A stretch of DNA of 64,000 nucleotides from an uncultured Erysipelotrichaceae bacterium (GTDB lineage: Bacteria; Bacillota_I; Bacilli_A; Erysipelotrichales; Erysipelotrichaceae): contig OMXQ01000005.1 in assembly GCA_900315065.1 (NCBI GenBank), forward strand, positions 1 to 64,000, in the 5' to 3' direction. The position numbers and the translations under genes are program-made. Below, piece by piece: positions 1 to 64,000 of the stretch. The notes beneath the pieces were generated by a model that had not been told where the DNA came from, did no database searches, and saw nothing but the letters and a program-made list of their open reading frames with translations. The stretch's first letter is position 1. Each line of letters opens with the position of its first letter.

Positions 1-81
1 ATAGATCTCCGCACGGCCTACGAGGAATACCACTATGGCATATTTGCGGAGACTAATTCAGATACCGGGACCAACACTTAG
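1..81 (+). CDS. C-terminal tail of an unidentified protein (partial)
   Basis: Frame 1 is open from the window edge to a TAG at 79-81 and gives 26 residues ending in NSDTGTNT. Its position just before glgC would fit another glycogen gene such as glgB, but the tail is too short to recognise and no motif supports that. No terminator hairpin is visible between it and glgC, and a promoter-like -10 lies downstream, so it may be a separate unit. It could also be a chance open frame. Confidence 0.35.
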   Translation: MDLRTAYEEYHYGIFAETNSDTGTNT

Positions 82-142
82 CTCGAACATAGCGTTTTTT
101 ATTCAGGTTTTGTTAAATCGAAGGGAAAAATGATTTTTTCAA

Positions 143-171
143 TGCAAAAATAAATACGACTGGTTTATAAT
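143..171 (+). promoter_or_regulatory. Putative promoter of the glg operon
   Basis: A perfect -10 TATAAT lies at 166-171. The -35 is weak (TGCAAA, 143-148, 17-nt spacer). A strong AGGAGG at 194-199 precedes the glgC ATG at 207. The position is right for an operon promoter, but the poor -35 leaves room for an activator. Confidence 0.5.
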
Positions 172-206
172 GTAAACGGATACAATTCTAATCAGGAGGC
201 AATATA

Positions 207-1340
207 ATGAGAGCTAACAACATGGCCGCTATGATTCTGGCTGGCGGCAGAGGAAGTCGGTTGCATGAACTTACCAAAAAGGTTGCAAAGCCTGCAGTTC
301 ATTTTGGCGGTAAGTATCGTATCATTGACTTCCCTCTTTCCAATTGTGCCAACAGCGGCATTTCCACAGTAGGTGTTCTGACCCAGTATGAATCCGTATT
401 GCTGAACGCTTATGTAGCGAAGGATCAGTTCTGGGGTCTGGATGTCAACGACGGCGGTGTTTATGTACTGACACCTCGTGAAAGAGATCAGAGAGGTTTC
501 GAAGTTTACAGAGGAACCGCAGACGCGATTACCCAGAATATAGATTTCCTGGATTCTATCGATCCTGAATATGTGCTGATTCTTTCCGGCGACCATATTT
601 ACAAGATGAATTACGATCGTATGCTTGCATTTCATAAGAAGCAGAATGCTGATGCAACGATTGCAGTTCTGCAGGTCACTTTGAAGGAAGCAACGCGTTT
701 TGGCATCATGAATTGCGACAGCAACGACATGATTCAGGAATTCGAGGAAAAGCCTGCTCACCCGAAGAGCAACCTGGCTTCCATGGGTATTTACATTTTC
801 AACTACAAGACATTGCGCAAGTATCTGATCGCAGATGACAAGAATCCGAATTCTACGCATGACTTCGGCAAGGACATCATTCCTACTTATCTGAATGATC
901 ATAGAAGACTGGCTGCTTACAGATTCAAGGGCTATTGGAAGGATGTAGGTACAGTTGATTCTCTGTGGGAATCCAACATGGATCTGCTCAAGGCCAACAA
1001 CGAACTGGATCTGGGTGACAAGTCATGGAAGATCTATACCGAAGATGTCAATGCTCTGCCGCAGTATATCGGTGAAGAAGCAAAGGTAGAAAATTCTTAT
1101 ATTACCCAGGGTGCAGTTGTCATGGGCGAAGTAAAGAATTCCGTCATCGGTACAAATTGTGTCATTGCCAAGGGTGCTCAGGTTGTTGATTCTGTCATTC
1201 AGCCGGGTGCAGTCATTGGTGAAGGTGCAAAGGTCACAAGATGCATCGTTGCTGATAATGTTGAAGTAGCTCCGGGTGCCGTTCTCGGCAGCGCAAAGAG
1301 CGATCATATTGATCTGGTCGCTGACAAGTACGTTGAATAA
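207..1340 (+). CDS. glgC: Glucose-1-phosphate adenylyltransferase, catalytic subunit
   Basis: Makes ADP-glucose from glucose-1-phosphate and ATP, the committed step of bacterial glycogen synthesis in the cytoplasm. The 377 residues show the nucleotidyltransferase start [11 protein letters not shown] (about residues 9-19), the [13 protein letters not shown] substrate segment, GTADAITQN, the metal/sugar region [11 protein letters not shown] and [16 protein letters not shown]. The C-terminal third is a left-handed beta-helix with hexapeptide character. AGGAGG lies 8 nt before the ATG. It is first in a glgC-glgD-glgA run with gaps of about 10 nt, so co-transcription and a GlgC/GlgD heteromer of the Bacillota type are expected. 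Confidence 0.96.
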
Positions 1341-1354
1341 GGGAGGGCATGAAG

Positions 1355-2467
1355 ATGAAAGTATTAGGTATTATCAATTTTGAAAACAGCAATGCACATG
1401 TCGAAGGTCTGGGAGATTTCAGACCGGTTCCGGCAATGGCATTCATGGGCAGATACAGAATCATCGATTTTGTCCTTTCCAATATGACCAATTCCGGTAT
1501 TTCTTCCGTTCAGGTTTATCTGAAGGAAAAGCCGCGCAACCTGATTGAACACCTCGGCTCCGGTGCTCATTACAATATCAACTCCAAGCGGGGCAAGCTG
1601 AGAATTCTTTATGGTGAAAAGACTTTCTCTTCACCTGTTTACAATACTGATGTTGCCAACTTCATGCTGAACATGCAGTACATTGAAGAAGACAATAATC
1701 CGTATGTCATCATTGCTCCGTCCTATTTCCTGTATTCTTTGGACTACAGTGTTGTTCTGCAGCAGCATATTGAGTCTCATGCAGATGTTACCTGCCTGTA
1801 TTACAACACAAGCAATGCCAAGGAAGAATTCCTGGGCTGCGATACATTGACGCTTGACAAGGACAAGAAGGTTACCGAAATGGGTACCAACCGCGGCAAG
1901 AGAAAGACTGCTACTGTTTCGCTTGAGTGCTATGTCATGGAAAAGAAGCTGTTCATTGAATTGACAAAGAAGGCTGTTGAAACTTCTTCTCTGTATTGGT
2001 TCAAGGATATCCTGCGTGATTCTGTCGGCGAACTCGATATCAGAGGCTACGGTATCAAGGGCTTCGTTGCCTGCATCAATTCTCTGCCGGAGTATTATCG
2101 TGTATCCATGGTTCTGAGAGACAGAAAAGTTGCCAACGATTTGTTCAAGCCGGGCTGGCCGATTTATACACAGACCAACGATTCTTCTCCTTCCAGATAT
2201 ACAGAAGGTTCCAGTGTCAGGGGTTCTGTCGTTGCTAACGGGTGTGTCATTGAAGGTACTGTTGAAAATTCTGTGATTTCCCGTAATGTTACTGTCCGCA
2301 AGGGCGCAATTGTCAAAGACAGCATCATCCTGCCGGGTTCCTACATTGGTGAGGACGCAAAGCTGGATCATGTCATTGTCGATAAGTATGCGATCGTTCA
2401 TCATGTCAAGTCCCTCAAGGGAACAGATGAAGAGCCTGTATACGTCAAGAGAAGAGATCGTATCTGA
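1355..2467 (+). CDS. glgD: Glucose-1-phosphate adenylyltransferase, regulatory-type subunit GlgD
   Basis: Paralogue of the preceding gene with the same fold (nucleotidyltransferase plus C-terminal beta-helix, about 370 residues). The N-terminal GGxGxRL nucleotide loop is replaced by NFENSNAHVEGLGDF, while GRYRIIDFVLSNMTNSGI is kept. This is the GlgD pattern, known as a poorly active or inactive partner that stimulates GlgC. An ATG at 1349 sits only one base after the GGGAGGG ribosome site (1341-1347). The ATG at 1355, giving MKVLGIINFE, has normal spacing and is preferred. It lies 14 nt from glgC and 9 nt from glgA. Confidence 0.93.
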   Translation: MKVLGIINFENSNAHVEGLGDFRPVPAMAFMGRYRIIDFVLSNMTNSGISSVQVYLKEKPRNLIEHLGSGAHYNINSKRGKLRILYGEKTFSSPVYNTDVANFMLNMQYIEEDNNPYVIIAPSYFLYSLDYSVVLQQHIESHADVTCLYYNTSNAKEEFLGCDTLTLDKDKKVTEMGTNRGKRKTATVSLECYVMEKKLFIELTKKAVETSSLYWFKDILRDSVGELDIRGYGIKGFVACINSLPEYYRVSMVLRDRKVANDLFKPGWPIYTQTNDSSPSRYTEGSSVRGSVVANGCVIEGTVENSVISRNVTVRKGAIVKDSIILPGSYIGEDAKLDHVIVDKYAIVHHVKSLKGTDEEPVYVKRRDRI

Positions 2468-2476
2468 GGAGGTACA

Positions 2477-3931
2477 ATGTCCAGAAGTATTTTGTTTGTA
2501 GCAGCGGAAGGACTGCCGTTTATCAAGACAGGCGGCCTGGCTGATGTAGTTGGTTCTTTGCCGAAGGCATTGGCTAAGCGCGGCCACGATGTTCGTGTCG
2601 TTCTTCCTTTGTACAAGAAGATTATTGAAAAGCATTACGATGAACTGGAGCGTCTTGGCACAATCCAGGTCCACAGCGGCTGGATTGATCAGCCGGCAAC
2701 GTATTACAAGGCTGAAGTAGACGGCGTCGTTTATTACTTCATCGAACACCAGCATTATTTTGAAAGAGACGGTTTGTACGGCTATGATGATGACGGCGAG
2801 AGATTCGCTTTCTTCCAGAGAGCTGTACTGGATATGATCTATTTCATCGACTGGTGGCCGAATATCATCCATTCCAATGACTGGCAGACCGGCATGATTC
2901 CGCTGCTTTGCCATGCAATCTATGCGGATGATTATCGTTATCAGAATATCAAGCATGTTTATACTATCCATAACATGGCTTTCCAGGGCAACTTCGGCGT
3001 AGATATGCTGCCTAGCTGCTTAGGTCTCAGCTATAGTTATTTCGATGATGGTTCCATCAAGTTCGATACCGGCATTTCCTTTATGAAAGCAGGTATTGTG
3101 TATGCCGATAAGGTAACGACTGTTTCTCCTACTTACGCAAATGAAATCCTGACCGAAGCATATGGCGAAAGAATGGATGAAGTCCTGCGTTACAGAAGAG
3201 GCGATCTCTGGGGCATTGTCAACGGCATTGATACAACCGTATGGAATCCGAAGACAGATCCGCGTCTGGCTAAGAATTACGATGTCAGAAGCTGGGTCGG
3301 CGGCAAGAAAGCCAACAAGCTTGCTTTGCAGAAGGAACTGGGTCTTGAAGAGAAGGAAGATGTCTGCGTGCTCGGTATCGTTTCCCGTCTGACCAACCAG
3401 AAGGGCATCTACATGATCACTGACAAGCTGCGTGAGATCATGGGCATGGATGTTCAGTTCGTTGTTCTGGGAACAGGTGAAGCAAATGCCGAAAATGCCT
3501 TCAAGTGGATGGAATCCGAATATAAGGGCAAGGGCGTTTATTATTGCGGCTACAATGAAGATCTGGCTCATAAGGTTTATGCCGGCTGTGATCTGTTCCT
3601 GATGCCTTCTTTGTATGAACCATGCGGCATCGGTCAGCTGATTGCCATGCATTATGGTGCATTGCCGTTAGTCAGAGAGACCGGCGGTCTGAAGGATACC
3701 GTACATCCGTTCAACCAGTATACTGGCGAAGGCAACGGCTTCAGTTTCTGGGCTGCCAACGCGGATGACATGCTTTATACAATCAGATGGGCTGTTGATC
3801 AGTACTACAGCAATCGTCCGGGCTGGAAGGGGCTGGTCAAGTCTGCCATGACTTCCGACGTTTCCTGGGAAAACAGTGCTTCCATTTATGAAGAGCTGTA
3901 TTACACCATCTGCAACTGGCCGGATAATTGA
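2477..3931 (+). CDS. glgA: Glycogen synthase (ADP-glucose type, GT5)
   Basis: Transfers glucose from ADP-glucose to the non-reducing end of alpha-1,4-glucan. The 484 residues match the usual bacterial GlgA length. The ADP-glucose loop KTGGLADVVGSLPKAL is near residue 15, HSNDWQTGM is mid-protein, and the GT-B donor-site block SLYEPCGIGQLIAMHYGAL followed by RETGGLKDTV lies in the C-terminal domain. GAGGAGG just after the glgD stop supports the start. It is last in the glg operon and is followed by a hairpin terminator. Confidence 0.96.
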   Translation: MSRSILFVAAEGLPFIKTGGLADVVGSLPKALAKRGHDVRVVLPLYKKIIEKHYDELERLGTIQVHSGWIDQPATYYKAEVDGVVYYFIEHQHYFERDGLYGYDDDGERFAFFQRAVLDMIYFIDWWPNIIHSNDWQTGMIPLLCHAIYADDYRYQNIKHVYTIHNMAFQGNFGVDMLPSCLGLSYSYFDDGSIKFDTGISFMKAGIVYADKVTTVSPTYANEILTEAYGERMDEVLRYRRGDLWGIVNGIDTTVWNPKTDPRLAKNYDVRSWVGGKKANKLALQKELGLEEKEDVCVLGIVSRLTNQKGIYMITDKLREIMGMDVQFVVLGTGEANAENAFKWMESEYKGKGVYYCGYNEDLAHKVYAGCDLFLMPSLYEPCGIGQLIAMHYGALPLVRETGGLKDTVHPFNQYTGEGNGFSFWAANADDMLYTIRWAVDQYYSNRPGWKGLVKSAMTSDVSWENSASIYEELYYTICNWPDN

Positions 3932-3942
3932 TTGAAAAAAGT

Positions 3943-3983
3943 GAAGGGGGGAAAACCGGCATGCATGCCGTCCCCTTTCTTTT
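3943..3983 (+). terminator. Rho-independent terminator after glgA
   Basis: GAAGGGG (3943-3949) pairs with CCCCTTTC (3972-3979), enclosing an inner GGCATGCATGCC palindrome, with a TTTCTTTT tail. It lies 12 nt past the glgA stop and closes the glycogen operon. Confidence 0.8.
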
Positions 3984-4116
3984 CGTATCAGGAAATAACG
4001 TCCATATTTTCCAGTGTGAATGACTCGTAAAAAATGATGTAATCGGATACATTCTGCTGGTCAGAAAAAGCGTGAAAAAAACTGTGAAAACATGCACAAA
4101 ATAGCATTGTAGTCGT

Positions 4117-4145
4117 TTACCGGAAGATTCATAGGGTGTTATAAT
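4117..4145 (+). promoter_or_regulatory. Promoter of pgk-tpiA-eno
   Basis: TTTACC (4117-4122), a 17-nt spacer and an extended -10 TGTTATAAT (4137-4145). It lies 31 nt before the pgk start and AAGGAGG is at 4158-4164. The only other gap structure is the glgA terminator, so this likely drives the three-gene glycolytic group. Confidence 0.75.
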
Positions 4146-4176
4146 ATTCGAGGCAATAAGGAGGAAATATCTTAAA

Positions 4177-5364
4177 ATGTCAAAAGTAACTGTTAAGGAT
4201 CTGGACGTCAGAGGAAAGCACGTTATTGTCCGTGTTGACTTCAACGTTCCGCACAAGGGAGAGACAATCACAGACGATAATCGTGTCCGTGCAGCTCTGC
4301 CTACAATTAATTATTTAACTGAAAATGGAGCCAAGGTCTTATTACTGTCCCATCTGGGCAAGATCAAGACTGAAGAAGACAAGGCTAAGAACGATATGTC
4401 TATCGTTGCCAAGAGACTTGCTGAAGTACAGAGTGCTCCTGTACAGTTCGTCAACGCTACCCGCGGTGCTGAACTGGAAGATGCAGTAAAGGCACAGAAG
4501 GACGGCACAATCATTCTGATGCAGAACACCCGTTATGAAAAGGGTGAAACAAAGAACGATCCTGAACTGGGCAAGTATTGGGCAAGCCTGGGCGATCTGT
4601 TCGTCGAAGATGCATTCGGTTCTGTTCATAGAGCTCATGCTTCTACAGTAGGTATTCCTAGCAACCTGCCTGCAGGTTGTGCAGCCGTAGGTTTCCTGGT
4701 TGAAAAGGAACTGAAGGTATTAGGCGGTGCTCTGAACAATCCGCAGAGACCGTTCGTTGCAATCCTGGGCGGTGCCAAGGTTTCTGATAAGATCGGTGTC
4801 ATTGAAAACCTGCTCAAGATCGCTGACAAGGTTCTGATCGGCGGCGGCATGTCTTATACATTCTCCGCAGCTACAGGCGGCAAGATCGGTAATTCTCTGC
4901 TGGAAGCAGATAAGGAAGATCTGGCAAGAGAATTCCTCGAAAAGGGCAAGGGCAAGCTGTTCCTGCCGGTAGATACAGTTGAAGCTAACGCATTCGACAA
5001 TGCTACAGAAATCAAGACTGTCAAGGCTGGCGAAGTTGATGACGGCTTCCAGGGTCTCGATATTGGTCCGGAAACAGTTAAGTTATTCCAGAAGGAACTG
5101 GAAGGCGCAAAGACTGTATTCTGGAATGGTCCTATGGGCGTATTTGAAAAGCCTGAATATGCTAAGGGCACAGAAGCTGTCTGTGAAACATTGGCACACC
5201 TGGAAGGTGCTACCACAATCATCGGCGGCGGTGACTCTGCTTCTGCAGCCAAGAACCTGGGTTACGCTGACAAGTTCAGCCACATCTCCACAGGCGGCGG
5301 CGCTTCCCTGGAATTCATGGAAGGCAAGGAACTGCCAGGCGTAGCAGTTATTCCTGAAAAGTAA
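4177..5364 (+). CDS. pgk: Phosphoglycerate kinase
   Basis: Moves phosphate from 1,3-bisphosphoglycerate to ADP in lower glycolysis. Full length at 395 residues. RVDFNVP (about residue 20) is the family signature, [15 protein letters not shown] follows in the N-domain, and the C-domain has [23 protein letters not shown] and the nucleotide-binding [10 protein letters not shown] strong promoter and AAGGAGG precede it. tpiA follows after 23 nt. Codon use is strongly biased, as expected for a highly expressed host gene. No gapA is adjacent, unlike many Bacillota gap-pgk-tpi-pgm-eno operons. Confidence 0.98.
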
Positions 5365-5387
5365 GAAGAAGAGGTCAAAATATAATT

Positions 5388-6140
5388 ATGGCAAGAAAAC
5401 CAATTATTTTCGGCAACTGGAAGATGAACAAGACACCGAAGGAAGCTAAGGAATTCTTCGATGGCATCGCTGGTTATGTAACAGGCAATGAAGCAGCTGA
5501 TTATGGTATCGGTGCTCCGTATGTTGATTTGGCTGTCGCAGTTGAAAATGCAGGTGCTGTCAAGGTAGCTGCTGAAAACTGCAACGAAGTAGATGCTGGT
5601 GCATTTACTGGTGAAGTTTCTGTTCCAATGCTGAAGGAAGTAGGTATCACATACTGCATTATCGGTCATTCCGAAAGAAGAACATATTATGCTGAGACAA
5701 GTGCTCATTGTGCTGCCAAGGCTAAGAGATTGTTCGAAGCCGGCATTGTTCCGATTCTGTGCGTAGGTGAAACTGAAGCTGAATATGATGCAGGCAAGAC
5801 AGCTGATGTCCTGAAGACAGAGCTGAAGGAATCCCTGGAAGGTCTGACTGCTGATGAAGTAGGCCGTATGGTTATTGCTTATGAACCAATCTGGGCTATC
5901 GGCACAGGCAAGTCTGCTGATGTCAATACAGCTGAATCCTGCTGCAAGCTCGTTCGTGAAACAGTCAAGAGTCTGTATGGCGAAGAAGCTGCAGAAGCAG
6001 TCCGCATCCAGTATGGCGGATCTGTAAAGCCAACCAATATCAAGGAATACATGGCTTGTGCAGATATTGACGGCGCTCTGATCGGCGGCGCTTCCCTGAA
6101 GGTTGATTCCTTCAAGGCATTAGTCGACGCAACAAAGTAA
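5388..6140 (+). CDS. tpiA: Triosephosphate isomerase
   Basis: Interconverts dihydroxyacetone phosphate and glyceraldehyde-3-phosphate. The 250 residues are the standard TIM-barrel length. Catalytic residues are visible: Lys in GNWKMNK (about 12), His in YCIIGHSERR (about 95) and Glu in AYEPIWAIGTG (about 165); the phosphate-binding YGGSVKP and IDGALIGGASL follow. A purine-rich ribosome site (GAAGAAGAGG) precedes the ATG. It lies between pgk and eno on one strand with short gaps and is probably co-transcribed with them. Confidence 0.98.
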   Translation: MARKPIIFGNWKMNKTPKEAKEFFDGIAGYVTGNEAADYGIGAPYVDLAVAVENAGAVKVAAENCNEVDAGAFTGEVSVPMLKEVGITYCIIGHSERRTYYAETSAHCAAKAKRLFEAGIVPILCVGETEAEYDAGKTADVLKTELKESLEGLTADEVGRMVIAYEPIWAIGTGKSADVNTAESCCKLVRETVKSLYGEEAAEAVRIQYGGSVKPTNIKEYMACADIDGALIGGASLKVDSFKALVDATK

Positions 6141-6194
6141 GTTTTCTAACGGAAAATACCGTAGAAATATCTAGGTAATCATAGGAGGAAATAA

Positions 6195-7547
<1,353 letters not shown>

Positions 7548-7568
7548 TTAATCATCTGATTACGAATG

Positions 7569-7605
7569 AGACCGTGGTGTAAAAGCTGCGGTCTTTTTCT
7601 TTTTC
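7569..7605 (+). terminator. Terminator after eno
   Basis: AGACCG (7569-7574) pairs with CGGTCT (7589-7594) and runs into TTTTTCTTTTT. It lies 21 nt beyond the eno stop. Confidence 0.85.
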
Positions 7606-7632
7606 ACATTCCGGGTAATATTAGTAGTATTT

Positions 7633-7668
7633 TATAATCACTATATTGCATAACATGCTAGATAGCAT
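7633..7668 (+). promoter_or_regulatory. padR promoter with candidate operator palindrome
   Basis: TATAAT at 7633-7638 and TATATT at 7642-7647 are alternative -10 boxes. About 17 nt downstream sits ATGCTA-GA-TAGCAT (7655-7668), a two-armed palindrome in the untranslated leader just before AGGAGG (7681-7686). PadR repressors commonly bind such sites at their own promoter, so autoregulation is inferred. Confidence 0.5.
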
Positions 7669-7692
7669 TAATATGTAATCAGGAGGAAGTAT

Positions 7693-7995
7693 ATGGACGC
7701 CCAATATAAAAAAGGTGTACTGGATCTGGTTGTTCTTTCTCAATTGAAAGATACCGATGCTTACGGCTATGAACTTACCGATCGCATTTCCAGGGAAATG
7801 TCGATCAAAGCAGGAACTTTATACCTGGTTCTCAAAAGATTGAAAGACAACGGCTATCTCAGTACGTATCTCAAAGAATCAAGCGACGGTCCGGCCCGCA
7901 AATATTATCACCTGACGGAAGCAGGGGATCAGTACCGGAACGGGCAGAAAGAAGAATGGCAGTCATTTGTTGAAAAGGTAGGCAGACTAATATGA
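7693..7995 (+). CDS. PadR-family transcriptional regulator
   Basis: A 100-residue winged-helix protein of the short PadR type. It shows the N-terminal LVVLSQLKDTDAYGYELTD helix pair, GTLYLVLKRLKDNGYLS as recognition helix and wing, and GPARKYYHLTEAG. AGGAGGA precedes the ATG. It overlaps the next gene by 4 nt (ATGA). PadR regulators coupled to HAAS-domain membrane or surface proteins form a recurrent two-gene unit in Bacillota, often tied to envelope stress. The palindrome upstream is its likely operator. Confidence 0.9.
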   Translation: MDAQYKKGVLDLVVLSQLKDTDAYGYELTDRISREMSIKAGTLYLVLKRLKDNGYLSTYLKESSDGPARKYYHLTEAGDQYRNGQKEEWQSFVEKVGRLI

Positions 7996-8990
7996 GAAAG
8001 AGAGAATATTTACACCAGCTTTATGCAGCCCTTCATGACTATTCTGATGATGACAAAGATGAAATCATGGAGGAATTTGAAGAACACTTCGCAGATGGAG
8101 AAAAACAGGGAAAAAGTGATGAAGAAATCATTGAAGAACTTGGCTCTGTTCAGGATATGATTGATTCTTTTTCTTCTCAGACAGATCATCATGAAGAAAA
8201 ACATGCTTCAGATTACATGGAAGAAAGTTATGAAGATATTACCGGAATTGCAGTAGATGGGAAAAATGCACGACTTGATGTGACAATGCAGAAAGGGGAT
8301 GCTCTTCAGGTAGAGTTTGAACCGCATGCAGTTTTGTTTGGCAGACAAGCTGTATTGCAGAAAGAACGCAAAGACAATACTTTGTATCTTACTGTGAAGG
8401 AAGGCAATGCAGAATTGATCATCACTGTGCCGGATCAGGTCAGGGAAACTGTGGTGCAGGGTAAATCTCTCGATCTGAATGCGCAGGATATCCATCTTGA
8501 CAATGTGAAGATTGATACTGTTTCCGGTGATGTTGAATTGAATGATACAGACTTCAGAAATCTGAAATTCAATACCGTCAGCGGTGATTTTGAAAGCAGC
8601 AGTCTGAAAGCAGAACTTGTGACAATCGATACTTTGTCAGGAGATGCAGAATTTAATGACAGTACCATCGATTTCCTGCATTTTTCAACCAAGTCTGGCG
8701 ATGTTGAATTTGCAGGTCATGTTAAGAAAGCTGCTTTTGATCTTGTATCAGGTGATGTGGATCTGAAGCTGGCATCAGCGCCGGATGCTATTGAAGTTTC
8801 TGCAGTATCAGGAGATATCGAAATCTGGTTCGCCAATGATGACTGGCATGCGTCTCTTTCGACATTGACAGGAGATCTTGAAAGTGAAGAAATTGAACCT
8901 TCCTATCGTCGGAAAAATTGCCTGGAAGCAGGAAAAGGTCACACGAAGGTAACCTGTAGCACAGTCAGCGGAGATATTGACCTGCATTAA
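7992..8990 (+). CDS. HAAS-type (DUF1700-like) plus DUF4097 beta-repeat protein
   Basis: 332 residues. Residues 1-60 form an acidic helical HAAS/DUF1700-like segment (YSDDDKDEIMEEFEEHF, IIEELGS). From about residue 75 the protein is a repetitive beta-solenoid of DUF4097 type, with SGDVEL/SGDAEF/SGDIEI-like turns recurring about every 20 residues. No transmembrane segment is evident, unlike many relatives, so it may act in the cytoplasm or as a partner of the PadR repressor. It is translationally coupled to padR by an ATGA overlap. The function is not established for the family. Confidence 0.8.
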   Translation: MRKREYLHQLYAALHDYSDDDKDEIMEEFEEHFADGEKQGKSDEEIIEELGSVQDMIDSFSSQTDHHEEKHASDYMEESYEDITGIAVDGKNARLDVTMQKGDALQVEFEPHAVLFGRQAVLQKERKDNTLYLTVKEGNAELIITVPDQVRETVVQGKSLDLNAQDIHLDNVKIDTVSGDVELNDTDFRNLKFNTVSGDFESSSLKAELVTIDTLSGDAEFNDSTIDFLHFSTKSGDVEFAGHVKKAAFDLVSGDVDLKLASAPDAIEVSAVSGDIEIWFANDDWHASLSTLTGDLESEEIEPSYRRKNCLEAGKGHTKVTCSTVSGDIDLH

Positions 8991-9034
8991 GGATGGCAGA
9001 GGCCAGATTTACATGGAAAACAGGAGAATTCTAC

Positions 9035-9062
9035 TTGATTAACCTTCAAATCATGTTATATT
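9035..9062 (+). promoter_or_regulatory. Promoter of the ATPase_2/DUF234 gene
   Basis: TTGATT (9035-9040), 16-nt spacer, extended -10 TGTTATATT (9054-9062). The rest of the 131-nt gap holds only a CAATGAAA-type direct repeat. Confidence 0.6.
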
Positions 9063-9121
9063 GAAATTGATCTCATTGAAAGAAAATTCAATGAAACAAT
9101 AATCAATGAAAAGGTAATCAA

Positions 9122-10534
9122 ATGGAAAAATTTATTGGCCGTGAGCAGGAATTGAAAGCTTTAAATGAAATGTATCATAAAAATGGATTCCAGATGGCTG
9201 TAATCTATGGCAGAAGAAGAGTAGGGAAATCTACTTTGATTAACGAATTCATAAAGGACAAAAAGAATGTATTCTGGCCTGCAATAAAAACTAACAGAGA
9301 AAGAAATCTTGAATTATTTACACAGCAGGTGATTCAGACGTTGGCTCCGGACATGCAGAATTTCAGTGCAGAGCATCCGGAAAATCTTTTCGCTTTTCTT
9401 GGCAGTAAATGCCGAAATGAGAGAATTGTCGTTGTTATCGATGAATTGCCATATTGGGCTGATAAAGATCCGGAGATTCTTTCCATCATGCAGAATGCCA
9501 TTGATAATGACTGGCTCAAAGGAAAGATGTTCCTGATTCTCTGCGGTTCATCTGTCAGCTTCATGGAAAAGGAAGTGCTGAGTGAGAAGAGCCCGCTGTA
9601 TGGCAGAAGAACAGCTCAATTCAGAATTGAACCTTTCAAGTACTGGGATGCCGCAAAGTTTACGCCAAACTACACATATGAAGAAAAGGCAATTTGTTAT
9701 GGCGTAACAGGCGGGATTCCATATTATCTTTCCCTGATAGATGACTCTATGTCTCTGATGGATAATTTGTATTCTTTGTTTTTTACAAAGAATGGTTATC
9801 TTTTTGGTGAAGTGAATTATCTGCTTGAAGAAGAATTCAGTGATGTTGCAAATTATAGTGCCATTATTGATGCAATTGCCCGCGGCAGCAGCAAGCCGAA
9901 TGAAATTGCGGATAAATCTCATATTGAGGTGACCGCGGTTTCTCATAAGCTGAATACCCTGGTAGAAACAGGAATTGTAGAAAAAAGATCAGCAGTTACA
10001 GATGAAAAAAACAGGAAGAAAGTAATGTATGTACTGAAAGACGGCATGTTCCGCTTCTGGTATAAATTTGTCCCGAATGGGTTTGCATTGATTGAACTTG
10101 GTAAATCACGGCCGTATTTTGACAAAGTAGTTCAGCCAAAAATTTCTGAATACATGGGAGATATCTTTGAAGATATGTGCAGAGATTATACACTGCTTGT
10201 TGGAGCAGAAGGCATGCTGAAGTGTTTTGTAACGAAAACAGGAAAATGGTGGGGAACCAATCCGGTACTTAAAGAAACAACGGATATTGACGTTGTCGGC
10301 CTTGACCAGATGGATAAGACAGCAGTTATAGGTGAGTGTAAATTCAAGAATGAGGCTTGCGGCAAAGCTGAATATGATGCCCTGATTGGCAGAACGAATC
10401 TGATTCACAATGAGTATTCGGTTGTTCAATATCTGATCTTTTCAAAGTCTGGTTTCTCTGACTGGCTTCTGCAGAATAAGCCGGATAACACAAAATTAGT
10501 CAGTTTGGAAGAAATGTATCAGATTACAGGCTGA
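9122..10534 (+). CDS. ATP-binding protein, ATPase_2 plus DUF234 type
   Basis: 470 residues. Starts with FIGREQELKALNEMY, then Walker A GRRRVGKSTL (about 31-40) and Walker B IVVVIDELPYW (about 103). A winged-helix-like region around 250-290 (SSKPNEIADKSHIEVTAVSHKLN) is followed by the DUF234 C-terminal domain with a nuclease-like VGLDQMDKTAVIGECKFKNE stretch: a D...E-x-K pattern resembling restriction-endonuclease-like folds. The biological role of these STAND-like ATPases is unclear; mobile-element or defence links have been suggested. It is a monocistronic unit with its own promoter and terminator. Confidence 0.85.
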   Translation: MEKFIGREQELKALNEMYHKNGFQMAVIYGRRRVGKSTLINEFIKDKKNVFWPAIKTNRERNLELFTQQVIQTLAPDMQNFSAEHPENLFAFLGSKCRNERIVVVIDELPYWADKDPEILSIMQNAIDNDWLKGKMFLILCGSSVSFMEKEVLSEKSPLYGRRTAQFRIEPFKYWDAAKFTPNYTYEEKAICYGVTGGIPYYLSLIDDSMSLMDNLYSLFFTKNGYLFGEVNYLLEEEFSDVANYSAIIDAIARGSSKPNEIADKSHIEVTAVSHKLNTLVETGIVEKRSAVTDEKNRKKVMYVLKDGMFRFWYKFVPNGFALIELGKSRPYFDKVVQPKISEYMGDIFEDMCRDYTLLVGAEGMLKCFVTKTGKWWGTNPVLKETTDIDVVGLDQMDKTAVIGECKFKNEACGKAEYDALIGRTNLIHNEYSVVQYLIFSKSGFSDWLLQNKPDNTKLVSLEEMYQITG

Positions 10535-10546
10535 AAAATTTATTTC

Positions 10547-10571
10547 AGGATGTGATCTCATATCCTTTTTC
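10547..10571 (+). terminator. Terminator after the ATPase gene
   Basis: AGGATGTGA (10547-10555) pairs with TCATATCCT (10558-10566), one G-U pair, followed by TTTTT. It lies 12 nt past the stop. Confidence 0.7.
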
Positions 10572-10664
10572 AGTGTGAAGATTGTCTGAACTTTTGTAAG
10601 AAAAGGTCGTCTCAGTTTGCACATCAATTTTGTTTGTGTTTAAATTCTTGTGCGAGGTATTTAC

Positions 10665-11306
10665 ATGAAAAAGTTATTGGTCTGCGTCTGCAGTGTTTTA
10701 TTATTGGTCAGCGGGTGTACAAAGAAGCCTGCTTCTTCTGCTCCGGTTTCTTCTGCTGAAGTCACAACAGAAAAGAATCTGAGTGATGAATACACAGGTC
10801 TGGAAAAGGATAATGCTTTCTATTATCTGGACAAGGAAAACGTGCAGACATTTATTGAACACGGAACCGGTGTTCTCTTTCTTGGCTTCCCTGAGTGTCA
10901 GTGGTGCCAAGCTTATGTCCCGCAGCTGAATGAAGTTCTGCAGGAAAATGATATGAAGGCTGCTTATTATAATATTTACACAGACAAGAAAGAAGACAGA
11001 GACTTCTATGACAAGATTGCTTCGTTACTGAAGGATCAGAACGGAAAGGAAATCTTCTCCTATGATAATGACGGAAAGCAGGTTATCTATATGCCGTTAG
11101 TTCTGTTTATTGAAAACGGGAAAATCGTTGCTTACGATAATGAAACCAGTACGGAAGATGCTTCCGTCATTACCCCTGACAAGTACTGGACAGACGCAAA
11201 GATGGCGGATCTGCATGACAGATTGTCTTCCTATGCTGCTGAAAACAAGGCTGCACAGGCTGAAAATGATTCCAAAGGCTGTGACAGCGGCTGTAAAGTT
11301 GGTTGA
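10665..11306 (+). CDS. Thioredoxin-fold lipoprotein with CxxC active site
   Basis: The ATG at 10665 has GAGGT 6 nt upstream; an upstream GTG frame extension is not needed. Residues 1-18 are a lipoprotein signal with lipobox VSGC (Cys18), so it is tethered outside the membrane. The domain shows FLGFPECQWCQAYVPQL, a Cys-Gln-Trp-Cys redox centre near residue 85, and resembles the small thioredoxin-like proteins called bacteriocin-transport accessory proteins. The C-terminus is a charged helix ending GCDSGCKVG, with two further cysteines that could form a second disulfide. Substrate unknown. It sits just before secG, though that gene has its own promoter. Confidence 0.8.
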   Translation: MKKLLVCVCSVLLLVSGCTKKPASSAPVSSAEVTTEKNLSDEYTGLEKDNAFYYLDKENVQTFIEHGTGVLFLGFPECQWCQAYVPQLNEVLQENDMKAAYYNIYTDKKEDRDFYDKIASLLKDQNGKEIFSYDNDGKQVIYMPLVLFIENGKIVAYDNETSTEDASVITPDKYWTDAKMADLHDRLSSYAAENKAAQAENDSKGCDSGCKVG

Positions 11307-11331
11307 TTCACTTGTTTGCGGATGGTATAAT
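11303..11331 (+). promoter_or_regulatory. Promoter of secG
   Basis: TTGATT (11303-11308), 17-nt spacer, extended -10 TGGTATAAT (11323-11331). The -35 overlaps the stop region of the preceding lipoprotein gene. Confidence 0.75.
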
Positions 11332-11360
11332 ATTTACCGCATAGGCGAAAGGAGCTTGAG

Positions 11361-11585
11361 ATGCTTAACGCATTATTAATGGTCGTTTCGGCGATGATGA
11401 TTATCCTGTCATTGCTGCAGAGTGGTAAAACTGATGGTATGTCAGGTGCATTCACCGGCAACGGTGGCTTGAACCTGTTCGCAAACGTAAAGGAAAGAGG
11501 ATCTGAAAAGGTCATTTCCAATCTGACCTTGATCATGGGCATTTTATTCTTTGTCCTGGTCATTGCAATCAGAATCACAGGATAA
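11361..11585 (+). CDS. secG: Preprotein translocase subunit SecG
   Basis: 74 residues with two transmembrane helices (about 2-18 and 53-72) joined by a Gly-rich loop containing LQSGKTDGMSGAFTGNGG, the SecG signature region. SecG is the small accessory subunit of the SecYEG channel. GAAAGGAG precedes the ATG. The order secG-rnr-smpB-ssrA is a common Bacillota arrangement. Here secG has its own terminator, so rnr is probably started separately. Confidence 0.93.
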   Translation: MLNALLMVVSAMMIILSLLQSGKTDGMSGAFTGNGGLNLFANVKERGSEKVISNLTLIMGILFFVLVIAIRITG

Positions 11586-11590
11586 TGATG

Positions 11591-11619
11591 AAAGCCGGTG
11601 CATTTGTACCGGTTTTTCT
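11591..11619 (+). terminator. Terminator after secG
   Basis: AAGCCGGT pairs with ACCGGTTT (core 11595-11599/11608-11612), followed by a TTTTTCTTT run. Confidence 0.8.
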
Positions 11620-11680
11620 TTGAGAGTTAATAGAGATTTAACATAAGCGTTGTAAATTATTATGAGGAGGAATCCTGTAT

Positions 11681-13894
11681 ATGAATAGTGAATTAAGAGA
11701 TCAGATCCTTGCATATCTGGAAGCTCATCCGAAGGGAAAGCGTAAACTGGAAGATATCCAGGCAGTCCTCGGCATGACTTCCTCTCTGGATTTTGTATCA
11801 TTGAGCAAAGAACTGGAAGAAATGGAAGCGGAATATCTGGTATTCCGTTCTGATGAAAATCAATACCAGACGCGTGAAGAAGCAGGCATCGTAGAAGGCA
11901 GACTTTCCATCAATCGGGCCGGCATGGGCTTTGTGGATAGGGAAGACGCCGAAAGCATCCGCATCGATGCCAGAGACCAGATGGATGCCCTGAGTGGAGA
12001 TACAGTTCTGGTTAAGTGTCTGCCGTGGCAGATTTACGGCCAGGTAGTAGCAGTTACAAAAAGAAGCAGAAATCACGTCATCGGTGTATTTGAAAATACA
12101 GGCCATGGTCTGCATTTTGTCCCGGATGACAGCAAGCTGAGGTCCATTCTTCTCAGGGTAGAGTATGCAAAGGACTTCACCCCGATTGAAGGCATGAAGG
12201 TGCTTTGCGATATCACAAAGTACGGCAAGCCGTTAGTATTGAAGGTTGTAAAGACCATTGGTTATAAAGATGATCCGGGTGTGGATATTTCTTCTATTCT
12301 GCTGGATTATGATATTGTTTCCGAGTTTCCGGATGAAGTGATGGAACAGGTGCATTCGATTCCGCAGGAAGTGCCGGAAAGTGATCTTATTGGCAGAAAA
12401 GATCTGACTAATGATATTACGGTTACCATCGATGGCGATGATTCCAAGGACTTTGATGATGCCGTTTCCGTTGTCCCGAATGAAAAGGGATGGACGCTGA
12501 AGGTATCGATTGCGGATGTTTCCCATTATGTAACGGAAAACAGTCCGCTTGACGTAGAAGCTTTGAAGAGAGGCTGTTCTACTTATGTTGTCGACAGAGT
12601 TGTACCGATGCTGCCGCATGAATTGTCCAACGGCATCTGTTCATTGAATCCGTATGTTGTGCGTCTTACATTAACTGCAGAAATGCAGGTAACGCCGGAA
12701 GGAAAGATTGACAGTTATACCATTTATCCTTCTTACATCCGCTCTACTGAACGTATGACTTACAACAACGTCAACAAGATTCTGAATGGTGACAAAGAAG
12801 TACAGGAAAAGTTCAAGCATCTTGGAAACATGTTGTTTGACCTGAGAGATTGTGCGGATGCAATCCGTAAGGAAAGACACCGGAAAGGTGCGATTGACTT
12901 TGCTTCGACGGAAGCTGAAATCAAGGTCGATGAAAATGGTCATCCGATTGCGATTGAGCCAAAGCACACAGGCCACGCCGAAGAGATTATTGAGGATTGC
13001 ATGATCGCTGCCAATGTGTCGGTTGCCAACTTCCTGAAGTGGCAGGAAATCCCGGCTGTTTACAGAATTCATGAAGAACCGTCAGCTAAGAGAATCCGCA
13101 CATTCGTCAATGTTTCCGAACAGATGGGTCATAAGCTTGTCATCGGCAAGTCCAATATCTATCCGAATGAATTGCAGAGGTATCTGGAATCCATCAGGGA
13201 TACGGATGAATATCCGGTGCTTTCCATGATGTTGTTACGATGCATGCAAAGGGCCAGATACGATGCCCGCTGCTTAGGGCATTTCGGCTTGGCAGAAGAG
13301 GATTATCTGCACTTTACTTCACCGATCCGCCGTTATCCGGATCTGGTTGTGCATAGAATGCTGCGCAAGTACAGCTTTGAACACAGCACGGAAGATCGCA
13401 GCAAGGATGACAAGAAGTGTCAGGAATATGCTGAGCAGTCTTCCATTCGTGAAAGAGCGAGTGCAGATGCAGAGTTTGCAGTAGATGATATGAAGAAAGC
13501 AGAATACATGCTGGATCATATCGGTGAGAAATTTGATGGTATCATTACTGGTGTGCAGGGCTATGGTTTCTATGTAGAACTGCCGGATACCGTAGAAGGT
13601 CTGGTCAGAATTGCAGATCTTCATGATGATTATTATTCCTACAACGCTGACAGAATGGAATTGATCGGTCAGCGTACAAAGCGCGTTTATCAATTAGGCA
13701 TGAAGGTTCATGTTGTTGTATTAGGCGCCAATAAGGAAGAAAAGACCGTTGACTTCGGCCTGGTCGGCAAGAACGGCAGAGTCATGGCCAGAGAAAAGGA
13801 TCGCCGCGAAAGAATGAAGGAAGCACGGAAGAGACATCGCCGTGCCGTGAAGGATACCAGAAGCAGAGATGGCAGAAAAAAAAAGCACAGGTAA
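11681..13894 (+). CDS. rnr: Ribonuclease R
   Basis: 3'-5' hydrolytic exoribonuclease that degrades structured RNA and works with tmRNA/SmpB on stalled mRNAs. The 737 residues show an N-terminal winged-helix (1-70), cold-shock domains (about 75-230), the RNB catalytic domain with DGDDSKDFDDAVS (Asp cluster, about residues 251-263) and HFTSPIRRYPDLVVHR, an S1 domain near 625-710 (FDGIITGVQGYGFYVEL) and a basic Lys/Arg-rich tail. GAGGAGG precedes the ATG. It overlaps smpB by 26 nt. Confidence 0.96.
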   Translation: MNSELRDQILAYLEAHPKGKRKLEDIQAVLGMTSSLDFVSLSKELEEMEAEYLVFRSDENQYQTREEAGIVEGRLSINRAGMGFVDREDAESIRIDARDQMDALSGDTVLVKCLPWQIYGQVVAVTKRSRNHVIGVFENTGHGLHFVPDDSKLRSILLRVEYAKDFTPIEGMKVLCDITKYGKPLVLKVVKTIGYKDDPGVDISSILLDYDIVSEFPDEVMEQVHSIPQEVPESDLIGRKDLTNDITVTIDGDDSKDFDDAVSVVPNEKGWTLKVSIADVSHYVTENSPLDVEALKRGCSTYVVDRVVPMLPHELSNGICSLNPYVVRLTLTAEMQVTPEGKIDSYTIYPSYIRSTERMTYNNVNKILNGDKEVQEKFKHLGNMLFDLRDCADAIRKERHRKGAIDFASTEAEIKVDENGHPIAIEPKHTGHAEEIIEDCMIAANVSVANFLKWQEIPAVYRIHEEPSAKRIRTFVNVSEQMGHKLVIGKSNIYPNELQRYLESIRDTDEYPVLSMMLLRCMQRARYDARCLGHFGLAEEDYLHFTSPIRRYPDLVVHRMLRKYSFEHSTEDRSKDDKKCQEYAEQSSIRERASADAEFAVDDMKKAEYMLDHIGEKFDGIITGVQGYGFYVELPDTVEGLVRIADLHDDYYSYNADRMELIGQRTKRVYQLGMKVHVVVLGANKEEKTVDFGLVGKNGRVMAREKDRRERMKEARKRHRRAVKDTRSRDGRKKKHR

Positions 13895-14339
13895 CAAACA
13901 GGTCGCCGAAAACAGAAGAGCCCGTCATGATTATTTCCTGGATGAGAAATTTGAATGCGGGATTGTATTGACCGGGACCGAAATCAAATCGATCCGTCAG
14001 GGAAAGGTACAGTTCCGTGATGCCTATATTTCCATTTACAAGGGAGAAGCATGGATCAAGGGCATGCATATTTCGCCTTACAAGCAGGGCAACATCTTCA
14101 ATGTCGATGAGACAAGAGACAGAAAGCTCCTGCTGCATAAGGAAGAAATCCGCAAGCTTCTGATGAAGGTGAAGACCAAAGGCTATACGCTGATCCCAGT
14201 CAGAATGTATCTCAAAGACGGCCGGGCAAAACTGGAAATTGCCCTGGCTCATGGCAAGAATCTTTTTGACAAGAGACAGGATTCCAAGATCCGGGATGCC
14301 AATCGTGAAATGGCCAAAGCGCTCAAATTTCACCGATAA
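13869..14339 (+). CDS. smpB: SsrA-binding protein SmpB
   Basis: 156-residue tmRNA partner that places alanyl-tmRNA in the stalled ribosome. The family features are present: NRRARHDYFLDEKFECGIVLTGTEIKSIRQGKV, DAYISIYKGEAWIKGMHISPY, and the C-terminal DKRQDSKIRDANREMAKAL tail that enters the mRNA channel. The ATG lies inside the last codons of rnr, so translation is coupled. ssrA begins 57 nt downstream, so all trans-translation components are adjacent. Confidence 0.97.
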   Translation: MAEKKSTGNKQVAENRRARHDYFLDEKFECGIVLTGTEIKSIRQGKVQFRDAYISIYKGEAWIKGMHISPYKQGNIFNVDETRDRKLLLHKEEIRKLLMKVKTKGYTLIPVRMYLKDGRAKLEIALAHGKNLFDKRQDSKIRDANREMAKALKFHR

Positions 14340-14352
14340 CAAATCAGAAAAT

Positions 14353-14381
14353 TTGAATCATACCGGAATGCATGGCATAAT
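14353..14381 (+). promoter_or_regulatory. Promoter of ssrA
   Basis: TTGAAT (14353-14358), 17-nt spacer, CATAAT (14376-14381). The expected start lies just upstream of the mature tmRNA 5' end at 14397. Confidence 0.6.
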
Positions 14382-14396
14382 ATCCATGCATCTTAT

Positions 14397-14763
14397 GGGG
14401 CTGTCATGGTTTCGACAGGTTATTGTTTGATTCAGGCTGCAGTGGAGTGATGACCATATCATCAACAAATTTAAACGCAAACAACTATAACAGAAGCGCA
14501 AGCTTCGCTTTCGCTGCTTAATTGACGCTTGACGCGTCGCAGCGACCCGATGAACAGTTGAGTTACCTGCTGTTCATTGTGTAATCAGGTAAATACGGAA
14601 AAGCCCATGTCTGTAAGCTGATCCCGACAATTTTACAGGCAGATTCAGAGGACGGGTGGTTCGTTGTCATGTCCTTTGTCTTATTCAATCAATGAACTAA
14701 ACTGTAGACGCCTGAATGTGGGACGTTTCTTGGACACGGGTTCGACTCCCGTCAGCTCCACCA
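14397..14763 (+). ncRNA. ssrA: Transfer-messenger RNA (tmRNA)
   Basis: The 5' end GGGGCTGTCATGG pairs with the 3' acceptor CAGCTCC, followed by an A discriminator and encoded CCA (14753-14763). A T-arm with GGTTCGACTCCC lies just before it. The tag reading frame runs from the GCA resume codon at 14477 to TAA at 14519-14521 and encodes ANNYNRSASFAFAA, a normal hydrophobic degradation tag. Pseudoknot-forming repeats lie on both sides. It rescues stalled ribosomes with SmpB. The 3' end marks the last clear host sequence before the foreign region. Confidence 0.98.
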
Positions 14764-14779
14764 AACAAGTATTGGGTGA

Positions 14780-14875
14780 ACACCTGCTTTTTCAGCGGCG
14801 GATTTGCCGTCAGGTGTGTCCTCTGATACAACAACAGAACGCCGTTTCAGTGTAAAAAGCCGGAACGGCGTTTTT
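14780..14875 (+). terminator. Two hairpins downstream of ssrA, the second a terminator
   Basis: A first stem ACACCTG/CAGGTGT (14780-14786/14811-14817) encloses a GCGGC/GCCG inner stem without a U-run. A second, perfect 9-bp stem AACGCCGTT/AACGGCGTT (14838-14846/14864-14872) ends in TTTTT and is the likely ssrA terminator. Confidence 0.75.
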
Positions 14876-14971
14876 GCTGATTTTTTTGGTAATAGTAGAA
14901 AATCAGTTTAGAATATGATATAATTGATTTACTACCTATTATTTTATAACACAGCAGAAAGGAAAGTATTT

Positions 14972-15784
14972 TTGAAAAAGTACGTGTCTATTTTCGGCGA
15001 TTCAATCAGCACACTATCCGGGTGGAATCCAAAGGATTATAACGTCTTTTATGAAGGCGAGAATTGCGAACGTTCCGGCGTCAAAGAATATTCTGATACT
15101 TGGTGGGGACAGATGATCGATTATCTCGGAGCAAGTTTATTGGTTAATGATTCTTGGTCAGGCAGTCGAGTAACAAAGCTGCCGAATTATTATCGAATAT
15201 TCCCATCAGGAATCAGCGACGAAAGGATCAATAATCTAAAAAAATTGCACAGAAATCCCGATATTATTGTTATTCAATTGGGAGTAAACGATTGGGGGTT
15301 CGGAGTCGATCTGTCAGCTCAAAACCTTAACGACAATGAACGAAATAAATTTGTGTTCCGCGACGCATACAGCATGATGCTTGAAAAATTAAGATCAAAG
15401 TATCCGAAGGCGCAGATTTATTGCGTTACTCTGTTTTCGACATATACGCCAACGGAGCCGGTAATTCATTTTCCCAAGGTGCTGTACGGAAACAGTATCG
15501 AGTCCTATAACAAAGTAATAGGTGAAGTTGCGAGCGAATATCAATGCGAAGTAATAGATTTACATGCAGATAAAATCTCGATCCCGACAATTGACGGCTC
15601 GCATCCTAATAAAGATGGTATGACGATCCTGGCAAAGCTTATTGCCAGAGGAATATTGAGCGGAGATTGCTTACACTTGGATTGTCAAACCGATCACCAA
15701 TATGTGCAAATCGGCGGGGATCCTCGCAAGAGAGTGTTGATGTGTTCACAATGCGGGAAAATAAAAGAAGAGGAATTATCCTGA
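14972..15784 (+). CDS. SGNH/GDSL-type hydrolase with C-terminal Zn-ribbon-like tail
   Basis: The TTG at 14972 follows AAAGGAAAG at a good distance and gives KKYVSIFGDSISTLSGW. Catalytic blocks are complete: Ser in FGDSIS (about 10), the NDSWSGSR Gly/Asn block, QLGVNDWGFG and DGSHPNKDGM with the Asp-His pair (about 210). Such enzymes are esterases or acetyl-hydrolases; no signal peptide is seen, so a cytoplasmic role is likely. The last 40 residues add a pattern of HLDC and CSQC, resembling a zinc ribbon, which is unusual for the family. It is transcribed alone and its codon use is intermediate between host and insert. Confidence 0.75.
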   Translation: MKKYVSIFGDSISTLSGWNPKDYNVFYEGENCERSGVKEYSDTWWGQMIDYLGASLLVNDSWSGSRVTKLPNYYRIFPSGISDERINNLKKLHRNPDIIVIQLGVNDWGFGVDLSAQNLNDNERNKFVFRDAYSMMLEKLRSKYPKAQIYCVTLFSTYTPTEPVIHFPKVLYGNSIESYNKVIGEVASEYQCEVIDLHADKISIPTIDGSHPNKDGMTILAKLIARGILSGDCLHLDCQTDHQYVQIGGDPRKRVLMCSQCGKIKEEELS

Positions 15785-15859
15785 CGTGGTGGATCATTGA
15801 CGAAAAAAGAAATCCGTTGTAGAATAAAGTGAAAAGGCGGGAAAGGGGAGATGCCGCTG

Positions 15860-16678
15860 ATGAAACACAAAAAGCTAAAAACACCCGTGATATATTATGT
15901 TTTCGCGGGCATACTGCTTTTGATACTTGCCTTTGCGGGTTATCAGGCGCTGAAAATATATCTTCCCCAGTCAGAGGAATCAAAAGAATTTGAGTCGATC
16001 AAGGAAGAAGCAGGGATAAAAGATATCAGCGCGCAGGAGATCATCGGCAGCACGGAACCGTCGCAGTCCGGTGAAACTGACAAGAAAACGGAAAACGCCG
16101 CGGACAACACGCCCGTCTTAACCTTGACTCAGAAGAACAGCGACTTCGTCGGCTGGCTCAGCATCGAAGACACCGTGATAGATTATCCCGTGATGAAATC
16201 CGATGAGAGCGATCCCGAGTTTTATCTGCACCGTGATTTTGACAAGAACTATTCGTATTCGGGTACGCTGTTCATCGGCGAGGGCTGCGACGCCGATTCA
16301 GACGCCTTTGTGATCTACGGTCACAACATGAACTCCGGTTCTATGTTCGGCAGTCTCGACAGCTACAAAAGCGGCAGCTTTGCGCTGGAGCATAAGGATA
16401 TCGTATTTCGGACGGTAAAAGAAAACCGTGTCTATCGCGTCTTTGCCGCGTTTCAGACAAAGCTGCTCCCCGAGGATTCAAAGGAATTTGCGTATTACCG
16501 GTCGGTGGGCGAGCTGAGCAAGGACGAATATGAAGGTGTACTGGAAAACGTCCGGAATATGTCGCTGATCTCTCTGAACGAAGCTCCAAAGTATCCGGAG
16601 CAGATAATGTTTTTGTCTACCTGCTACTATCATACCGATGAAGGAAGGTTCGTAGTCGCCGCATACCGTATCAAATGA
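15860..16678 (+). CDS. Class B sortase (first of two in the pilus locus)
   Basis: Membrane-anchored cysteine transpeptidase. A single N-terminal helix (about 12-32) is followed by an acidic linker and the sortase barrel: DTVIDYPVMKSDESDPEFYL, the catalytic His in IYGHNMNSGSMF, Cys in LSTCYYHTDEGR and the Arg a few residues later. The YPVM, YGHNM and LSTC blocks are class B hallmarks. The ATG at 15851 abuts the AAAGGGGAG ribosome site, so the ATG at 15860 is preferred. Class B sortases in streptococcal FCT loci polymerise pilins with a (Q)VPTG signal; the neighbouring pilins end in IPTG/VPTG. A strong terminator follows. Confidence 0.9.
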   Translation: MKHKKLKTPVIYYVFAGILLLILAFAGYQALKIYLPQSEESKEFESIKEEAGIKDISAQEIIGSTEPSQSGETDKKTENAADNTPVLTLTQKNSDFVGWLSIEDTVIDYPVMKSDESDPEFYLHRDFDKNYSYSGTLFIGEGCDADSDAFVIYGHNMNSGSMFGSLDSYKSGSFALEHKDIVFRTVKENRVYRVFAAFQTKLLPEDSKEFAYYRSVGELSKDEYEGVLENVRNMSLISLNEAPKYPEQIMFLSTCYYHTDEGRFVVAAYRIK

Positions 16679-16697
16679 TGAAATAACGTCTTAACAT

Positions 16698-16727
16698 ACC
16701 GCCGTTTTGCTAAACGGCGGTTGTTTT
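16698..16727 (+). terminator. Terminator after the first sortase
   Basis: Perfect 10-bp stem ACCGCCGTTT/AAACGGCGGT (16698-16707/16712-16721) with loop TGCT and a TTGTTTT tail. Confidence 0.9.
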
Positions 16728-16810
16728 ATGTTTATGGATATAAAGCAAGTTGTTCTCGTACACACTGTAAGACTTTTGTAACGAATTTAAAGAAAAACGC
16801 ACAAAAATAC

Positions 16811-16839
16811 TTGAAATATGCAAAAAATTGTGTTAGTAT
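16811..16839 (+). promoter_or_regulatory. Promoter of the SipA-like gene
   Basis: TTGAAA (16811-16816), 17-nt spacer, extended -10 TGTTAGTAT (16831-16839). GGAGGAG follows at 16863-16869. Confidence 0.65.
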
Positions 16840-16875
16840 AAATAAGTATGTTCAATTAGACTGGAGGAGTGTGTA

Positions 16876-17535
16876 TTGGAAGAAGAAAATGCTCCTAACA
16901 GTATGCCGGATGAAGTGGTGTTATCGGCGGATGATGACAAAAAGGGAACGGAATCAAAAGCTTCGGAATCCGAAAAAAACTCAAAGCCCGATCAAAAAAA
17001 TCCGTCGAAGAAAAAGCCCAAGGGCAAGCCGCAAAAAAAGAAAAAAACAACCAAGCAGCTTCTTATCGGATTGCTGATCAAGATAGCGGTGATCGCATTG
17101 GTCGTATGGGGAGTTTTCACCTTTGTATTGGGGATCACGATCCATTACGGCAACAATATGCATCCTATGGTGCGCGACGGCGATCTTGTGATAACCCTCC
17201 GGCTGCAAAAGCCGTATATCAACGCGGCGGTGATGTACGGGTACGACGGCAAGACGACCGTCGGCAGGGTCATCGCGATGGAGGGCAGCGTTGTCGATAT
17301 CGCCGAAAACGGCGGTATCACCGTCAACGGCAATACCCCTACCGAGGAAGTGTTTTATCCGACCTATCCCGCGAACGGCTCCGAGATACAGTATCCGTAT
17401 ACCGTACCGAAGGGAAAGGTATTCATCCTCAACGATTTTCGCGAGGATACAAACGACAGCCGCAGCTTCGGCGCGGTCGATATCGGCGATCTCAAGGGAA
17501 CGCTGCTGCTGACCATGCGCCGCAGAGGCTTTTGA
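16876..17535 (+). CDS. SipA-like signal peptidase homologue lacking the catalytic dyad
   Basis: 219 residues from a TTG start with GGAGGAG 6 nt upstream. A long Lys/Ser-rich cytoplasmic head (1-60), one transmembrane helix (about 62-86) and a signal-peptidase I fold follow. The SGxSMxP motif reads YGNNMHPM, so the nucleophilic Ser is Asn94. The general-base Lys of the KRVIGLPGD block is Gly130 in VGRVIAMEGS. The later LNDFREDTNDSRSFG block is intact. The same loss of Ser and Lys is known for SipA of the Streptococcus pyogenes FCT pilus locus, needed for pilus assembly but not a peptidase. It lies directly before the main pilin gene, so a pilin-assembly role is likely. Confidence 0.85.
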   Translation: MEEENAPNSMPDEVVLSADDDKKGTESKASESEKNSKPDQKNPSKKKPKGKPQKKKKTTKQLLIGLLIKIAVIALVVWGVFTFVLGITIHYGNNMHPMVRDGDLVITLRLQKPYINAAVMYGYDGKTTVGRVIAMEGSVVDIAENGGITVNGNTPTEEVFYPTYPANGSEIQYPYTVPKGKVFILNDFREDTNDSRSFGAVDIGDLKGTLLLTMRRRGF

Positions 17536-17659
17536 TATGCCTCATAAACTTTACCGTTATCCTTTAGGATGACGATTTCCCGCCATACGCGGGTCATAAA
17601 CAGTCAGCAATTTATTTGCATATAAAATCTTTTCAATTTCAATAAAAGGAGGAAAAACA

Positions 17660-18862
17660 ATGAAGAGATTTACAAAAATCATGGCATTACTCATGGTAAC
17701 CGCGCTGATCATGGGCATTGCCGCAATTTCCGCTTCGGCGGCAGGCTATACGCCCATCCCCGGTACTTCAACTGCCTTTACCAAAGACGTAGTTGTTGAC
17801 GCCGACGCAAACATCCCCCATGAAACTTTCAGCTTCACTATTGAATCCGGTACCGCTCAGGTTGCTACAGCTTCTACTGTAGCTATTCACGCAGGTCCCA
17901 ATCCTACTGCTGTATCAGTCGGTACGGCTTCATTTACTTCAAACCATGCCACTACACCCGGAACTCCCGGTGACAGTACTGCAACAGATAAAAAGTATGC
18001 TGAGGAAACTGTTACTATCAATTTCAGCGGCGTTACATTCAACGAACCCGGCATCTACCGTTATCTGCTTAAGGAAACTGCGGGCACAACAACCGGTATG
18101 ACCTACGACAACAGGATTTTATCTCTTGACGTCTATGTAATTGATAACAACGGAACTCTTCAAGTCACGGAACATGTGCTCCACGAAGGACAGGGCACTA
18201 TCAGCTCAAACAGCACAAGCGGTTCTGACGGTACTGATGTAAAGGTAAACGGTTTTATTAATACTTCCGCTTCACATCAAATTGAATTCGGTAAGGAAGT
18301 CACCGGTAACCAGGGTTCCAAGGACAAATACTTTGCTGTAAAGATCCAGTTGAACCCAACTAACGGTTATGTCATCAACGACGCCAGCACATTCCCCGTT
18401 ATTATGACAAGCGCTGAAATGCATCCTACTCCCTCAGCTGCAACCAATCCTTCCTACACCGCTGAGCTTATGGCTGAGAAAAACGCCGTTGATTATCTCA
18501 CTGGCGGCCAGCTCAAGGGCGGTCACACATTCTATCTCAAGGACGGTCAGTATATTACGATCCAGGGACTTCCCGACGGCGTTACATACACTGTTACCGA
18601 GGCTCCCGAGGATTATAAACAGATCAACGGAATCACTGCCGAAGTTTCCGGAAAAGTTGATGATGAAAATAATCCTGTTAACTATACTGATCCGATTACC
18701 GGCACATTGTCGAATGATATCAAGACCGGTTTTACCAACAACAAGCAAGGCGCTATCCCCACAGGCGTTCTGCTGACCATCGCACCGTTCGCTGTCGGCA
18801 TCCTGCTGTTCGGCGCGCTGATCATCTTCTTCATCGCTAAGCGCAGAAGAGAGAATTATTGA
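17660..18862 (+). CDS. Major pilin, FctA-like, IPTG sorting signal
   Basis: 400 residues with a signal peptide (1-27, ending ISASAAG), a first beta-domain containing the streptococcal pilin isopeptide-linkage pattern FNEPGIYRYLLKETAG and ILSLDVYVID, a second Cna_B-like domain with HQIEFGKEVTGNQGSKDKYF and VTYTVTEAPEDY (a Lys/Glu pair fit for an internal isopeptide bond), then the anchor KQGAIPTG (I366-G369), a hydrophobic helix and tail KRRRENY. The IPTG-type signal fits class B sortases rather than the LPXTG housekeeping enzyme. AAAGGAGG precedes the ATG. It lies between the SipA-like gene and the second sortase, as in FCT loci. Confidence 0.88.
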   Translation: MKRFTKIMALLMVTALIMGIAAISASAAGYTPIPGTSTAFTKDVVVDADANIPHETFSFTIESGTAQVATASTVAIHAGPNPTAVSVGTASFTSNHATTPGTPGDSTATDKKYAEETVTINFSGVTFNEPGIYRYLLKETAGTTTGMTYDNRILSLDVYVIDNNGTLQVTEHVLHEGQGTISSNSTSGSDGTDVKVNGFINTSASHQIEFGKEVTGNQGSKDKYFAVKIQLNPTNGYVINDASTFPVIMTSAEMHPTPSAATNPSYTAELMAEKNAVDYLTGGQLKGGHTFYLKDGQYITIQGLPDGVTYTVTEAPEDYKQINGITAEVSGKVDDENNPVNYTDPITGTLSNDIKTGFTNNKQGAIPTGVLLTIAPFAVGILLFGALIIFFIAKRRRENY

Positions 18863-19002
18863 AAGAATCATCGGCAAGATGATGATGACGAACCGGAGAG
18901 CGGCGAAGACTCATAATCTCCGTTAGATCGGCATTACCGCGCGGATCTTGCCGATCCATAAATCCGGAAACCTAAATCCTCTGCTACGGCAGAGGTATGC
19001 TC

Positions 19003-19032
19003 TTGACAAGATTCGGGAAAACATAGTACTAT
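19003..19032 (+). promoter_or_regulatory. Promoter of the second sortase gene
   Basis: Perfect TTGACA (19003-19008), 18-nt spacer, TACTAT (19027-19032). A 7-bp hairpin CCTCTGC/GCAGAGG (about 18978-18995) lies just upstream without a U-run. The remaining 188-nt gap shows nothing else clear. Confidence 0.7.
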
Positions 19033-19050
19033 GAAGAAGGGAGAGATACG

Positions 19051-19755
19051 ATGCTGCGTAAAACGATCAGGATCGTCAACAAAGGTATCGATCGTATCAT
19101 CCTCATTGTATCTCTCCTGATTTTTCTCATTTGCATTTACGCGATGATCGACGCCGTTATGGTGTTCTACAACGCAAACGACCAGAGCGTGCTAAAGTTT
19201 AAGCCCCAAGGCAAAGAGGAAGCCGCGGTTTTGCGCGAGCTCTCCGATGACGCCGTAGCGTGGCTTACGATTGACGGCACGCACATTGATTACCCTGTTA
19301 TGCAGGGAAAAGACAACTTTGAATATCTTAACAAGGACCCTTACGGAGACTATGCTCTCTCGGGAAGTATTTTTCTTGACAGCCGTTGCGACGGCGAATT
19401 TAAGGACGCGTACTCCCTTTTGTACGGTCATCATATGGATTACGGCGCCATGTTCGGGGCGCTGGACGAATTTATCAAGCCGGAGTATTTTTCCTCACAC
19501 CGGACGGGCACGTTGCTCACTGTCGGCGGGGAAGAATACAAAATCACCTTCTTTGCGGCGCTCAAAGCGCCGGCGGATGAGGACGTCATCTTTGATCCGT
19601 CGAATACCGCTAACGATAAGCTGCTGGATTATATCAAAACGAACGCGGCTATCTACGAAGAGTCGACAGGGCAAGATCATATTATCGCTCTGTCGACCTG
19701 CCAGTCCGCCGAAAACATCGAGCGTATGCTCGTGTTCGGCATATTGAGTCACTGA
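19051..19755 (+). CDS. Class B sortase (second; likely pilin polymerase)
   Basis: 234 residues with an N-terminal membrane helix (about 12-34). Class B blocks are IDYPVMQGKDNFEYL, SIFLDSRC, catalytic His in LLYGHHMDYGAMFG, Cys in IIALSTCQSAENIERM, and the nearby Arg. GAAGGGAGA precedes the ATG. It lies between the FctA-like pilin and the FctB-like pilin, the same position as SrtC2/SrtB in the S. pyogenes FCT-3/4 cluster, and so is the best candidate for joining IPTG/VPTG pilins. It is less similar to the first sortase than a recent duplication would be. Confidence 0.9.
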   Translation: MLRKTIRIVNKGIDRIILIVSLLIFLICIYAMIDAVMVFYNANDQSVLKFKPQGKEEAAVLRELSDDAVAWLTIDGTHIDYPVMQGKDNFEYLNKDPYGDYALSGSIFLDSRCDGEFKDAYSLLYGHHMDYGAMFGALDEFIKPEYFSSHRTGTLLTVGGEEYKITFFAALKAPADEDVIFDPSNTANDKLLDYIKTNAAIYEESTGQDHIIALSTCQSAENIERMLVFGILSH

Positions 19756-19898
19756 GCAGAAAAACAATCATAAAACCGAACACCGATCAACAATCGGTTC
19801 GAACGCCACGGGCAGAAGCCCATCACGACGACTGTTTCGGATAAAAGAAATCTTATTCGACTATCGATCGGTGTTTAATATAAGAAAGTGAGTTTATC

Positions 19899-20543
19899 TT
19901 GAAGAAAACCACCCTTTCCCTTTTGACAGGCGTCATCATGCTTGTCATGCTGTGCATGTTTCCGTTATCAGCCTCCGCGGCTCAAACGGTATCCGCCGCG
20001 ATCCCCGTAGAGATCGAAGGCGGCGGCACGGCGATAGTGATCTCCGAAGTCAACTGTCCGCTGCCTGAGTCATCCTCTGTCGAGGTTCAGGACGGCATGA
20101 CAGAAAATATAAATATCAAGTTTACCGAACAGGGGAATTATTTCTATACGATCCAAGCCGACGCGCAGAATGAGTCGTATTATTCGCCTGAGTATTATAC
20201 TGCCTCTGTAGACGTCAAAAAAGACGTCAGCGGTTGGCTGACCGCGACAGTCGTTCTGGCGAAAGCCAACAGCGACTATAAGCCCGACAAGTGTCTGTTC
20301 ACGATTGCCGATGAACCGTCGGAAGCGACCGAAACCGTCGAGACACAGCCTACGGACACAGACACAGATACGGACACAGACGCCGGGCAAACTCCGAAGA
20401 ATCCGCCTACCTCACGTCCCCAAACAGGCGACGACAGTATGCTGGATATCTATCTTTTGATCTGTATCGCGGCAGCGGGCGGTCTGTTCGCGCTCTCCGT
20501 TATCTACTCTGTTTCGACCGAGCGGCTGATCGGCAGAAAGTAA
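19899..20543 (+). CDS. Minor/basal pilin, FctB-like, RPQTG anchor
   Basis: 214 residues from a TTG start. Signal peptide 1-27 (SASAAQ). One beta-domain with a NYFYTIQADAQNESYYSPEYYTASVDV stretch resembles the FctB/pilin isopeptide type. A Thr-Asp repeat (20353-20382) and Pro-rich stalk NPPTS follow, then RPQTG (R173-G177), a hydrophobic helix and tail ERLIGRK. An LPXTG-like signal on the small subunit and an (I/V)PTG signal on the shaft and tip match the FCT logic, where the basal pilin is fixed to the wall by the housekeeping sortase. No sortase A is encoded here. Confidence 0.82.
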   Translation: MKKTTLSLLTGVIMLVMLCMFPLSASAAQTVSAAIPVEIEGGGTAIVISEVNCPLPESSSVEVQDGMTENINIKFTEQGNYFYTIQADAQNESYYSPEYYTASVDVKKDVSGWLTATVVLAKANSDYKPDKCLFTIADEPSEATETVETQPTDTDTDTDTDAGQTPKNPPTSRPQTGDDSMLDIYLLICIAAAGGLFALSVIYSVSTERLIGRK

Positions 20544-20634
20544 AACAGCAGAAAACGTTAAGCTTTATCAACAGAATCATTAAAACAATCAGCAAAATCT
20601 ATTAAACAATAAAAACCGAAGGGAGGGTTTGCAT

Positions 20635-23600
20635 ATGAATATGCTTCGGAAGCGTTTTTCTGCGGCAGTAGTATGCCTGCTCTCCTTTTTCAGCTGTGTT
20701 CCGCAGCTCTTCAAGCGCGCGATGTGCGTCATTTGCGTGGCTGCGATCCTGTTCTCTGTGACGCTGCTGTCGATCTCGGCGGCTGTCAACACCGAACCGG
20801 AGCTTCATCAGACGAGCTTGGAGCTCACCCCGAATGACTCGAACCCCGACGTCACGATCACCCTGAACGGTATGATGCCCAAGAATGCCGCCGCAGAAGC
20901 GACGGACGTGACCGATAACATGGAATCCCCCGCTGATGACTCAGCCGTGCTCGCCGCTTATGATATATCGATCAACAGCGGAGCCGGTGATTTCCAGCCG
21001 GCGGAGGGACATCCGATCCATGTCGAGATCTGCGATCCCGCGATATATGACAGCGGAAGCATCTCGATCATACATATCGCCGACGACGGAACGACCGAGC
21101 CGGTCGAGCGCTTTACCGTTGAGGACGGAAAGGTCAGCTTCTACGCGACCGGCTTCAGTATCTATGAGATCGTTGAGATCACCGGCGGAAGCGCAACAGA
21201 CTTAGCGCAGACAGTAGATGATCTCACCTCAGAGAGAGCACAGGGCTCCGGCTTTTATCTCTATTACGGATCACCTCCGATATTTTTTACCGCCGAATTG
21301 AATAAGAACAATGCTTTGGTAGAAACGACTGACAGATCCGCTGCCGCAACATGGTTCTTTGAGGAGTCCGGTGGTTTTCTCAAGCTTTATACCTATGTAG
21401 ACAATCAAAAGATGTATCTGCGTAATAAAAGCGGAAATCTCGTGGAATTGACCACCAACGCCAATGCAGCAGATCTGCTTGATATCAGCGAAGTCAACAG
21501 CAGTACCCCGTCATTCAATATCAAGCTGAAAAATCAGAACAAGTGGCTCCAGCACTCGGGAAGCGGTTCAGGTATTCGTTACTACACAGATAAAAATAAC
21601 ACAACAAATTCAAGAATCTTTATTGAATACACTATCCCTGTGACGGATCAGAGCGTAGTGAACCAGCTTGACGGCAAATCCTACGGTATTTTCCACTATG
21701 CGGAGGGATCTACTGTCGGCAACGCGTTTATGGCTGAGGGTGATACCCATTCGCTGGTCAAGATGGTTTTGACCGCAAACAACAAAAACCGTATCCTTTA
21801 TGTCGATGAGAATAACGAGATCGATCAGTGGAAGTTTGAATATGACGAACATAAAGGAGGTTTTATACTGTCGACAGACGACGGATATCTTGTCGTCGAT
21901 GAAAACGGTATCTCGCTTGCGGCATCATCCGGTGAAGCAAGCACATTCACGATAGATGCCGGCAGACAGAATACCGTGCGTCTCAAATCCGGCGCTTATT
22001 ACCTTACCTATGAACCGAGAACCGAACAAAACGGCGGAGGTGTTTTCAACGTAACGACCAACCCCTCCAATGCCTTTGCGTGGCTGAATCTTCTTGACCG
22101 CGCTTCGCTCGATGATCAAGAATATATCACCTTCTCGGCGGATCGTATCAGTGTATCCGATGTTCCCGACGGCACTAAGGTAATCGTTTACGTGCGTATC
22201 TGGAACGAAACTGAGCTTCGCTATGATATGTACGCGGTCGATCGCGACGGTTCGCTCTACCCGTGCTTTGCTTCGGGCGGCAAGATCATGTGGCTCGGCG
22301 ACGCGTCGGAATCGCTTGAATGGGAGTTTACCGAGTATCTGGACGAGGTCACCAAGCAGCCGAACTATTACTACGAGCTGTACAATCCGTACTCCGAAAA
22401 ATATCTCGCGCCTCAGCTGACAGGTAATCAGGTTCTGTCCGAGAACCCGATCGGTATCAATTTGCCCGGCAGAAGAGACGGAAACTTCTACAGTAACGCT
22501 ATCGCGTGGGATAACACCAGATATGCATATATCGGTTTGCGACCCAACGCTGACAAAACAGCGCTTGAACCGTGCGCTGAGTCAGCGGCGCTGCCGATAT
22601 ACTTCGCGACCCGTGAAGAATTGAACCTCAGCGACAGGCTTCATGAGGTGCCGACGCTCGACAACAACCAGTTCGGCATCAAAATGAAGATGGTCGATAT
22701 TGGAACGGATCCGAATCACGCCTCTGATCGCGCTAAGGGTTCTTCCGTAACTTGGGATTACCTTGGCGGTGAATATGGTCTGAACAACCTGAAAACAGGT
22801 CTGCTAAGCAAATTCCTGAACGAAAGCGGATATCCTACTGCAACACAATCAAACAAGGACTTCGGCGGGGTCTATGAGAACGCGATCCCGGTCAACCACT
22901 TGTTCCTGCAAAGTGTTCATGAATCGAGCGGTTACTTTGAATTCGACAGTACCCAGAACTTTGCGACTCTAAAGCGTGAGGACGAAAACGGAAATATCGT
23001 TTTCAATACAAAAGAAAACGGAGAGACAGACTTTACCCTGTATCACGAGCTGGGTACGCATACTCAGAGTTTAAACGCTTATTCGCTAAAGCACGGTCAG
23101 TTCTTCCCTTATGATACTATCAAGCCCGGCGTATATCCGCCTGAAGGCAGCCATACACAGAATCTGTATTCATCGCTTACATCGCCCAGAGACGGTACGA
23201 TGGGAGAGCTGCCTGAGACCGATCCCAGAAAATACGAACAGCTTCATCTCATCCAGACTCAAGACCCCAGCGGAAAAGCAAACTACTACTTCGGTATGGA
23301 GATGGAGGCGGCGTTCGTACAGACGCCGTCCGGTCTGGACGCATGGGGACACGATATCATCTTCGAGTTCACCGGTGACGACGACTTCTGGCTGTATGTT
23401 GACGGTCAGCTGGTTCTTGACCTCGGCGGCGTTCACTCCGCCCAGATGGGTACAATCAACTTCCGTACCGGCGACGTTTACTTTGATAGAAACGGAACCA
23501 GCGTTCACAGTGAAAATATGGAGCATACCACTCTGCGACAGATCTTCTACGATAATTACAAGAGTAAGTATCCCACTGCCACCGATGAAGAGGTCAACGA

Positions 23601-26418
23601 GTATCTGTCATTATTCCACTCACAAGATGAAGATGTTCTATATGGAGCGCGGCGCTAACGCTTCTAACCTGCATATGCGCTTCAATATCGCGGCGGTTAC
23701 TCCCGGAAACGTTGTCGTTTCCAAAACTGTCAGCGGTGAAGGTTCGGATACGCTCGACACAGACTTTCTCGAGTATCCGTTCCAGATATTCTATAAATAT
23801 TCTACAGACATCGACGATCAAGGTAATGATGTGCTCAGTGATTGGGTTCCGCTCGGAAACGAAGACGAAAACGTTCGAGTGACCTATCAGAACTCCAACC
23901 AGCCTGTCAACTTTGTCCGACGGTACCGGCCTCCGGGCTTTGCGGAAGAAGATGCGTATGAGAATATTTACTTTATCAATCCTTCAAGGAGCGCGGAGAT
24001 TGCCTTCCCTGATAATGCGATTGAATACAAAATCGTCGAATGTGCCGTCGATTCCTCTGTTTACGGTAATGTTACGATCAACGGCGAAGAGGTTCCCGAA
24101 GATAGGATTGAACTCAAAGGCAATCTGAAAAGCTATCAATCTGAATCAGGTTCTGCATTGGAGCGACCGAGTATCGCCTTTGACAACCACGTTAACAATA
24201 ACGTTATCAAGGATCTCATGATTACAAAAAAGCTCCTTGACGAGAATGATCAAGAAGTCACGGACGATCCTGCTACTTTTAACTTCAGACTGTCTATATC
24301 GTCAGTTAAGGTTTCGCCGGATCAGATCCCGCTCGCGAATATGTACAGCTACCTTCATCATTTGCCGAAACATCGGTGGTATATACCCGAGCTCACTATA
24401 AAGCCATTCAAGACGGTCAAGTTCCCGGAGTCAGCACTGAAGACGTTACGTTCAAAACCTCGGGCTTCGGCTCGATCGCGGGTATCCCGGCGGGCTACAC
24501 GATTTGCGTCCCGGGACTTCCGGTCGGCTCTGTCTTTAAGGTGACAGAGGATCCCAAAACAGGCTATGGTCTTATGGGATATGAACGTGTTATGGGTTCC
24601 AAGACTCACGAGGATGGTACGGTAGAGCCGATCGCGTCCTATATGGTGGATGCAGGCAATCCCGAGAATATCGGCACGGTCATTGCGGATGAGAATCCTC
24701 AAATGGAAGTACACAACCGCAAGGGCTACGGCATTTCGGCTAAGAAGTCTTGGAGCGACCTAAGCATAACTACCGGTCATTCCGAAATCTATACGGCGGT
24801 ATATGTGGACGGAACGCTGCTTGAAGGTTCCGTTAAACAGATCAAATCACCCTCGACTACAGCCAATTATTTCTGGACAAGGCTGCAGCCTAATTCAAAC
24901 GGCACCGAACGAACATCTCTGGACGGATATGTGATCAAGGAGGTCACCATCAGCAATCAGAATCCCACGGTGCTCGATGACGGCACAGTGACCGACTCCG
25001 GTACTGTAACGCCGATTTCGTCAGGCGGCAGAGTCAATGTCGTCGCGTCGCGTATCGATGATGTTACACCTGAAGGCGAGGATAATGACAGGGCGTATGA
25101 TTATATCGTCACCTATGGTCAGAAAGAACTTTCGGAAACCTCGCGTGAAGATACCATCACCAACACGCGCGAAGGCGGTATCGCGATCCGGCTGTTCAGG
25201 TGGGATTCCGATACGCCGCTTCCAAACGGACAGTTCAAATTGGTCGACAGCTCCGGCAACACGGTTGGCAACTATTACTCCGATGAGAATGGCTTGGTCA
25301 CCATTTTGTATGACTTTGAAAAGAATAAAACATACACGCTGACCGAAACCGCAGCGCCGAGAGGTTATGTCGGACTGCAAAAGAATCTGTGCTTTAAGGT
25401 CAACAACGACGGCACCGTTTCGCTGTTCTATGAGGATGGTACCGAGTGGGGAACCAAGGACAGCGTTGACCTGAAATGGGCGAACGGTAAACTCGGCGAC
25501 AACGGCTTGAGCGCTTATGTTGATGTTTACAATAAGCAGTTCAACTTCAAGGTTGTCAAGATGGACAGTGGAGAAACCGGCATTGTGTTGGATAACGCTC
25601 ACTTCGCTCTTTATAAACAGACTAACACCGCTATCGGCGGATATGAAAAGAACCGCGATCCTCTGACGGGCTTTGAAGATATGGTCACATCAAACGGCGA
25701 GCTGTATATCTGCGGCGGTAACAGCGGCAGAACACTTAATCCCGGAAGCAGAGGCTCCGTCTACTTCCTGACAGAGACCCAGGCGCCGCTGACCTACGCA
25801 AAGCTCGATGAGGATATCATCTTCCGTATCTCTCCGCTCGGCGTGCCGTCTCTGATCACCGACAACTACAACGGTCAACTGGTCGAGACCGAGGACAGCT
25901 ACATCTATACGCTGAGCGTACCGAACGAAAAAGAAGCACCGGGCAGTAAGCTCCTGACGGTCAAAAAAATCGTTAGCGGCAGCGCGGGAGATTACAGCCG
26001 TGAATTTACTTTTACACTCACAGTGGATTCAGCTGTGCCGACCGACGGATTTGAATGGATGAAAAATACTGTCACACAGAACACACAGCTTCATTCCGGA
26101 GATACCTTCACACTTAAGCACGGCGATGAAGTAGTGATCGCCGTACCGGCGGAGGTTTATCTCACCGTAAGTGAGCAAAATCAGGAGTACACCGCCAGCT
26201 TCAAGCTGGATGACGGTCAGTCACAGGCTGTGAATACTATGACCTTCTCCCTAACGGATGATGCTACGCTCGAGGTCACCAACACGCTGGGTATGGTAGT
26301 TCCGACAGGCGTGATGAACTATATAATCATACCGACGTTGAGCTTGATAATTATCTTTTCTATTACAGCTGCAGTTGTTCTATGGAAGGTAAAGCTCTGC
26401 CCGCATAAAAAAGAGTAA
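20635..26418 (+). pseudogene. Large pilus-tip adhesin (Cpa/Fibro-slime/Cna_B type), broken by two frameshifts
   Basis: The ATG at 20635 follows GGGAGGG by 7 nt. Frame 1 runs to 23658 but leaves homology near 23.61 kb. Frame 2 continues the protein (THKMKMFYMERGANASNLHM, from about 23.62 kb) to about 24.35 kb, and frame 1 resumes (KTSGFGSIAGIPAGYTI) to the stop at 26418. The pieces together would be about 1,900 residues: signal/membrane segment, repeated beta-domains, a fibro-slime-like block (FTGDDDFWLYVDGQLVLDLG, about residues 915-934), SpaA/Cna_B repeats (LPNGQFKLVDSSGN, TLTETAAPRGYVG) and the anchor VVPTG at 26296-26310 with membrane helix and KKE tail. Either the gene is dead or two sequencing or assembly errors occurred. 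Confidence 0.8.
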
Positions 26419-26453
26419 GTGCGCTTTTGGATTGAATTTAAAAATCAGATAAT

Positions 26454-26492
26454 AAAAAGCATAACCACCTGTTTCAGGTGGTTATGCTTTTT
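26454..26492. terminator. Bidirectional terminator between the adhesin and PAP2 genes
   Basis: A perfect 18-bp inverted repeat, AAAAAGCATAACCACCTG against its complement, with loop TTT. A-run and T-run ends serve both strands. Confidence 0.95.
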
Positions 26493-26524
26493 CTGCCAAT
26501 CGAATCGCGTAGTAGGTGTTAATT

Positions 26525-27319
26525 TCATTTTAATTCCCCAAAAAACGACAGAAGCGTGATACTTATCAGGATCCCGCCAAGTATGTCCGTGAACCAATGA
26601 ACTCCCGCAATAAGCCTGCCGATAACGGTAAATGCGATTACGGAAAGGCACATAACTCTGAGTGCCGTACACAGCTTTTTATTCCTTATATATTTGCCGA
26701 GCAGCATCGCGGCGCTTCCCATTATTATGCAAACGAGCATCGTGTGCGACGACGGAAAAGAAGCCTCGGGGTGGGTGCTGCCGGGCATAATGATCGGGCG
26801 GTAGTTGATTATTACTTTTTCAAATAACACATATAGCCCGATAACGATGATATAAAGACCGCCCAAAGCGAGGATCTCACGGTCTACCTTAAGCAGGCTT
26901 CTTCTTTTTATCAACTGTACAAGTCCGGCGAGCGCGAAAAATAACGCCGTCAGAATCGCGGCTATTCCGAGCCAATCTGTTATATCATACCAGAGCATAT
27001 TTATACTAATTTCAAATAAAACCCTTTAACATCTGTTGCGGAGAATTCCGTATAACTTTGTTGTCGGACTTGACAGGCGCCAGCCTGCCTGCGTCCTCCG
27101 CCGCGTTCTACGAAATTCTCCGCTAACACCTTATTTAAGCTTTTTATTTGAAATTAGTATTACTCCGAATAGTTTAAATACAAAACCGTTGAGGTGCGAC
27201 AGCCCGATATTCGTTGCCTCGGCTCCGATCGGAGCGACGTCGACGCAGCGCACTAAAACGATCAGTATTATGGACAGCGAGCCGCATACTGCCGCCGGGA
27301 ACAAGCATCTGTGTTTCAT
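26525..27319 (-). pseudogene. PAP2-family phosphatase, split by a MITE
   Basis: Read right to left, codons from 27319 give MKHRCLFPAAVCG... to FKLFGV, ending at about 27163. Codons from about 27000 to 26525 give NMLWYDITDWLG to the end. The intervening 159 bp (element plus one TTA target copy) contain in-frame stops. Removing them restores an in-frame G-V-N-M-L-W-Y junction and a protein of about 211 residues with six membrane helices and the PAP2 motifs PEASFPSSHTM and GRLIAGVHWFTDILGG. Relatives dephosphorylate lipid phosphates such as undecaprenyl pyrophosphate. The C-terminal 157-residue piece could still be made from an ATG at 26998, but it lacks the first membrane helix. Confidence 0.85.
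27004..27159. mobile_element. 156-bp MITE with 18-bp perfect terminal inverted repeats and TTA target duplication
   Basis: Left end TACTAATTTCAAATAAAA (27004-27021) and right end TTTTATTTGAAATTAGTA (27142-27159) are exact inverted repeats. Flanks are TTA (27001-27003) and TTA (27160-27162). Inside, GCGGAGAATTCCGTA and TACGAAATTCTCCGC form a second near-perfect pair, so the whole element can fold as one long hairpin. It encodes nothing. A TNA-type 3-bp target is typical of some IS5-family groups; the mobilizing transposase is not in the window. Confidence 0.9.
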
Positions 27320-27413
27320 GTGTATCATCCTTTCAAAATGAATTTACTTAATTCTAAATCAAGTATGATGATACCTCAAGAAACGCTTGCTCACATGGCT
27401 GATACGCTCCGTG

Positions 27414-27956
27414 TCATTTGCTTTTCAGCAGCAAAAAGCCTTTTGTTATGAGCACGCAAAGATAAAATACTCCGGCGTATAGCTGCCTTGTCACGACAAA
27501 TAATACTGTTCCGATAACGGACAATGCGATACCCGTAATGATCCTGTGTTTGTTCCATACAGGCTTGTCGAAGTTGCTTATTATAACGCCGCAAAAGCCG
27601 TTCAGCACAGTGAGCCCCGTGATTATAATAAAAACGATTTTCAACCAATCGCTTGTATCTGTTAATGAAAACATAGATACAGCAGTGTCGCCGCCGTTTC
27701 CGAACAAGGGCAGGAACATCAATAAAACGATAAGGCTGTCCAGTATGCCGCAAATCAGAGCGGTGTATTTTTTCTTTGTATCCTTTTTGTCTTGCTCGGC
27801 GAGGGAAATGATTTCCTCGCTTCCTATCAGCTCGTCAATAGTAATATTGAAATATTTCGCGATGATTTTCAGAGAATCAATGCTCGGGTAGCCTCTGCCT
27901 GACTCCCATTTTGATATCGCGGTGCGCGAGACAAAAAGCTTTTCCGCCAATTCCTC
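27414..27956 (-). pseudogene. XRE-type HTH regulator with membrane domain, 5'-truncated
   Basis: The frame begins abruptly with EELAEKLFVSRTAISKWESGRGYPS, the second half of a Cro/C1 HTH. The usual start (about 20 residues of MxxGxxIxxLRKEKGLSQ type) is absent and a stop codon (27957-27959) sits directly before it. The remaining ~180 residues have an IDELIGSEE linker and four hydrophobic helices, a common arrangement for membrane-linked XRE regulators. No ribosome site precedes the frame; a TTG at 27950 could start it only weakly. The break lies against a palindrome at 27966-27997, so a rearrangement probably removed the 5' end. Confidence 0.7.
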
Positions 27957-27965
27957 TTAAAGAAT

Positions 27966-28005
27966 GCCGCTAAGCAGGAAACATCCCGCTTAGCGGCGTT
28001 TTGTT
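27966..28005 (+). terminator. Hairpin with T-rich tail at the truncation point
   Basis: GCCGCTAAGC (27966-27975) pairs perfectly with GCTTAGCGGC (27988-27997), followed by GTTTTGTTGT. It points along the plus strand, where no gene precedes it, so it may be a remnant of an inserted unit rather than a working terminator. Confidence 0.5.
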
Positions 28006-28083
28006 GTAATTCGCAAATTGTATAGCTGTGTGCATCCGTAATCACATATCATCATAGAAGTCAATAAAACACTATAGAAAGCA

Positions 28084-28926
28084 TTAGAGAAACACTTTAT
28101 ATCTGCAAACCCCATGTTTGTTTTCTCTAAGTATCAGCGATTTCGGAATCTTTGCCAGCCACTTTTTGCTGAGATTATTGTTGCCGAAATATGCATCGAA
28201 GTTAGCGACGGGCAAAACCACCCACTCCGTATCGTCTTGTTTATTGGCGAGGTAGTAGCAAATCAATTCGACGATGATCTCTTTTGGGACGCCGTTAGTG
28301 TCGGTTGTCTCAAGCTGTCTGATTACTGTATCCGGCAGCGGATAATCTTCTGTTCTGAGTGCTCCTGCTTCCAACGCGTCGGCGATGATGTCATCAAATC
28401 GTAACGTCCACGCACCTTTCGTGTTCAGCGCAAATATCGGCACTTGCAGCTGACGAACTTTTTTCTTCCATTGTGCCGTGAATCCGGTCGAAAAATCAGC
28501 GCACTTTTTATACGCGGATTTACTGACCTTATCGGGATTTGCCTTTACAAACCGAATCACATTTTTAATAAGGCGGTAATACCACCCCTTACCGTCTTGA
28601 TCGACCAGCTCCGGGTAGTCGGCGGACAACTCACGAAAGTCCACCGGCGGCTCGGAGCTTTTCTTTTTGTCAGGAATACTGCACCATGCACATAGAGCGT
28701 TTCGAGTTATCTCGATCCGCTCATACGGATCATCCAAAACCACGCTGTCTTTATCGTGAAACAGATACCCGCGTGCAATGATTGTCAGGATGTGCCCGAA
28801 ACCTGTAAACTCAGAGATCATATCAAAGGTGAACCGTCCGAGATAGGTGGTATCGGTTTTGCGTGCGGCAGTATAGATCGGCTGTTCGGTGTAGGCTTTG
28901 AATTCTGCCCATTCGTTTGTCATCAT
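28084..28926 (-). CDS. Unknown 280-residue protein coupled to the RdRP-like polymerase
   Basis: No family recognised. It is soluble, with no signal or membrane helix, mixed alpha/beta, and Trp- and Tyr-rich in the middle (DGKGWYYRLIKNVIRFV). The C-terminal part has EIIVELICYYLANKQDDTEWVVLPVANFDAYFG, a stretch that could be a small DNA- or RNA-binding fold. Its start codons ATGATG overlap the polymerase stop by 4 nt, and an AGGAGG ribosome site lies inside the last polymerase codons. That indicates translational coupling and a shared job, for example as primase, loading or specificity subunit (inference). Confidence 0.7.
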   Translation of the reverse strand: MMTNEWAEFKAYTEQPIYTAARKTDTTYLGRFTFDMISEFTGFGHILTIIARGYLFHDKDSVVLDDPYERIEITRNALCAWCSIPDKKKSSEPPVDFRELSADYPELVDQDGKGWYYRLIKNVIRFVKANPDKVSKSAYKKCADFSTGFTAQWKKKVRQLQVPIFALNTKGAWTLRFDDIIADALEAGALRTEDYPLPDTVIRQLETTDTNGVPKEIIVELICYYLANKQDDTEWVVLPVANFDAYFGNNNLSKKWLAKIPKSLILRENKHGVCRYKVFL

Positions 28927-31916
28927 CTATTCCTCCTGCAATTCTCCAATACCACGCTTGGCATAACCTCCAACGCGAATTGCCGTTCGCCCAATGCGAT
29001 CACGCACTTCAGCACTTCATTCAAATCTAAATTCTCATCTTCTTTGGTGTGCGGCACAAATAAATACATACAGTTTCTAATCAAAATTTGCTTGTAATCG
29101 CCGTAGTGATCGATTCCTGTCAACAGCATTTGCAGTTCATCGCTGTCATTCTTGCGGATAAGATTATCGGAAATACCGCTTGTGCGGTACATATCGTCAA
29201 GGCCGCAAATAATGTCACCGAGGATTCTGTAACCGCCGCAGCGGAAATCGCAGAACAATTCTCGGTATGTTATGTCAATCGCCCCTGTGATAATCTCATA
29301 AGTCGCAACCATTCTTTCCGACGGCGGTGTTAAATGCCAAGCTGTTTCGGACAGCTTTATTCTTGACCGTCGAATCTCAAAAGACGGTATGTTATCAAAA
29401 GCGTGATACAACTCGTCAATGGAATACTGATTTTCCTGCCCTCGTGCAAAGAGGATTCTTTCTATATCCGTTTGGCGTTTTCTCTCTTTCGGAATGTGAC
29501 GAATATACCGCAGTCGATTCAACGCTTCGTTATAGGCTGTAATGATTGTTTTAGTCCGTTCAAGGGTGTGCTGATCTATGGTATTCTGCCAGTCGGTAAA
29601 TTGGGCAAAGGTAAATAACGCTTCATCATTTGCCGGCTGTGCTTTATGCTTTAGCGTTTTTGTATCCAATATATAGGCATAATACGGCAGCTTTTCGAGA
29701 TTAGAGCTGACAGACTCCCAGTCGGTTTTTTCTATAAATTCCTTGACACGCTTTGTGGCTGTCGGCTGATACCATTTCCGCTGTGCGCTGTCGCCGACGA
29801 TTGACTTATATTGCAGGAACAGGCTTTTCTTCGCCTTTCGTACTTCCAGATACTCAGATAGATCAGGCTTTACACCGCTCTTTGCGGAGTCGATCTCCAA
29901 GCCTGTCAGTATCGCCAGTATTTCTACATCCTGACAGGCTGTTTGTCGTTCTGTATTATCGTTGTTTTCATCATAAGCGACAATACCCCTGCGCAGCGCC
30001 GCATTACTGATCTGACCGACGCGGTTGGAAAAGGTACTCTTAACCGACTCCATCCTTGCTCGCCAATCATTGGCGTCGGAAATGAGCGGCTCAGCTGACG
30101 GTATCTTCAAAACTGGAAGGGATTTGTTATCTGCATAGCTTCGACTCACACAAGCATTTACCAATGGATCGGCTATTGTTTTCACCATATCGCCGTCATA
30201 GTCCGCGCCGCCGAGACGGTCGGGGATCAGTGAACGGGAATCTACCATCACGACATAACGCAGATGAGAAAGATACTTTTTCCTGATTCGTCCGACCTTT
30301 TTCAGCGGATATACCAACGCCTCCTCGTTTCGTGCGATATGAGGACTTCTTAATAATGTGTAGTTTTCTTGCACCTCATAAGCAGGCTTCGGCGCATATA
30401 TCGTATTGTCGAATAAACACTCCGCTTCGAGCTTTTTATACGCCTTGCTTTCTCCATCGGCACACTTTACGATATACGCCAACAGGCGCATCAAATCGTC
30501 GGACAAATAACGGTTATCTCCTGCAACCAGCAACTGTCCGACAGCATATCTTTGTTTTACGCTCTCCGCTTTGTCAGAGAGTTCTTTTGTGTATAGCGAT
30601 TCTTCCATAAACAGCGGATTTTGCTTGATTATCTCCGCGCGTTGCTTACGCTTATCGGTTATTCCAATATCTTCATCGTCAAGAATATCGGTAAAGTGTT
30701 TCTGCCTGTTGCCAAGCTCGCCGACATAATCATAATAAATCGTTTCGGTGGTTTTCGTAAGCCAGTGCCGTGGATCGTTGTTTGGTGATTTATCCCAGCC
30801 AAGCGGTAAATCCAAAGGTCTGAATTCATCATCCGTCAAAGCGAGCGTGTTCAGAAACTGATAATTCAACTCGGTTGTGTTTTGCGGCTCTGTTTTATCC
30901 ATACCGGAAATATACAACGCATAATTGTATTTTCTGCACCGATTCAAATACTCTGCCCAAGTCAGCCCGTTTTCCGTCATCCAGCCAAAGCCCTTGAACA
31001 TACTCTTTGTCAGTATCATATCTACATCGTCAACGGCGTGAGCATTACCCCATATATCTATAATCTTTGCTACATGCAGCTCCGAGAACAACTTTTTGAA
31101 ATCGACCTCGTGAACAACGCCCTTGACATACGGCAGACGGATTTGAAAAGAATGGTGCTGTCCCGATTCTGTCAGCATATATGAAAGCTCTTTAGAGATA
31201 ATTCCTTCGCCGTCAAATTCCAACACCTCTACATCTGCCTTTGCTTCAACACGGTTGTATTTGCGCGTCGGATTGTCTGTTCCGTCGTCCTCAACGGTAA
31301 TGATATCAGCATCCTTTACAATGCTTTTCGGATTGTCAATTATGACGATCCTTTTTTTCGACAGTAAGTTCTGTATTTCTTCCCGACGACCGCCGGTGAA
31401 CATCAAGCCGTTATAGGCGTAGAGCTTGGACAACTGACATTTCCCGATGTGCATACCGAGCGTCATTCGCTCCTTGAGTGACTCATAAACATCCTCTCGG
31501 ACAAACGACAGTACATTATGTCGGCTCATACTGGCTGAACGCTCAAAGGCGATATATCGGTGAGCAGGGTATCTTTCGTCAAATGCGATTTCAATCCCTT
31601 CGGGACGGAACAAATACTCCGCTTTCTTTTGCAGTTGAGCTACCCTGCCGACAGGTCGCCTGTCAAAGATTCCGGAGAAATCGACATATACGAACACATC
31701 GGATAATCGGTCACACGGAGATGTATTATCATCAGAACCGTATAAGACTGTCATCGCCTGACAGAACATCATACAATCGTCTTGCTCGGTAAGTTTTGTG
31801 AGGTATTTTTTGGACGGCTCGGTAGCGTCAAAGTGAAATCTCCAACCGTTATTTTTCTTTACGGCAGTGGATAAAAGGCTCAAAGCCGAGATTTGAGGGA
31901 TCAAATACCTTTTCAT
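28923..31916 (-). CDS. Double-psi-barrel RNA polymerase of the cellular-RdRP/YonO type
   Basis: 997 residues. The catalytic metal site is GGADYDGDMVK with D572, D574 and D576 (DxDGD), the signature shared by eukaryotic RNA-dependent RNA polymerases, phage YonO and (as NADFDGD) RNAP beta-prime. Supporting blocks in the expected order are FQIRLPYVKGVVHEVDFKKL (about 257-276, first barrel with KG), LTKSMFKGFGW (about 302-312), LLRSPHIARNEE (about 521-532, equivalent to the RAPTLHR region) and NRVGQISNAALRRG (about 631-644, RdRP-type GxIsNaxL helix). AGGAG precedes the ATG. It is first in a two-gene minus-strand unit. Template (RNA or DNA) and role cannot be read from sequence: primer synthesis, element-specific transcription or silencing are possible. 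Confidence 0.85.
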   Translation of the reverse strand: MKRYLIPQISALSLLSTAVKKNNGWRFHFDATEPSKKYLTKLTEQDDCMMFCQAMTVLYGSDDNTSPCDRLSDVFVYVDFSGIFDRRPVGRVAQLQKKAEYLFRPEGIEIAFDERYPAHRYIAFERSASMSRHNVLSFVREDVYESLKERMTLGMHIGKCQLSKLYAYNGLMFTGGRREEIQNLLSKKRIVIIDNPKSIVKDADIITVEDDGTDNPTRKYNRVEAKADVEVLEFDGEGIISKELSYMLTESGQHHSFQIRLPYVKGVVHEVDFKKLFSELHVAKIIDIWGNAHAVDDVDMILTKSMFKGFGWMTENGLTWAEYLNRCRKYNYALYISGMDKTEPQNTTELNYQFLNTLALTDDEFRPLDLPLGWDKSPNNDPRHWLTKTTETIYYDYVGELGNRQKHFTDILDDEDIGITDKRKQRAEIIKQNPLFMEESLYTKELSDKAESVKQRYAVGQLLVAGDNRYLSDDLMRLLAYIVKCADGESKAYKKLEAECLFDNTIYAPKPAYEVQENYTLLRSPHIARNEEALVYPLKKVGRIRKKYLSHLRYVVMVDSRSLIPDRLGGADYDGDMVKTIADPLVNACVSRSYADNKSLPVLKIPSAEPLISDANDWRARMESVKSTFSNRVGQISNAALRRGIVAYDENNDNTERQTACQDVEILAILTGLEIDSAKSGVKPDLSEYLEVRKAKKSLFLQYKSIVGDSAQRKWYQPTATKRVKEFIEKTDWESVSSNLEKLPYYAYILDTKTLKHKAQPANDEALFTFAQFTDWQNTIDQHTLERTKTIITAYNEALNRLRYIRHIPKERKRQTDIERILFARGQENQYSIDELYHAFDNIPSFEIRRSRIKLSETAWHLTPPSERMVATYEIITGAIDITYRELFCDFRCGGYRILGDIICGLDDMYRTSGISDNLIRKNDSDELQMLLTGIDHYGDYKQILIRNCMYLFVPHTKEDENLDLNEVLKCVIALGERQFALEVMPSVVLENCRRNR

Positions 31917-31943
31917 ACATTACTCCTGAAATAATCTGTCAAA

Positions 31944-31972
31944 AGTATAGCACAATACTCTCTATAATTCAA
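31944..31972 (-). promoter_or_regulatory. Promoter of the RdRP-like operon
   Basis: On the minus strand: TTGAAT (31972-31967), 17-nt spacer, extended -10 TGCTATACT (31952-31944). AGGAG follows 6 nt before the ATG at 31916. Confidence 0.75.
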
Positions 31973-32031
31973 GTAGCTGTTATTTGATAACTGCCCCCAC
32001 TTTTTAAGGGCAGTTGTTCAAATAATTACTT
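31963..32031 (+). promoter_or_regulatory. Plus-strand -10 and large inverted repeat upstream of the mobilization operon
   Basis: TATAAT (31963-31968) overlaps the -35 of the opposing promoter, so the two units cannot easily fire together. Directly after it lies an imperfect palindrome: TTATTTGATAACTGCCC (31980-31996) against GGGCAGTTGTTCAAATAA (32008-32025), extended by AAGTA (31971-31975) and TACTT (32027-32031). It would form a leader hairpin, or serve as an operator or partition/origin site. Confidence 0.55.
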
Positions 32032-32048
32032 GAAAGAGGTGATGTCCT

Positions 32049-32285
32049 ATGATTGTACCACTCAAACCTGAGCAGATCGAACAGGTGAACGCCCTTGTGC
32101 TTTCCTCCTGCGCTAATTGCCAAGACGGGTGCTGTCTGCTAATGGATGACGGCGACAGTTACCCTTGCGTACAACTGCTATCGGTAACGGGAATTTTCTG
32201 TCGGTATTTCCTGACAGCAGTGCTTCCAGCCGATAAACAGCTTTATGCCGAAATCATCCAAAACAATCAAAATGTAAAGGAGTAA
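32049..32285 (+). CDS. Cysteine-rich VLP-type small protein
   Basis: 78 residues, with SSCANCQDGCCLLMDDGDSYPCVQL and IFCRYFL. The Cys spacing resembles the Cys-rich VLP family often found beside mobilization genes in Bacillota elements and probably binds metal. GAAAGAGGTGAT precedes the ATG. It is first in an apparent operon with parM and the RHH gene (7-nt gap, then an overlap). Function unknown. Confidence 0.75.
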   Translation: MIVPLKPEQIEQVNALVLSSCANCQDGCCLLMDDGDSYPCVQLLSVTGIFCRYFLTAVLPADKQLYAEIIQNNQNVKE

Positions 32286-32292
32286 TTCAATT

Positions 32293-33219
32293 ATGAAGAG
32301 TTTTAACAACAAATTTATTATCGGTATCGACCACGGTTACGGTAACATCAAAACCGCTAACCATTGTTTCAAGACGGGTATTATTGCAAGCGATACCGAG
32401 CCTATCTTCACCAAGAATATGCTTGTCTATGACGGCAAGTATTTTTTGATTGGCGAGGGACACAAAGAGTTTCGAGCCAACAAAGACAAGGACGACGAGT
32501 ATTATCTGCTTACCCTTGCAGCAATAGCTATGGAATTGAAAGACAATAATCTGTATGAAGCGGATGTTATCATCGCCGCGGGGCTTCCTCTGACTTGGAC
32601 GGGAACGCAGAAAGCACAATTTGCAGCTTATCTTAAGCAAAACAAATCCGTAGCTTTTACCTATAACGGAATCGACTACAACGTAGATATTTCCGGCGTG
32701 ATGATTTATCCGCAGGGCTACGCCGCTATCGCTCCGTTTGCTGTTTCAATGAAAGGACTGAGTATGGTTGCTGACATCGGCAACGGCACGATGAATACCC
32801 TCTACCTCGCTAACGGCAGACCGCAGAGCGGTAAGATGTACACCGAGAAATTCGGCACGCATCAATGCACCCTCGCTATTCGGGAGGAGTTTATGCGCCA
32901 AACGCAGCGTGAGCTGAATGATTATATCATCGACACGATTCTATGTGAAGGTACGGCGGATATTCCCGAAACGGATTTTAAGCTGATCACAGCCGTAGCA
33001 GAGGAATATGTCAGAGAGATTTTCTGTCGTTTGCGTGAGCACGGTTATGACGCTGATACGATGAAGCTGTATGTTACCGGCGGTGGAGGTTGCCTAATCG
33101 AACATTTTTATAGGGGTGACACCAAAAACATCGTTTTTATAGAAAAAATCTGCGCCGCCGCACAGGGCTATGAATACTTAGCCGAAAAGCAGCTGATGGC
33201 AGGCAAGAGCTATGAGTGA
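32293..33219 (+). CDS. ParM/StbA-type actin-like protein
   Basis: 308 residues of the ParM/StbA-like actin family. Phosphate-1 loop IGIDHGYGNIKTAN (about 11-24), phosphate-2 MVADIGNGTMNTLYL (about 157-171) and the adenosine-site VTGGGGCLIEHF (about 259-270) are visible. These proteins form ATP-driven filaments that push plasmid copies apart. AAAGGAG is 10 nt upstream. The 3' end overlaps the following RHH gene by 8 nt, matching a parMR pair. Its presence suggests the element has a plasmid-like or replicating circular stage. Confidence 0.9.
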   Translation: MKSFNNKFIIGIDHGYGNIKTANHCFKTGIIASDTEPIFTKNMLVYDGKYFLIGEGHKEFRANKDKDDEYYLLTLAAIAMELKDNNLYEADVIIAAGLPLTWTGTQKAQFAAYLKQNKSVAFTYNGIDYNVDISGVMIYPQGYAAIAPFAVSMKGLSMVADIGNGTMNTLYLANGRPQSGKMYTEKFGTHQCTLAIREEFMRQTQRELNDYIIDTILCEGTADIPETDFKLITAVAEEYVREIFCRLREHGYDADTMKLYVTGGGGCLIEHFYRGDTKNIVFIEKICAAAQGYEYLAEKQLMAGKSYE

Positions 33220-33538
33220 TGTTCACCGCCTGACAATTCGGCTAAATCCTCACGATGACAAGGAGAGGTCGATCATATCATTTCTTGACTCGCTCGACAG
33301 TAAGAAATATAAATCCAAAAACAGCTTTGTTATTGAAGCGCTGGATCACTATATTTCTTATCTTTCGGGCGGCAACAATAAGCTGTTAGATGATATACGG
33401 CAGATTTTCCGTGAGGAAGTGCAAGTATCGCACTCTGTACAGCCTGCTCATACAAACGAATGGAATCCGCAATTAAGCGAAGAAGAAAGCAAAGAGAACG
33501 AGCAAAATGTGCTCGTCGATCTTGAGATGTTCGGTTGA
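33212..33538 (+). CDS. Putative ParR-like ribbon-helix-helix protein
   Basis: 108 residues. The N-terminal DVHRLTIRLNPHDDKERSIISFLDSL and KSKNSFVIEALDHYISYL form a ribbon-helix-helix-like pattern. The acidic C-terminal tail (EEESKENEQNVLVDLEMFG) is where ParR proteins contact the ParM filament end. The overlap with parM and its position support the ParR role; sequence alone does not prove it. The centromere would be a set of short repeats; the inverted repeat at 31971-32031 is one candidate. Confidence 0.7.
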   Translation: MSDVHRLTIRLNPHDDKERSIISFLDSLDSKKYKSKNSFVIEALDHYISYLSGGNNKLLDDIRQIFREEVQVSHSVQPAHTNEWNPQLSEEESKENEQNVLVDLEMFG

Positions 33539-33631
33539 CGTCAAAGTGCTGTCATTTTCAAGGAAAGAAACTGATTATGACAGCATAATGATGTCAAAGC
33601 AATCAAATCAAAAGAGAAAGAAAATATTACC

Positions 33632-33763
33632 GTATAAGGCACAGCAGAACGGTAAAAATTCCACTCCGCAGCTGTGTCTTATACTGTAGCAAGCAGGGAA
33701 TTTGTACGGCAAATTCCAAATACAACAGCTCCGAAGCGGTTGTAAATCTTTAGGGACACCCTA
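33632..33763. other. Candidate oriT: three nested inverted repeats upstream of mobC
   Basis: The 250-nt gap 33539-33788 holds GTATAAGGCACAGC/GCTGTGTCTTATAC (33632-33645/33671-33684, 13 of 14 paired), a perfect GGAATTTG/CAAATTCC with loop TACGG (33697-33704/33710-33717), ACAAC/GTTGT around 33722-33742 and TAGGG/CCCTA (33751-33755/33759-33763), followed by TATCCACC. Palindromes plus a nic-like stretch immediately before mobC and the relaxase are typical of oriT. The nick site is not proven. Confidence 0.6.
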
Positions 33764-33788
33764 TCCACCCGATGAAAGAAGGAATAAA

Positions 33789-34145
33789 ATGACAGATAAA
33801 AATGCAAGAATCGAGCTGCGTGTTACGCAGTCCGAGAAAAAGAAGATAGCCCGGCTTGCCGAGAGCTGCGGCTTATCTCAATCCGAATATATCAGACAAA
33901 GGACATTGGGTTATGCGCCGAGGACGGTGCTGCCTGATGTCTTTTTTGATTTCTACCAAACGCTCTGCCGCTTGTGTGATGAAGTTGCTGACAAGGTTAC
34001 GCCCGATACAGAGCGAAAGCTGCTTGAAGTCGTAGACGAAATTCAACAGCGCCTACTTTTGCCGGAGAAATCCACAACGACACAGATTCACAAGGAGATG
34101 ATGACGTGGCAACCACAGGCTTCTGGCCCGTCAAAGGACGGTTAA
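33789..34145 (+). CDS. mobC: MobC-type relaxosome protein
   Basis: 118 residues from the ATG at 33789 (GAAGGA upstream); the frame is open further up but has no better start. The ARIELRVTQSEKKKIARLAESCGLSQSEYIRQRTLG segment is a ribbon-helix-helix typical of MobC/TraJ-like proteins that bind oriT and help the relaxase nick. The C-terminal half is helical. It overlaps the relaxase gene by 40 nt, the usual linked arrangement. Confidence 0.85.
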   Translation: MTDKNARIELRVTQSEKKKIARLAESCGLSQSEYIRQRTLGYAPRTVLPDVFFDFYQTLCRLCDEVADKVTPDTERKLLEVVDEIQQRLLLPEKSTTTQIHKEMMTWQPQASGPSKDG

Positions 34146-35500
34146 AGGATGTTATCAATTACGCTCAGAATCCCGACAAAACTATCGAGCGCAAATATCT
34201 TGATGATGACTTAGCTGCCACTCTCAATTACGTTGAGAACGGCGACAAGACAGACAAAACAATGTACGTCAGCGGTATTAACTGCCCGAAAAAGCGAGCC
34301 TATGAGCGTATGATGACAACTAAGCGGCGGTTCGGCAAGCTTGGCGGCAATGTGGCGTATCACGGCTATCAGAGCTTTCAGGCAGGAGAAGTCATGCCCG
34401 AAGAAGCGCACCGAATCGGCGTAGAAACTGCCCGCCGTATGTGGGGCGATGAATATGAGATAGTCGTTACGACACATTTAAATACCGACCATCTTCATAA
34501 TCATATTGTCGTAAATAGTGTGTCCTTCCGCACAGGGCGAAAGTTTGAGAATCATATCTCCGATCACTACAAGCTGCGTGAGATTTCCGACGAGGTATGT
34601 CGTGAGTATGGTAAATCCGTTCTTGAAAACGCTCCGTTCTACGGCGGCGATAAAGTGTATTGGATACGGAAAAGCGGACAGCTGCCGCATAAGGATATGC
34701 TTCGTAAGGACGTTGATGAAGCGCTTGCGAATACCTGTAATCCGGTGGACTTTGAAGTGTACCTGCGTTCTCTCGGTTACAAGTTTGTGAGGAACTTCAA
34801 ATATGAGCATCCGTCGGTTGTTGCTCCCGATTGGCAAAAACCTGTGAGAATAAGCAGTCTCGGTAAGGATTATTCCAGACAAGCTATCTTAACTCGCCTG
34901 CGCACTCAACACGAGGACAGATACTTTATGGATTTCTACACGCCGAGACCTGTAGTCCGCAGAACGCCGTTGATTTTGGTTATACGAAATTACGAAAAGG
35001 AGCATACGCCTGACTTGATTACCTCGCTGTTTGAGTTGATTATAACTATCGCTAAGATCTGCACGGGCTCGAATATCAAGAAAGCCGATTACCGTCCGCT
35101 GTCGCCTGATTTGAGAGCAGAAATTATCAACCTTGACCGAACGCTCGAAGAATACCATTTCCTCTGCGATCAATTCATTAACTCTGTGGAGGATTTTGTA
35201 GAGTGCAAAGCAGAGATTGTTGGGAAGATTGAGAATTATGAAGCCGAACGGCAGCAACTCCGCAACCGAATCCGCAGGGCAAAATCACCCGAAGAAGATA
35301 ATTCTCTTAAAGAACAATGCAGAGAAATCACAAAGAAACTGACACCCTTGCGCCGACAGCTAAAAATCTGCGAGCGCATTGAAAACAAAGTGCCTCGACT
35401 CCGTGCTTTGATCGAACAGGAAAAGCAACTGGAGCAAGGCAGATACAAGTACAAATATTATAAACAAACCAAATCAAAACAAAGGAGTTACGAACGATGA
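34106..35500 (+). CDS. Relaxase / mobilization nuclease (MOBP type)
   Basis: 464 residues from a GTG inside mobC. The N-terminal 200 residues form the relaxase domain. The metal site reads THLNTDHLHNHIVVNSV with H124, H129, H131 and H133, and catalytic Tyr candidates lie in the first 30 residues (INYAQNPDKTIERKYL). The C-terminal third is a charged coiled coil (EAERQQLRNRIRRAKSPEED). It nicks oriT and pilots the strand in conjugation. No coupling protein or mating-pore genes are in the element, so a helper must supply these. It ends overlapping the ParB gene. Confidence 0.9.
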   Translation: MATTGFWPVKGRLKDVINYAQNPDKTIERKYLDDDLAATLNYVENGDKTDKTMYVSGINCPKKRAYERMMTTKRRFGKLGGNVAYHGYQSFQAGEVMPEEAHRIGVETARRMWGDEYEIVVTTHLNTDHLHNHIVVNSVSFRTGRKFENHISDHYKLREISDEVCREYGKSVLENAPFYGGDKVYWIRKSGQLPHKDMLRKDVDEALANTCNPVDFEVYLRSLGYKFVRNFKYEHPSVVAPDWQKPVRISSLGKDYSRQAILTRLRTQHEDRYFMDFYTPRPVVRRTPLILVIRNYEKEHTPDLITSLFELIITIAKICTGSNIKKADYRPLSPDLRAEIINLDRTLEEYHFLCDQFINSVEDFVECKAEIVGKIENYEAERQQLRNRIRRAKSPEEDNSLKEQCREITKKLTPLRRQLKICERIENKVPRLRALIEQEKQLEQGRYKYKYYKQTKSKQRSYER

Positions 35501-36351
35501 CCAATATATCAATCAACAAATTACACGAATTCAAAGACCACCCTTATCAGGTGCTCGACAATGAAGAAATGAACAGCTTAATTGAGAGCGTTCAGCAGCA
35601 GGGCATTATGACACCGCTAATCGTCCGTCCTCTTGAAGGCACAACAAACGAGTATGAAATCATATCCGGACACCGCCGCTTCCGTGCGGCGCAGAAGGCA
35701 GGGCTCACAGAAGTCCCTGCCTTTATTCGTCCCGTCAGCCGTGACGAGGCGGCGATTATGGTGGTGGACAGCAATCTACACAGGGAGCACATTCTACCGT
35801 CGGAAAAGGCTTTTGCCTATAAGCTGAAAGCCGAAGCACTAAAGCATCAGGGACAGCGAACTGATCTCACTTCGGGACAAATTGTCCCGAAGTCTGACGA
35901 AAACCGAGCGACTGCATTTATCGGTGAACAATCAGGTGAAAGCTACAAAACCGTACAGCGTTATATTCGCTTAACAAATCTTATCCCCGAATTGCTAAAC
36001 CTGATGGATGAAGGCAAGATCGCTTTCTCTGTCGGCGTAGAGCTGTCATATCTCTCACCCGAAATCCAGCGTGATTTATATGCGATTATCGAGCGGGATG
36101 ATCATACACCGTCTTACTCACAGGCTTATCGTTTGCACAAAGCCTTTAATAGCTGTTCTCTGACGAAAGAAGGTTTGGAGCTCGTGATGTCGGAGGAAAA
36201 AGCAAACCAACGGGAAACGCTGAAAATCCCAATGGACAAGGTAAGAAAATACGCTCCGAGAGCCACCGACAATCAGCTTGAGGACTTTGTCCTCAAAGCC
36301 TGCGATTATTACCAACGCTATCTCAAGCGACAGCGTGACCGTGAAAGATGA
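35497..36351 (+). CDS. ParB/RepB-like nuclease-domain protein
   Basis: 284 residues. N-terminal ParB domain: NKLHEFKDHPYQVLDNEEM, IIVRPLEG-like GIMTPLIVRP, GHRRFRAAQKAGL and NLHREHILPSEKAFAY, followed by the HTH GEQSGESYKTVQRYIRLTNL (about 145-165) and VELSYLSPEIQ. These proteins bind centromere or regulatory sites; in elements of this kind they may also regulate transfer genes. The start overlaps the relaxase stop (ATGA). No ParA partner is present, so a classical ParAB role is doubtful beside the ParM system. Confidence 0.88.
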   Translation: MTNISINKLHEFKDHPYQVLDNEEMNSLIESVQQQGIMTPLIVRPLEGTTNEYEIISGHRRFRAAQKAGLTEVPAFIRPVSRDEAAIMVVDSNLHREHILPSEKAFAYKLKAEALKHQGQRTDLTSGQIVPKSDENRATAFIGEQSGESYKTVQRYIRLTNLIPELLNLMDEGKIAFSVGVELSYLSPEIQRDLYAIIERDDHTPSYSQAYRLHKAFNSCSLTKEGLELVMSEEKANQRETLKIPMDKVRKYAPRATDNQLEDFVLKACDYYQRYLKRQRDRER

Positions 36352-36361
36352 GGTGAGCCTA

Positions 36362-36532
36362 TTGAACAATGAATTGCAAACTGCGGAATACTCGGAAGAA
36401 ACGTTAACGCTCCTCGCAAAAGCATTTGTTCCCGATATCATCGAGTTTTATAACAGTGAGTTTGGCAAACAGTATTACGAGAAGTGGCTAAAGGCTCACC
36501 CCGAATATCAGGACGGAAAAAAGATTGCGTAA
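36362..36532 (+). CDS. Small conserved-looking acidic protein
   Basis: 56 residues from a TTG at 36362 with GAGGTGAG 5 nt upstream; a GTG at 36353 is the alternative. The sequence (ELQTAEYSEETLTLLAKAF, FYNSEFGKQYYEKWLKAH) is helical and acidic. Not recognised beyond resembling short proteins found between ParB and recombinase genes in Bacillota elements. It starts 11 nt after parB on the same strand, so they are likely co-transcribed. Confidence 0.6.
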   Translation: MNNELQTAEYSEETLTLLAKAFVPDIIEFYNSEFGKQYYEKWLKAHPEYQDGKKIA

Positions 36533-36584
36533 ATTTGACACAATCGACTGTTTTCTACAAATCCTGTAAAATATAATCAATAAA

Positions 36585-36609
36585 GCTCTCCGTCATCTCG
36601 GCGGAGAGC
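36585..36609 (+). promoter_or_regulatory. Leader hairpin directly upstream of the recombinase ribosome site
   Basis: GCTCTCCG (36585-36592) pairs perfectly with CGGAGAGC (36602-36609). AAAGGAGG follows after only 2 nt. There is no U-run, so it is not a terminator; it could shield the ribosome site or be bound by a protein. A TTGACA at 36535-36540 and TATAAT at 36572-36577 are present but 31 nt apart, so the promoter is unclear. Confidence 0.5.
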
Positions 36610-36623
36610 AAAGGAGGTCAATT

Positions 36624-38129
36624 ATGAATGTAGTAATCTATGCCCGCTTTTCGAGCCACAGTCAGACCGAGCAATCCATCGAAGGTCAGTTAAAGGTTTG
36701 CTATGAATACGCGGAGCAAAATCATTATACAGTTGTCGGTGAGTACATAGACAGAGCTATGAGCGGTAAATATGATAATCGTGCCGAGTTTCAGCGTATG
36801 ATTTCCGACAGCGATAAGCACACCTTTGAGGGTGTGTTGGTGTATCAGCTTGACCGCTTTGCCCGTAACCGCTACGACAGCGCAATCTACAAAGCCAAGC
36901 TAAAAAAGAACGGTGTGAGGGTGTTATCGGCAAAAGAGAATATCACCGATGACGCATCGGGCATCCTCGTCGAAGGCGTGTTGGAGAGTATGGCGGAGTA
37001 TTATTCCGCCGAGCTTTCTCAGAAGATCCACCGAGGAATGGAAATCAACGCGCAAAAGTGTTTGTCCAACGGCAGCAATCCCGGTCTTGGGTTTAAGGTG
37101 GATAAAGACAGGCGATTTTATGTTGACGAGGACGAAGCCAAAATCGTGCGTGAGATATTTGAGCGATACGCCAGCGGTGAAACAAAGGCAGAAATCGTAA
37201 AGGATTTGAAACGCCGCAAAGTCAAAACTTCACTTGGTAACGATTTCACTTATAACAGCCTCAGCCGTATGCTGAGCAATAAACGATATATAGGAGTTTA
37301 TATGTATAAGGGGCAGGAAACGCCGGGCGGTATGCCGAGGATTTTAGACGACGATTTGTTTTACAAGGTTCAGGATATACTGGACAAAAACAAGAAGGCT
37401 CCAGCCAGAACGCACGGCGAGGGTGAGTATCTGCTGACGACAAAGCTGTTTTGCGGTCATTGCAAGAATATGATGGTCGGCTACGGCGGTACAAGTAAAA
37501 CCGGCAAACAGTATCACTATTACATCTGCAAGGAAGCCCGAAAGAAACGCTGTGATAAAACAATCGTCGGCAAAAAGAAAATTGAGGACAGAGTGATTGC
37601 AGAATGCTTGAAACTGCTTACCGATGATAACATTAAGTTTATTGCCCAAAAGGTAGCCGAGGAATGCAGCAAGAGTCCAGATAACTTGACGGTCAAGCAG
37701 TTAAAGAAAGCTATCCGAGAAGCGGATATCGCCATTGAAAACCTGTGGAGAGGTATTGAGCAAGGACAGTCCGTGCCAATGCTGACAGAACGCCTTAACA
37801 AACGTCAGGCTGAAAAAGATGCGCTTGAAGAACAGCTCGCCATTGAAGAGAACAAGCGGATATGCCTTTCGGAAGCACAGATACTCGCATTCCTCAATTT
37901 TGTCTGCGAAATGCCGCTTGATGATGTCAATAAACGCAGAGCCATCATTAACATTCTTGTTCATTCGGTGTATCTTTACGATGACCATTTTACACTGATA
38001 ATCAACGCCAGTAAGAAATCGATGAGCATTGATGACATACCGTTAGAGGAAATTGAAGAAGCCTTTAACTCCGATAAAACCTGCACGGAGCAGTGTTCGA
38101 CTATAACGTCGCCTGCTCCACGAACTTGA
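36624..38129 (+). CDS. Large serine recombinase (integrase of the element)
   Basis: 501 residues. Resolvase domain: YARFSSHSQTEQSIEGQ with the nucleophilic Ser near residue 10, LVYQLDRFARNRYDS, then the recombinase domain (GYKxD-like GLGFKVDKDRRFYVDEDEA, NKRYIGVYMYKGQE), a zinc ribbon (CGHCKNMMVGYGG ... YYICKEARKKRCDK) and a coiled coil (about 380-420). Such enzymes integrate and excise elements at short att sites. AAAGGAGG precedes the ATG. It is the last gene of the foreign block and is followed by a terminator. Confidence 0.93.
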   Translation: MNVVIYARFSSHSQTEQSIEGQLKVCYEYAEQNHYTVVGEYIDRAMSGKYDNRAEFQRMISDSDKHTFEGVLVYQLDRFARNRYDSAIYKAKLKKNGVRVLSAKENITDDASGILVEGVLESMAEYYSAELSQKIHRGMEINAQKCLSNGSNPGLGFKVDKDRRFYVDEDEAKIVREIFERYASGETKAEIVKDLKRRKVKTSLGNDFTYNSLSRMLSNKRYIGVYMYKGQETPGGMPRILDDDLFYKVQDILDKNKKAPARTHGEGEYLLTTKLFCGHCKNMMVGYGGTSKTGKQYHYYICKEARKKRCDKTIVGKKKIEDRVIAECLKLLTDDNIKFIAQKVAEECSKSPDNLTVKQLKKAIREADIAIENLWRGIEQGQSVPMLTERLNKRQAEKDALEEQLAIEENKRICLSEAQILAFLNFVCEMPLDDVNKRRAIINILVHSVYLYDDHFTLIINASKKSMSIDDIPLEEIEEAFNSDKTCTEQCSTITSPAPRT

Positions 38130-38164
38130 GAAATCGCTGATAATATTGCGGTTTCTCTTTTTTT
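38129..38164 (+). terminator. Terminator after the recombinase
   Basis: AGAAATCGC (38129-38137) pairs with GCGGTTTCT (38148-38156) with one wobble, followed by CTTTTTTT. Confidence 0.8.
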
Positions 38165-38350
38165 GTCCATAAATATCATTTATGATTGTTTTTCAAGCAC
38201 AAAATCAATCAAAAGCTGAAAATATGATCGAATTTCAATCACAAAGACAATCACAAATTATTTGCACTTGAATTTATGATTGCTTCCAATGATAATCAGC
38301 GAGTATCATCTCTGATGTATAGACCACGATAAAAGAAAGGAACCAGAAGT
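38165..38350. other. A/T-rich gap holding the probable right end of the element
   Basis: Codon style changes back to host right after this gap. It contains a repeated TTTATGATTG (about 38179 and 38272) and several AATCA/TGATT arms, which could be recombinase half-sites. I see no copy of the ssrA T-arm or acceptor sequence. AAAGGAA precedes the GNAT start. Confidence 0.4.
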
Positions 38351-38911
38351 ATGAATGCAGATATAGATATCAGTGACGTAACGTTGATGAGCGAAAGGTG
38401 CATGTTAAGACCCTGGAAGATGAGCGATGCAGAAGACCTGTTTGCCTATGCTTCAGATCCGGATGTGGGTCCGATGGCAGGCTGGCTGCCGCATAAAACA
38501 ATCCTGGAGTCCCAGGCGATTGCATCTATGTTTATTCAGGAAAAGAAAACCTTCGCCATTGAATACGAAGGTCATGTCATCGGTTCCATCGGGATTGAAA
38601 ATTATGATGAGAAGCTGTTTCCTCAGTATCAGGATCTGCAGTGCCGTGAACTAGGCTTTGTCTTATCAAAGCAATACTGGGGCAGGGGCATCATGCCGGA
38701 AGCTGCGGACAGAGTACTTTTCTATCTCTTTATGGAAAAGAAGCTGGATGTGGTATTCTGCGGTTATTTTGACTGGAACAGACAGTCCGCAAGGGTACAG
38801 GAAAAACTTGGTTTCCATGAAATCCTCCGTCACAAAAGTCTGAGACCAAACGGAAAGACAGAAACTATTGTCTCCAATGTTATGACCAGAAAAGAATACC
38901 TTGGTCATTAA
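38351..38911 (+). CDS. GNAT-family N-acetyltransferase (RimJ/RimL type)
   Basis: 186 residues, with the family opening LMSERCMLRPWKMSDAEDLF, AIEYEGHVIGSIGI, and the acetyl-CoA loop ELGFVLSKQYWGRGIMPEA (Gx-Gx-A region), then WNRQSARVQEKLGFHEI. RimJ/RimL relatives acetylate protein N-termini, and other relatives act on small amines; the substrate cannot be read. It is the first host-style gene after the element. A bidirectional terminator separates it from the converging HAD gene. Confidence 0.85.
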   Translation: MNADIDISDVTLMSERCMLRPWKMSDAEDLFAYASDPDVGPMAGWLPHKTILESQAIASMFIQEKKTFAIEYEGHVIGSIGIENYDEKLFPQYQDLQCRELGFVLSKQYWGRGIMPEAADRVLFYLFMEKKLDVVFCGYFDWNRQSARVQEKLGFHEILRHKSLRPNGKTETIVSNVMTRKEYLGH

Positions 38912-38928
38912 TACATGAGAGATATAAG

Positions 38929-38953
38929 AAAAGCGGATCTCTCCGCTTTTTTC
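38929..38953. terminator. Bidirectional terminator
   Basis: AAAAGCGGA-TCTC-TCCGCTTTTTT (core 38933-38937/38942-38946) between the converging GNAT and HAD genes. Its right edge touches the HAD stop codon. Confidence 0.85.
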
Positions 38954-39746
38954 AGAATTTCTGATTCAGAATCCGCATGACGCCTTTGTAATTATTGGAA
39001 GGTGCTGTGTGTCTTGCGATCCTCAGAATAGTCGGATGAGAATTTGCCATAGCATAGCTTTCACCGGCTTCTTTTAACATAGTCAGGTCATTGAGATAAT
39101 CTCCAAAGGCCATGGTTTCTTCTTTTGAAATGCCCAGGATTTCCTGGAGTTTCTTCAATGCTGCACCTTTGTTTACATCCTTGTGAACCAGATCAATCCA
39201 TTCCGGACCGCCCAGGACTGCATTGACTGCTTCCGGCCATTCCGTAATCTTTGCGGATACTTCGGCTGCTTTCTTTTCACGGATATAGGTTGCGATCTTG
39301 ATAATCTGATTGTCTTCTGCCGCAGCATTCAGATCGTCTGTATATTGATATTTCGTGAAATAGGTATGGACCTGTTTCTCATATTCTTTATCGTTACCGG
39401 GATGGCGGCAGATGCCTTTTTCCGCTGCACAGAGAATCGGTTCTGCCAGTTTTTCATCTTTCAATAAAGAAAGACATTGCGCAACCTCTTCCTTCGTCAG
39501 GGCATTCTGATAAATGATTTTGCCGCCGGCATAGATGATGCCGCCGTTATCCCCGATAAAGATCATTTTGTCTGCGATTCTTTCAAAGAGCTGATAGTTT
39601 GTATAATAGGGTCTGCCGCTTGCAATGACGACATGTACCTGTGGATGGGCAGGCACCCAGTCAAAGAATTCTTCCGGAATTTCCTTTTTATCGTTTACCA
39701 ATGTGCCGTCCATATCCACGGCAATCAATCTGATTTTTGTATTCAT
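38952..39746 (-). CDS. HAD-superfamily hydrolase, Cof type
   Basis: 264 residues. Motif I VDMDGTLVNDKKEIP (nucleophilic Asp about 11), motif II IASGRPYYT, motif III Lys in KDVNKGAALKKL and motif IV GDYLNDLTMLKEAG, all intact, with a C2-type cap in the middle. Cof-type enzymes dephosphorylate sugar phosphates, nucleotides or cofactors. Monocistronic on the minus strand. Confidence 0.9.
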   Translation of the reverse strand: MNTKIRLIAVDMDGTLVNDKKEIPEEFFDWVPAHPQVHVVIASGRPYYTNYQLFERIADKMIFIGDNGGIIYAGGKIIYQNALTKEEVAQCLSLLKDEKLAEPILCAAEKGICRHPGNDKEYEKQVHTYFTKYQYTDDLNAAAEDNQIIKIATYIREKKAAEVSAKITEWPEAVNAVLGGPEWIDLVHKDVNKGAALKKLQEILGISKEETMAFGDYLNDLTMLKEAGESYAMANSHPTILRIARHTAPSNNYKGVMRILNQKF

Positions 39747-40022
39747 GGGGCCATTATATAAGAAAAAAATTCAGGTGAATACTGTTTTCCACATGCCGGA
39801 AAAATGTAAACGGATTCATTTCCTGGAGGGAGGAAAGTCATCAGATTTTCGGCAGAATTTTTTTGGACAGTGATGGATCCAGAAAGAACCAGACTGCCTG
39901 TAAAAGGGCTTATTTTATTCAGTTTTTTATTCGGACAAGTCTTAAAAATGTATGGTTGTTAAGCCATATTCTGAATGTCTGAAAATGAAACCGCTTACTA
40001 TAAAATATTTGTAAAAAATGTA
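39747..40022. other. Intergenic stretch without a confident gene
   Basis: Contains the HAD gene's upstream region. A 29-codon plus-strand frame at 39873-39962 (M-D-P-E-R start, hydrophobic middle) has no good ribosome site and is not called. Nothing else is clear before the promoter at 40023. Confidence 0.4.
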
Positions 40023-40050
40023 TTGACACAATTTTTTATAGTGCTATATT
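40023..40050 (+). promoter_or_regulatory. Strong promoter of the tandem-hairpin RNA
   Basis: Perfect TTGACA (40023-40028), 16-nt spacer, extended -10 TGCTATATT (40042-40050). No ribosome site or sizeable frame follows, and the first hairpin starts 22 nt downstream. Confidence 0.85.
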
Positions 40051-40056
40051 AATGCC

Positions 40057-40527
40057 TGCACGGTAAAAACAAATCAGATATTCAATACGAAATCTGATCG
40101 ATATACACGGGCTGACTGATCCTGTAAAAAGGATCAGGTGATATATAAGAACAAATCAATTTCCATTGGAAATTGAGCGATATACAACGATAAATCAACC
40201 GCATAAACAGGCGGTTGAGCGTAATATAGCAAGGACCTGATGATATATCATCGGGTAGATATATAAGTACAAATCGATGAAGAAATTCATCGAGTGATAT
40301 ATACAGACAAACCGGTCATTCCTATTGACCGGGTGATATATGACAAGTGCCTGAAGATAAGTCTTCGGGTTGATATATAAAAACAAATCAGCCGCAGATC
40401 AAACGGCTGAGCGTAATATGGCAAGGACCTGATGGAAAATCATCGGGTAGATATACAGCAATAACATGGTGCAGAGCATCGTGAGAAATATATACAGATT
40501 GATGAGACTGAAGTCTCGTTTTTTTTT
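40057..40527 (+). ncRNA. Tandem-hairpin RNA: twelve hairpins at a ~39-nt pitch
   Basis: Twelve stem-loops follow one another. Arms: 40073-79/40092-98, 40116-23/40130-37, 40156-64/40168-76, 40195-202/40211-18, 40236-43/40248-55, 40274-81/40286-93 (GAAA loop), 40312-18/40326-32, 40350-57/40362-69, 40388-94/40404-10, 40428-34/40441-47, 40465-72/40476-83, and the terminator. Starts are 37-43 nt apart. Stem sequences differ but stay fully paired, with G-U pairs at hairpins 5, 8, 10 and 11, evidence for structure at RNA level. Linkers are nearly constant (GATATATAA, GATATACA, GTAATATAGC, then ACAAATC). Hairpins 4-6 resemble 9-11, a higher-order repeat of about 193 nt. Not a known RNA class to me. 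Confidence 0.78.
40504..40527 (+). terminator. Terminator of the tandem-hairpin RNA
   Basis: GAGACT (40504-40509) pairs with AGTCTC (40512-40517) and is followed by G and nine Ts. It is also the twelfth hairpin in phase with the array. It lies 63 nt before the phasin-like start, so the array could also act as a leader. Confidence 0.9.
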
Positions 40528-40590
40528 GCGTTTTGGTGCTATCATAAAGGCAGATAAAGTATTTTCATATCATTGAAGGAGGATAATTTT

Positions 40591-40863
40591 ATGGATGTTC
40601 AGGAAATGCTCAAGAACGTATTGCTGGCTCAGGTAGGTGCTGTTGCTTTGACAGCTGAAAAGGGCAATGATCTGCTCAAGACTCTTGTTGAAAAGGGTGA
40701 AATTACCGTTGAACAGGGCAAGGCACTGAATGAAGAGCTCAAGCGCAAGGCTGAAGAAAAGAAAGAACCGGAAAAGAAGGATGTCACCTCTCTTCTGGAT
40801 GGTCTGAGTGATGAAGATCTTGCCAAGCTCAAGGAAGCAATCGCAAAGAAAGAAGAAAAGTAA
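40591..40863 (+). CDS. Phasin-like small helical protein
   Basis: 90 residues, fully helical and charged: LLAQVGAVALTAEKGNDLLKTLVEKGEITVEQGKALNEELKRK. This fits short phasin-like proteins listed as polyhydroxyalkanoate synthesis regulators, which in many Bacillota occur without any PHA genes. GGAGG is 8 nt upstream of the ATG at 40591. The stop overlaps the AarF start by one base (TAATG), so both are made from one message. The real role in such organisms is unknown. Confidence 0.8.
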   Translation: MDVQEMLKNVLLAQVGAVALTAEKGNDLLKTLVEKGEITVEQGKALNEELKRKAEEKKEPEKKDVTSLLDGLSDEDLAKLKEAIAKKEEK

Positions 40864-42518
40864 TGAAAAGTGCTGCGGAAAATACAGAACTCGCAATGGC
40901 CGAGAAGAAGTTTTCCAATGGCACACGTCTGAATGAAATCCGCCAGATTCTTCAAAGGAATCACATAATGCGCGGCGTCTCGCCTGAGAAGCTGCGCATT
41001 ATTTTAGAACAGCTTGGTCCGACTTATATCAAGATCGGCCAGATCATGTCTCTGCATTCGGATATTCTGCCGGAAGAATATTGCAGAGAATTGATGAAGC
41101 TGAATTCTGATGTACCGCCGATGGACTTTTCAGAGGTGAAGCAGGTCATTGAGGAAGCCTATGCGCGTCCGGTCGATGATGTGTTCGCATCCATTGACGA
41201 ACATTCTTTAGGTGCGGCTTCCATTGCCCAGGTGCATCGGGCAGTATTGAAGAACGGGGATCAGGTCATTATCAAAGTTCAGCGCAAAGGCGTTCATGAA
41301 CTCATGAGCCGGGATATTTCCTTATTGCATAGTGCAGTCAGAAAACTGCCCGTTGTCAATTCGATTAAGAATGTCGTTGATCTCGACATGGTATTGGATG
41401 AGATGTGGAACATCGCCCAGCAGGAGATGAATTTCCTGCAGGAAGCTGACAACATGGAAGAATTCGCAAAGAATAATGCGGATGTGAAATATGTCGGCGT
41501 ACCTGCTCTTTATCGTGAGTATACAACTTCTACAGTGCTCGTCATGGAATATGTGGAAGGCTATAACATCACTGACATTGAAGGATTGAAGGAAGCCGGG
41601 TATGACCTGGACGAAATCGGCATGAAGCTGGTAAATAATTACATCCGTCAGGTCATGCGGGATGGTTTCTTTCATGCGGATCCTCACCCGGGCAATCTCA
41701 AGATCAGAGACGGCAAGATCATCTGGCTGGATATGGGCATGATGGGAAGACTTACCGATCTGCAGAGAGAAATCATGATCCGCGGGGTCAGAGGCATTGC
41801 CAACCATGATATCGGGATGGTAGAAAGTGCCGTCCTGGATCTCGGCGACTTTACGACTTCGCCTGACCGGCATCTTTTATACGAAGATTTGCGGGATTTC
41901 CTGGAAATCTATGGAAATGCAAATCTGGGATCCATCAGGCTGGGAGATGCTTTGCTGGATGTCATGGATATCATGAAGCGCAACCATATCCGCATGCCGC
42001 ATGGATTGACCATGCTGGCAAGAGGCTTGTCTCATATGCAGGGGGATCTGACTGTGATTGCCCCGCGGATTTCCATGGCTGAAATCGCTGCTGCAAGAGT
42101 AAAGGAAGACTATCTTCATAATTTTGATCTGCGTCAGGAAATCGAGCACAAGGCAGAAAAACTCAATATCTCGCTGGATAAGGGCGTTGAATTACCTGCC
42201 CTGATCAATGATGCCTTGAAGGAATATCTGCGAGGGGAAGGCAGAGCCAATCTGAAATTGCAGATCTCCGGTCCTTTTGCCCAGGTTCTCTATACTGTTA
42301 CCAGAAATCTGGTGATCGGTCTTGGTGTATCTGCCTTGTTCATTTCTTCGTCTATTATCTGTATGACAAATATGGAACCGAAAGTTTTCGGCATTCCGTT
42401 AATCGGCTTTGCCGGCTACAGCATCGCAGTCGGTATTTCTGTTATTCTCTCCGGCAGATATCTCTGGCGTCATCACAAGCAGAAAGACCGGCGTGATTCG
42501 GCACCGATCTCTCATTAG
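40863..42518 (+). CDS. AarF/UbiB (ABC1/ADCK) family atypical kinase
   Basis: 551 residues. The family KxGQ region reads YIKIGQIMSLHSDILPEEY. Nucleotide elements are SLGAASIAQVHRAVLKNG (Ala-rich loop) and VIIKVQRKG, and DGFFHADPHPGNL and IWLDMGMMG carry the catalytic Asn/Asp. Two C-terminal membrane helices (about 475-530). UbiB proteins support coenzyme-Q synthesis in Proteobacteria; Bacillota members have unassigned lipid-linked roles. It is translationally coupled to the phasin-like gene, suggesting the two act together at the membrane. Confidence 0.92.
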   Translation: MKSAAENTELAMAEKKFSNGTRLNEIRQILQRNHIMRGVSPEKLRIILEQLGPTYIKIGQIMSLHSDILPEEYCRELMKLNSDVPPMDFSEVKQVIEEAYARPVDDVFASIDEHSLGAASIAQVHRAVLKNGDQVIIKVQRKGVHELMSRDISLLHSAVRKLPVVNSIKNVVDLDMVLDEMWNIAQQEMNFLQEADNMEEFAKNNADVKYVGVPALYREYTTSTVLVMEYVEGYNITDIEGLKEAGYDLDEIGMKLVNNYIRQVMRDGFFHADPHPGNLKIRDGKIIWLDMGMMGRLTDLQREIMIRGVRGIANHDIGMVESAVLDLGDFTTSPDRHLLYEDLRDFLEIYGNANLGSIRLGDALLDVMDIMKRNHIRMPHGLTMLARGLSHMQGDLTVIAPRISMAEIAAARVKEDYLHNFDLRQEIEHKAEKLNISLDKGVELPALINDALKEYLRGEGRANLKLQISGPFAQVLYTVTRNLVIGLGVSALFISSSIICMTNMEPKVFGIPLIGFAGYSIAVGISVILSGRYLWRHHKQKDRRDSAPISH

Positions 42519-42539
42519 CGGCTGGAAATGCCGCTTTTT
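42517..42539 (+). terminator. Terminator after aarF
   Basis: AGCGGC (42517-42522) pairs with GCCGCT (42530-42535), followed by TTTTT; it begins at the stop codon. Confidence 0.85.
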
Positions 42540-42569
42540 CTCTCTGTGTTTTTGTTCTTGTTTCTTTGT

Positions 42570-43499
42570 TTAATATCCCTGCTTCTGATCAACGACATGT
42601 TCCAGCGGCTCACCTTTCAGATAATGACCCAGGTTTTCATAGAAAATATCCAGTACTTTCTCATAGGTGACTGCTGCATTGAAGCGGCCGGATATATGAG
42701 GAGTAATATAGACATTCTCTGTGTTCCAGAGAGCACTGTTTTTCGGCAATGGTTCCTGTTCGGTTACATCCAGTCCGGCCCCGGATAATTTACCTTCGTG
42801 CATGACTTTGATCAGAGCTTCTGTATCAATGGCAGATCCTCGTCCGACATTGATCAGAATGGCACCTGTCTTCATTTTACGCAGTCTTTCAAGATCAAAG
42901 AGGTGTTGGGTGCTGGCTGTACCTGGAAGAGACAAAGCAACGACATCCATCATAGGCAATAGTTCGTCCAGATGATCCATGGTTGTAAGTTCCTTCAGGT
43001 AATCCGGCTTTTCATGCATGGTTCTGCGGATGCCGTAGACTTCTGCACCCAGCATTGCCATCTTCCTGGCATAGGAAGAGCCGATGTTGCCCATGCCTAC
43101 GGAAAGAACTTTGGAAGTTGAAAGGGTTCTGACAGAACCGAGGTTGTTCCAGCTGTGGGACTGGCTCTGTGCCTGATAGCGGTAGAGATTCTTCATGATA
43201 GCCAGTGTGACGCCAAGCATGTGCTCGGAAATCGCTTCACCATAGGCACCGGAAGCATTGGTTACAGTTACCTTCGGCAGATTGGAATAGGAACCTGCGC
43301 CGGCACTATCCAGCTGCAGCCATTTCAGTTTCTCTGCGTCTTTCAATAAGGACGGGGAAACATTGCCTAAAATGACTTCCGCTTCTTTCACATCTTCAGG
43401 CGTCAGACGATCACGATCAGTAAATCTGATCTCGGAACAAAGGTCCAGAAATTTCTGTCTGTATTTTTCTTCAATCGGGGTTGCAAAGAGAATATTCAT
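42570..43499 (-). CDS. D-isomer-specific 2-hydroxyacid dehydrogenase
   Basis: 309 residues from the ATG at 43499 with AGGAG upstream; an upstream in-frame extension has no family match. Rossmann motif LSVGMGNIGSSYAR, then INVGRGSAIDTEAL (Arg), DVTEQEPLP (Glu) and YITPHISG (His), so the catalytic set is complete. It oxidises or reduces 2-hydroxy/2-keto acids such as hydroxypyruvate with NAD(P). The substrate is undetermined. Monocistronic. Confidence 0.9.
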   Translation of the reverse strand: MNILFATPIEEKYRQKFLDLCSEIRFTDRDRLTPEDVKEAEVILGNVSPSLLKDAEKLKWLQLDSAGAGSYSNLPKVTVTNASGAYGEAISEHMLGVTLAIMKNLYRYQAQSQSHSWNNLGSVRTLSTSKVLSVGMGNIGSSYARKMAMLGAEVYGIRRTMHEKPDYLKELTTMDHLDELLPMMDVVALSLPGTASTQHLFDLERLRKMKTGAILINVGRGSAIDTEALIKVMHEGKLSGAGLDVTEQEPLPKNSALWNTENVYITPHISGRFNAAVTYEKVLDIFYENLGHYLKGEPLEHVVDQKQGY

Positions 43500-43585
43500 A
43501 TTGTGCTCCTTTTTTCTTTTTTCATCATTACTGTAATTTGTTTGCCGGCAGTCGGCAAGTTTTTTCATGGTTTATAAAGAAGGAA

Positions 43586-43594
43586 TGCTATAAT
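43586..43594 (+). promoter_or_regulatory. Extended -10 upstream of the broken beta-lactamase-fold gene
   Basis: TGCTATAAT (43586-43594) with no clear -35. It lies 61 nt before the ATG at 43656. Confidence 0.5.
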
Positions 43595-43655
43595 GACAAA
43601 GTTTATAAAAGATCAAGTGTCGAAGTGTATTTGTTAATAGAAATGAGGACAAGCC

Positions 43656-45088
43656 ATGGCAGCAAAAAAAAGAAAGAGAAGACTCAGGAAAAGCGTCAGA
43701 ATTATTCTGTATTTTGTCATAGGTGCAGCAGTGACAGTTTCAGGTGTCTATGTGTATCAGCTGCATCAGAAGAAAAAGGCTTGCTTGTTTCCATGGAAGA
43801 GCAGATGAATGTGAATTTCCTGGATACAGATCAGATCAGCTGGGATGGGGAAAGTGGAAAAGCAGAATATGCAAAAGCTTCTGTTGATGCTTTGACGCTT
43901 GCAGAAGCAGATGAGAAAGGCATGCATGCAGAACTGAGTGCAGATCCTGCTTCCATCGATCTTTCTCAGGGTGGAACAGTTGAAGTAACATGGAAATTGA
44001 CGTGTACAGACGGGTATCATCAGAAAGCAGAAAAGACATGGACGCGCAGCATCACGATTGCAGATACAAAGCCGCCTGTGATTACATTGAAAGAAGAAAG
44101 CGTATCTATCGTAACAGATGCGGATTTTGATCCGAAGACCAATATTGAAAGCGTCAGTGATGTCGTTGACGGTGATATACATACATATGCGGAAGCGGAA
44201 GGCAATAATGCATATACAATTTCCAGCAATGTTGACACAGGTACACCAGGCGAATATACGGTTTCCATTGCGGCATTGGATACAAACGGCAATAAAGCAG
44301 AAGCTTCTTATAGCGTTGTGGTCAGCCAGAGACCGGCTGTGGTGACAACTTATAGTGAAGATTTCGAACCGGAAGCTATCGGGTCGCCGCGCTATGATCC
44401 GGATGAATTGAAAACAAAGATTAATAATTATCTGAGTTCCTATACAGGTTCAGAAGAATCCTGGCAGGTCAGTGTTCTTTTTGACGGCGGCGAGGTTGCG
44501 ATCAATACAAAGCAGCAGCAGTCAGCCAGTGATATGAAATTGTTTGTGGCCGGTACTGTTTATGAAAACTATGATGCTTTGTGCAATGCTAGGGGCAGAG
44601 ACAATATTGATTCCAATCTGAAAAGCATGATTACCATCAGTTCCAACGAAGCCTAGATCTATCTGGCTCAAGCCTTGGGAAAAGGCAGTTATGCAAGGGG
44701 TATGAAGGTTGTTTCTGACTGGGCTTCTGCCAACGGCTTTGTCTCTACTTACGGGATGAGCAGACCGGGAGAAAATTATACCAGTGCCTATGATTGTGCC
44801 TTGTTTATCCGGAAAGCTGAAAATGGAGAACTGCCGCATTCCAGTGACATCATTTCCCTTCTGAAGCAGCAGCAATTTACCCACAAGATTCCTTCAGGCC
44901 TGCCTGAGGGAGTCGTTTCCGGCAATAAGACGGGTGAACTGGATACAACCCAGAACGATGCAGCAATTGTCTATGCGCCAGCCGGCACATATGAAATTGC
45001 GGTTCTTTCCGATAACGTTGATAGTGATGCTGCGATTGCAAGAATCCGGGATATTTCTTCGCTGGTTTATCATTATCTCAACGGCTGA
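43656..45088 (+). pseudogene. Membrane-anchored beta-lactamase-fold serine hydrolase, frameshifted and with an in-frame TAG
   Basis: The ATG at 43656 gives a Lys/Arg head and a membrane helix (IILYFVIGAAVTVSGVYVYQ). The frame is lost at an A-run near 43771-43775; adding one A joins it to the long frame GLLVSMEEQMNVNF. That frame contains Ig-like/cadherin-like domains (ITIADTKPPVITL), then a class A beta-lactamase-like domain with S-D-M-K (SxxK), ITISSNEA (SxN) and GNKTGEL (KTG). A TAG at 44654-44656 cuts it just after the SxN motif; the same frame continues as IYLAQALGKGSYARG to 45088. Two lesions suggest a decaying gene. Intact relatives are surface peptidase-like proteins of unclear substrate. 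Confidence 0.8.
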
Positions 45089-45092
45089 AAGG

Positions 45093-45123
45093 TGACAGCT
45101 TTTCCATGAGGAGAGGCTGTTTT
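45093..45123 (+). terminator. Terminator after the broken hydrolase gene
   Basis: GACAGC (45093-45098) pairs with GCTGTT (45114-45119), with an inner CC/GG pairing and a TTTTT tail. Confidence 0.7.
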
Positions 45124-45161
45124 TCTGCTTTCTGATAGATAATTTCCCGATTGTGTCTGAA

Positions 45162-45191
45162 TTTGCGCATTATGGGAAAAAATTAATAGTA
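45162..45191 (+). promoter_or_regulatory. Promoter of the DUF308 gene
   Basis: TTGCGC (45162-45167), 18-nt spacer, TAGTAT (45186-45191); AGAGGAA precedes the ATG at 45219. Confidence 0.55.
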
Positions 45192-45218
45192 TGATGTAGA
45201 TAGAAAAGAGGAACTGAT

Positions 45219-45878
45219 ATGTTGAAACAGATAAAGTGGAGTTATATTTTATCGTCTGCTGCTTTTATTTTTGCGGGCGTTTTGATGATCATATATCCCA
45301 ATGTCACGGCCCAGGTCGTTGCCAATATTCTTGGCATAGCAGCATTGGTTTATGCGGGTATTAATCTGCTTGGCTACTTCATGATGGATGTCAGAGATAC
45401 CCTGCATAACAATTCATTTGTGACAGGTCTTATTTCCGCGATCGTCGGTGTGCTGATTCTGACCAGGAGAGATGTTCTTGCGGATCTGATTCCGATTATC
45501 TTAGGCATGGTAATTGTCCTGAGCGGTTTCATGAAATTGCAGCAGGGAATTGTCGCCAGACGCATCGGCTTTCATTCTGCCGGTATTTATGTGGTGATGG
45601 CAGCGATTTCGATTGTATTTGGTATTGTCATCATGTTCTTTATGAACGGGGAAAAGATGGCAGATATTCTCTTTATTGTGATCGGGGTCGGGCTTGTCTA
45701 TTGCGGGGTGACAGATCTGATTTCCAATCTCTTCCTTGCCAGCAAGTTCAACAGTTTCCTGCGCTCTTTTGAAGAAAAGAAGAAGGAAATGGAAGGCAAG
45801 GTCATTGATGCTCAGGCTGAAACAATTTCTTCTGAGAAGGAAGAAAGTCAGAATCCGGAAGATGGAAATGCAGCCTGA
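45219..45878 (+). CDS. DUF308 / HdeD-type membrane protein
   Basis: 219 residues with six predicted membrane helices in three pairs (about 9-27, 32-52, 66-82, 88-106, 118-140, 146-168), each pair with small-residue motifs such as IIYPNVTAQVVANILGIAAL and GVLILTRRDVLADLIPIILG, typical of the DUF308 repeat. The C-terminal 45 residues are an acidic, Lys/Glu-rich cytoplasmic tail. HdeD is linked to acid stress in enterics, but Bacillota members are uncharacterised. Own promoter and bidirectional terminator. Confidence 0.85.
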   Translation: MLKQIKWSYILSSAAFIFAGVLMIIYPNVTAQVVANILGIAALVYAGINLLGYFMMDVRDTLHNNSFVTGLISAIVGVLILTRRDVLADLIPIILGMVIVLSGFMKLQQGIVARRIGFHSAGIYVVMAAISIVFGIVIMFFMNGEKMADILFIVIGVGLVYCGVTDLISNLFLASKFNSFLRSFEEKKKEMEGKVIDAQAETISSEKEESQNPEDGNAA

Positions 45879-45913
45879 AATCAGTCAGCTGCAGGAAAGA
45901 TTATGTAAAACAA

Positions 45914-45935
45914 AAAAGGAGTGAGAACTCCTTTT
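45914..45935. terminator. Bidirectional terminator
   Basis: AAAAGGAGT-GAGA-ACTCCTTTT (45914-45922/45927-45935), perfect 9-bp stem serving DUF308 and the converging CapA-like gene. Confidence 0.9.
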
Positions 45936-45961
45936 ACTTTGGAAAAATCAGAATAATCTGC

Positions 45962-47185
45962 TTAATTCAGACCGATCGGGATGGAAGCGTCATAGGCATG
46001 GACAATTGTATCAATGCGGTTCTGGTATCTTTCTTTGACATCAGGCAGTTCTTCCACTGTGACATTTTTCATTTCCTTCAGAAGAATACCTTCATGGTAA
46101 TTGTCACTGCGGTCGCCTTCGCGGCAGGTATACAGCAGATCTGCCCGCGGGTTTTCAATTCTGGCGCCGTTTTCATCCTTGACCAGCTGGACGCTGGCTT
46201 CCATGGCAGTCAGGACATCATCCGGATCGGTATCATACATTGGATCCTGATCAGAAATGCCGTTGCCAAGTGCGTAGAAACAAAGCGTTTTGCCATCATT
46301 GAGCCATTGGATGGGCTGGATGTTATGGGCGTGGTTGCCGATAATGAGATCTGCACCGGCATCTGCCAGTTCCTGTGCCAGCTGCAGCTGTTCATCATCA
46401 GGCTGGGCCGTATATTCGGTTCCCCAATGCATGGATACAATTACAAGATCTGCCTTTGTTTTGGCATCCCTGACCCATTGCAGCATCTTTTCAGGATCAT
46501 CCCGGTAGCAGTTGACCAGGTATTCTTCTCCCTGCGGCGGAAGGTTGCCGTTCATACCGTAGGTCCAGGCATTAAAAGCATAGGTGATGCCGTTGATTTC
46601 GTGAACTGGAATTGCATTCTGAGCATCAAAGCTGTCAAACATGCCGGCGGTGACGACATTCGTCTTGCCAGCCCAGTATTTCAGAGAATTCAAAGCACCT
46701 TCTTCGCCTTTGTCCAGCATATGGTTATTGGCTAAGGAAATCAGATTGAATCCCTTTGAAACCATATAGTCGCCGAATGCCTGCGGGGCATTGAAGTGAG
46801 GAAAGCCGGTAAAGCCGAGGTAATCTCCGCCCAGGATGGTTTCCATATTGCCGAAGGCAAGGTCGTATTTGCTTACCTGGTTCAGAACATCATCGAACAT
46901 AGGGGCAAAGTCAAAGGAACCATCCGGCTGCTCAGCCTGATAAACAATCGGACGCTGGCACATAATGTCGCCCATTAAAAATAATGAAGCTGTATGAACT
47001 TCCGGCGTAGGAGAAGGGGTTGAGGAAGCCTCAGGAGAAGCAGAAGCAGGTGAAGGAGCTGGTGCATCGGCTGTTTTCTTTGGCGAACAGGTACGATAGC
47101 CGGCAAAGATTGTCAGCAGGACAACGATGGCCAGGAAGGCTTTGAAGGCAGGTCTCAGCCTGCGTCTGTGTTTTCTTTTAGTCAT
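45962..47185 (-). CDS. CapA-family metallophosphatase-like protein
   Basis: The ATG at 47185 opens a basic head and membrane helix (AFLAIVVLLTIFAGY), then a Pro/Ser/Ala stalk and the CapA domain: SLFLMGDIMCQRP, FGNMETILGG, LANNHMLDKGEEG, IVSMHWGTEY and IIGNHAHNIQPIQ, the metal and phosphoesterase residues of the PGA_cap fold. 407 residues. CapA is part of poly-gamma-glutamate capsule export, but lone CapA-like proteins also occur in gut Bacillota without cap operons; no capB or capC is nearby. Outside-facing and membrane-anchored. An open frame continues upstream of 47185 over lgt but is not coding. Confidence 0.88.
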   Translation of the reverse strand: MTKRKHRRRLRPAFKAFLAIVVLLTIFAGYRTCSPKKTADAPAPSPASASPEASSTPSPTPEVHTASLFLMGDIMCQRPIVYQAEQPDGSFDFAPMFDDVLNQVSKYDLAFGNMETILGGDYLGFTGFPHFNAPQAFGDYMVSKGFNLISLANNHMLDKGEEGALNSLKYWAGKTNVVTAGMFDSFDAQNAIPVHEINGITYAFNAWTYGMNGNLPPQGEEYLVNCYRDDPEKMLQWVRDAKTKADLVIVSMHWGTEYTAQPDDEQLQLAQELADAGADLIIGNHAHNIQPIQWLNDGKTLCFYALGNGISDQDPMYDTDPDDVLTAMEASVQLVKDENGARIENPRADLLYTCREGDRSDNYHEGILLKEMKNVTVEELPDVKERYQNRIDTIVHAYDASIPIGLN

Positions 47186-47284
47186 GATTTCATGATAGCA
47201 CAGTTTTTCTGACTGGCTGGTGAGAGCTGGTATTTTAGGAATAGAGAAGTTACAATAAACAGGTGTGAAAAAGGAGGACAGCTT

Positions 47285-48058
47285 ATGTATAATGACTGGC
47301 TTACAATCGGTCCGGTAACAATTCACGGTTATGGCGCAATGATTGCCATTGGAATTCTGGCAGCTTTCTGGCTGGCTGAGAAACTGGCAAAGAAATATGA
47401 TCTCGAAAGTGACAAAATTGATTCCTTTATTTTCTGGATTCTGGTCTGGGGCTGGGGTGTTTCCAAGCTCACGTATACATTGACAGTATTCAAAGACTTC
47501 CTGAAGAATCCGCTTTCTGTTCTCAGCAGCGGCGGCTGGGTTGTCTACGGCGGCATCATCGGAGGTATTCTGGGCGGCTGGATCTGGTGTAAGAAGCACA
47601 AGTGGAATTTCATGAAGTATTTCAATATTCTGATTCCTTGTGTTGCCCTGGCTCAGGGATTCGGCCGGATCGGGTGTTTCTTTGCCGGGTGCTGCGGCGG
47701 CATTGAAACAAATGCCTGGTACGGAGTAACTTTCCCGGCTGATTCACTTGCCTGGTCCACTCATCCGATTATTCCTACCCAGCTGATTTCTTCGGCCGGC
47801 GATTTTCTGATTTTTTATCTGACTTACAGAAATCTGACTAAGGGAAAGCATCCGGAGGATACAGCTGCATGGTATCTGATGTTGTATAGTTTCGGCAGAT
47901 TCTTTATTGAATTTATCCGCGGGGATCTGATCAGAGGACAGATCGGGGTTCTCTCTACATCCCAGTTTATTGCAGTATTTACGTTCCTGTTCGGTGCCTG
48001 GCTGATCTGGCATCGTCAGAATAAAACGGTTGATCCGAAGAAGGAGATTAAGGCATGA
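47285..48058 (+). CDS. lgt: Prolipoprotein diacylglyceryl transferase
   Basis: 257 residues with about seven membrane helices. Family features: ITIHGYGAMIAIGILAAFWLAE (HGxGxx Gly-rich start), SSGGWVVYGGIIGGILGGW, QGFGRIGCFFAGCCGG (a Cys-rich variant of the GRxGN(F)xN signature) and YSFGRFFIEFIRGD. It attaches diacylglycerol to lipobox cysteines such as those of the lipoproteins at 10665 and 61607. AAAGGAGG precedes the ATG. It overlaps rpiB by 4 nt. Confidence 0.93.
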   Translation: MYNDWLTIGPVTIHGYGAMIAIGILAAFWLAEKLAKKYDLESDKIDSFIFWILVWGWGVSKLTYTLTVFKDFLKNPLSVLSSGGWVVYGGIIGGILGGWIWCKKHKWNFMKYFNILIPCVALAQGFGRIGCFFAGCCGGIETNAWYGVTFPADSLAWSTHPIIPTQLISSAGDFLIFYLTYRNLTKGKHPEDTAAWYLMLYSFGRFFIEFIRGDLIRGQIGVLSTSQFIAVFTFLFGAWLIWHRQNKTVDPKKEIKA

Positions 48059-48507
48059 AAATCGGTATTGCGAATGACCACTCTGCAGTGGAAATGAAGA
48101 ATCAGATCAAGGCGTATCTTGAATCCCTGGGGTATGAAGTTGTCAATTACGGTTGTGATACAACCGAAAGCGTTGACTATCCGATCTATGGGGAAAAGGT
48201 TGCCAATGCGGTTGCGTCTGGCGAAGTGGATAGAGGTGTTGCGATCTGCGGTACCGGGGTCGGCATAGGTCTTGCCTGCAACAAGGTCAGAGGCATTCGG
48301 GCATGCACATGTTCTGAACCATATAGTGCAGAATACAGCAGACGTCACAATAACGCCAACATCATTACTTTCGGCGCCAGAGTCATCGGTATTGAAACGG
48401 CCAAGCAGATTGTCAAAGTCTTCATGGAAACAGAATTTGAAGGTGGCAGACACCAGCGCAGAGTAGATGAACTGATGGACATCGAAAAGCGCAATTGCGA
48501 AAAGTAA
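48055..48507 (+). CDS. rpiB: Ribose-5-phosphate isomerase B
   Basis: 150 residues. Motifs: IGIANDHSAVEMKN (Asp/His), NYGCDTTESVDYP, GVAICGTGVGIGLACNKVRGIRA with the catalytic Cys near residue 65, and SRRHNNANIITFGARVIG. The RpiB/LacA/LacB family is shared; the lone gene and the ICGTGVGI motif favour RpiB. It converts ribulose-5-phosphate to ribose-5-phosphate. Its ATGA overlap with lgt makes a two-gene operon. Confidence 0.93.
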   Translation: MKIGIANDHSAVEMKNQIKAYLESLGYEVVNYGCDTTESVDYPIYGEKVANAVASGEVDRGVAICGTGVGIGLACNKVRGIRACTCSEPYSAEYSRRHNNANIITFGARVIGIETAKQIVKVFMETEFEGGRHQRRVDELMDIEKRNCEK

Positions 48508-48522
48508 TTCATTCATGATCGG

Positions 48523-48550
48523 GAAGCTCTGAAGAAGGGCTTCTTTTTTT
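48523..48550 (+). terminator. Terminator after rpiB
   Basis: GAAGC (48523-48527) pairs with GCTTC (48539-48543), followed by TTTTTTT. Short stem but a strong U-run. Confidence 0.75.
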
Positions 48551-48651
48551 GACAATGTCAGTGAATTGAAAAGTCCCGTTCCTGATTTATCAGAAAGTAT
48601 TTCTGTGAAATAGCTTAAAATAATAGAAGAAATCATAAATGGAGACACATC

Positions 48652-50703
48652 ATGAATGAAAAGTATGAAAGTTTGTTTACGCCGTGGCAGATTGGCAAAG
48701 TGACAATCAGAAACAGAATTGTCATGACTTCCATGGGCGGTACGGATCTTTTCGGCTGGATGGAAAGAAATCACTTTGACAAAGAAGGGGCTGCTTTCCT
48801 GATGAAAGTTGCTCAGAACAATGCCGGTCTGATCTTACCGGGATGTCAGCCTGTGTATAATCCCATGTTCGGCCAGTGGCTGTATGAAAACAAGAAGATG
48901 TACAAGGATCTGGCAAAATGGATGCCGGCATTTCACGCAACTGGGGCAAAGTTGTTTGTACAGTTGACCGCAGGTTTCGGCAGAAGCTTTACCATTTCAG
49001 AATCGATGGAAAAGCTCTATACCAATCCTGTCTTACGGAAAATTTCAAGGCCGGTGATGGATCTTGACAAGATCACGGCGACGGCTTCCCCTTCACCGAA
49101 CAGATGGTCTGATAAAGTACCTTCCAGAGAAATGACGAAAGAAGAAATTCAGGAATTCATTGATGCTTTTGCGAAATGTGCACTTATGTTGAAAGAAGCA
49201 GGCGTTGACGGGGTTGAAGTTCATGCAGTTCATGAAGGCTATCTGCTTGATCAGTTTACCTTGAAATACGTCAATCACAGAGATGATGAATACGGAGGAT
49301 CCCTGGAAAACAGATACCGCTTTGCAAAGGAAATCGTACAGGCAATCAAAAAAGCCTGCGGAGAAGATTTCCCGGTTTCCCTTCGTTATTCCGTTGTTTC
49401 CAAAACAAAAGGCTTCCGTGAAGGTGCTCTTCCGGGAGAAGAATATACAGAAGCAGGCAGAGACATGCAGGAAAGCGAGTGGGCAGCGAAGTATCTGGAA
49501 GAAGCAGGCTATGACATGCTCAATTGCGATAATGGCACATATGATGCCTGGTACTGGGCTCATCCGCCGGTCTATATGCCGGATAACTGCAATCTGAAAG
49601 ACGTTGAGCACATTAAGAAGTTCGTTGATATACCGGTTGTGTGTGCAGGCAAGCTGAGACCTGATGCTGCAGCACAGGCAATTTCAGAAGGGAAGCTGGA
49701 TGGTGCTGGTTTTGCCCGTCCTTTCTTAGCAGATCCGGCCTGGGTCACCAAGCTCATGCAGGATCAGGAAGCAGAAATCAGACCATGCATTGAGTGTCAC
49801 AACGGCTGCTTCAATATGTCCAAATGGAAAGGAACACCGAATATGCAGGAATTGCAGGATTCCCTCCATTTATCAAGATGTGCAGTCAATGCGGAAACCA
49901 TGCAGAGCAGACAACATCATATCGAAAAGACAAAGCATCCGCAGAAGGTCATTATTGTCGGCGGCGGCATCGGCGGTATGGAAGCTGCCCGTGTGTTGAA
50001 GCTCAGAGGCCATGAACCGGTTATTTATGAAGCATCTTCCCAGCTTGGCGGTACTTTTATCCCGGCTTCTTCAGAATCCTACAAAGGCAGGCTCAGAGCC
50101 CTTCTTGCATGGTATAAGAAACAGATGGAAGATCTGGGCATTGAAATTCATCTGAATACAAGAATTGCCAGTGCAGAAGAATTCCCTCATAACGAAGTCA
50201 TCATTGCGACTGGCTCCGCCCCGCGTGTTCTGCGTAATATTCCTGGTCACGAGAAAATGATCGAAGCATGTGAGTATCTGCGCGGCCAGAAGGTTGGTGA
50301 AATTGTCGCTGTGATCGGCGGCGGTCTGACTGGCTGTGAAATTGCTTATGAACTTGCTTTGCAGGGAAAGAAACCTGTCATTGTAGAAATGAAGAATGAT
50401 CTGATTGCCCAGCCGGGTGTTTGTCTTGCAAATAGTTCCTATTTAAGAGAATGGTTTGCTTTGCATAAAGTTCCGGTTTACCTGGAAACTTCTTTGAAAG
50501 AAGTAAAGGACGGAAGTATTGTAGTCCGCACAAAGGAAGGGGAAGAGACAATTGCCTGTGATTCTGTGATTTCTTCTGCTGGTTATATCCCGACCCCGCT
50601 TTCACCTGCTTCCAGGCACGTGCATCTGGTCGGTGATTGTATGGCCATCGGCAATCTCAGAAGCGTGATCTGGCGGGCATATGAAACTGCCATGGAGATA
50701 TGA
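48652..50703 (+). CDS. Old-yellow-enzyme-type NADH:flavin oxidoreductase (2-enoate/2,4-dienoyl-CoA reductase-like)
   Basis: 683 residues in the classical three-part layout. FMN TIM barrel (1-365) with VEVHAVHEGYLLDQFT and DEYGGSLENRYRF. A 4Fe-4S site has CIECHNGC and a further Cys about 25 residues on. The FAD domain starts VIIVGGGIGGMEAARVLKLRG (about 434), with the NAD-binding VAVIGGGLTGCEIAYELA nested inside it and AGYIPTPLSP, GDCMAIGN near the end. Relatives reduce activated C=C bonds, including BaiCD/BaiH acting on bile acids. It is coupled to the CaiB/BaiF-like CoA transferase that follows, so a CoA-activated substrate is likely. Confidence 0.9.
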   Translation: MNEKYESLFTPWQIGKVTIRNRIVMTSMGGTDLFGWMERNHFDKEGAAFLMKVAQNNAGLILPGCQPVYNPMFGQWLYENKKMYKDLAKWMPAFHATGAKLFVQLTAGFGRSFTISESMEKLYTNPVLRKISRPVMDLDKITATASPSPNRWSDKVPSREMTKEEIQEFIDAFAKCALMLKEAGVDGVEVHAVHEGYLLDQFTLKYVNHRDDEYGGSLENRYRFAKEIVQAIKKACGEDFPVSLRYSVVSKTKGFREGALPGEEYTEAGRDMQESEWAAKYLEEAGYDMLNCDNGTYDAWYWAHPPVYMPDNCNLKDVEHIKKFVDIPVVCAGKLRPDAAAQAISEGKLDGAGFARPFLADPAWVTKLMQDQEAEIRPCIECHNGCFNMSKWKGTPNMQELQDSLHLSRCAVNAETMQSRQHHIEKTKHPQKVIIVGGGIGGMEAARVLKLRGHEPVIYEASSQLGGTFIPASSESYKGRLRALLAWYKKQMEDLGIEIHLNTRIASAEEFPHNEVIIATGSAPRVLRNIPGHEKMIEACEYLRGQKVGEIVAVIGGGLTGCEIAYELALQGKKPVIVEMKNDLIAQPGVCLANSSYLREWFALHKVPVYLETSLKEVKDGSIVVRTKEGEETIACDSVISSAGYIPTPLSPASRHVHLVGDCMAIGNLRSVIWRAYETAMEI

Positions 50704-50705
50704 GT

Positions 50706-52319
50706 ATGAAATCAGTCATGAGTACCAAAGCTGCCCAGGCGCAGCAGTGTTATGAAGATTTATTGAAACAAACCGGGATTGAAGTCAATACACCGGTGAT
50801 CTTCAATGTTGATCCAAAGCTGCAGGTAAAAATGACCGCTGCCTGCTTCACCCATAATCCTTTTCCTGGTATTCTGAAACCGGTTCTGCTTTCTTTGAGG
50901 CTGAAAGCAGTCAGACGTTTGTTTGAAGAAGAGAAAGTGCTGCAGACAGGTCCGGCTGCCGCAATTCTTGCCCTGGATGCAGTTGTGTCACAGGAATTTG
51001 GAAACAAACGTTCCGGAAAAAAGAGAAAATCCCCGGTTCTTTGTGATGTGGGACTGGCCGGTATGCAGGTCATTCGTCTTTATATGTGTGCCTATGAAGG
51101 CAATGAAGATTTCATTCAGGCCAGATACAAGAGTGCCATCCGGGTAGACAATGCCCTGAATGGTTCTTTCTACAAATACAGAACCAAAGACGACAGAATG
51201 TTCTCAGCCCACGTCTATTATGAATCACAAAAGAAGAAAATCATGAAGACGCTTGGGATCAGAAAAGATCCGGACAAGTTTGTCTTTACCAGTCTTCCTC
51301 TGGATAAAATCACAACTGCCAAAGCCATTGAAAAATGGAACGGGGAGGAATTGGAAGAAAAAGTATTTGCGGATGGTGCCTGCGGCTGTGTGCTAAGAAG
51401 CAGAGAGGAATGGGAAAATACGCTTGCTGGCAAAGCAGTGTGTGCAATGCCTTTGTACAGATTCACGAAAGTCTCGGATGCAGAAAAGAAAACCTTCCCT
51501 GGCTATGATCCGGAAAAAGGGCCTTTATCCGGTATCAAAGTGCTGGATCTGACGCATATTATTGCTGGTCCTGCCTGCACAAGATTGTTAGCTGAAAACG
51601 GAGCAGATGTTCTGATGATCCGCCGCGGCATATTCACGGAACAGGAACAGGCGATGCTGGAATTGGACGGCTGGGCAGGCAAGCATGCCATCCATCTGGA
51701 TTTCAATGTGAAAGAGGATCTCGAGCGGGCAAAAGAATTGATCAGAGAAGCAGATGTTGTGGTTTCTTCTTATCAGAACGGGTGCCTGGATCATTTCGGG
51801 CTTTCCATTGATGATATTCATGCCCTGAATCCGAATGTGATTTATGGTTCTCTTGTTTGTTTCTCAGATAGTGTCTGGAAAGAAAGACCAGGCTGGGCAC
51901 CGTGCGCAGAAGATATTACAGGTTTGTCCATCCGTAACGGAAGTGAAAAAAAGCCGGAAAATCTGAACGGGGTTCCGCTGGATTATATTCCCGGCATGAT
52001 TCTTTACAGCGGCATTGTCAAAGCACTGCAGAAGCAGATGGAGGAAGGCGGTGCCTATACAATCACAGGCTCTCTGACCAGAGGCGGCATGTGGCTTCAT
52101 GAGTGCACAGATCTTTGGGAAGGGAAGCACCTGCTTGTTAAGCATTCACAGGTTCTTTCCGGTATCGCAATTCCTTGCTGGAAGTCCATCTTTCATAAAG
52201 TAGAAGGAACCGCAGCTGGTGATGTTTATTTCCCGGCATGTGCTGCGTATGAAGATGGTCTGGATGTATATCAGAACATGAAGTTCGATGACGGCAATAC
52301 CGGTTTCAAAAGTGAATAA
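50706..52319 (+). CDS. Family III CoA-transferase (CaiB/BaiF type) with an extra N-terminal domain
   Basis: The ATG at 50706 lies 6 nt after GGAGAT; an ATG at 50700 overlapping the previous stop is closer than normal. Residues 1-260 are a divergent half that still shows DDRMFSAHVYYESQKKKIMKTLG, reminiscent of a degenerate CaiB unit. From about 275 the canonical domain runs: LSGIKVLDLTHIIAGPACTRLLAENGADVL, HLDFNVKEDLERAKELI, VVVSSYQNGCLDHFGL and GVPLDYIPGMILYSGIVKALQ. It would swap CoA between acids without ATP. Together with the reductase it resembles anaerobic enoate or bile-acid reduction units; the true substrate is unknown. Confidence 0.87.
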   Translation: MKSVMSTKAAQAQQCYEDLLKQTGIEVNTPVIFNVDPKLQVKMTAACFTHNPFPGILKPVLLSLRLKAVRRLFEEEKVLQTGPAAAILALDAVVSQEFGNKRSGKKRKSPVLCDVGLAGMQVIRLYMCAYEGNEDFIQARYKSAIRVDNALNGSFYKYRTKDDRMFSAHVYYESQKKKIMKTLGIRKDPDKFVFTSLPLDKITTAKAIEKWNGEELEEKVFADGACGCVLRSREEWENTLAGKAVCAMPLYRFTKVSDAEKKTFPGYDPEKGPLSGIKVLDLTHIIAGPACTRLLAENGADVLMIRRGIFTEQEQAMLELDGWAGKHAIHLDFNVKEDLERAKELIREADVVVSSYQNGCLDHFGLSIDDIHALNPNVIYGSLVCFSDSVWKERPGWAPCAEDITGLSIRNGSEKKPENLNGVPLDYIPGMILYSGIVKALQKQMEEGGAYTITGSLTRGGMWLHECTDLWEGKHLLVKHSQVLSGIAIPCWKSIFHKVEGTAAGDVYFPACAAYEDGLDVYQNMKFDDGNTGFKSE

Positions 52320-52350
52320 TCAATCATCAATCAGACAATAAGACAAGAAA

Positions 52351-52384
52351 AAACAGGTGCCCGCGTTGTAACGGACACCTGTTT
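52351..52384. terminator. Bidirectional terminator
   Basis: AAACAGGTG (52351-52359) pairs with CACCTGTTT (52376-52384), with an inner CCG/CGG pair, between the CoA-transferase and converging ftsH. Confidence 0.85.
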
Positions 52385-52388
52385 CCTG

Positions 52389-54284
52389 TTATGCCTGGGT
52401 TTCTTCAGGTTTTGTTTCTTCTGTTTCTTCAGTTGTTTGTTCTTCCGGCTTCTGATTCAGAATTTCCATGAATTCTTCACCAGTGATGGTTTCCTTTTCA
52501 TAAAGGTACTTTGCAATTCTGTCAAGATCAGAACGATGTTCTGTTAACAGCTTGATTGCTTTCTGGTGCTGTCTTCTGACAAGTTCAACAACCTTGGCAT
52601 CGATCGTAGCTGCTGTTTCATCAGAACATGCCAGAGAAGCATCGCCGCCTAAGTACTGGTTGGTGACATGAGTCAGAGCGACCATGTCGAAGTCATCAGA
52701 CATACCGTACTGGGAAATCATGGCACGGGCAACTTTGGTTGCCTGTTCAATATCATTGGAAGCACCGGTAGAAACAGAATGGAAGACAACTTCTTCAGCT
52801 GCTCTGCCGCCGGTCAGGGTGGCAATTCTGTTTTCAAGTTCTTCCCTGGTATAGAGGTAGTGGTTGCCTTCTTCTACCTGCATGGTATAGCCCAATGCAC
52901 CAGAGGTTCTTGGAATAATTGTAATCTTCTGAACCGGAGCACTGTTGGTCTGCAGGGCTGCAACTAAGGCATGGCCGACTTCGTGATAAGCGACAGTCAG
53001 TTTTTCCTTGTCAGTGAGGATTGCGTTCTTCTTCTGATAGCCTGCAAAGACGACTTCAATACTTTCTTCCATGTCCTTCTGGCTGACGGCACTTCTGCCT
53101 TCACGGACAGCTCTCAGAGCTGCTTCGTTGATGACATTGGCCAGTTCTGCACCAGAGGCACCGGAAGCCATTCTTGCGACAACGTTGTAATCAATGCCAG
53201 GTTCTGTCTTGACCTTTTTGGCATGGACTTTGAGAATTTCTTCTCTGCCCTTGAGATCAGGGAGTTCTACCGGAACACGTCTGTCAAATCTGCCTGGTCT
53301 TAACAAGGCAGGGTCCAGGTTTTCCGGACGGTTGGTAGCTGCCAGAATGACGACACCGGAGTTGCCTTCGAAGCCGTCCATTTCTGTTAACAACTGGTTG
53401 AGGGTCTGTTCACGCTCATCATTGCCGCCGAAGCTGCCGGCAGTACGCTTGCCGCCGATGGCATCGATTTCATCAATGAAGACGATACAAGGCGCCTTTT
53501 CCTTAGCCTGACGGAAGAGGTCACGGACCTTGGAAGCACCCATGCCGACGAACATTTCGACAAACTCAGAACCGGAAATAGAGAAGAAAGGAACATTGGA
53601 TTCACCTGCAACCGCCTTTGCCAGCATGGTCTTGCCTGTACCTGGCGGACCTACCAGCAGAAGTCCTTTCGGCATGGTTGCACCGATGGATTTGTATTTG
53701 CTTGGATCATGCAGATAAGTGACGATTTCCTGAAGGTTTTCCTTGGCTTCATCTTCACCTGCAACATCCGAGAAGCGGATATTGGTAGAGCCTTTGACAT
53801 ATTCTCTGGCATTGGATTTGCCGAGATTGAACATGCCTAGGCCGCCGCCTGCACCACCACCGCCTTTGCCATTCATGCCGCGCATGACAAAACGGAAGAA
53901 GATCATGGCTAAAGCCATCGGAATGAGCCAGGAAACGATGAAGCTTGTCAATAAGGACTGCTGCTCTACGATTTCGGCAGTGTAGTTGACATTGGCGTTA
54001 TTGAGTCTTTCAACTAAGTCCGGGTCATCCATCTTGCCGGTCTTGTATACCGTGTCATCATTTTTGAGCTTATAGAGGATCTGATTGGTTTCGACCTTGA
54101 CTTCACTGACGTTTTCGTCTTCGGTTTCAGTAATGAAGTCGCTGTAGTTCTTTTCAACAACCTTTGCCTGCTGCATGCGCGGGAAGGCAAAGAGGTTGAG
54201 CAGAATCAATATCACCATGACGATCGAATAGTAGTAGATCATGGGCTGTTTTTTGTTTTTGTTATCAGGGTTGATAATACTCAC
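52389..54284 (-). CDS. ftsH: ATP-dependent zinc metalloprotease FtsH
   Basis: 631 residues. Two membrane helices (about 17-36 and 108-128) flank an extracytoplasmic domain. AAA+ domain: Walker [14 protein letters not shown], Walker [37 protein letters not shown]; protease zinc site HEVGH and the downstream Asp region. A Glu/Thr-rich tail ends the protein. The start is a GTG at 54284 whose ribosome site is only AAAGAAATGAG, which may limit translation. It degrades membrane and regulatory proteins. A CIRCE box 23 bp upstream predicts HrcA heat-shock control. Confidence 0.97.
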
Positions 54285-54306
54285 CTCATTTCTTTGTAAG
54301 TCTACA

Positions 54307-54333
54307 TTAGCACACTTTATGCAAGAGTGCTAA
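54307..54333. promoter_or_regulatory. CIRCE element (HrcA operator) upstream of ftsH
   Basis: TTAGCACAC (54307-54315), 9-nt spacer, GAGTGCTAA (54325-54333). The consensus is TTAGCACTC-N9-GAGTGCTAA; the only mismatch is one base in the left arm. It lies between the ftsH start and the divergent kinase gene, nearer ftsH. Confidence 0.93.
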
Positions 54334-54478
54334 TACTATGAATAAAATTTGACAAATTTCTTAATCTGAAGGAAATGTGTCATCATTTTAGCAGCCATAT
54401 TGATGCCTTGTGTGAATTTTAAATGAATATGACCTATAATATAGGTAAAGAATCACTTTATATTGGAGGATCATTATT

Positions 54479-55075
54479 ATGACTGGTAAAATCATTACCA
54501 TTTCGCGGCAGTTCGGTTCCGGCGGCAGAACTGTAGGCAGGGAAGTTGCTGAAAAACTCGGACTTAAGTGCTATGATTCCGAGATTATCCGTCAGATTGC
54601 AGAAGAAAGCGGCTTCTCGGAAGACTATGTCAAGGAAAACGGCGAATACACGGAAGGATCCGGCTTATTCAATAATTTCGGGCCGGTTGATTTCTACGGG
54701 CGTTCCAACCGCATTACCATCTGGACAGAACAATGCAGAATCATCCGGAAATTAGCACATGAAGGACCGTGTGTCATTGTCGGCCGCTGTGCAGACTATG
54801 TCCTGCGTGATGAAGCAGATCTTCTCAGAGTCTTTGTTTATTCCGATATGGAAAGCAGAGCAAAGAGAGTCGTCAATGAATATGGCGAAACGGATGAAAA
54901 GATTGAAAAGCGTCTGCGGGACAAGGACAAGCGCAGAGCTGCTTATTATGAAATCTATACCGACCAGAAGTTCGGTGATCCGCAAAACTATGACCTCTGC
55001 CTCAATTCAGGCACCCTGGGCATTGATGAATGCGTGAATATGATTGTCAATCTCTATCAGAAAGACAATAAATAA
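54479..55075 (+). CDS. Cytidylate-kinase-like P-loop protein
   Basis: 198 residues. Opens KIITISRQFGSGGRTVGREVAEKLG, where the P-loop is a relaxed GSGGRTVG, followed by CYDSEIIRQIAEESG and CVIVGRCADYVLRDEADLLRVFV, the pattern of the cytidylate kinase-like family (PF13189 type). These differ from canonical Cmk in the LID region and their substrate is untested. TTGGAGG precedes the ATG and a TATAAT lies at 54435-54440. Divergent from ftsH, followed by the aldo/keto reductase after 62 nt. Confidence 0.85.
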   Translation: MTGKIITISRQFGSGGRTVGREVAEKLGLKCYDSEIIRQIAEESGFSEDYVKENGEYTEGSGLFNNFGPVDFYGRSNRITIWTEQCRIIRKLAHEGPCVIVGRCADYVLRDEADLLRVFVYSDMESRAKRVVNEYGETDEKIEKRLRDKDKRRAAYYEIYTDQKFGDPQNYDLCLNSGTLGIDECVNMIVNLYQKDNK

Positions 55076-55137
55076 GATAAATTGAAACAGGGGGAAGAGA
55101 TTTCTTCTGTTTCTTTTTCATAAGGAGGAATAACACA

Positions 55138-56055
55138 ATGAAGTTTATTCACTACGCAGGAAGTGACAGAAAAGCTTCTGTCATCGGGGCCGGCTGTATG
55201 CGCATTGCCGGCATGGACAAGGCTGCCTGCAGCATTTTTATTCACGGTGCTTTGGACTGCGGCATCAATTTCTTTGACCATGCGGATATTTACGGTGGCG
55301 GCAGAAGCGAACAAGTATTCGGTGAAGTACTGAAGGAAGAACCATCCTTAAGAGATCGTATGTTCCTGCAATCCAAGTGCGGCATTAAAAAGGGAGAATA
55401 TGACTTTTCAAAAGAATATATTCTTTCTTCTGTCGACGGCATTCTTTCCCGTCTTCATACCGATCATCTGGATTCTCTGCTATTGCACAGACCTGATGTA
55501 TTGATGGAACCGGAAGAAGTTAATGAAGCTTTTGAAGCATTGAAGAAAGCAGGCAAAGTATTGAACTTCGGCGTTTCCAACCAGAATCCGATGACCATGA
55601 TGGACCTGCAGTCCGGACTCAGTCAAAGACTCTGTGCCGACCAGGTGCAGTTATCTTTAGCTCATACACCGATGATTGACGGCGACGTCAATGTCGATAT
55701 GAATAACGCTGGTGCAGAGATGAGAGACGGCGGTATTCTTCATTATTGCCGCATGCATGATATGGCAATTCAGATCTGGTCGCCTTTACAGATTGGTATG
55801 TTTGAAGGCGTCTTCCTGAATTCTGACCGGTATCCGGCATTGAATCAGATACTGACGGAACTGGCACAGAAATATAATGTCACAGAAGATGCGATTGCAT
55901 ATGCCTGGTTATTACGAATTCCGGGAAAGATCCAGGTCATCACAGGTACAACCAAAGTGGAAAGACTCAGACACGCAGCAGAGAGTACAGAAATTACCCT
56001 GAGCCATAAAGAATGGTATGACCTCTATACATCTGCCGGCAATCAGCTGCCATGA
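55138..56055 (+). CDS. Aldo/keto reductase (YdhF-like)
   Basis: 305 residues. The catalytic tetrad of the AKR barrel is visible: Asp and Tyr in FFDHADIYGGGRSEQVFG (about 45-62), Lys in FLQSKCGIKKGEYDF and His in DSLLLHRPDVLMEP. The NADPH-binding C-terminal stretch is IQVITGTTKVERLRHAAEST. AAGGAGG precedes the ATG. Relatives reduce assorted aldehydes and ketones; the substrate is not predictable. Confidence 0.92.
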   Translation: MKFIHYAGSDRKASVIGAGCMRIAGMDKAACSIFIHGALDCGINFFDHADIYGGGRSEQVFGEVLKEEPSLRDRMFLQSKCGIKKGEYDFSKEYILSSVDGILSRLHTDHLDSLLLHRPDVLMEPEEVNEAFEALKKAGKVLNFGVSNQNPMTMMDLQSGLSQRLCADQVQLSLAHTPMIDGDVNVDMNNAGAEMRDGGILHYCRMHDMAIQIWSPLQIGMFEGVFLNSDRYPALNQILTELAQKYNVTEDAIAYAWLLRIPGKIQVITGTTKVERLRHAAESTEITLSHKEWYDLYTSAGNQLP

Positions 56056-56110
56056 ATGAAAAGAAGCGGGTATATCCTTTTCGGCAGGCAGGTAGTAGAA
56101 TGTTTGCTGT

Positions 56111-56938
56111 ATGAGTAGAAAAAAAAGAAAATTGAAAATCTGGAGACTTGTGCTGGTGATTGTCGTGATAGCAGCACTTGTCTATGATGCGGTGCAGCTG
56201 ATTGGAGAAAACACGAAGAAGCAGCCGGTTGCAGAAGCAGGCAGTACAGTAGAAACGGAAAAGCCGGAAGAAGCTTCGTCGACGGTTTCACCTTCACCAG
56301 TTACTAATTCTCTGAATCAGGAAGCGGATGGCAACTGGTATGTCAATGCGGATCCTTTATTGATTATTGCCAATAAGACTTACAAGCTGGCGGATGGGTA
56401 TGCACCTGCTGATCTGGTTGAAGTGCCTGATCCAAGGTGTTCGTCGGGCTGTGAAATGAGAGCAGTCACAGCAGAAGCATGGAATGAAATGAAAACAGCC
56501 GCTTCCAAGGAAGGCATTACGCTGACGTATTCATCTTCCTTCCGGGATGAAGCATATCAGGCGAGTTTGTATAATTCTTATGTTGCCAGAGACGGGAGTA
56601 CAGAATCTGCGGACCGCTATTCTTCCAGACCCGGTTATTCAGATCATCAGACAGGGCTTGCGATTGATATCATGAGTGCTTCTGATCCGGCGGCAGATCT
56701 GAATGCAGAAGCATATGAAAATACAGAAGAAGGACAGTGGCTGCTTGAGAATGCATGGAAGTATGGGTTTGTGCTGCGCTATCCGAAAGGAAAAGAAGAC
56801 ATTACAGGCTATGAATATGAATCCTGGCATTACCGCTATATAGGCAAAGAATATGCCGAAGCAGTTCATGAGGCTGGTGAGAATGAGTCCATGGAAGAGT
56901 TCTTCGGCTTCAGGGGCGGCGTCAATTATCCTGATTAA
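56111..56938 (+). CDS. D-alanyl-D-alanine carboxypeptidase, VanY/M15B type
   Basis: 275 residues: basic head and one membrane helix (about 12-32), Ser/Thr/Pro stalk, then the M15 domain with TYSSSFRDEAYQASLYNSYV, the zinc motif GYSDHQTGLAIDIM (SxHxxGxAxD type) and YEYESWHYRYIG with the second His. It trims peptidoglycan D-Ala-D-Ala stems outside the membrane; without vanHAX this is cell-wall remodelling rather than glycopeptide resistance. The ribosome site is weak. The start is supported by the head-helix layout. Confidence 0.88.
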   Translation: MSRKKRKLKIWRLVLVIVVIAALVYDAVQLIGENTKKQPVAEAGSTVETEKPEEASSTVSPSPVTNSLNQEADGNWYVNADPLLIIANKTYKLADGYAPADLVEVPDPRCSSGCEMRAVTAEAWNEMKTAASKEGITLTYSSSFRDEAYQASLYNSYVARDGSTESADRYSSRPGYSDHQTGLAIDIMSASDPAADLNAEAYENTEEGQWLLENAWKYGFVLRYPKGKEDITGYEYESWHYRYIGKEYAEAVHEAGENESMEEFFGFRGGVNYPD

Positions 56939-56946
56939 GTGCAATA

Positions 56947-57002
56947 AGAAAAAAAAGAAAGAAAAAGAAAAGAAAAGAAATAAAGAAAGGAAAAGAAAAA
57001 GG
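56947..57002 (+). repeat. 56-nt polypurine (A/G-only) tract
   Basis: From 56947 to about 57002 the plus strand is almost only A and G, as AAAGAAA/GAAAAG units (one T near 56982), ending against the terminator. It may be replication slippage, a triplex-prone stretch or an assembly-sensitive site. Confidence 0.75.
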
Positions 57003-57037
57003 TTATGCATGAATGCTGCATTCAGGCATAGCCTTTT
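56996..57037. terminator. Bidirectional terminator
   Basis: AAAAAGGTTATGCATGAA pairs with TTCAGGCATAGCCTTTTT (16 of 18 or better with wobble), between VanY and the converging pilus operon. Confidence 0.9.
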
Positions 57038-57045
57038 TATCAATA

Positions 57046-58116
57046 TCAGAGTTTTACCTTCGGTTTCATCAATTCCGGACGCAGTGCATAGCGGATTGCA
57101 GATTCAGCTGTGATGGTGCCTTTTTTATAGAGATCCAGCAAGCTGTCATCCATGGATACCATGCCGGCATGATCAGAAGAAGAATGGATCTGGGAATCCA
57201 GCTGATAGACTTTGCCTTCACGGATCATATTGGCAATAGCAGGGGTAATCGTCATGATTTCAAAGACAGGAAGAATACTGCCGTCAGTGGTCGGTACCAG
57301 CTGCTGGGAAATGACTGCACTCAGGACAGTAGATAACTGAATGGCAATCTGATGCTGCTGTTCCGGCGGGAAGACATCAATGATACGGTTGATGGTATTG
57401 GAAGCGCCTAAGGTATGCAGAGTGGAGAAGATCAGATGGCCGGTTTCAGCTGCTGTCATGGCAACCGAGATGGTTTCATAGTCTCTCATTTCACCCAGCA
57501 AGATGACATCCGGGCTTTGTCTTAAAGCAGCCCGAAGTGCAGTGACATAGCTTTCTGTATCCAGGTCAATTTCACGCTGGGAGACGATGGAACGATCGTG
57601 TCTGTGCAGGAATTCGATCGGGTCTTCCAGAGTGATAATGTGATCATTTCTGGTGTGGTTGATGGAATCTATGATGCAGGCAAGGGTTGTAGATTTGCCT
57701 GAAGCTGCCGGGCCGGTAATCAATACCATGCCTTTGGTTAACTGACCGAAATTAATGACGCTTTGCGGAATGTGAAGAGCAGATGGTTCCGGCAGGGAGA
57801 AAGGAATGGCACGGATCACAGCTGCCAGGGAACCTCTTTGCTTGAAGGCAGAAACACGGAATCTGGATACGCCTTCAAGGGCGAAGGAGAAGTCATCGTC
57901 GCCTTCATTGAGAAGATGATCCATCGGCCGGTTGAAAGTCAGGGCATAGATCTGTTCCAGCAGGGTTTTTGTATCAGCAGGCATCAGTCTTTCGGAATCA
58001 GGTGCGTTCACAAGTTCATGGTGGAAACGATAAGCAACCGGACGGCCGGCAACGATAAATATATCGGATGCCTGCTTTTCAATTGCGAGTTTGAGTATTT
58101 CTTTCAGGTCTTTCAT
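57046..58116 (-). CDS. PilT-type secretion/retraction ATPase
   Basis: 356 residues. N-domain with KQASDIFIVAGRPVAYRFH (the SDLH-like start of PilT), then FRVSAFKQRGSLAAVIRAIP, Walker A GPAASGKSTTLA (about 135), Asp box ITLEDPIEF, Walker B LLGEMRDYETI and His box GHLIFSTLHT. It resembles PilT (AIRxIP, GEMRD) more than PilB. It is the last gene of the minus-strand pilus operon and overlaps the preceding gene by 4 nt. No second (PilB-like) ATPase is in the window, so this one may do both extension and retraction or a partner lies elsewhere. Confidence 0.92.
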   Translation of the reverse strand: MKDLKEILKLAIEKQASDIFIVAGRPVAYRFHHELVNAPDSERLMPADTKTLLEQIYALTFNRPMDHLLNEGDDDFSFALEGVSRFRVSAFKQRGSLAAVIRAIPFSLPEPSALHIPQSVINFGQLTKGMVLITGPAASGKSTTLACIIDSINHTRNDHIITLEDPIEFLHRHDRSIVSQREIDLDTESYVTALRAALRQSPDVILLGEMRDYETISVAMTAAETGHLIFSTLHTLGASNTINRIIDVFPPEQQHQIAIQLSTVLSAVISQQLVPTTDGSILPVFEIMTITPAIANMIREGKVYQLDSQIHSSSDHAGMVSMDDSLLDLYKKGTITAESAIRYALRPELMKPKVKL

Positions 58117-58502
58117 TGGTTACCTCCCTCAGGATTGTATACCTGGATCTGGTCGCTGCCTTCCCATTCTTCAGATGAGAGGGTGCGCATTGTAGTAATT
58201 TCATAGTGGTCTTTGTTTCTGGCGGCAGAGACCTGAAGTTCGCTTTTTTCATCAATCGGGATGGAAAAGGAAATTTCTTCATCGGTACTGTTTTTATTAT
58301 AACCCGCCAGTTTTTCTTCGGCTTTATTTACTGCTTCATTGTAAGCATCTGCGTGCCGGGTGATTCTTTCTGCCCGTTTGTTTTCAGATGCAGAAGCTTT
58401 GAGATCAATAGCCGCAAACGTAAACAGAAACAAGGTCAGCAGGACTGTACTTAACAGAACCATGCCGATAATGGACGGCGGGGCTGCGTGGCTTCTTTTC
58501 AT
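58113..58502 (-). CDS. Small single-pass membrane protein of the pilus operon
   Basis: 129 residues: basic N-terminus, one helix (IIGMVLLSTVLLTLFLFTFA, about 11-30), an amphipathic helix (AERITRHADAYNEAVNKAEE) and a beta-rich end. This is the pseudopilin-like layout but without a G/xxxxE prepilin-peptidase site. It overlaps neighbours by 4 nt on both sides. Probably a minor pilin-like or assembly component; no family recognised. Confidence 0.7.
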   Translation of the reverse strand: MKRSHAAPPSIIGMVLLSTVLLTLFLFTFAAIDLKASASENKRAERITRHADAYNEAVNKAEEKLAGYNKNSTDEEISFSIPIDEKSELQVSAARNKDHYEITTMRTLSSEEWEGSDQIQVYNPEGGNQ

Positions 58503-58903
58503 TGGCTGCCTCCTGCAAAGTAGTGAATGACGTGCTGATAGTAGATGGTTTCTTCTTTGTTCTGGTAAACGATGTCTGCTTCCAGTTTGTTATCGGTTTC
58601 TTTTGTCGTAATCGTGATGGTGCCGGCATCAATCTGTTTTGTGTATGTGGTGTTATTCATGGCGTAGCTGCCTGCATTGAGTTTTTCTTCCATGTCTTCT
58701 TCTGTGGCTGCAGAGCGGATGGTTTCGGCAGCATTGGAAACTTCGTTAACAGCCTGTTCTTTTATAATTGCTTTGTCATTGATGGTTTTTGCTTTGGCAA
58801 AGGCCCGGATGGAAATAGATGCGATCAGCGCAAAAATCAGAAATCCGAAGAGGAGTTCTGTCAATAAGATTTCCGGTTTTGTAATGCGCTGGCGTAGTTT
58901 CAT
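58499..58903 (-). CDS. Pilin-like membrane protein
   Basis: 134 residues. ITKPEILLTELLFGFLIFALIASISIRAF is a prepilin-like hydrophobic helix containing a Glu near the expected +5 position, but the Gly before the cut site is not evident. A helix with EVSNAAETIRSAATEEDMEE and a beta-sheet end follow, as in pseudopilins. Fourth from the end of the pilus operon, coupled downstream by ATGA. Likely a pilin or pseudopilin; how it is processed is unclear. Confidence 0.7.
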   Translation of the reverse strand: MKLRQRITKPEILLTELLFGFLIFALIASISIRAFAKAKTINDKAIIKEQAVNEVSNAAETIRSAATEEDMEEKLNAGSYAMNNTTYTKQIDAGTITITTKETDNKLEADIVYQNKEETIYYQHVIHYFAGGSQ

Positions 58904-58912
58904 GTTTTTCCT

Positions 58913-59344
58913 TTATTGGTGAAGCGTAATGTCTGTTTCAGTTGTTTTGTTTTTGTATGTCAGCTGAGCTTTGAGAAGATTGTCATGGATGGAAATTTTC
59001 ATGTCATCCATCGGCAGAATTGCTTCGCCGGCTTTTTTGTCGAAGGGAAGATCCTGGAGGGCATCGAGTTCCATCAGGTTTCCTTCATGGACATAGATAT
59101 AAGTAATCATGTCGTCTTCCTGCAGGACTAAGACATCCCCATCAAGCCAGACATCTTTGGCTCTTCTTATCTTTTCTCTGAGGTAGGAAGAAGGGGTCAT
59201 CTCGTAGTAGGCTGCCTCATCTGCAGTGACAATGTTGCGGTAGATTCTTGCGGAAAAGAGAACTGAAGTCAAAGCGAGAATGGCAAAGAGGGAAAAGAGA
59301 AGGAAAGGAACCAGGAAGGTTACTGCACGGTGACGTGACTTCAT
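58913..59344 (-). CDS. DUF4860-like membrane protein of the pilus operon
   Basis: 143 residues: N-terminal helix (VTFLVPFLLFSLFAILALTSVLF, about 8-30), then AARIYRNIV-like helix and a beta-domain with LREKIRRAKDVWLDGDVLVL and ITYIYVHEGNLMELD. The pattern fits DUF4860-type proteins found in type IV pilus-like clusters of Bacillota. It overlaps the 99-residue gene by 4 nt. Probably a minor pseudopilin. Confidence 0.7.
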   Translation of the reverse strand: MKSRHRAVTFLVPFLLFSLFAILALTSVLFSARIYRNIVTADEAAYYEMTPSSYLREKIRRAKDVWLDGDVLVLQEDDMITYIYVHEGNLMELDALQDLPFDKKAGEAILPMDDMKISIHDNLLKAQLTYKNKTTETDITLHQ

Positions 59345-59640
59345 GATTTTCCTCCTTTGACAAGGATCGTAATTTCCGGTCTCAGGTTGGCACCTCTGAC
59401 CTGGTAATCTACGAAGTACTTGTTCTCATCATAGAGAAGATCATAGTTTTCTCTGAGTTCTTTCAGGCTTTCCGGATAAGCACCGGTTTCTGCGTAGCAG
59501 GAAGTAACTGCTTTATCAACGGCTTCCTGCAGCGTCTGCATTTCTCTTTCAGAATTACGGACAGTGAACTGGTCGGCATACCAGGCAAAGAAGACTACCA
59601 GCAAAGCGCCCGCCGCTAATGAAATCCAGAATTTTTTCAT
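59341..59640 (-). CDS. Small pseudopilin-like protein
   Basis: 99 residues: helix KFWISLAAGALLVVFFAWYADQF, then EMQTLQEAVDKAVTSCYAETGAYPESLKEL and a short beta-domain. The GxYPxSLxxL motif is a classic pseudopilin feature, but the peptidase recognition site is missing, so it may stay membrane-anchored with its N-terminus uncut. It overlaps both neighbours by 4 nt. Confidence 0.7.
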   Translation of the reverse strand: MKKFWISLAAGALLVVFFAWYADQFTVRNSEREMQTLQEAVDKAVTSCYAETGAYPESLKELRENYDLLYDENKYFVDYQVRGANLRPEITILVKGGKS

Positions 59641-60665
59641 AAGGATGTCAGAATTCCCAATAACGGGAACATTACCGATAACAGGATCAGGCCGATAATC
59701 AGAGACAAAGTGACAACGCAGACCGGTTCAATAATAGAAAGGCGGTTGTTGGTCAGCTGGTCGATTTCGTTCTGATAATAATCAGCGATTTCATCAAAGG
59801 TGGAATCGAGATCACCGGTTCTTGCGGCAAGTCTGCACATTCTCTGAGGAATGCCGGTAAAGACACCGGAAGTTTCCATTGCCTGGGAAATGGAAGCTCC
59901 TTCCGCCATCTTGTTCATGCATGCAGTGATGATCTTCGGATAGGAATCAGAAAGACAGAGGTCCTTTGCGGCAGCCATGCCTTCTTCCGGCATCAGGCCG
60001 CTTTTCATAATCGTACTCATGGTATCCGCAAAGCGGAGACGGTCAATGTTTTCATTGCGTTTTTTTGTAAAAGGCATCTTATTGAGCAGGTGCTTTCTGC
60101 CGCTTTCTGTTTTGAAGGTGTAAACAACCAGGACAATCAATACCAGCAGGATGCAGACAATCCAGCTGGAAGAAGAACGCAGGAATATGCCCGTCTTCAG
60201 AAAGAAGGAAGCCGTTGCATTCAGGTTGGTTCCCAGTTCCTGGAATACCTGGTCAAAGACCGGCATGACAAAGACAAGCAGAACAGCAATGACTGCTAAC
60301 ATGAGCAAGGTGATCATGGCCGGGAAGAAGACTGCATTGTGGAGTGAAACTCTCAGGTCTGCTTCTCTTTGATAATAAGTGCTGAGTCTTTCCATGACTT
60401 CATCCGTGCTGCCGGTTTTTTCACCTAGTCTGCACATCTGAATTGCATATGAGGGAAACATGCCGGTCGCTTCCATGGCATCGGAGAGGACCTGGTCATT
60501 TTTCAGTTTTTTTCTGACTTTGGTATAGATTTTCTTTTCGGCATCGGTGGTGTTTTCATCCAGGAGGATATCGATGCTTTCGGCCGGGTACATGCCTGCA
60601 TGCAGGGTCATGGCCATGGCATGGCAGAATTCGCTCAGCTGGCTGGAAGATATTTTCTGTGACAT
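59637..60665 (-). CDS. PilC/GspF-type inner-membrane platform protein
   Basis: 342 residues with two repeats of the T2SSF domain: LSEFCHAMAMTLHAGMYPAESIDIL and RFADTMSTIMKSGLMPEEGMAAA, each followed by MCRLGEKTGSTDEVMERLS or MCRLAARTGDLDSTFDEIADYYQ, and three membrane helices (about 110-135, 158-180, 315-338). It is the polytopic platform on which the ATPase turns during pilus assembly. Short gap to the transglutaminase gene upstream, 4-nt overlap downstream. Confidence 0.92.
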   Translation of the reverse strand: MSQKISSSQLSEFCHAMAMTLHAGMYPAESIDILLDENTTDAEKKIYTKVRKKLKNDQVLSDAMEATGMFPSYAIQMCRLGEKTGSTDEVMERLSTYYQREADLRVSLHNAVFFPAMITLLMLAVIAVLLVFVMPVFDQVFQELGTNLNATASFFLKTGIFLRSSSSWIVCILLVLIVLVVYTFKTESGRKHLLNKMPFTKKRNENIDRLRFADTMSTIMKSGLMPEEGMAAAKDLCLSDSYPKIITACMNKMAEGASISQAMETSGVFTGIPQRMCRLAARTGDLDSTFDEIADYYQNEIDQLTNNRLSIIEPVCVVTLSLIIGLILLSVMFPLLGILTSL

Positions 60666-60677
60666 GTCTTCTCCTTC

Positions 60678-61607
60678 CTAGTAATGGTACTTGACGGTAT
60701 AGTTGGATCCGTCGGATATGTATTTCTTAACATCAGACGGCTTGTTGGAAGCGCCCAGAGTCGGATCTACGAGCGTCCAGTCTTTGCCGTTGAATTCAAT
60801 GATGTTTTCAACCCAGCCGGTTTCTTTGAGATAAACGGAAATCCAGGCGTGGTAGATGGTTCCCGAATAGCCGACTTCAAGTCGGGTCGGGATCAGCTGG
60901 CAGCGCAGCATCGCTGTCATCAGGGATGCATAATCGAAGCAGATGCCTTTCTTTGAAGAAAGGGTGGCATCGGGATCGGGAATATAATTGACGGACAGAT
61001 TTTCTGCAAGTTCTGTATCATAGGCGATGTTCCGGGTGACATAGTCATAGACTTTGCCGACATAATCAAGATCATCGCTGCTTTCATCTGACAGCTGGGC
61101 TGCTAAGGCAACACAGGCGGAATCCGGCTTGTAATTAACATATTGGCTTGGCACAAGATAAGGCTGGAATTCATCTTTTTCCTGAACATCAATGGACTGG
61201 TACAGGGCCAGGGCATATTGTTTGTCGGAAAGGTGTTCGAGAACCTTGATCTGATAAGTGCCGTCGCCATTAGTCAGAGGCAGGACCTGGTAGTCTCCCA
61301 TGATCAGGGGATAAGGATACATGGATCCGTCCGGGTTGGTGACCTGGATCTGGACTTTATCTGTCGATGCAGTGTCTTTGACAGCCACATAGCCTTCTTC
61401 GGTATGGGAAGCATCTATGGAAGCAGTGCCTGAATCGGAATTGAATACAACAGTTCCGTCAATGACAGGCATTTCATATTCTGTATTGGTTGTCCGTTTC
61501 TGATCAGGGTCTTTGGGCTTGTTATCAGCAGCCGGTTTCTCAGTTGAAGAGAAACAGGCACCTAAGAGAAGTGACAGCACAGCTATGTATTTCCATCGTC
61601 TATGCAT
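60678..61607 (-). CDS. Transglutaminase-like lipoprotein
   Basis: Start at 61607 (an ATG at 61613 abuts the AGGAGAG site). Lipobox LLGAC gives a surface lipoprotein of about 309 residues. The N-terminal beta-domain leads to a transglutaminase core: KKGICFDYASLMTAMLRC (Cys), GTIYHAWISVYL (His) and DWTLVDPTLGA (Asp), a complete triad. It could be a protease or crosslinker acting on surface proteins. Its location inside a pilus operon, between an unknown membrane protein and GspF, suggests work on the pilus or its periplasmic-side partners (inference). Confidence 0.85.
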   Translation of the reverse strand: MHRRWKYIAVLSLLLGACFSSTEKPAADNKPKDPDQKRTTNTEYEMPVIDGTVVFNSDSGTASIDASHTEEGYVAVKDTASTDKVQIQVTNPDGSMYPYPLIMGDYQVLPLTNGDGTYQIKVLEHLSDKQYALALYQSIDVQEKDEFQPYLVPSQYVNYKPDSACVALAAQLSDESSDDLDYVGKVYDYVTRNIAYDTELAENLSVNYIPDPDATLSSKKGICFDYASLMTAMLRCQLIPTRLEVGYSGTIYHAWISVYLKETGWVENIIEFNGKDWTLVDPTLGASNKPSDVKKYISDGSNYTVKYHY

Positions 61608-61619
61608 AAGCATCTCTCC

Positions 61620-62591
61620 TTACTGGATATTGACCTTCAGGGTGTTGCCGGTGTCATCGTTGATGGAAACAGAGACAATCTGATCATAATTCGGAAAGTC
61701 TGCGCTTGAATCATGGGTATTGATATTTTCAGCATGTTCACGGGAACCGTCTTTGAGAATGACATAGGTATTTTTCCAGTTGACGCGGCGGTTGTCTGTC
61801 GCGGTTACAGTCAGAACATTGTTTTCTGCAACTGCCGATACAAGCACAGGCGGTTCGGTATCGACGTCGTGAATTTCAGCAGAAGCAGTTGTAACTTTGC
61901 CAAGCAGGTTTCTGACCGAAATATTCATGGTTCCGTTAGCCGAAGGGTGGATGGTATAGGTGCCGTCAGCTTCCATGGTTACTCTCATCGGGGTGCCGCC
62001 GATTTCAGCCGTGACGGCTGTGATAGAAGATAAAGTGTTGATCTCAACGTGGCAGAGGAAGTTTTTGCCGGTGCCGTCCAGTGATAGTGAAATGGATGGC
62101 GGAATGAAGTTAATGGCTGAGATCACAGCAAAAGCTGCAATCGCAGCCGCAAACAGGAGACGGTTTGCGTAGAGGCGGTTTCTGACTTTGCCGTATTTAT
62201 AGAGAGTTTCTATGGAAATTGTGTTTTTCGGCAGATGGGCATTGGAAACCAGCAGACTATAGAGAAGTTCCATCTGATGAAGGCGGAAAGTAGATGCGGT
62301 TTCCTTGCCCTTGGGCTGGTCTTTTACCTCATTCATCAATTTGAGTTCACAGATCAGATTGAACTTATTGACCAGAAGCTTCGGGGTGGCAGGAATGTTG
62401 TCATTTTCAAAGAAAGCCGCGTAGGCAGCTTCCATAATCTGTTCGGTCCGGTATTCATTGCCGGTTTTCTGAATGATGTGTGTATAAGCATCTTTGCAGG
62501 TAAGCGCAAAGAAAGCAGCGTACGCGTTTCCTTCATGCATGCGCAGATCATGAATGAGTTCTTTTAAATAGTTTCTGGCGTAGCTGCTCAT
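61620..62591 (-). CDS. Unknown membrane protein with Ig-like outer domain
   Basis: 323 residues. Residues 1-125 are cytoplasmic and helical (YLKELIHDLRMHEGNAYAAFF, QIMEAAYAAFFENDNIP), faintly like a sigma-factor region 2 but not convincingly. One membrane helix (about 143-165, LLFAAAIAAFAVISAINFI) is followed by two Ig/bacterial-type beta-domains (TAEIGGTPMRVTMEADGTYTI, DVDTEPPVLVSAVAENNVLTVTATDN). The topology resembles anti-sigma or signal-relay proteins. It lies in the pilus operon, 20 nt after the GGDEF-like gene. No family recognised. Confidence 0.7.
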   Translation of the reverse strand: MSSYARNYLKELIHDLRMHEGNAYAAFFALTCKDAYTHIIQKTGNEYRTEQIMEAAYAAFFENDNIPATPKLLVNKFNLICELKLMNEVKDQPKGKETASTFRLHQMELLYSLLVSNAHLPKNTISIETLYKYGKVRNRLYANRLLFAAAIAAFAVISAINFIPPSISLSLDGTGKNFLCHVEINTLSSITAVTAEIGGTPMRVTMEADGTYTIHPSANGTMNISVRNLLGKVTTASAEIHDVDTEPPVLVSAVAENNVLTVTATDNRRVNWKNTYVILKDGSREHAENINTHDSSADFPNYDQIVSVSINDDTGNTLKVNIQ

Positions 62592-62611
62592 AGTTCTCCC
62601 TTGTTTTGTAA

Positions 62612-63292
62612 TTATGCTCTGGTGCAGGTGTTTTCTGCTGCGGCAATCAGCTGATGGATGTTCTTCTTTTCAGTATCATCAGTTTCAGCTTTGCCCATGG
62701 CAAGTTTAAGCGGAGCGTGGGTTGTATCAGCATTGTAAGATACGATCTGTTCTTTAATCCGGTTCAGGAAGGCAGCCGATTCATTGGCTGTGTCAGTATC
62801 GAAGATGGCAAGGAAGTTATTGCCGCCGTTACGGCCGATAAAGCAGTTCTGGCCGGCTGCCAATGAGAGGATCGCTGCAAAGTCTGCCAGGGCCTGGTCG
62901 CCGGATTTTCTGGAGACAGAGTTGTTGATGGCATCCAGGTTGTCAAGGCGCAGAATCATGCATGCAAGGTCTGCCGGCTGGTTTTCATCGTATGTTCTGA
63001 TTTTTGCATCAAGGGCAGCGCGGTTGGCAATTTTACTTAAGGTATCACTGACTGCCTTGTTTTCTGCAGTGGTTAATTGTTCGCCTGCTTTCTTCATGGC
63101 ATTGTAGTCAAGGAAGACGAATAAATAGCCGGCGGCTAAAGAGAACCAGAGCAGCATTCTGAGTTTTCTGACAGCCGGAATGGATAAAGCAACCTTGATG
63201 TCAACGTCAGTGAAGATCAATAAAAAAGAAAGGATTGTCAATATAACTAATATGACAAGCTGAATGGTTTTGAGTGACTGCAGTTTTTTCAT
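62612..63292 (-). CDS. Membrane protein with degenerate GGDEF domain
   Basis: 226 residues. Two membrane helices (about 9-28 and 45-62), then a GGDEF-like domain: DTLSKIANRAALDAKIRTY (the D-x-LT-x-L-x-NR entry), MILRLDNLDAINNSVSRKSGDQALADFAAIL and IGRNGGNNFLAIF. The active-site signature GG(D/E)EF reads GGNNF, so cyclase activity is unlikely; it may bind nucleotide as a sensor or be structural. Part of the tight pilus operon, suggesting a regulatory input to pilus assembly. Confidence 0.82.
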   Translation of the reverse strand: MKKLQSLKTIQLVILVILTILSFLLIFTDVDIKVALSIPAVRKLRMLLWFSLAAGYLFVFLDYNAMKKAGEQLTTAENKAVSDTLSKIANRAALDAKIRTYDENQPADLACMILRLDNLDAINNSVSRKSGDQALADFAAILSLAAGQNCFIGRNGGNNFLAIFDTDTANESAAFLNRIKEQIVSYNADTTHAPLKLAMGKAETDDTEKKNIHQLIAAAENTCTRA

Positions 63293-63351
63293 GATTTTGA
63301 GTTCCCCCGTTTTTTCTTTATTTTCATTGTAGTCTTTTTGTTTCGTTGTGC

Positions 63352-63867
63352 CTAACGGTTTGTAATGACCTTGCCCAGGAATTGTTTTTCCACAAATGGG
63401 CCGAAGGATCTGGAGTCCGTTGAGTTTTCCCTATTGTCGCCAAGGACGAAGAATTGGCCTTGTTCAAGTTTCAGAGGATATTTGATGTCTTCTGCTTCTT
63501 CCGTGGTTTTTCCCTGTGCCTGGGCAAATTCTCTGACTTGTCCATTGACATACAACTGGCCGTCTCTGACTTCCACGGTTTCACCAGGGATTGCGGCAAT
63601 GCGCTTGATGAAGTGTTCCCCGTCAGGCAGGTTGATGACAACGACATCGCCCGGTTTGTATTGGGAAACTGCCCGGTTGTAATAAACGGCTTCCCCATTG
63701 TGAAAAGCTGGTGACATGGAGTCGCCGCTGACATGGGCTACGCCGATGATTCTGGTAAAGAGAATAATGACAAGAATCAGGACGATAAAGATGTTTTCGA
63801 TGAGCAGCATGGCTTCCGAAGAAGGCAGGTCATATCTGGCATTTTTCTTTTTCTTCAATAAAGTCAT
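63352..63867 (-). CDS. lepB: Signal peptidase I
   Basis: 171 residues. One membrane helix (about 23-43), catalytic Ser50 in VSGDSMSPAF, Lys88 in FIKRIAAIPGE, and VLGDNRENSTDSRSFG near the end, so a complete, active enzyme of the Bacillus SipS type. It cuts Sec signal peptides. It is first in the pilus operon, 59 nt before the GGDEF-like gene. It contrasts with the inactive SipA-like homologue at 16876. Might process pilus-operon proteins, whose members lack type IV prepilin sites (inference). Confidence 0.93.
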   Translation of the reverse strand: MTLLKKKKNARYDLPSSEAMLLIENIFIVLILVIILFTRIIGVAHVSGDSMSPAFHNGEAVYYNRAVSQYKPGDVVVINLPDGEHFIKRIAAIPGETVEVRDGQLYVNGQVREFAQAQGKTTEEAEDIKYPLKLEQGQFFVLGDNRENSTDSRSFGPFVEKQFLGKVITNR

Positions 63868-63973
63868 GGGTCAGTCTCTTGTTCTTATTATAGCAAAAGT
63901 CTTTCTGAATATTAGGAAAAATCAGTGGTGATAATTTCTGAATATGTTTAAAATAATAAATGAGAGAAAGTTT

Positions 63974-64000
63974 ATGAACATGGAAAATAATAACAGGGTG
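63974..64000 (+). CDS. Possible start of a gene cut by the window end
   Basis: An ATG at 63974 with GAGAAAG upstream opens a frame (M-N-M-E-N-N-N-R-V) that runs off the window. Too short to identify. Confidence 0.3.

Follow-up and report, generated by a model that had tools for sequence, protein, structure and literature searches.

The window analysed here, a stretch of 64,000 nucleotides from an uncultured Erysipelotrichaceae bacterium, carries on its + strand at positions 40023-40527 a promoter, eleven hairpins and one terminator hairpin (twelve in total, 40073-40517), followed by a U-run. The sigma-70-type promoter (40023..40050) consists of TTGACA (40023-40028), a 16-nt spacer and TATATT (40045-40050), with a predicted transcription start at about 40057. 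Upstream of it, and unremarked in the original prediction, lies a cre-like palindrome on the same strand, TGAAACCGCTTACT (39986..39999), which has one mismatch to TGWAANCGNTWNCA and is centred at -64.5 from the predicted start. A 5’ leader (40057..40072) with AAAAACAA at its end precedes hairpin 1 (40073..40098), after which linkers and hairpins alternate, all on the + strand. Linker 1, CGATATACACGGGCTGA (40099..40115), leads to hairpin 2 (40116..40137); linker 2, GTGATATATAAGAACAAA (40138..40155), which is the consensus 18-nt linker, to hairpin 3 (40156..40176), which shows covariation; and linker 3, GCGATATACAACGATAAA (40177..40194), to hairpin 4 (40195..40218). The variant linker 4, GCGTAATATAGCAAGG (40219..40234), is followed by hairpin 5 (40235..40256), which has a G-U pair, then by linker 5, AGATATATAAGTACAAA (40257..40273), hairpin 6 (40274..40293), linker 6, GTGATATATACAGACAAA (40294..40311), and hairpin 7 (40312..40332). 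Two further variants, linker 7, GTGATATATGACAAGT (40333..40348), and linker 9, GCGTAATATGGCAAGG (40411..40426), precede hairpins 8 (40349..40370) and 10 (40427..40448), with linker 8, TGATATATAAAAACAAA (40371..40387), and hairpin 9 (40388..40410) between them. The series closes with linker 10, AGATATACAGCAATAA (40449..40464), hairpin 11 (40465..40483), linker 11, AGAAATATATACAGATTGAT (40484..40503), and an intrinsic terminator of the form GAGAC-TGAA-GTCTC-G-U9 (40504..40526).

Beyond the terminator, 40573-42518 encodes a phasin-like protein of 96 aa (Pfam Phasin, sub-threshold) and an ABC1/UbiB-type kinase in an apparent operon. These two genes stand between the array and a D-2-hydroxyacid dehydrogenase gene on the - strand (42570..43568) in this genome, and the pair was not seen there in the relatives read. 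On the other side, 35497-38129 encodes a protein that looks ParB-like by eye and, by Pfam, a large serine recombinase carrying a zinc ribbon; the two may mark the border or the remains of an integrative element immediately upstream of the array region. The window also holds a tmRNA gene at 14397-14763 (RF00023, 133 bits).

The original prediction of twelve hairpins with their own promoter and terminator stands, with the terminator hairpin as the twelfth. The region 40050-40525 folds at -155 kcal/mol, with an RNAfold z of -10.4 on the + strand and -6.4 on the - strand, and it has 12 non-overlapping stems of at least 7 bp, where 300 dinucleotide shuffles averaged 2.1 and never exceeded 6. The ~39-nt pitch of the original prediction gave way: hairpin spacing is 35-42 nt in the window and averages 37.2 nt (sd 4.6 nt) across all arrays. 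The constant element is the linker, not the pitch, and hairpin length is variable. The claim of near-constant linkers was borne out, at 18 nt in the typical unit and 16-18 nt in the window, with 20 nt ahead of the terminator.

Stems are ~98% Watson-Crick, with few wobble pairs. Interior wobbles comprise 11 G-U pairs on the sense strand against 3 A-C pairs, the latter being the wobbles of the other strand, and this excess points modestly to a + strand RNA. Taken together, the wobble counts, the stronger + strand fold and the orientation of promoter and terminator favour an RNA read from the + strand. Long antisense open frames are present, in one array (L034) spanning its full length. We nevertheless reject coding on either strand, since the pitch varies regardless of multiples of three and both strands of a stem change together; no conserved ORF was found across the arrays.

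A nucleotide search of 60 relatives recovered arrays in five congeneric species. With R1, a covariance model of one unit (56 positions, 7 pairs), units were found in 23 of 70 same-genus genomes; a divergent array in G004, which the unit models miss, was added to the count separately and brings the number of arrays to 24, or about one species in three within a single genus. These homologues (24 of 70 genomes) differ in stem sequence and unit number and share constant linkers, the pattern that the original prediction had named as support. The hosts are gut and rumen bacteria, the named relatives being Erysipelotrichaceae and Solobacterium metagenome genomes such as RUG12361 and the goat ileum Solobacterium RGIG2362. 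Each genome has a single array, with 3-12 hairpins when the terminator is included; fewer are visible where contig ends cut arrays, and those of G017 and G032 lie at contig ends. In four relatives without an array (G082, G086, G071 and G034), the syntenic position was read and has none.

Scans of 316 genomes of the order (80 genera) with R1 and of 395 genomes of the class with R2 gave no match outside the genus; because the models miss divergent arrays such as that of G004, the distribution is a lower bound, with absence elsewhere unproved. Matches further afield were rejected: the one pattern match in viral contigs falls inside a coding region (model score 22 bits), and of the genome-collection matches outside Erysipelotrichaceae, the one that was read, in Alphaproteobacteria (L055, 29 bits), is located in an apparent coding region. 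Another (L058) scored 18.8 bits (E 0.24), and the remaining ones gave no model match at E <= 0.1. The array in G004 (L006 1420-1600) is a sub-type with CATG-type stems and 14-15-nt linkers (AGATATACAGCAAAA), which suggests that there are more undetected arrays among the relatives. In G014 (L004 1430-1830), a three-hairpin block (CTGACTGC, TCGATGAC, TCGATGG) is repeated, apparently a case of array growth in which several units were duplicated together.

All seven stem pairs covary: 110 cells carry compensatory changes and 99.4% of cells are paired, counts that lean somewhat towards structure since the alignment had been made to fit the model. None of 500 shuffles was as good, slid controls failed, and a first count on 18 selected units, aligned simply with MAFFT, gave the same result. 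The proposal that stems are interchangeable held in part: their sequences change and their pairing is kept, but the outer five pairs nearly always retain Y-Y-R-R-Y, and the variation is mainly by transitions. Loops differ in length and sequence. Between two stems, 98 linkers measure exactly 18 nt, with the consensus GYGAWAUAYA-AMRA-CAAA. Linker positions 1, 3, 6, 7, 8 and 10 are near-invariant, four of them partly by construction, as the linkers were picked by a pattern with G at position 1 and AUA at positions 6-8; C and U are about equally frequent at positions 2 and 9, and A and U at position 5. The exact motif occurs 54 times in the 70 genomes, always within an array, against 2 occurrences of a reversed control pattern, and we found no mRNA sites with the exact linker in these genomes. 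Selection appears to keep the linker and its length together with the pairing of the stems, and to tolerate loop change and variation in unit number. Such a pattern of conservation would be expected if the linkers were repeated binding sites and the hairpins spacers.

The promoter is also conserved among the homologous arrays, a leader with a GRAAAACAAC-type 3’ end is seen again, and a terminator lies at the close of nearly every homologous array visible to its end. New here is a cre-like palindrome (at most 2 mismatches) upstream of the -35 element in 20 of the 24 promoters (shuffles: mean 1.7, maximum 6), placed as in activation by CcpA. Its centres fall at -54.5/-55.5, -63.5/-64.5, -75.5/-76.5 and -85.5/-86.5 from the predicted start, on successive helix turns (Rayleigh p ~3e-8, an optimistic value because the sequences are related; 0.002 with each distinct position counted once). 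A CcpA-activated gene should have its cre on a constant face of the helix upstream of -35, and that is the arrangement in these 20 promoters; in four arrays (L027, L037, L038 and L040) no good cre-like site was found. The series also presents a natural run of class-I activator spacings within one genus. In B. subtilis, CcpA activates through cre boxes upstream of -35 (ackA, pta, ilvB), and its action depends on the helix face (PMC3463425). Three LacI-family proteins of the window’s genome score on the ccpA model, with a LacI-family protein at 248 bits, below the equivalog cut-off. From the geometry of the cre-like sites, the B. subtilis precedent and the CcpA-like regulator we infer, on good grounds, that CcpA switches the RNA on. 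The regulator bound at the cre-like site could instead be another LacI-family protein.

The D-2-hydroxyacid dehydrogenase gene is directly convergent with the array in 15 of the 24 cases, and three further arrays, among them that of the window, are separated from it by one or two genes. The original prediction had noticed no protein partner next to the array, and indeed none is consistently adjacent across the 24 arrays except this convergent dehydrogenase. The promoter-side gene varies from species to species. In two genomes the array is at another site, beside an iron-sulphur cluster protein gene (L027 1330-1620 in G074; L037 50-330 in G026), and its promoter there differs (TTGACA-17-TATCCT, without a cre-like site). 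The varying promoter-side gene and this second location argue that the array is an independent gene. A stand-alone ncRNA gene, with promoter, leader, covarying hairpins, conserved linkers and terminator, is well supported by the sequence comparisons.

This gene appears not to fall into a described RNA class, in keeping with the first impression of it: no Rfam 15 family matched at gathering score, permissive thresholds gave sub-threshold chance matches only, and literature searches for such an architecture found nothing. The array has in common with 6S RNA and other Rfam 15 families that it is a stand-alone regulatory RNA. 6S RNA itself was rejected, as RF00013 gives no match in the array; a separate, weak 6S-like candidate was found at another locus of the genome (C66:32108-32267; 33 bits, which is below gathering). 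CRISPR arrays likewise alternate a constant with a variable segment, and CRISPR-DR63 gave a weak sub-threshold match (23.5 bits, gathering 37). A CRISPR would have identical direct repeats with unique, non-palindromic spacers between them. Here the variable segments form palindromic hairpins that differ in length, and the constant part is 18 nt; because the variable parts are covarying hairpins, the array is not a CRISPR. The reported lack of cas genes was upheld by a Pfam scan, which found none cas-like among the six genes at 36624-43568.

CsrB-type sponge RNAs present GGA in hairpin loops, and CsrB titrates CsrA. The array is like CsrB/CsrC and RsmX/Y/Z in being a stand-alone ncRNA with many hairpins that shows one repeated site, in its variable number of sites and, as its promoter would suggest, in expression tied to carbon status. 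It differs in that its site is the 18-nt linker rather than GGA in loops (none among the window hairpins), in its cre-like promoter site and in its restriction to one genus. CsrA (PF02599) was found in none of the 70 genomes and was found in the E. coli, B. subtilis and T. maritima controls; with neither CsrA nor GGA loops, a CsrB/RsmZ-type CsrA sponge is rejected. Hfq (PF17209) was likewise found in none of the 70 genomes and in 5 controls, which speaks against an Hfq-dependent sRNA.

Our preferred reading, which we hold with little more than even confidence, is that the array encodes a carbon-controlled ncRNA that would offer a partner, most likely an RNA-binding protein, repeated binding sites in its single-stranded linkers. 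The partner and the function of the RNA we infer as follows. CcpA, or a close LacI-family relative, would turn the RNA on in the presence of preferred sugars. The hairpins would serve mainly as spacers, as insulators and as protection against nucleases, and the linkers would be the working parts, each binding the same partner. This partner may be titrated off other RNAs by a sponge, comparable to the action of CsrB on CsrA, or may be assembled in copies on a scaffold; the number of units would set the capacity and would alter through tandem duplication. A multivalent sponge or scaffold with CsrB/RsmZ logic, as the original prediction suggested by analogy, is consistent with these observations but unproven. 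Because the exact linker motif is missing elsewhere in the 70 genomes, a decoy could imitate no more than a shorter core of mRNA sites, and a dedicated ribonucleoprotein scaffold is as possible as a decoy. We count against the preferred reading that the exact motif is confined to the arrays, that CsrA and Hfq are absent and that four arrays have no good cre-like site.

Conserved unpaired segments are also typical of antisense seeds. It is conceivable, if unlikely, that the RNA is a multi-seed base-pairing sRNA in which the linker core GYGAWAUAYA pairs with several mRNAs, or with one at several places, to silence them, the hairpins keeping the seeds single-stranded. The choice of C or U at linker positions 2 and 9 is compatible with pairing to G, but A and U are about equally frequent at position 5 and no single paired base permits both. 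The strict motif has no match outside the arrays on either strand of the 70 genomes, so that pairing, if any, would be limited to short, A-U-rich stretches, and Hfq is absent.

Just as hard to credit, if not harder, is a precursor cut in its linkers into ~37-nt hairpin RNAs that act singly, like toxin-cut type III antitoxin arrays. The original prediction had also offered a cut precursor, with pieces of about 39 nt. Regular units and A-rich linkers would suit such processing, and the type III antitoxin RNAs (ToxI, CptI, antiQ) share with the array tandem structured units of 34-40 nt with their own promoter and a following terminator. Type III repeats are of similar length, at 34-36 nt, but are one sequence repeated and fold as pseudoknots (PMC5086642), whereas the array’s units differ in stem and loop and give no evidence of a pseudoknot. 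No toxin gene lies downstream of the array terminator, where we find the phasin-like protein and ABC1/UbiB kinase or, in relatives, the dehydrogenase; ToxN-type toxins are present in 5 of the 70 genomes and were not found in this one. A type III antitoxin was rejected on these grounds.

Template switching at quasi-palindromes can make compensatory changes. In principle, therefore, the stems could be perfect palindromes that act as DNA, as cruciforms or protein-binding sites, and that covary by this route without selection on an RNA. Stems that are ~98% Watson-Crick with few wobbles would also be seen in perfect DNA palindromes. We consider this reading improbable: the array’s direction is matched by a conserved promoter, activator site and terminator, the unpaired linkers are conserved as well, and inside the stems G-U outnumbers A-C by 11 to 3. 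Functionless ordinary repeats or mobile-element debris would fit the visible tandem duplications (the repeated three-hairpin block of L004), but this very improbable reading already appears contradicted by the covariation and the dehydrogenase synteny (15 of 24), and one array per genome, the constant 18-nt linker and the conserved promoter with its phased cre also stand against it.

In summary, the array looks like an undescribed RNA that carries many copies of one predicted binding site for a partner. With one single-stranded site present 3-12 times, behind a promoter with a sugar-control site, the RNA would be a direct bait for its predicted protein partner. The strong natural separation of binding site (the constant linker) from spacer (the covarying stem) may also be of use in the study of multivalent RNA-protein assembly. 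Moreover, no CsrA or Hfq was found in the 70 genomes, which makes the array of interest for post-transcriptional control in these bacteria. It is tempting to speculate, as a possibility short of a probability, that the array represents a new class of carbon-activated multivalent RNA whose GYGAWAUAYA-n4-CAAA linker is read by a novel RNA-binding protein, and that its titration or scaffolding of that protein would amount to global post-transcriptional control free of CsrA and Hfq.
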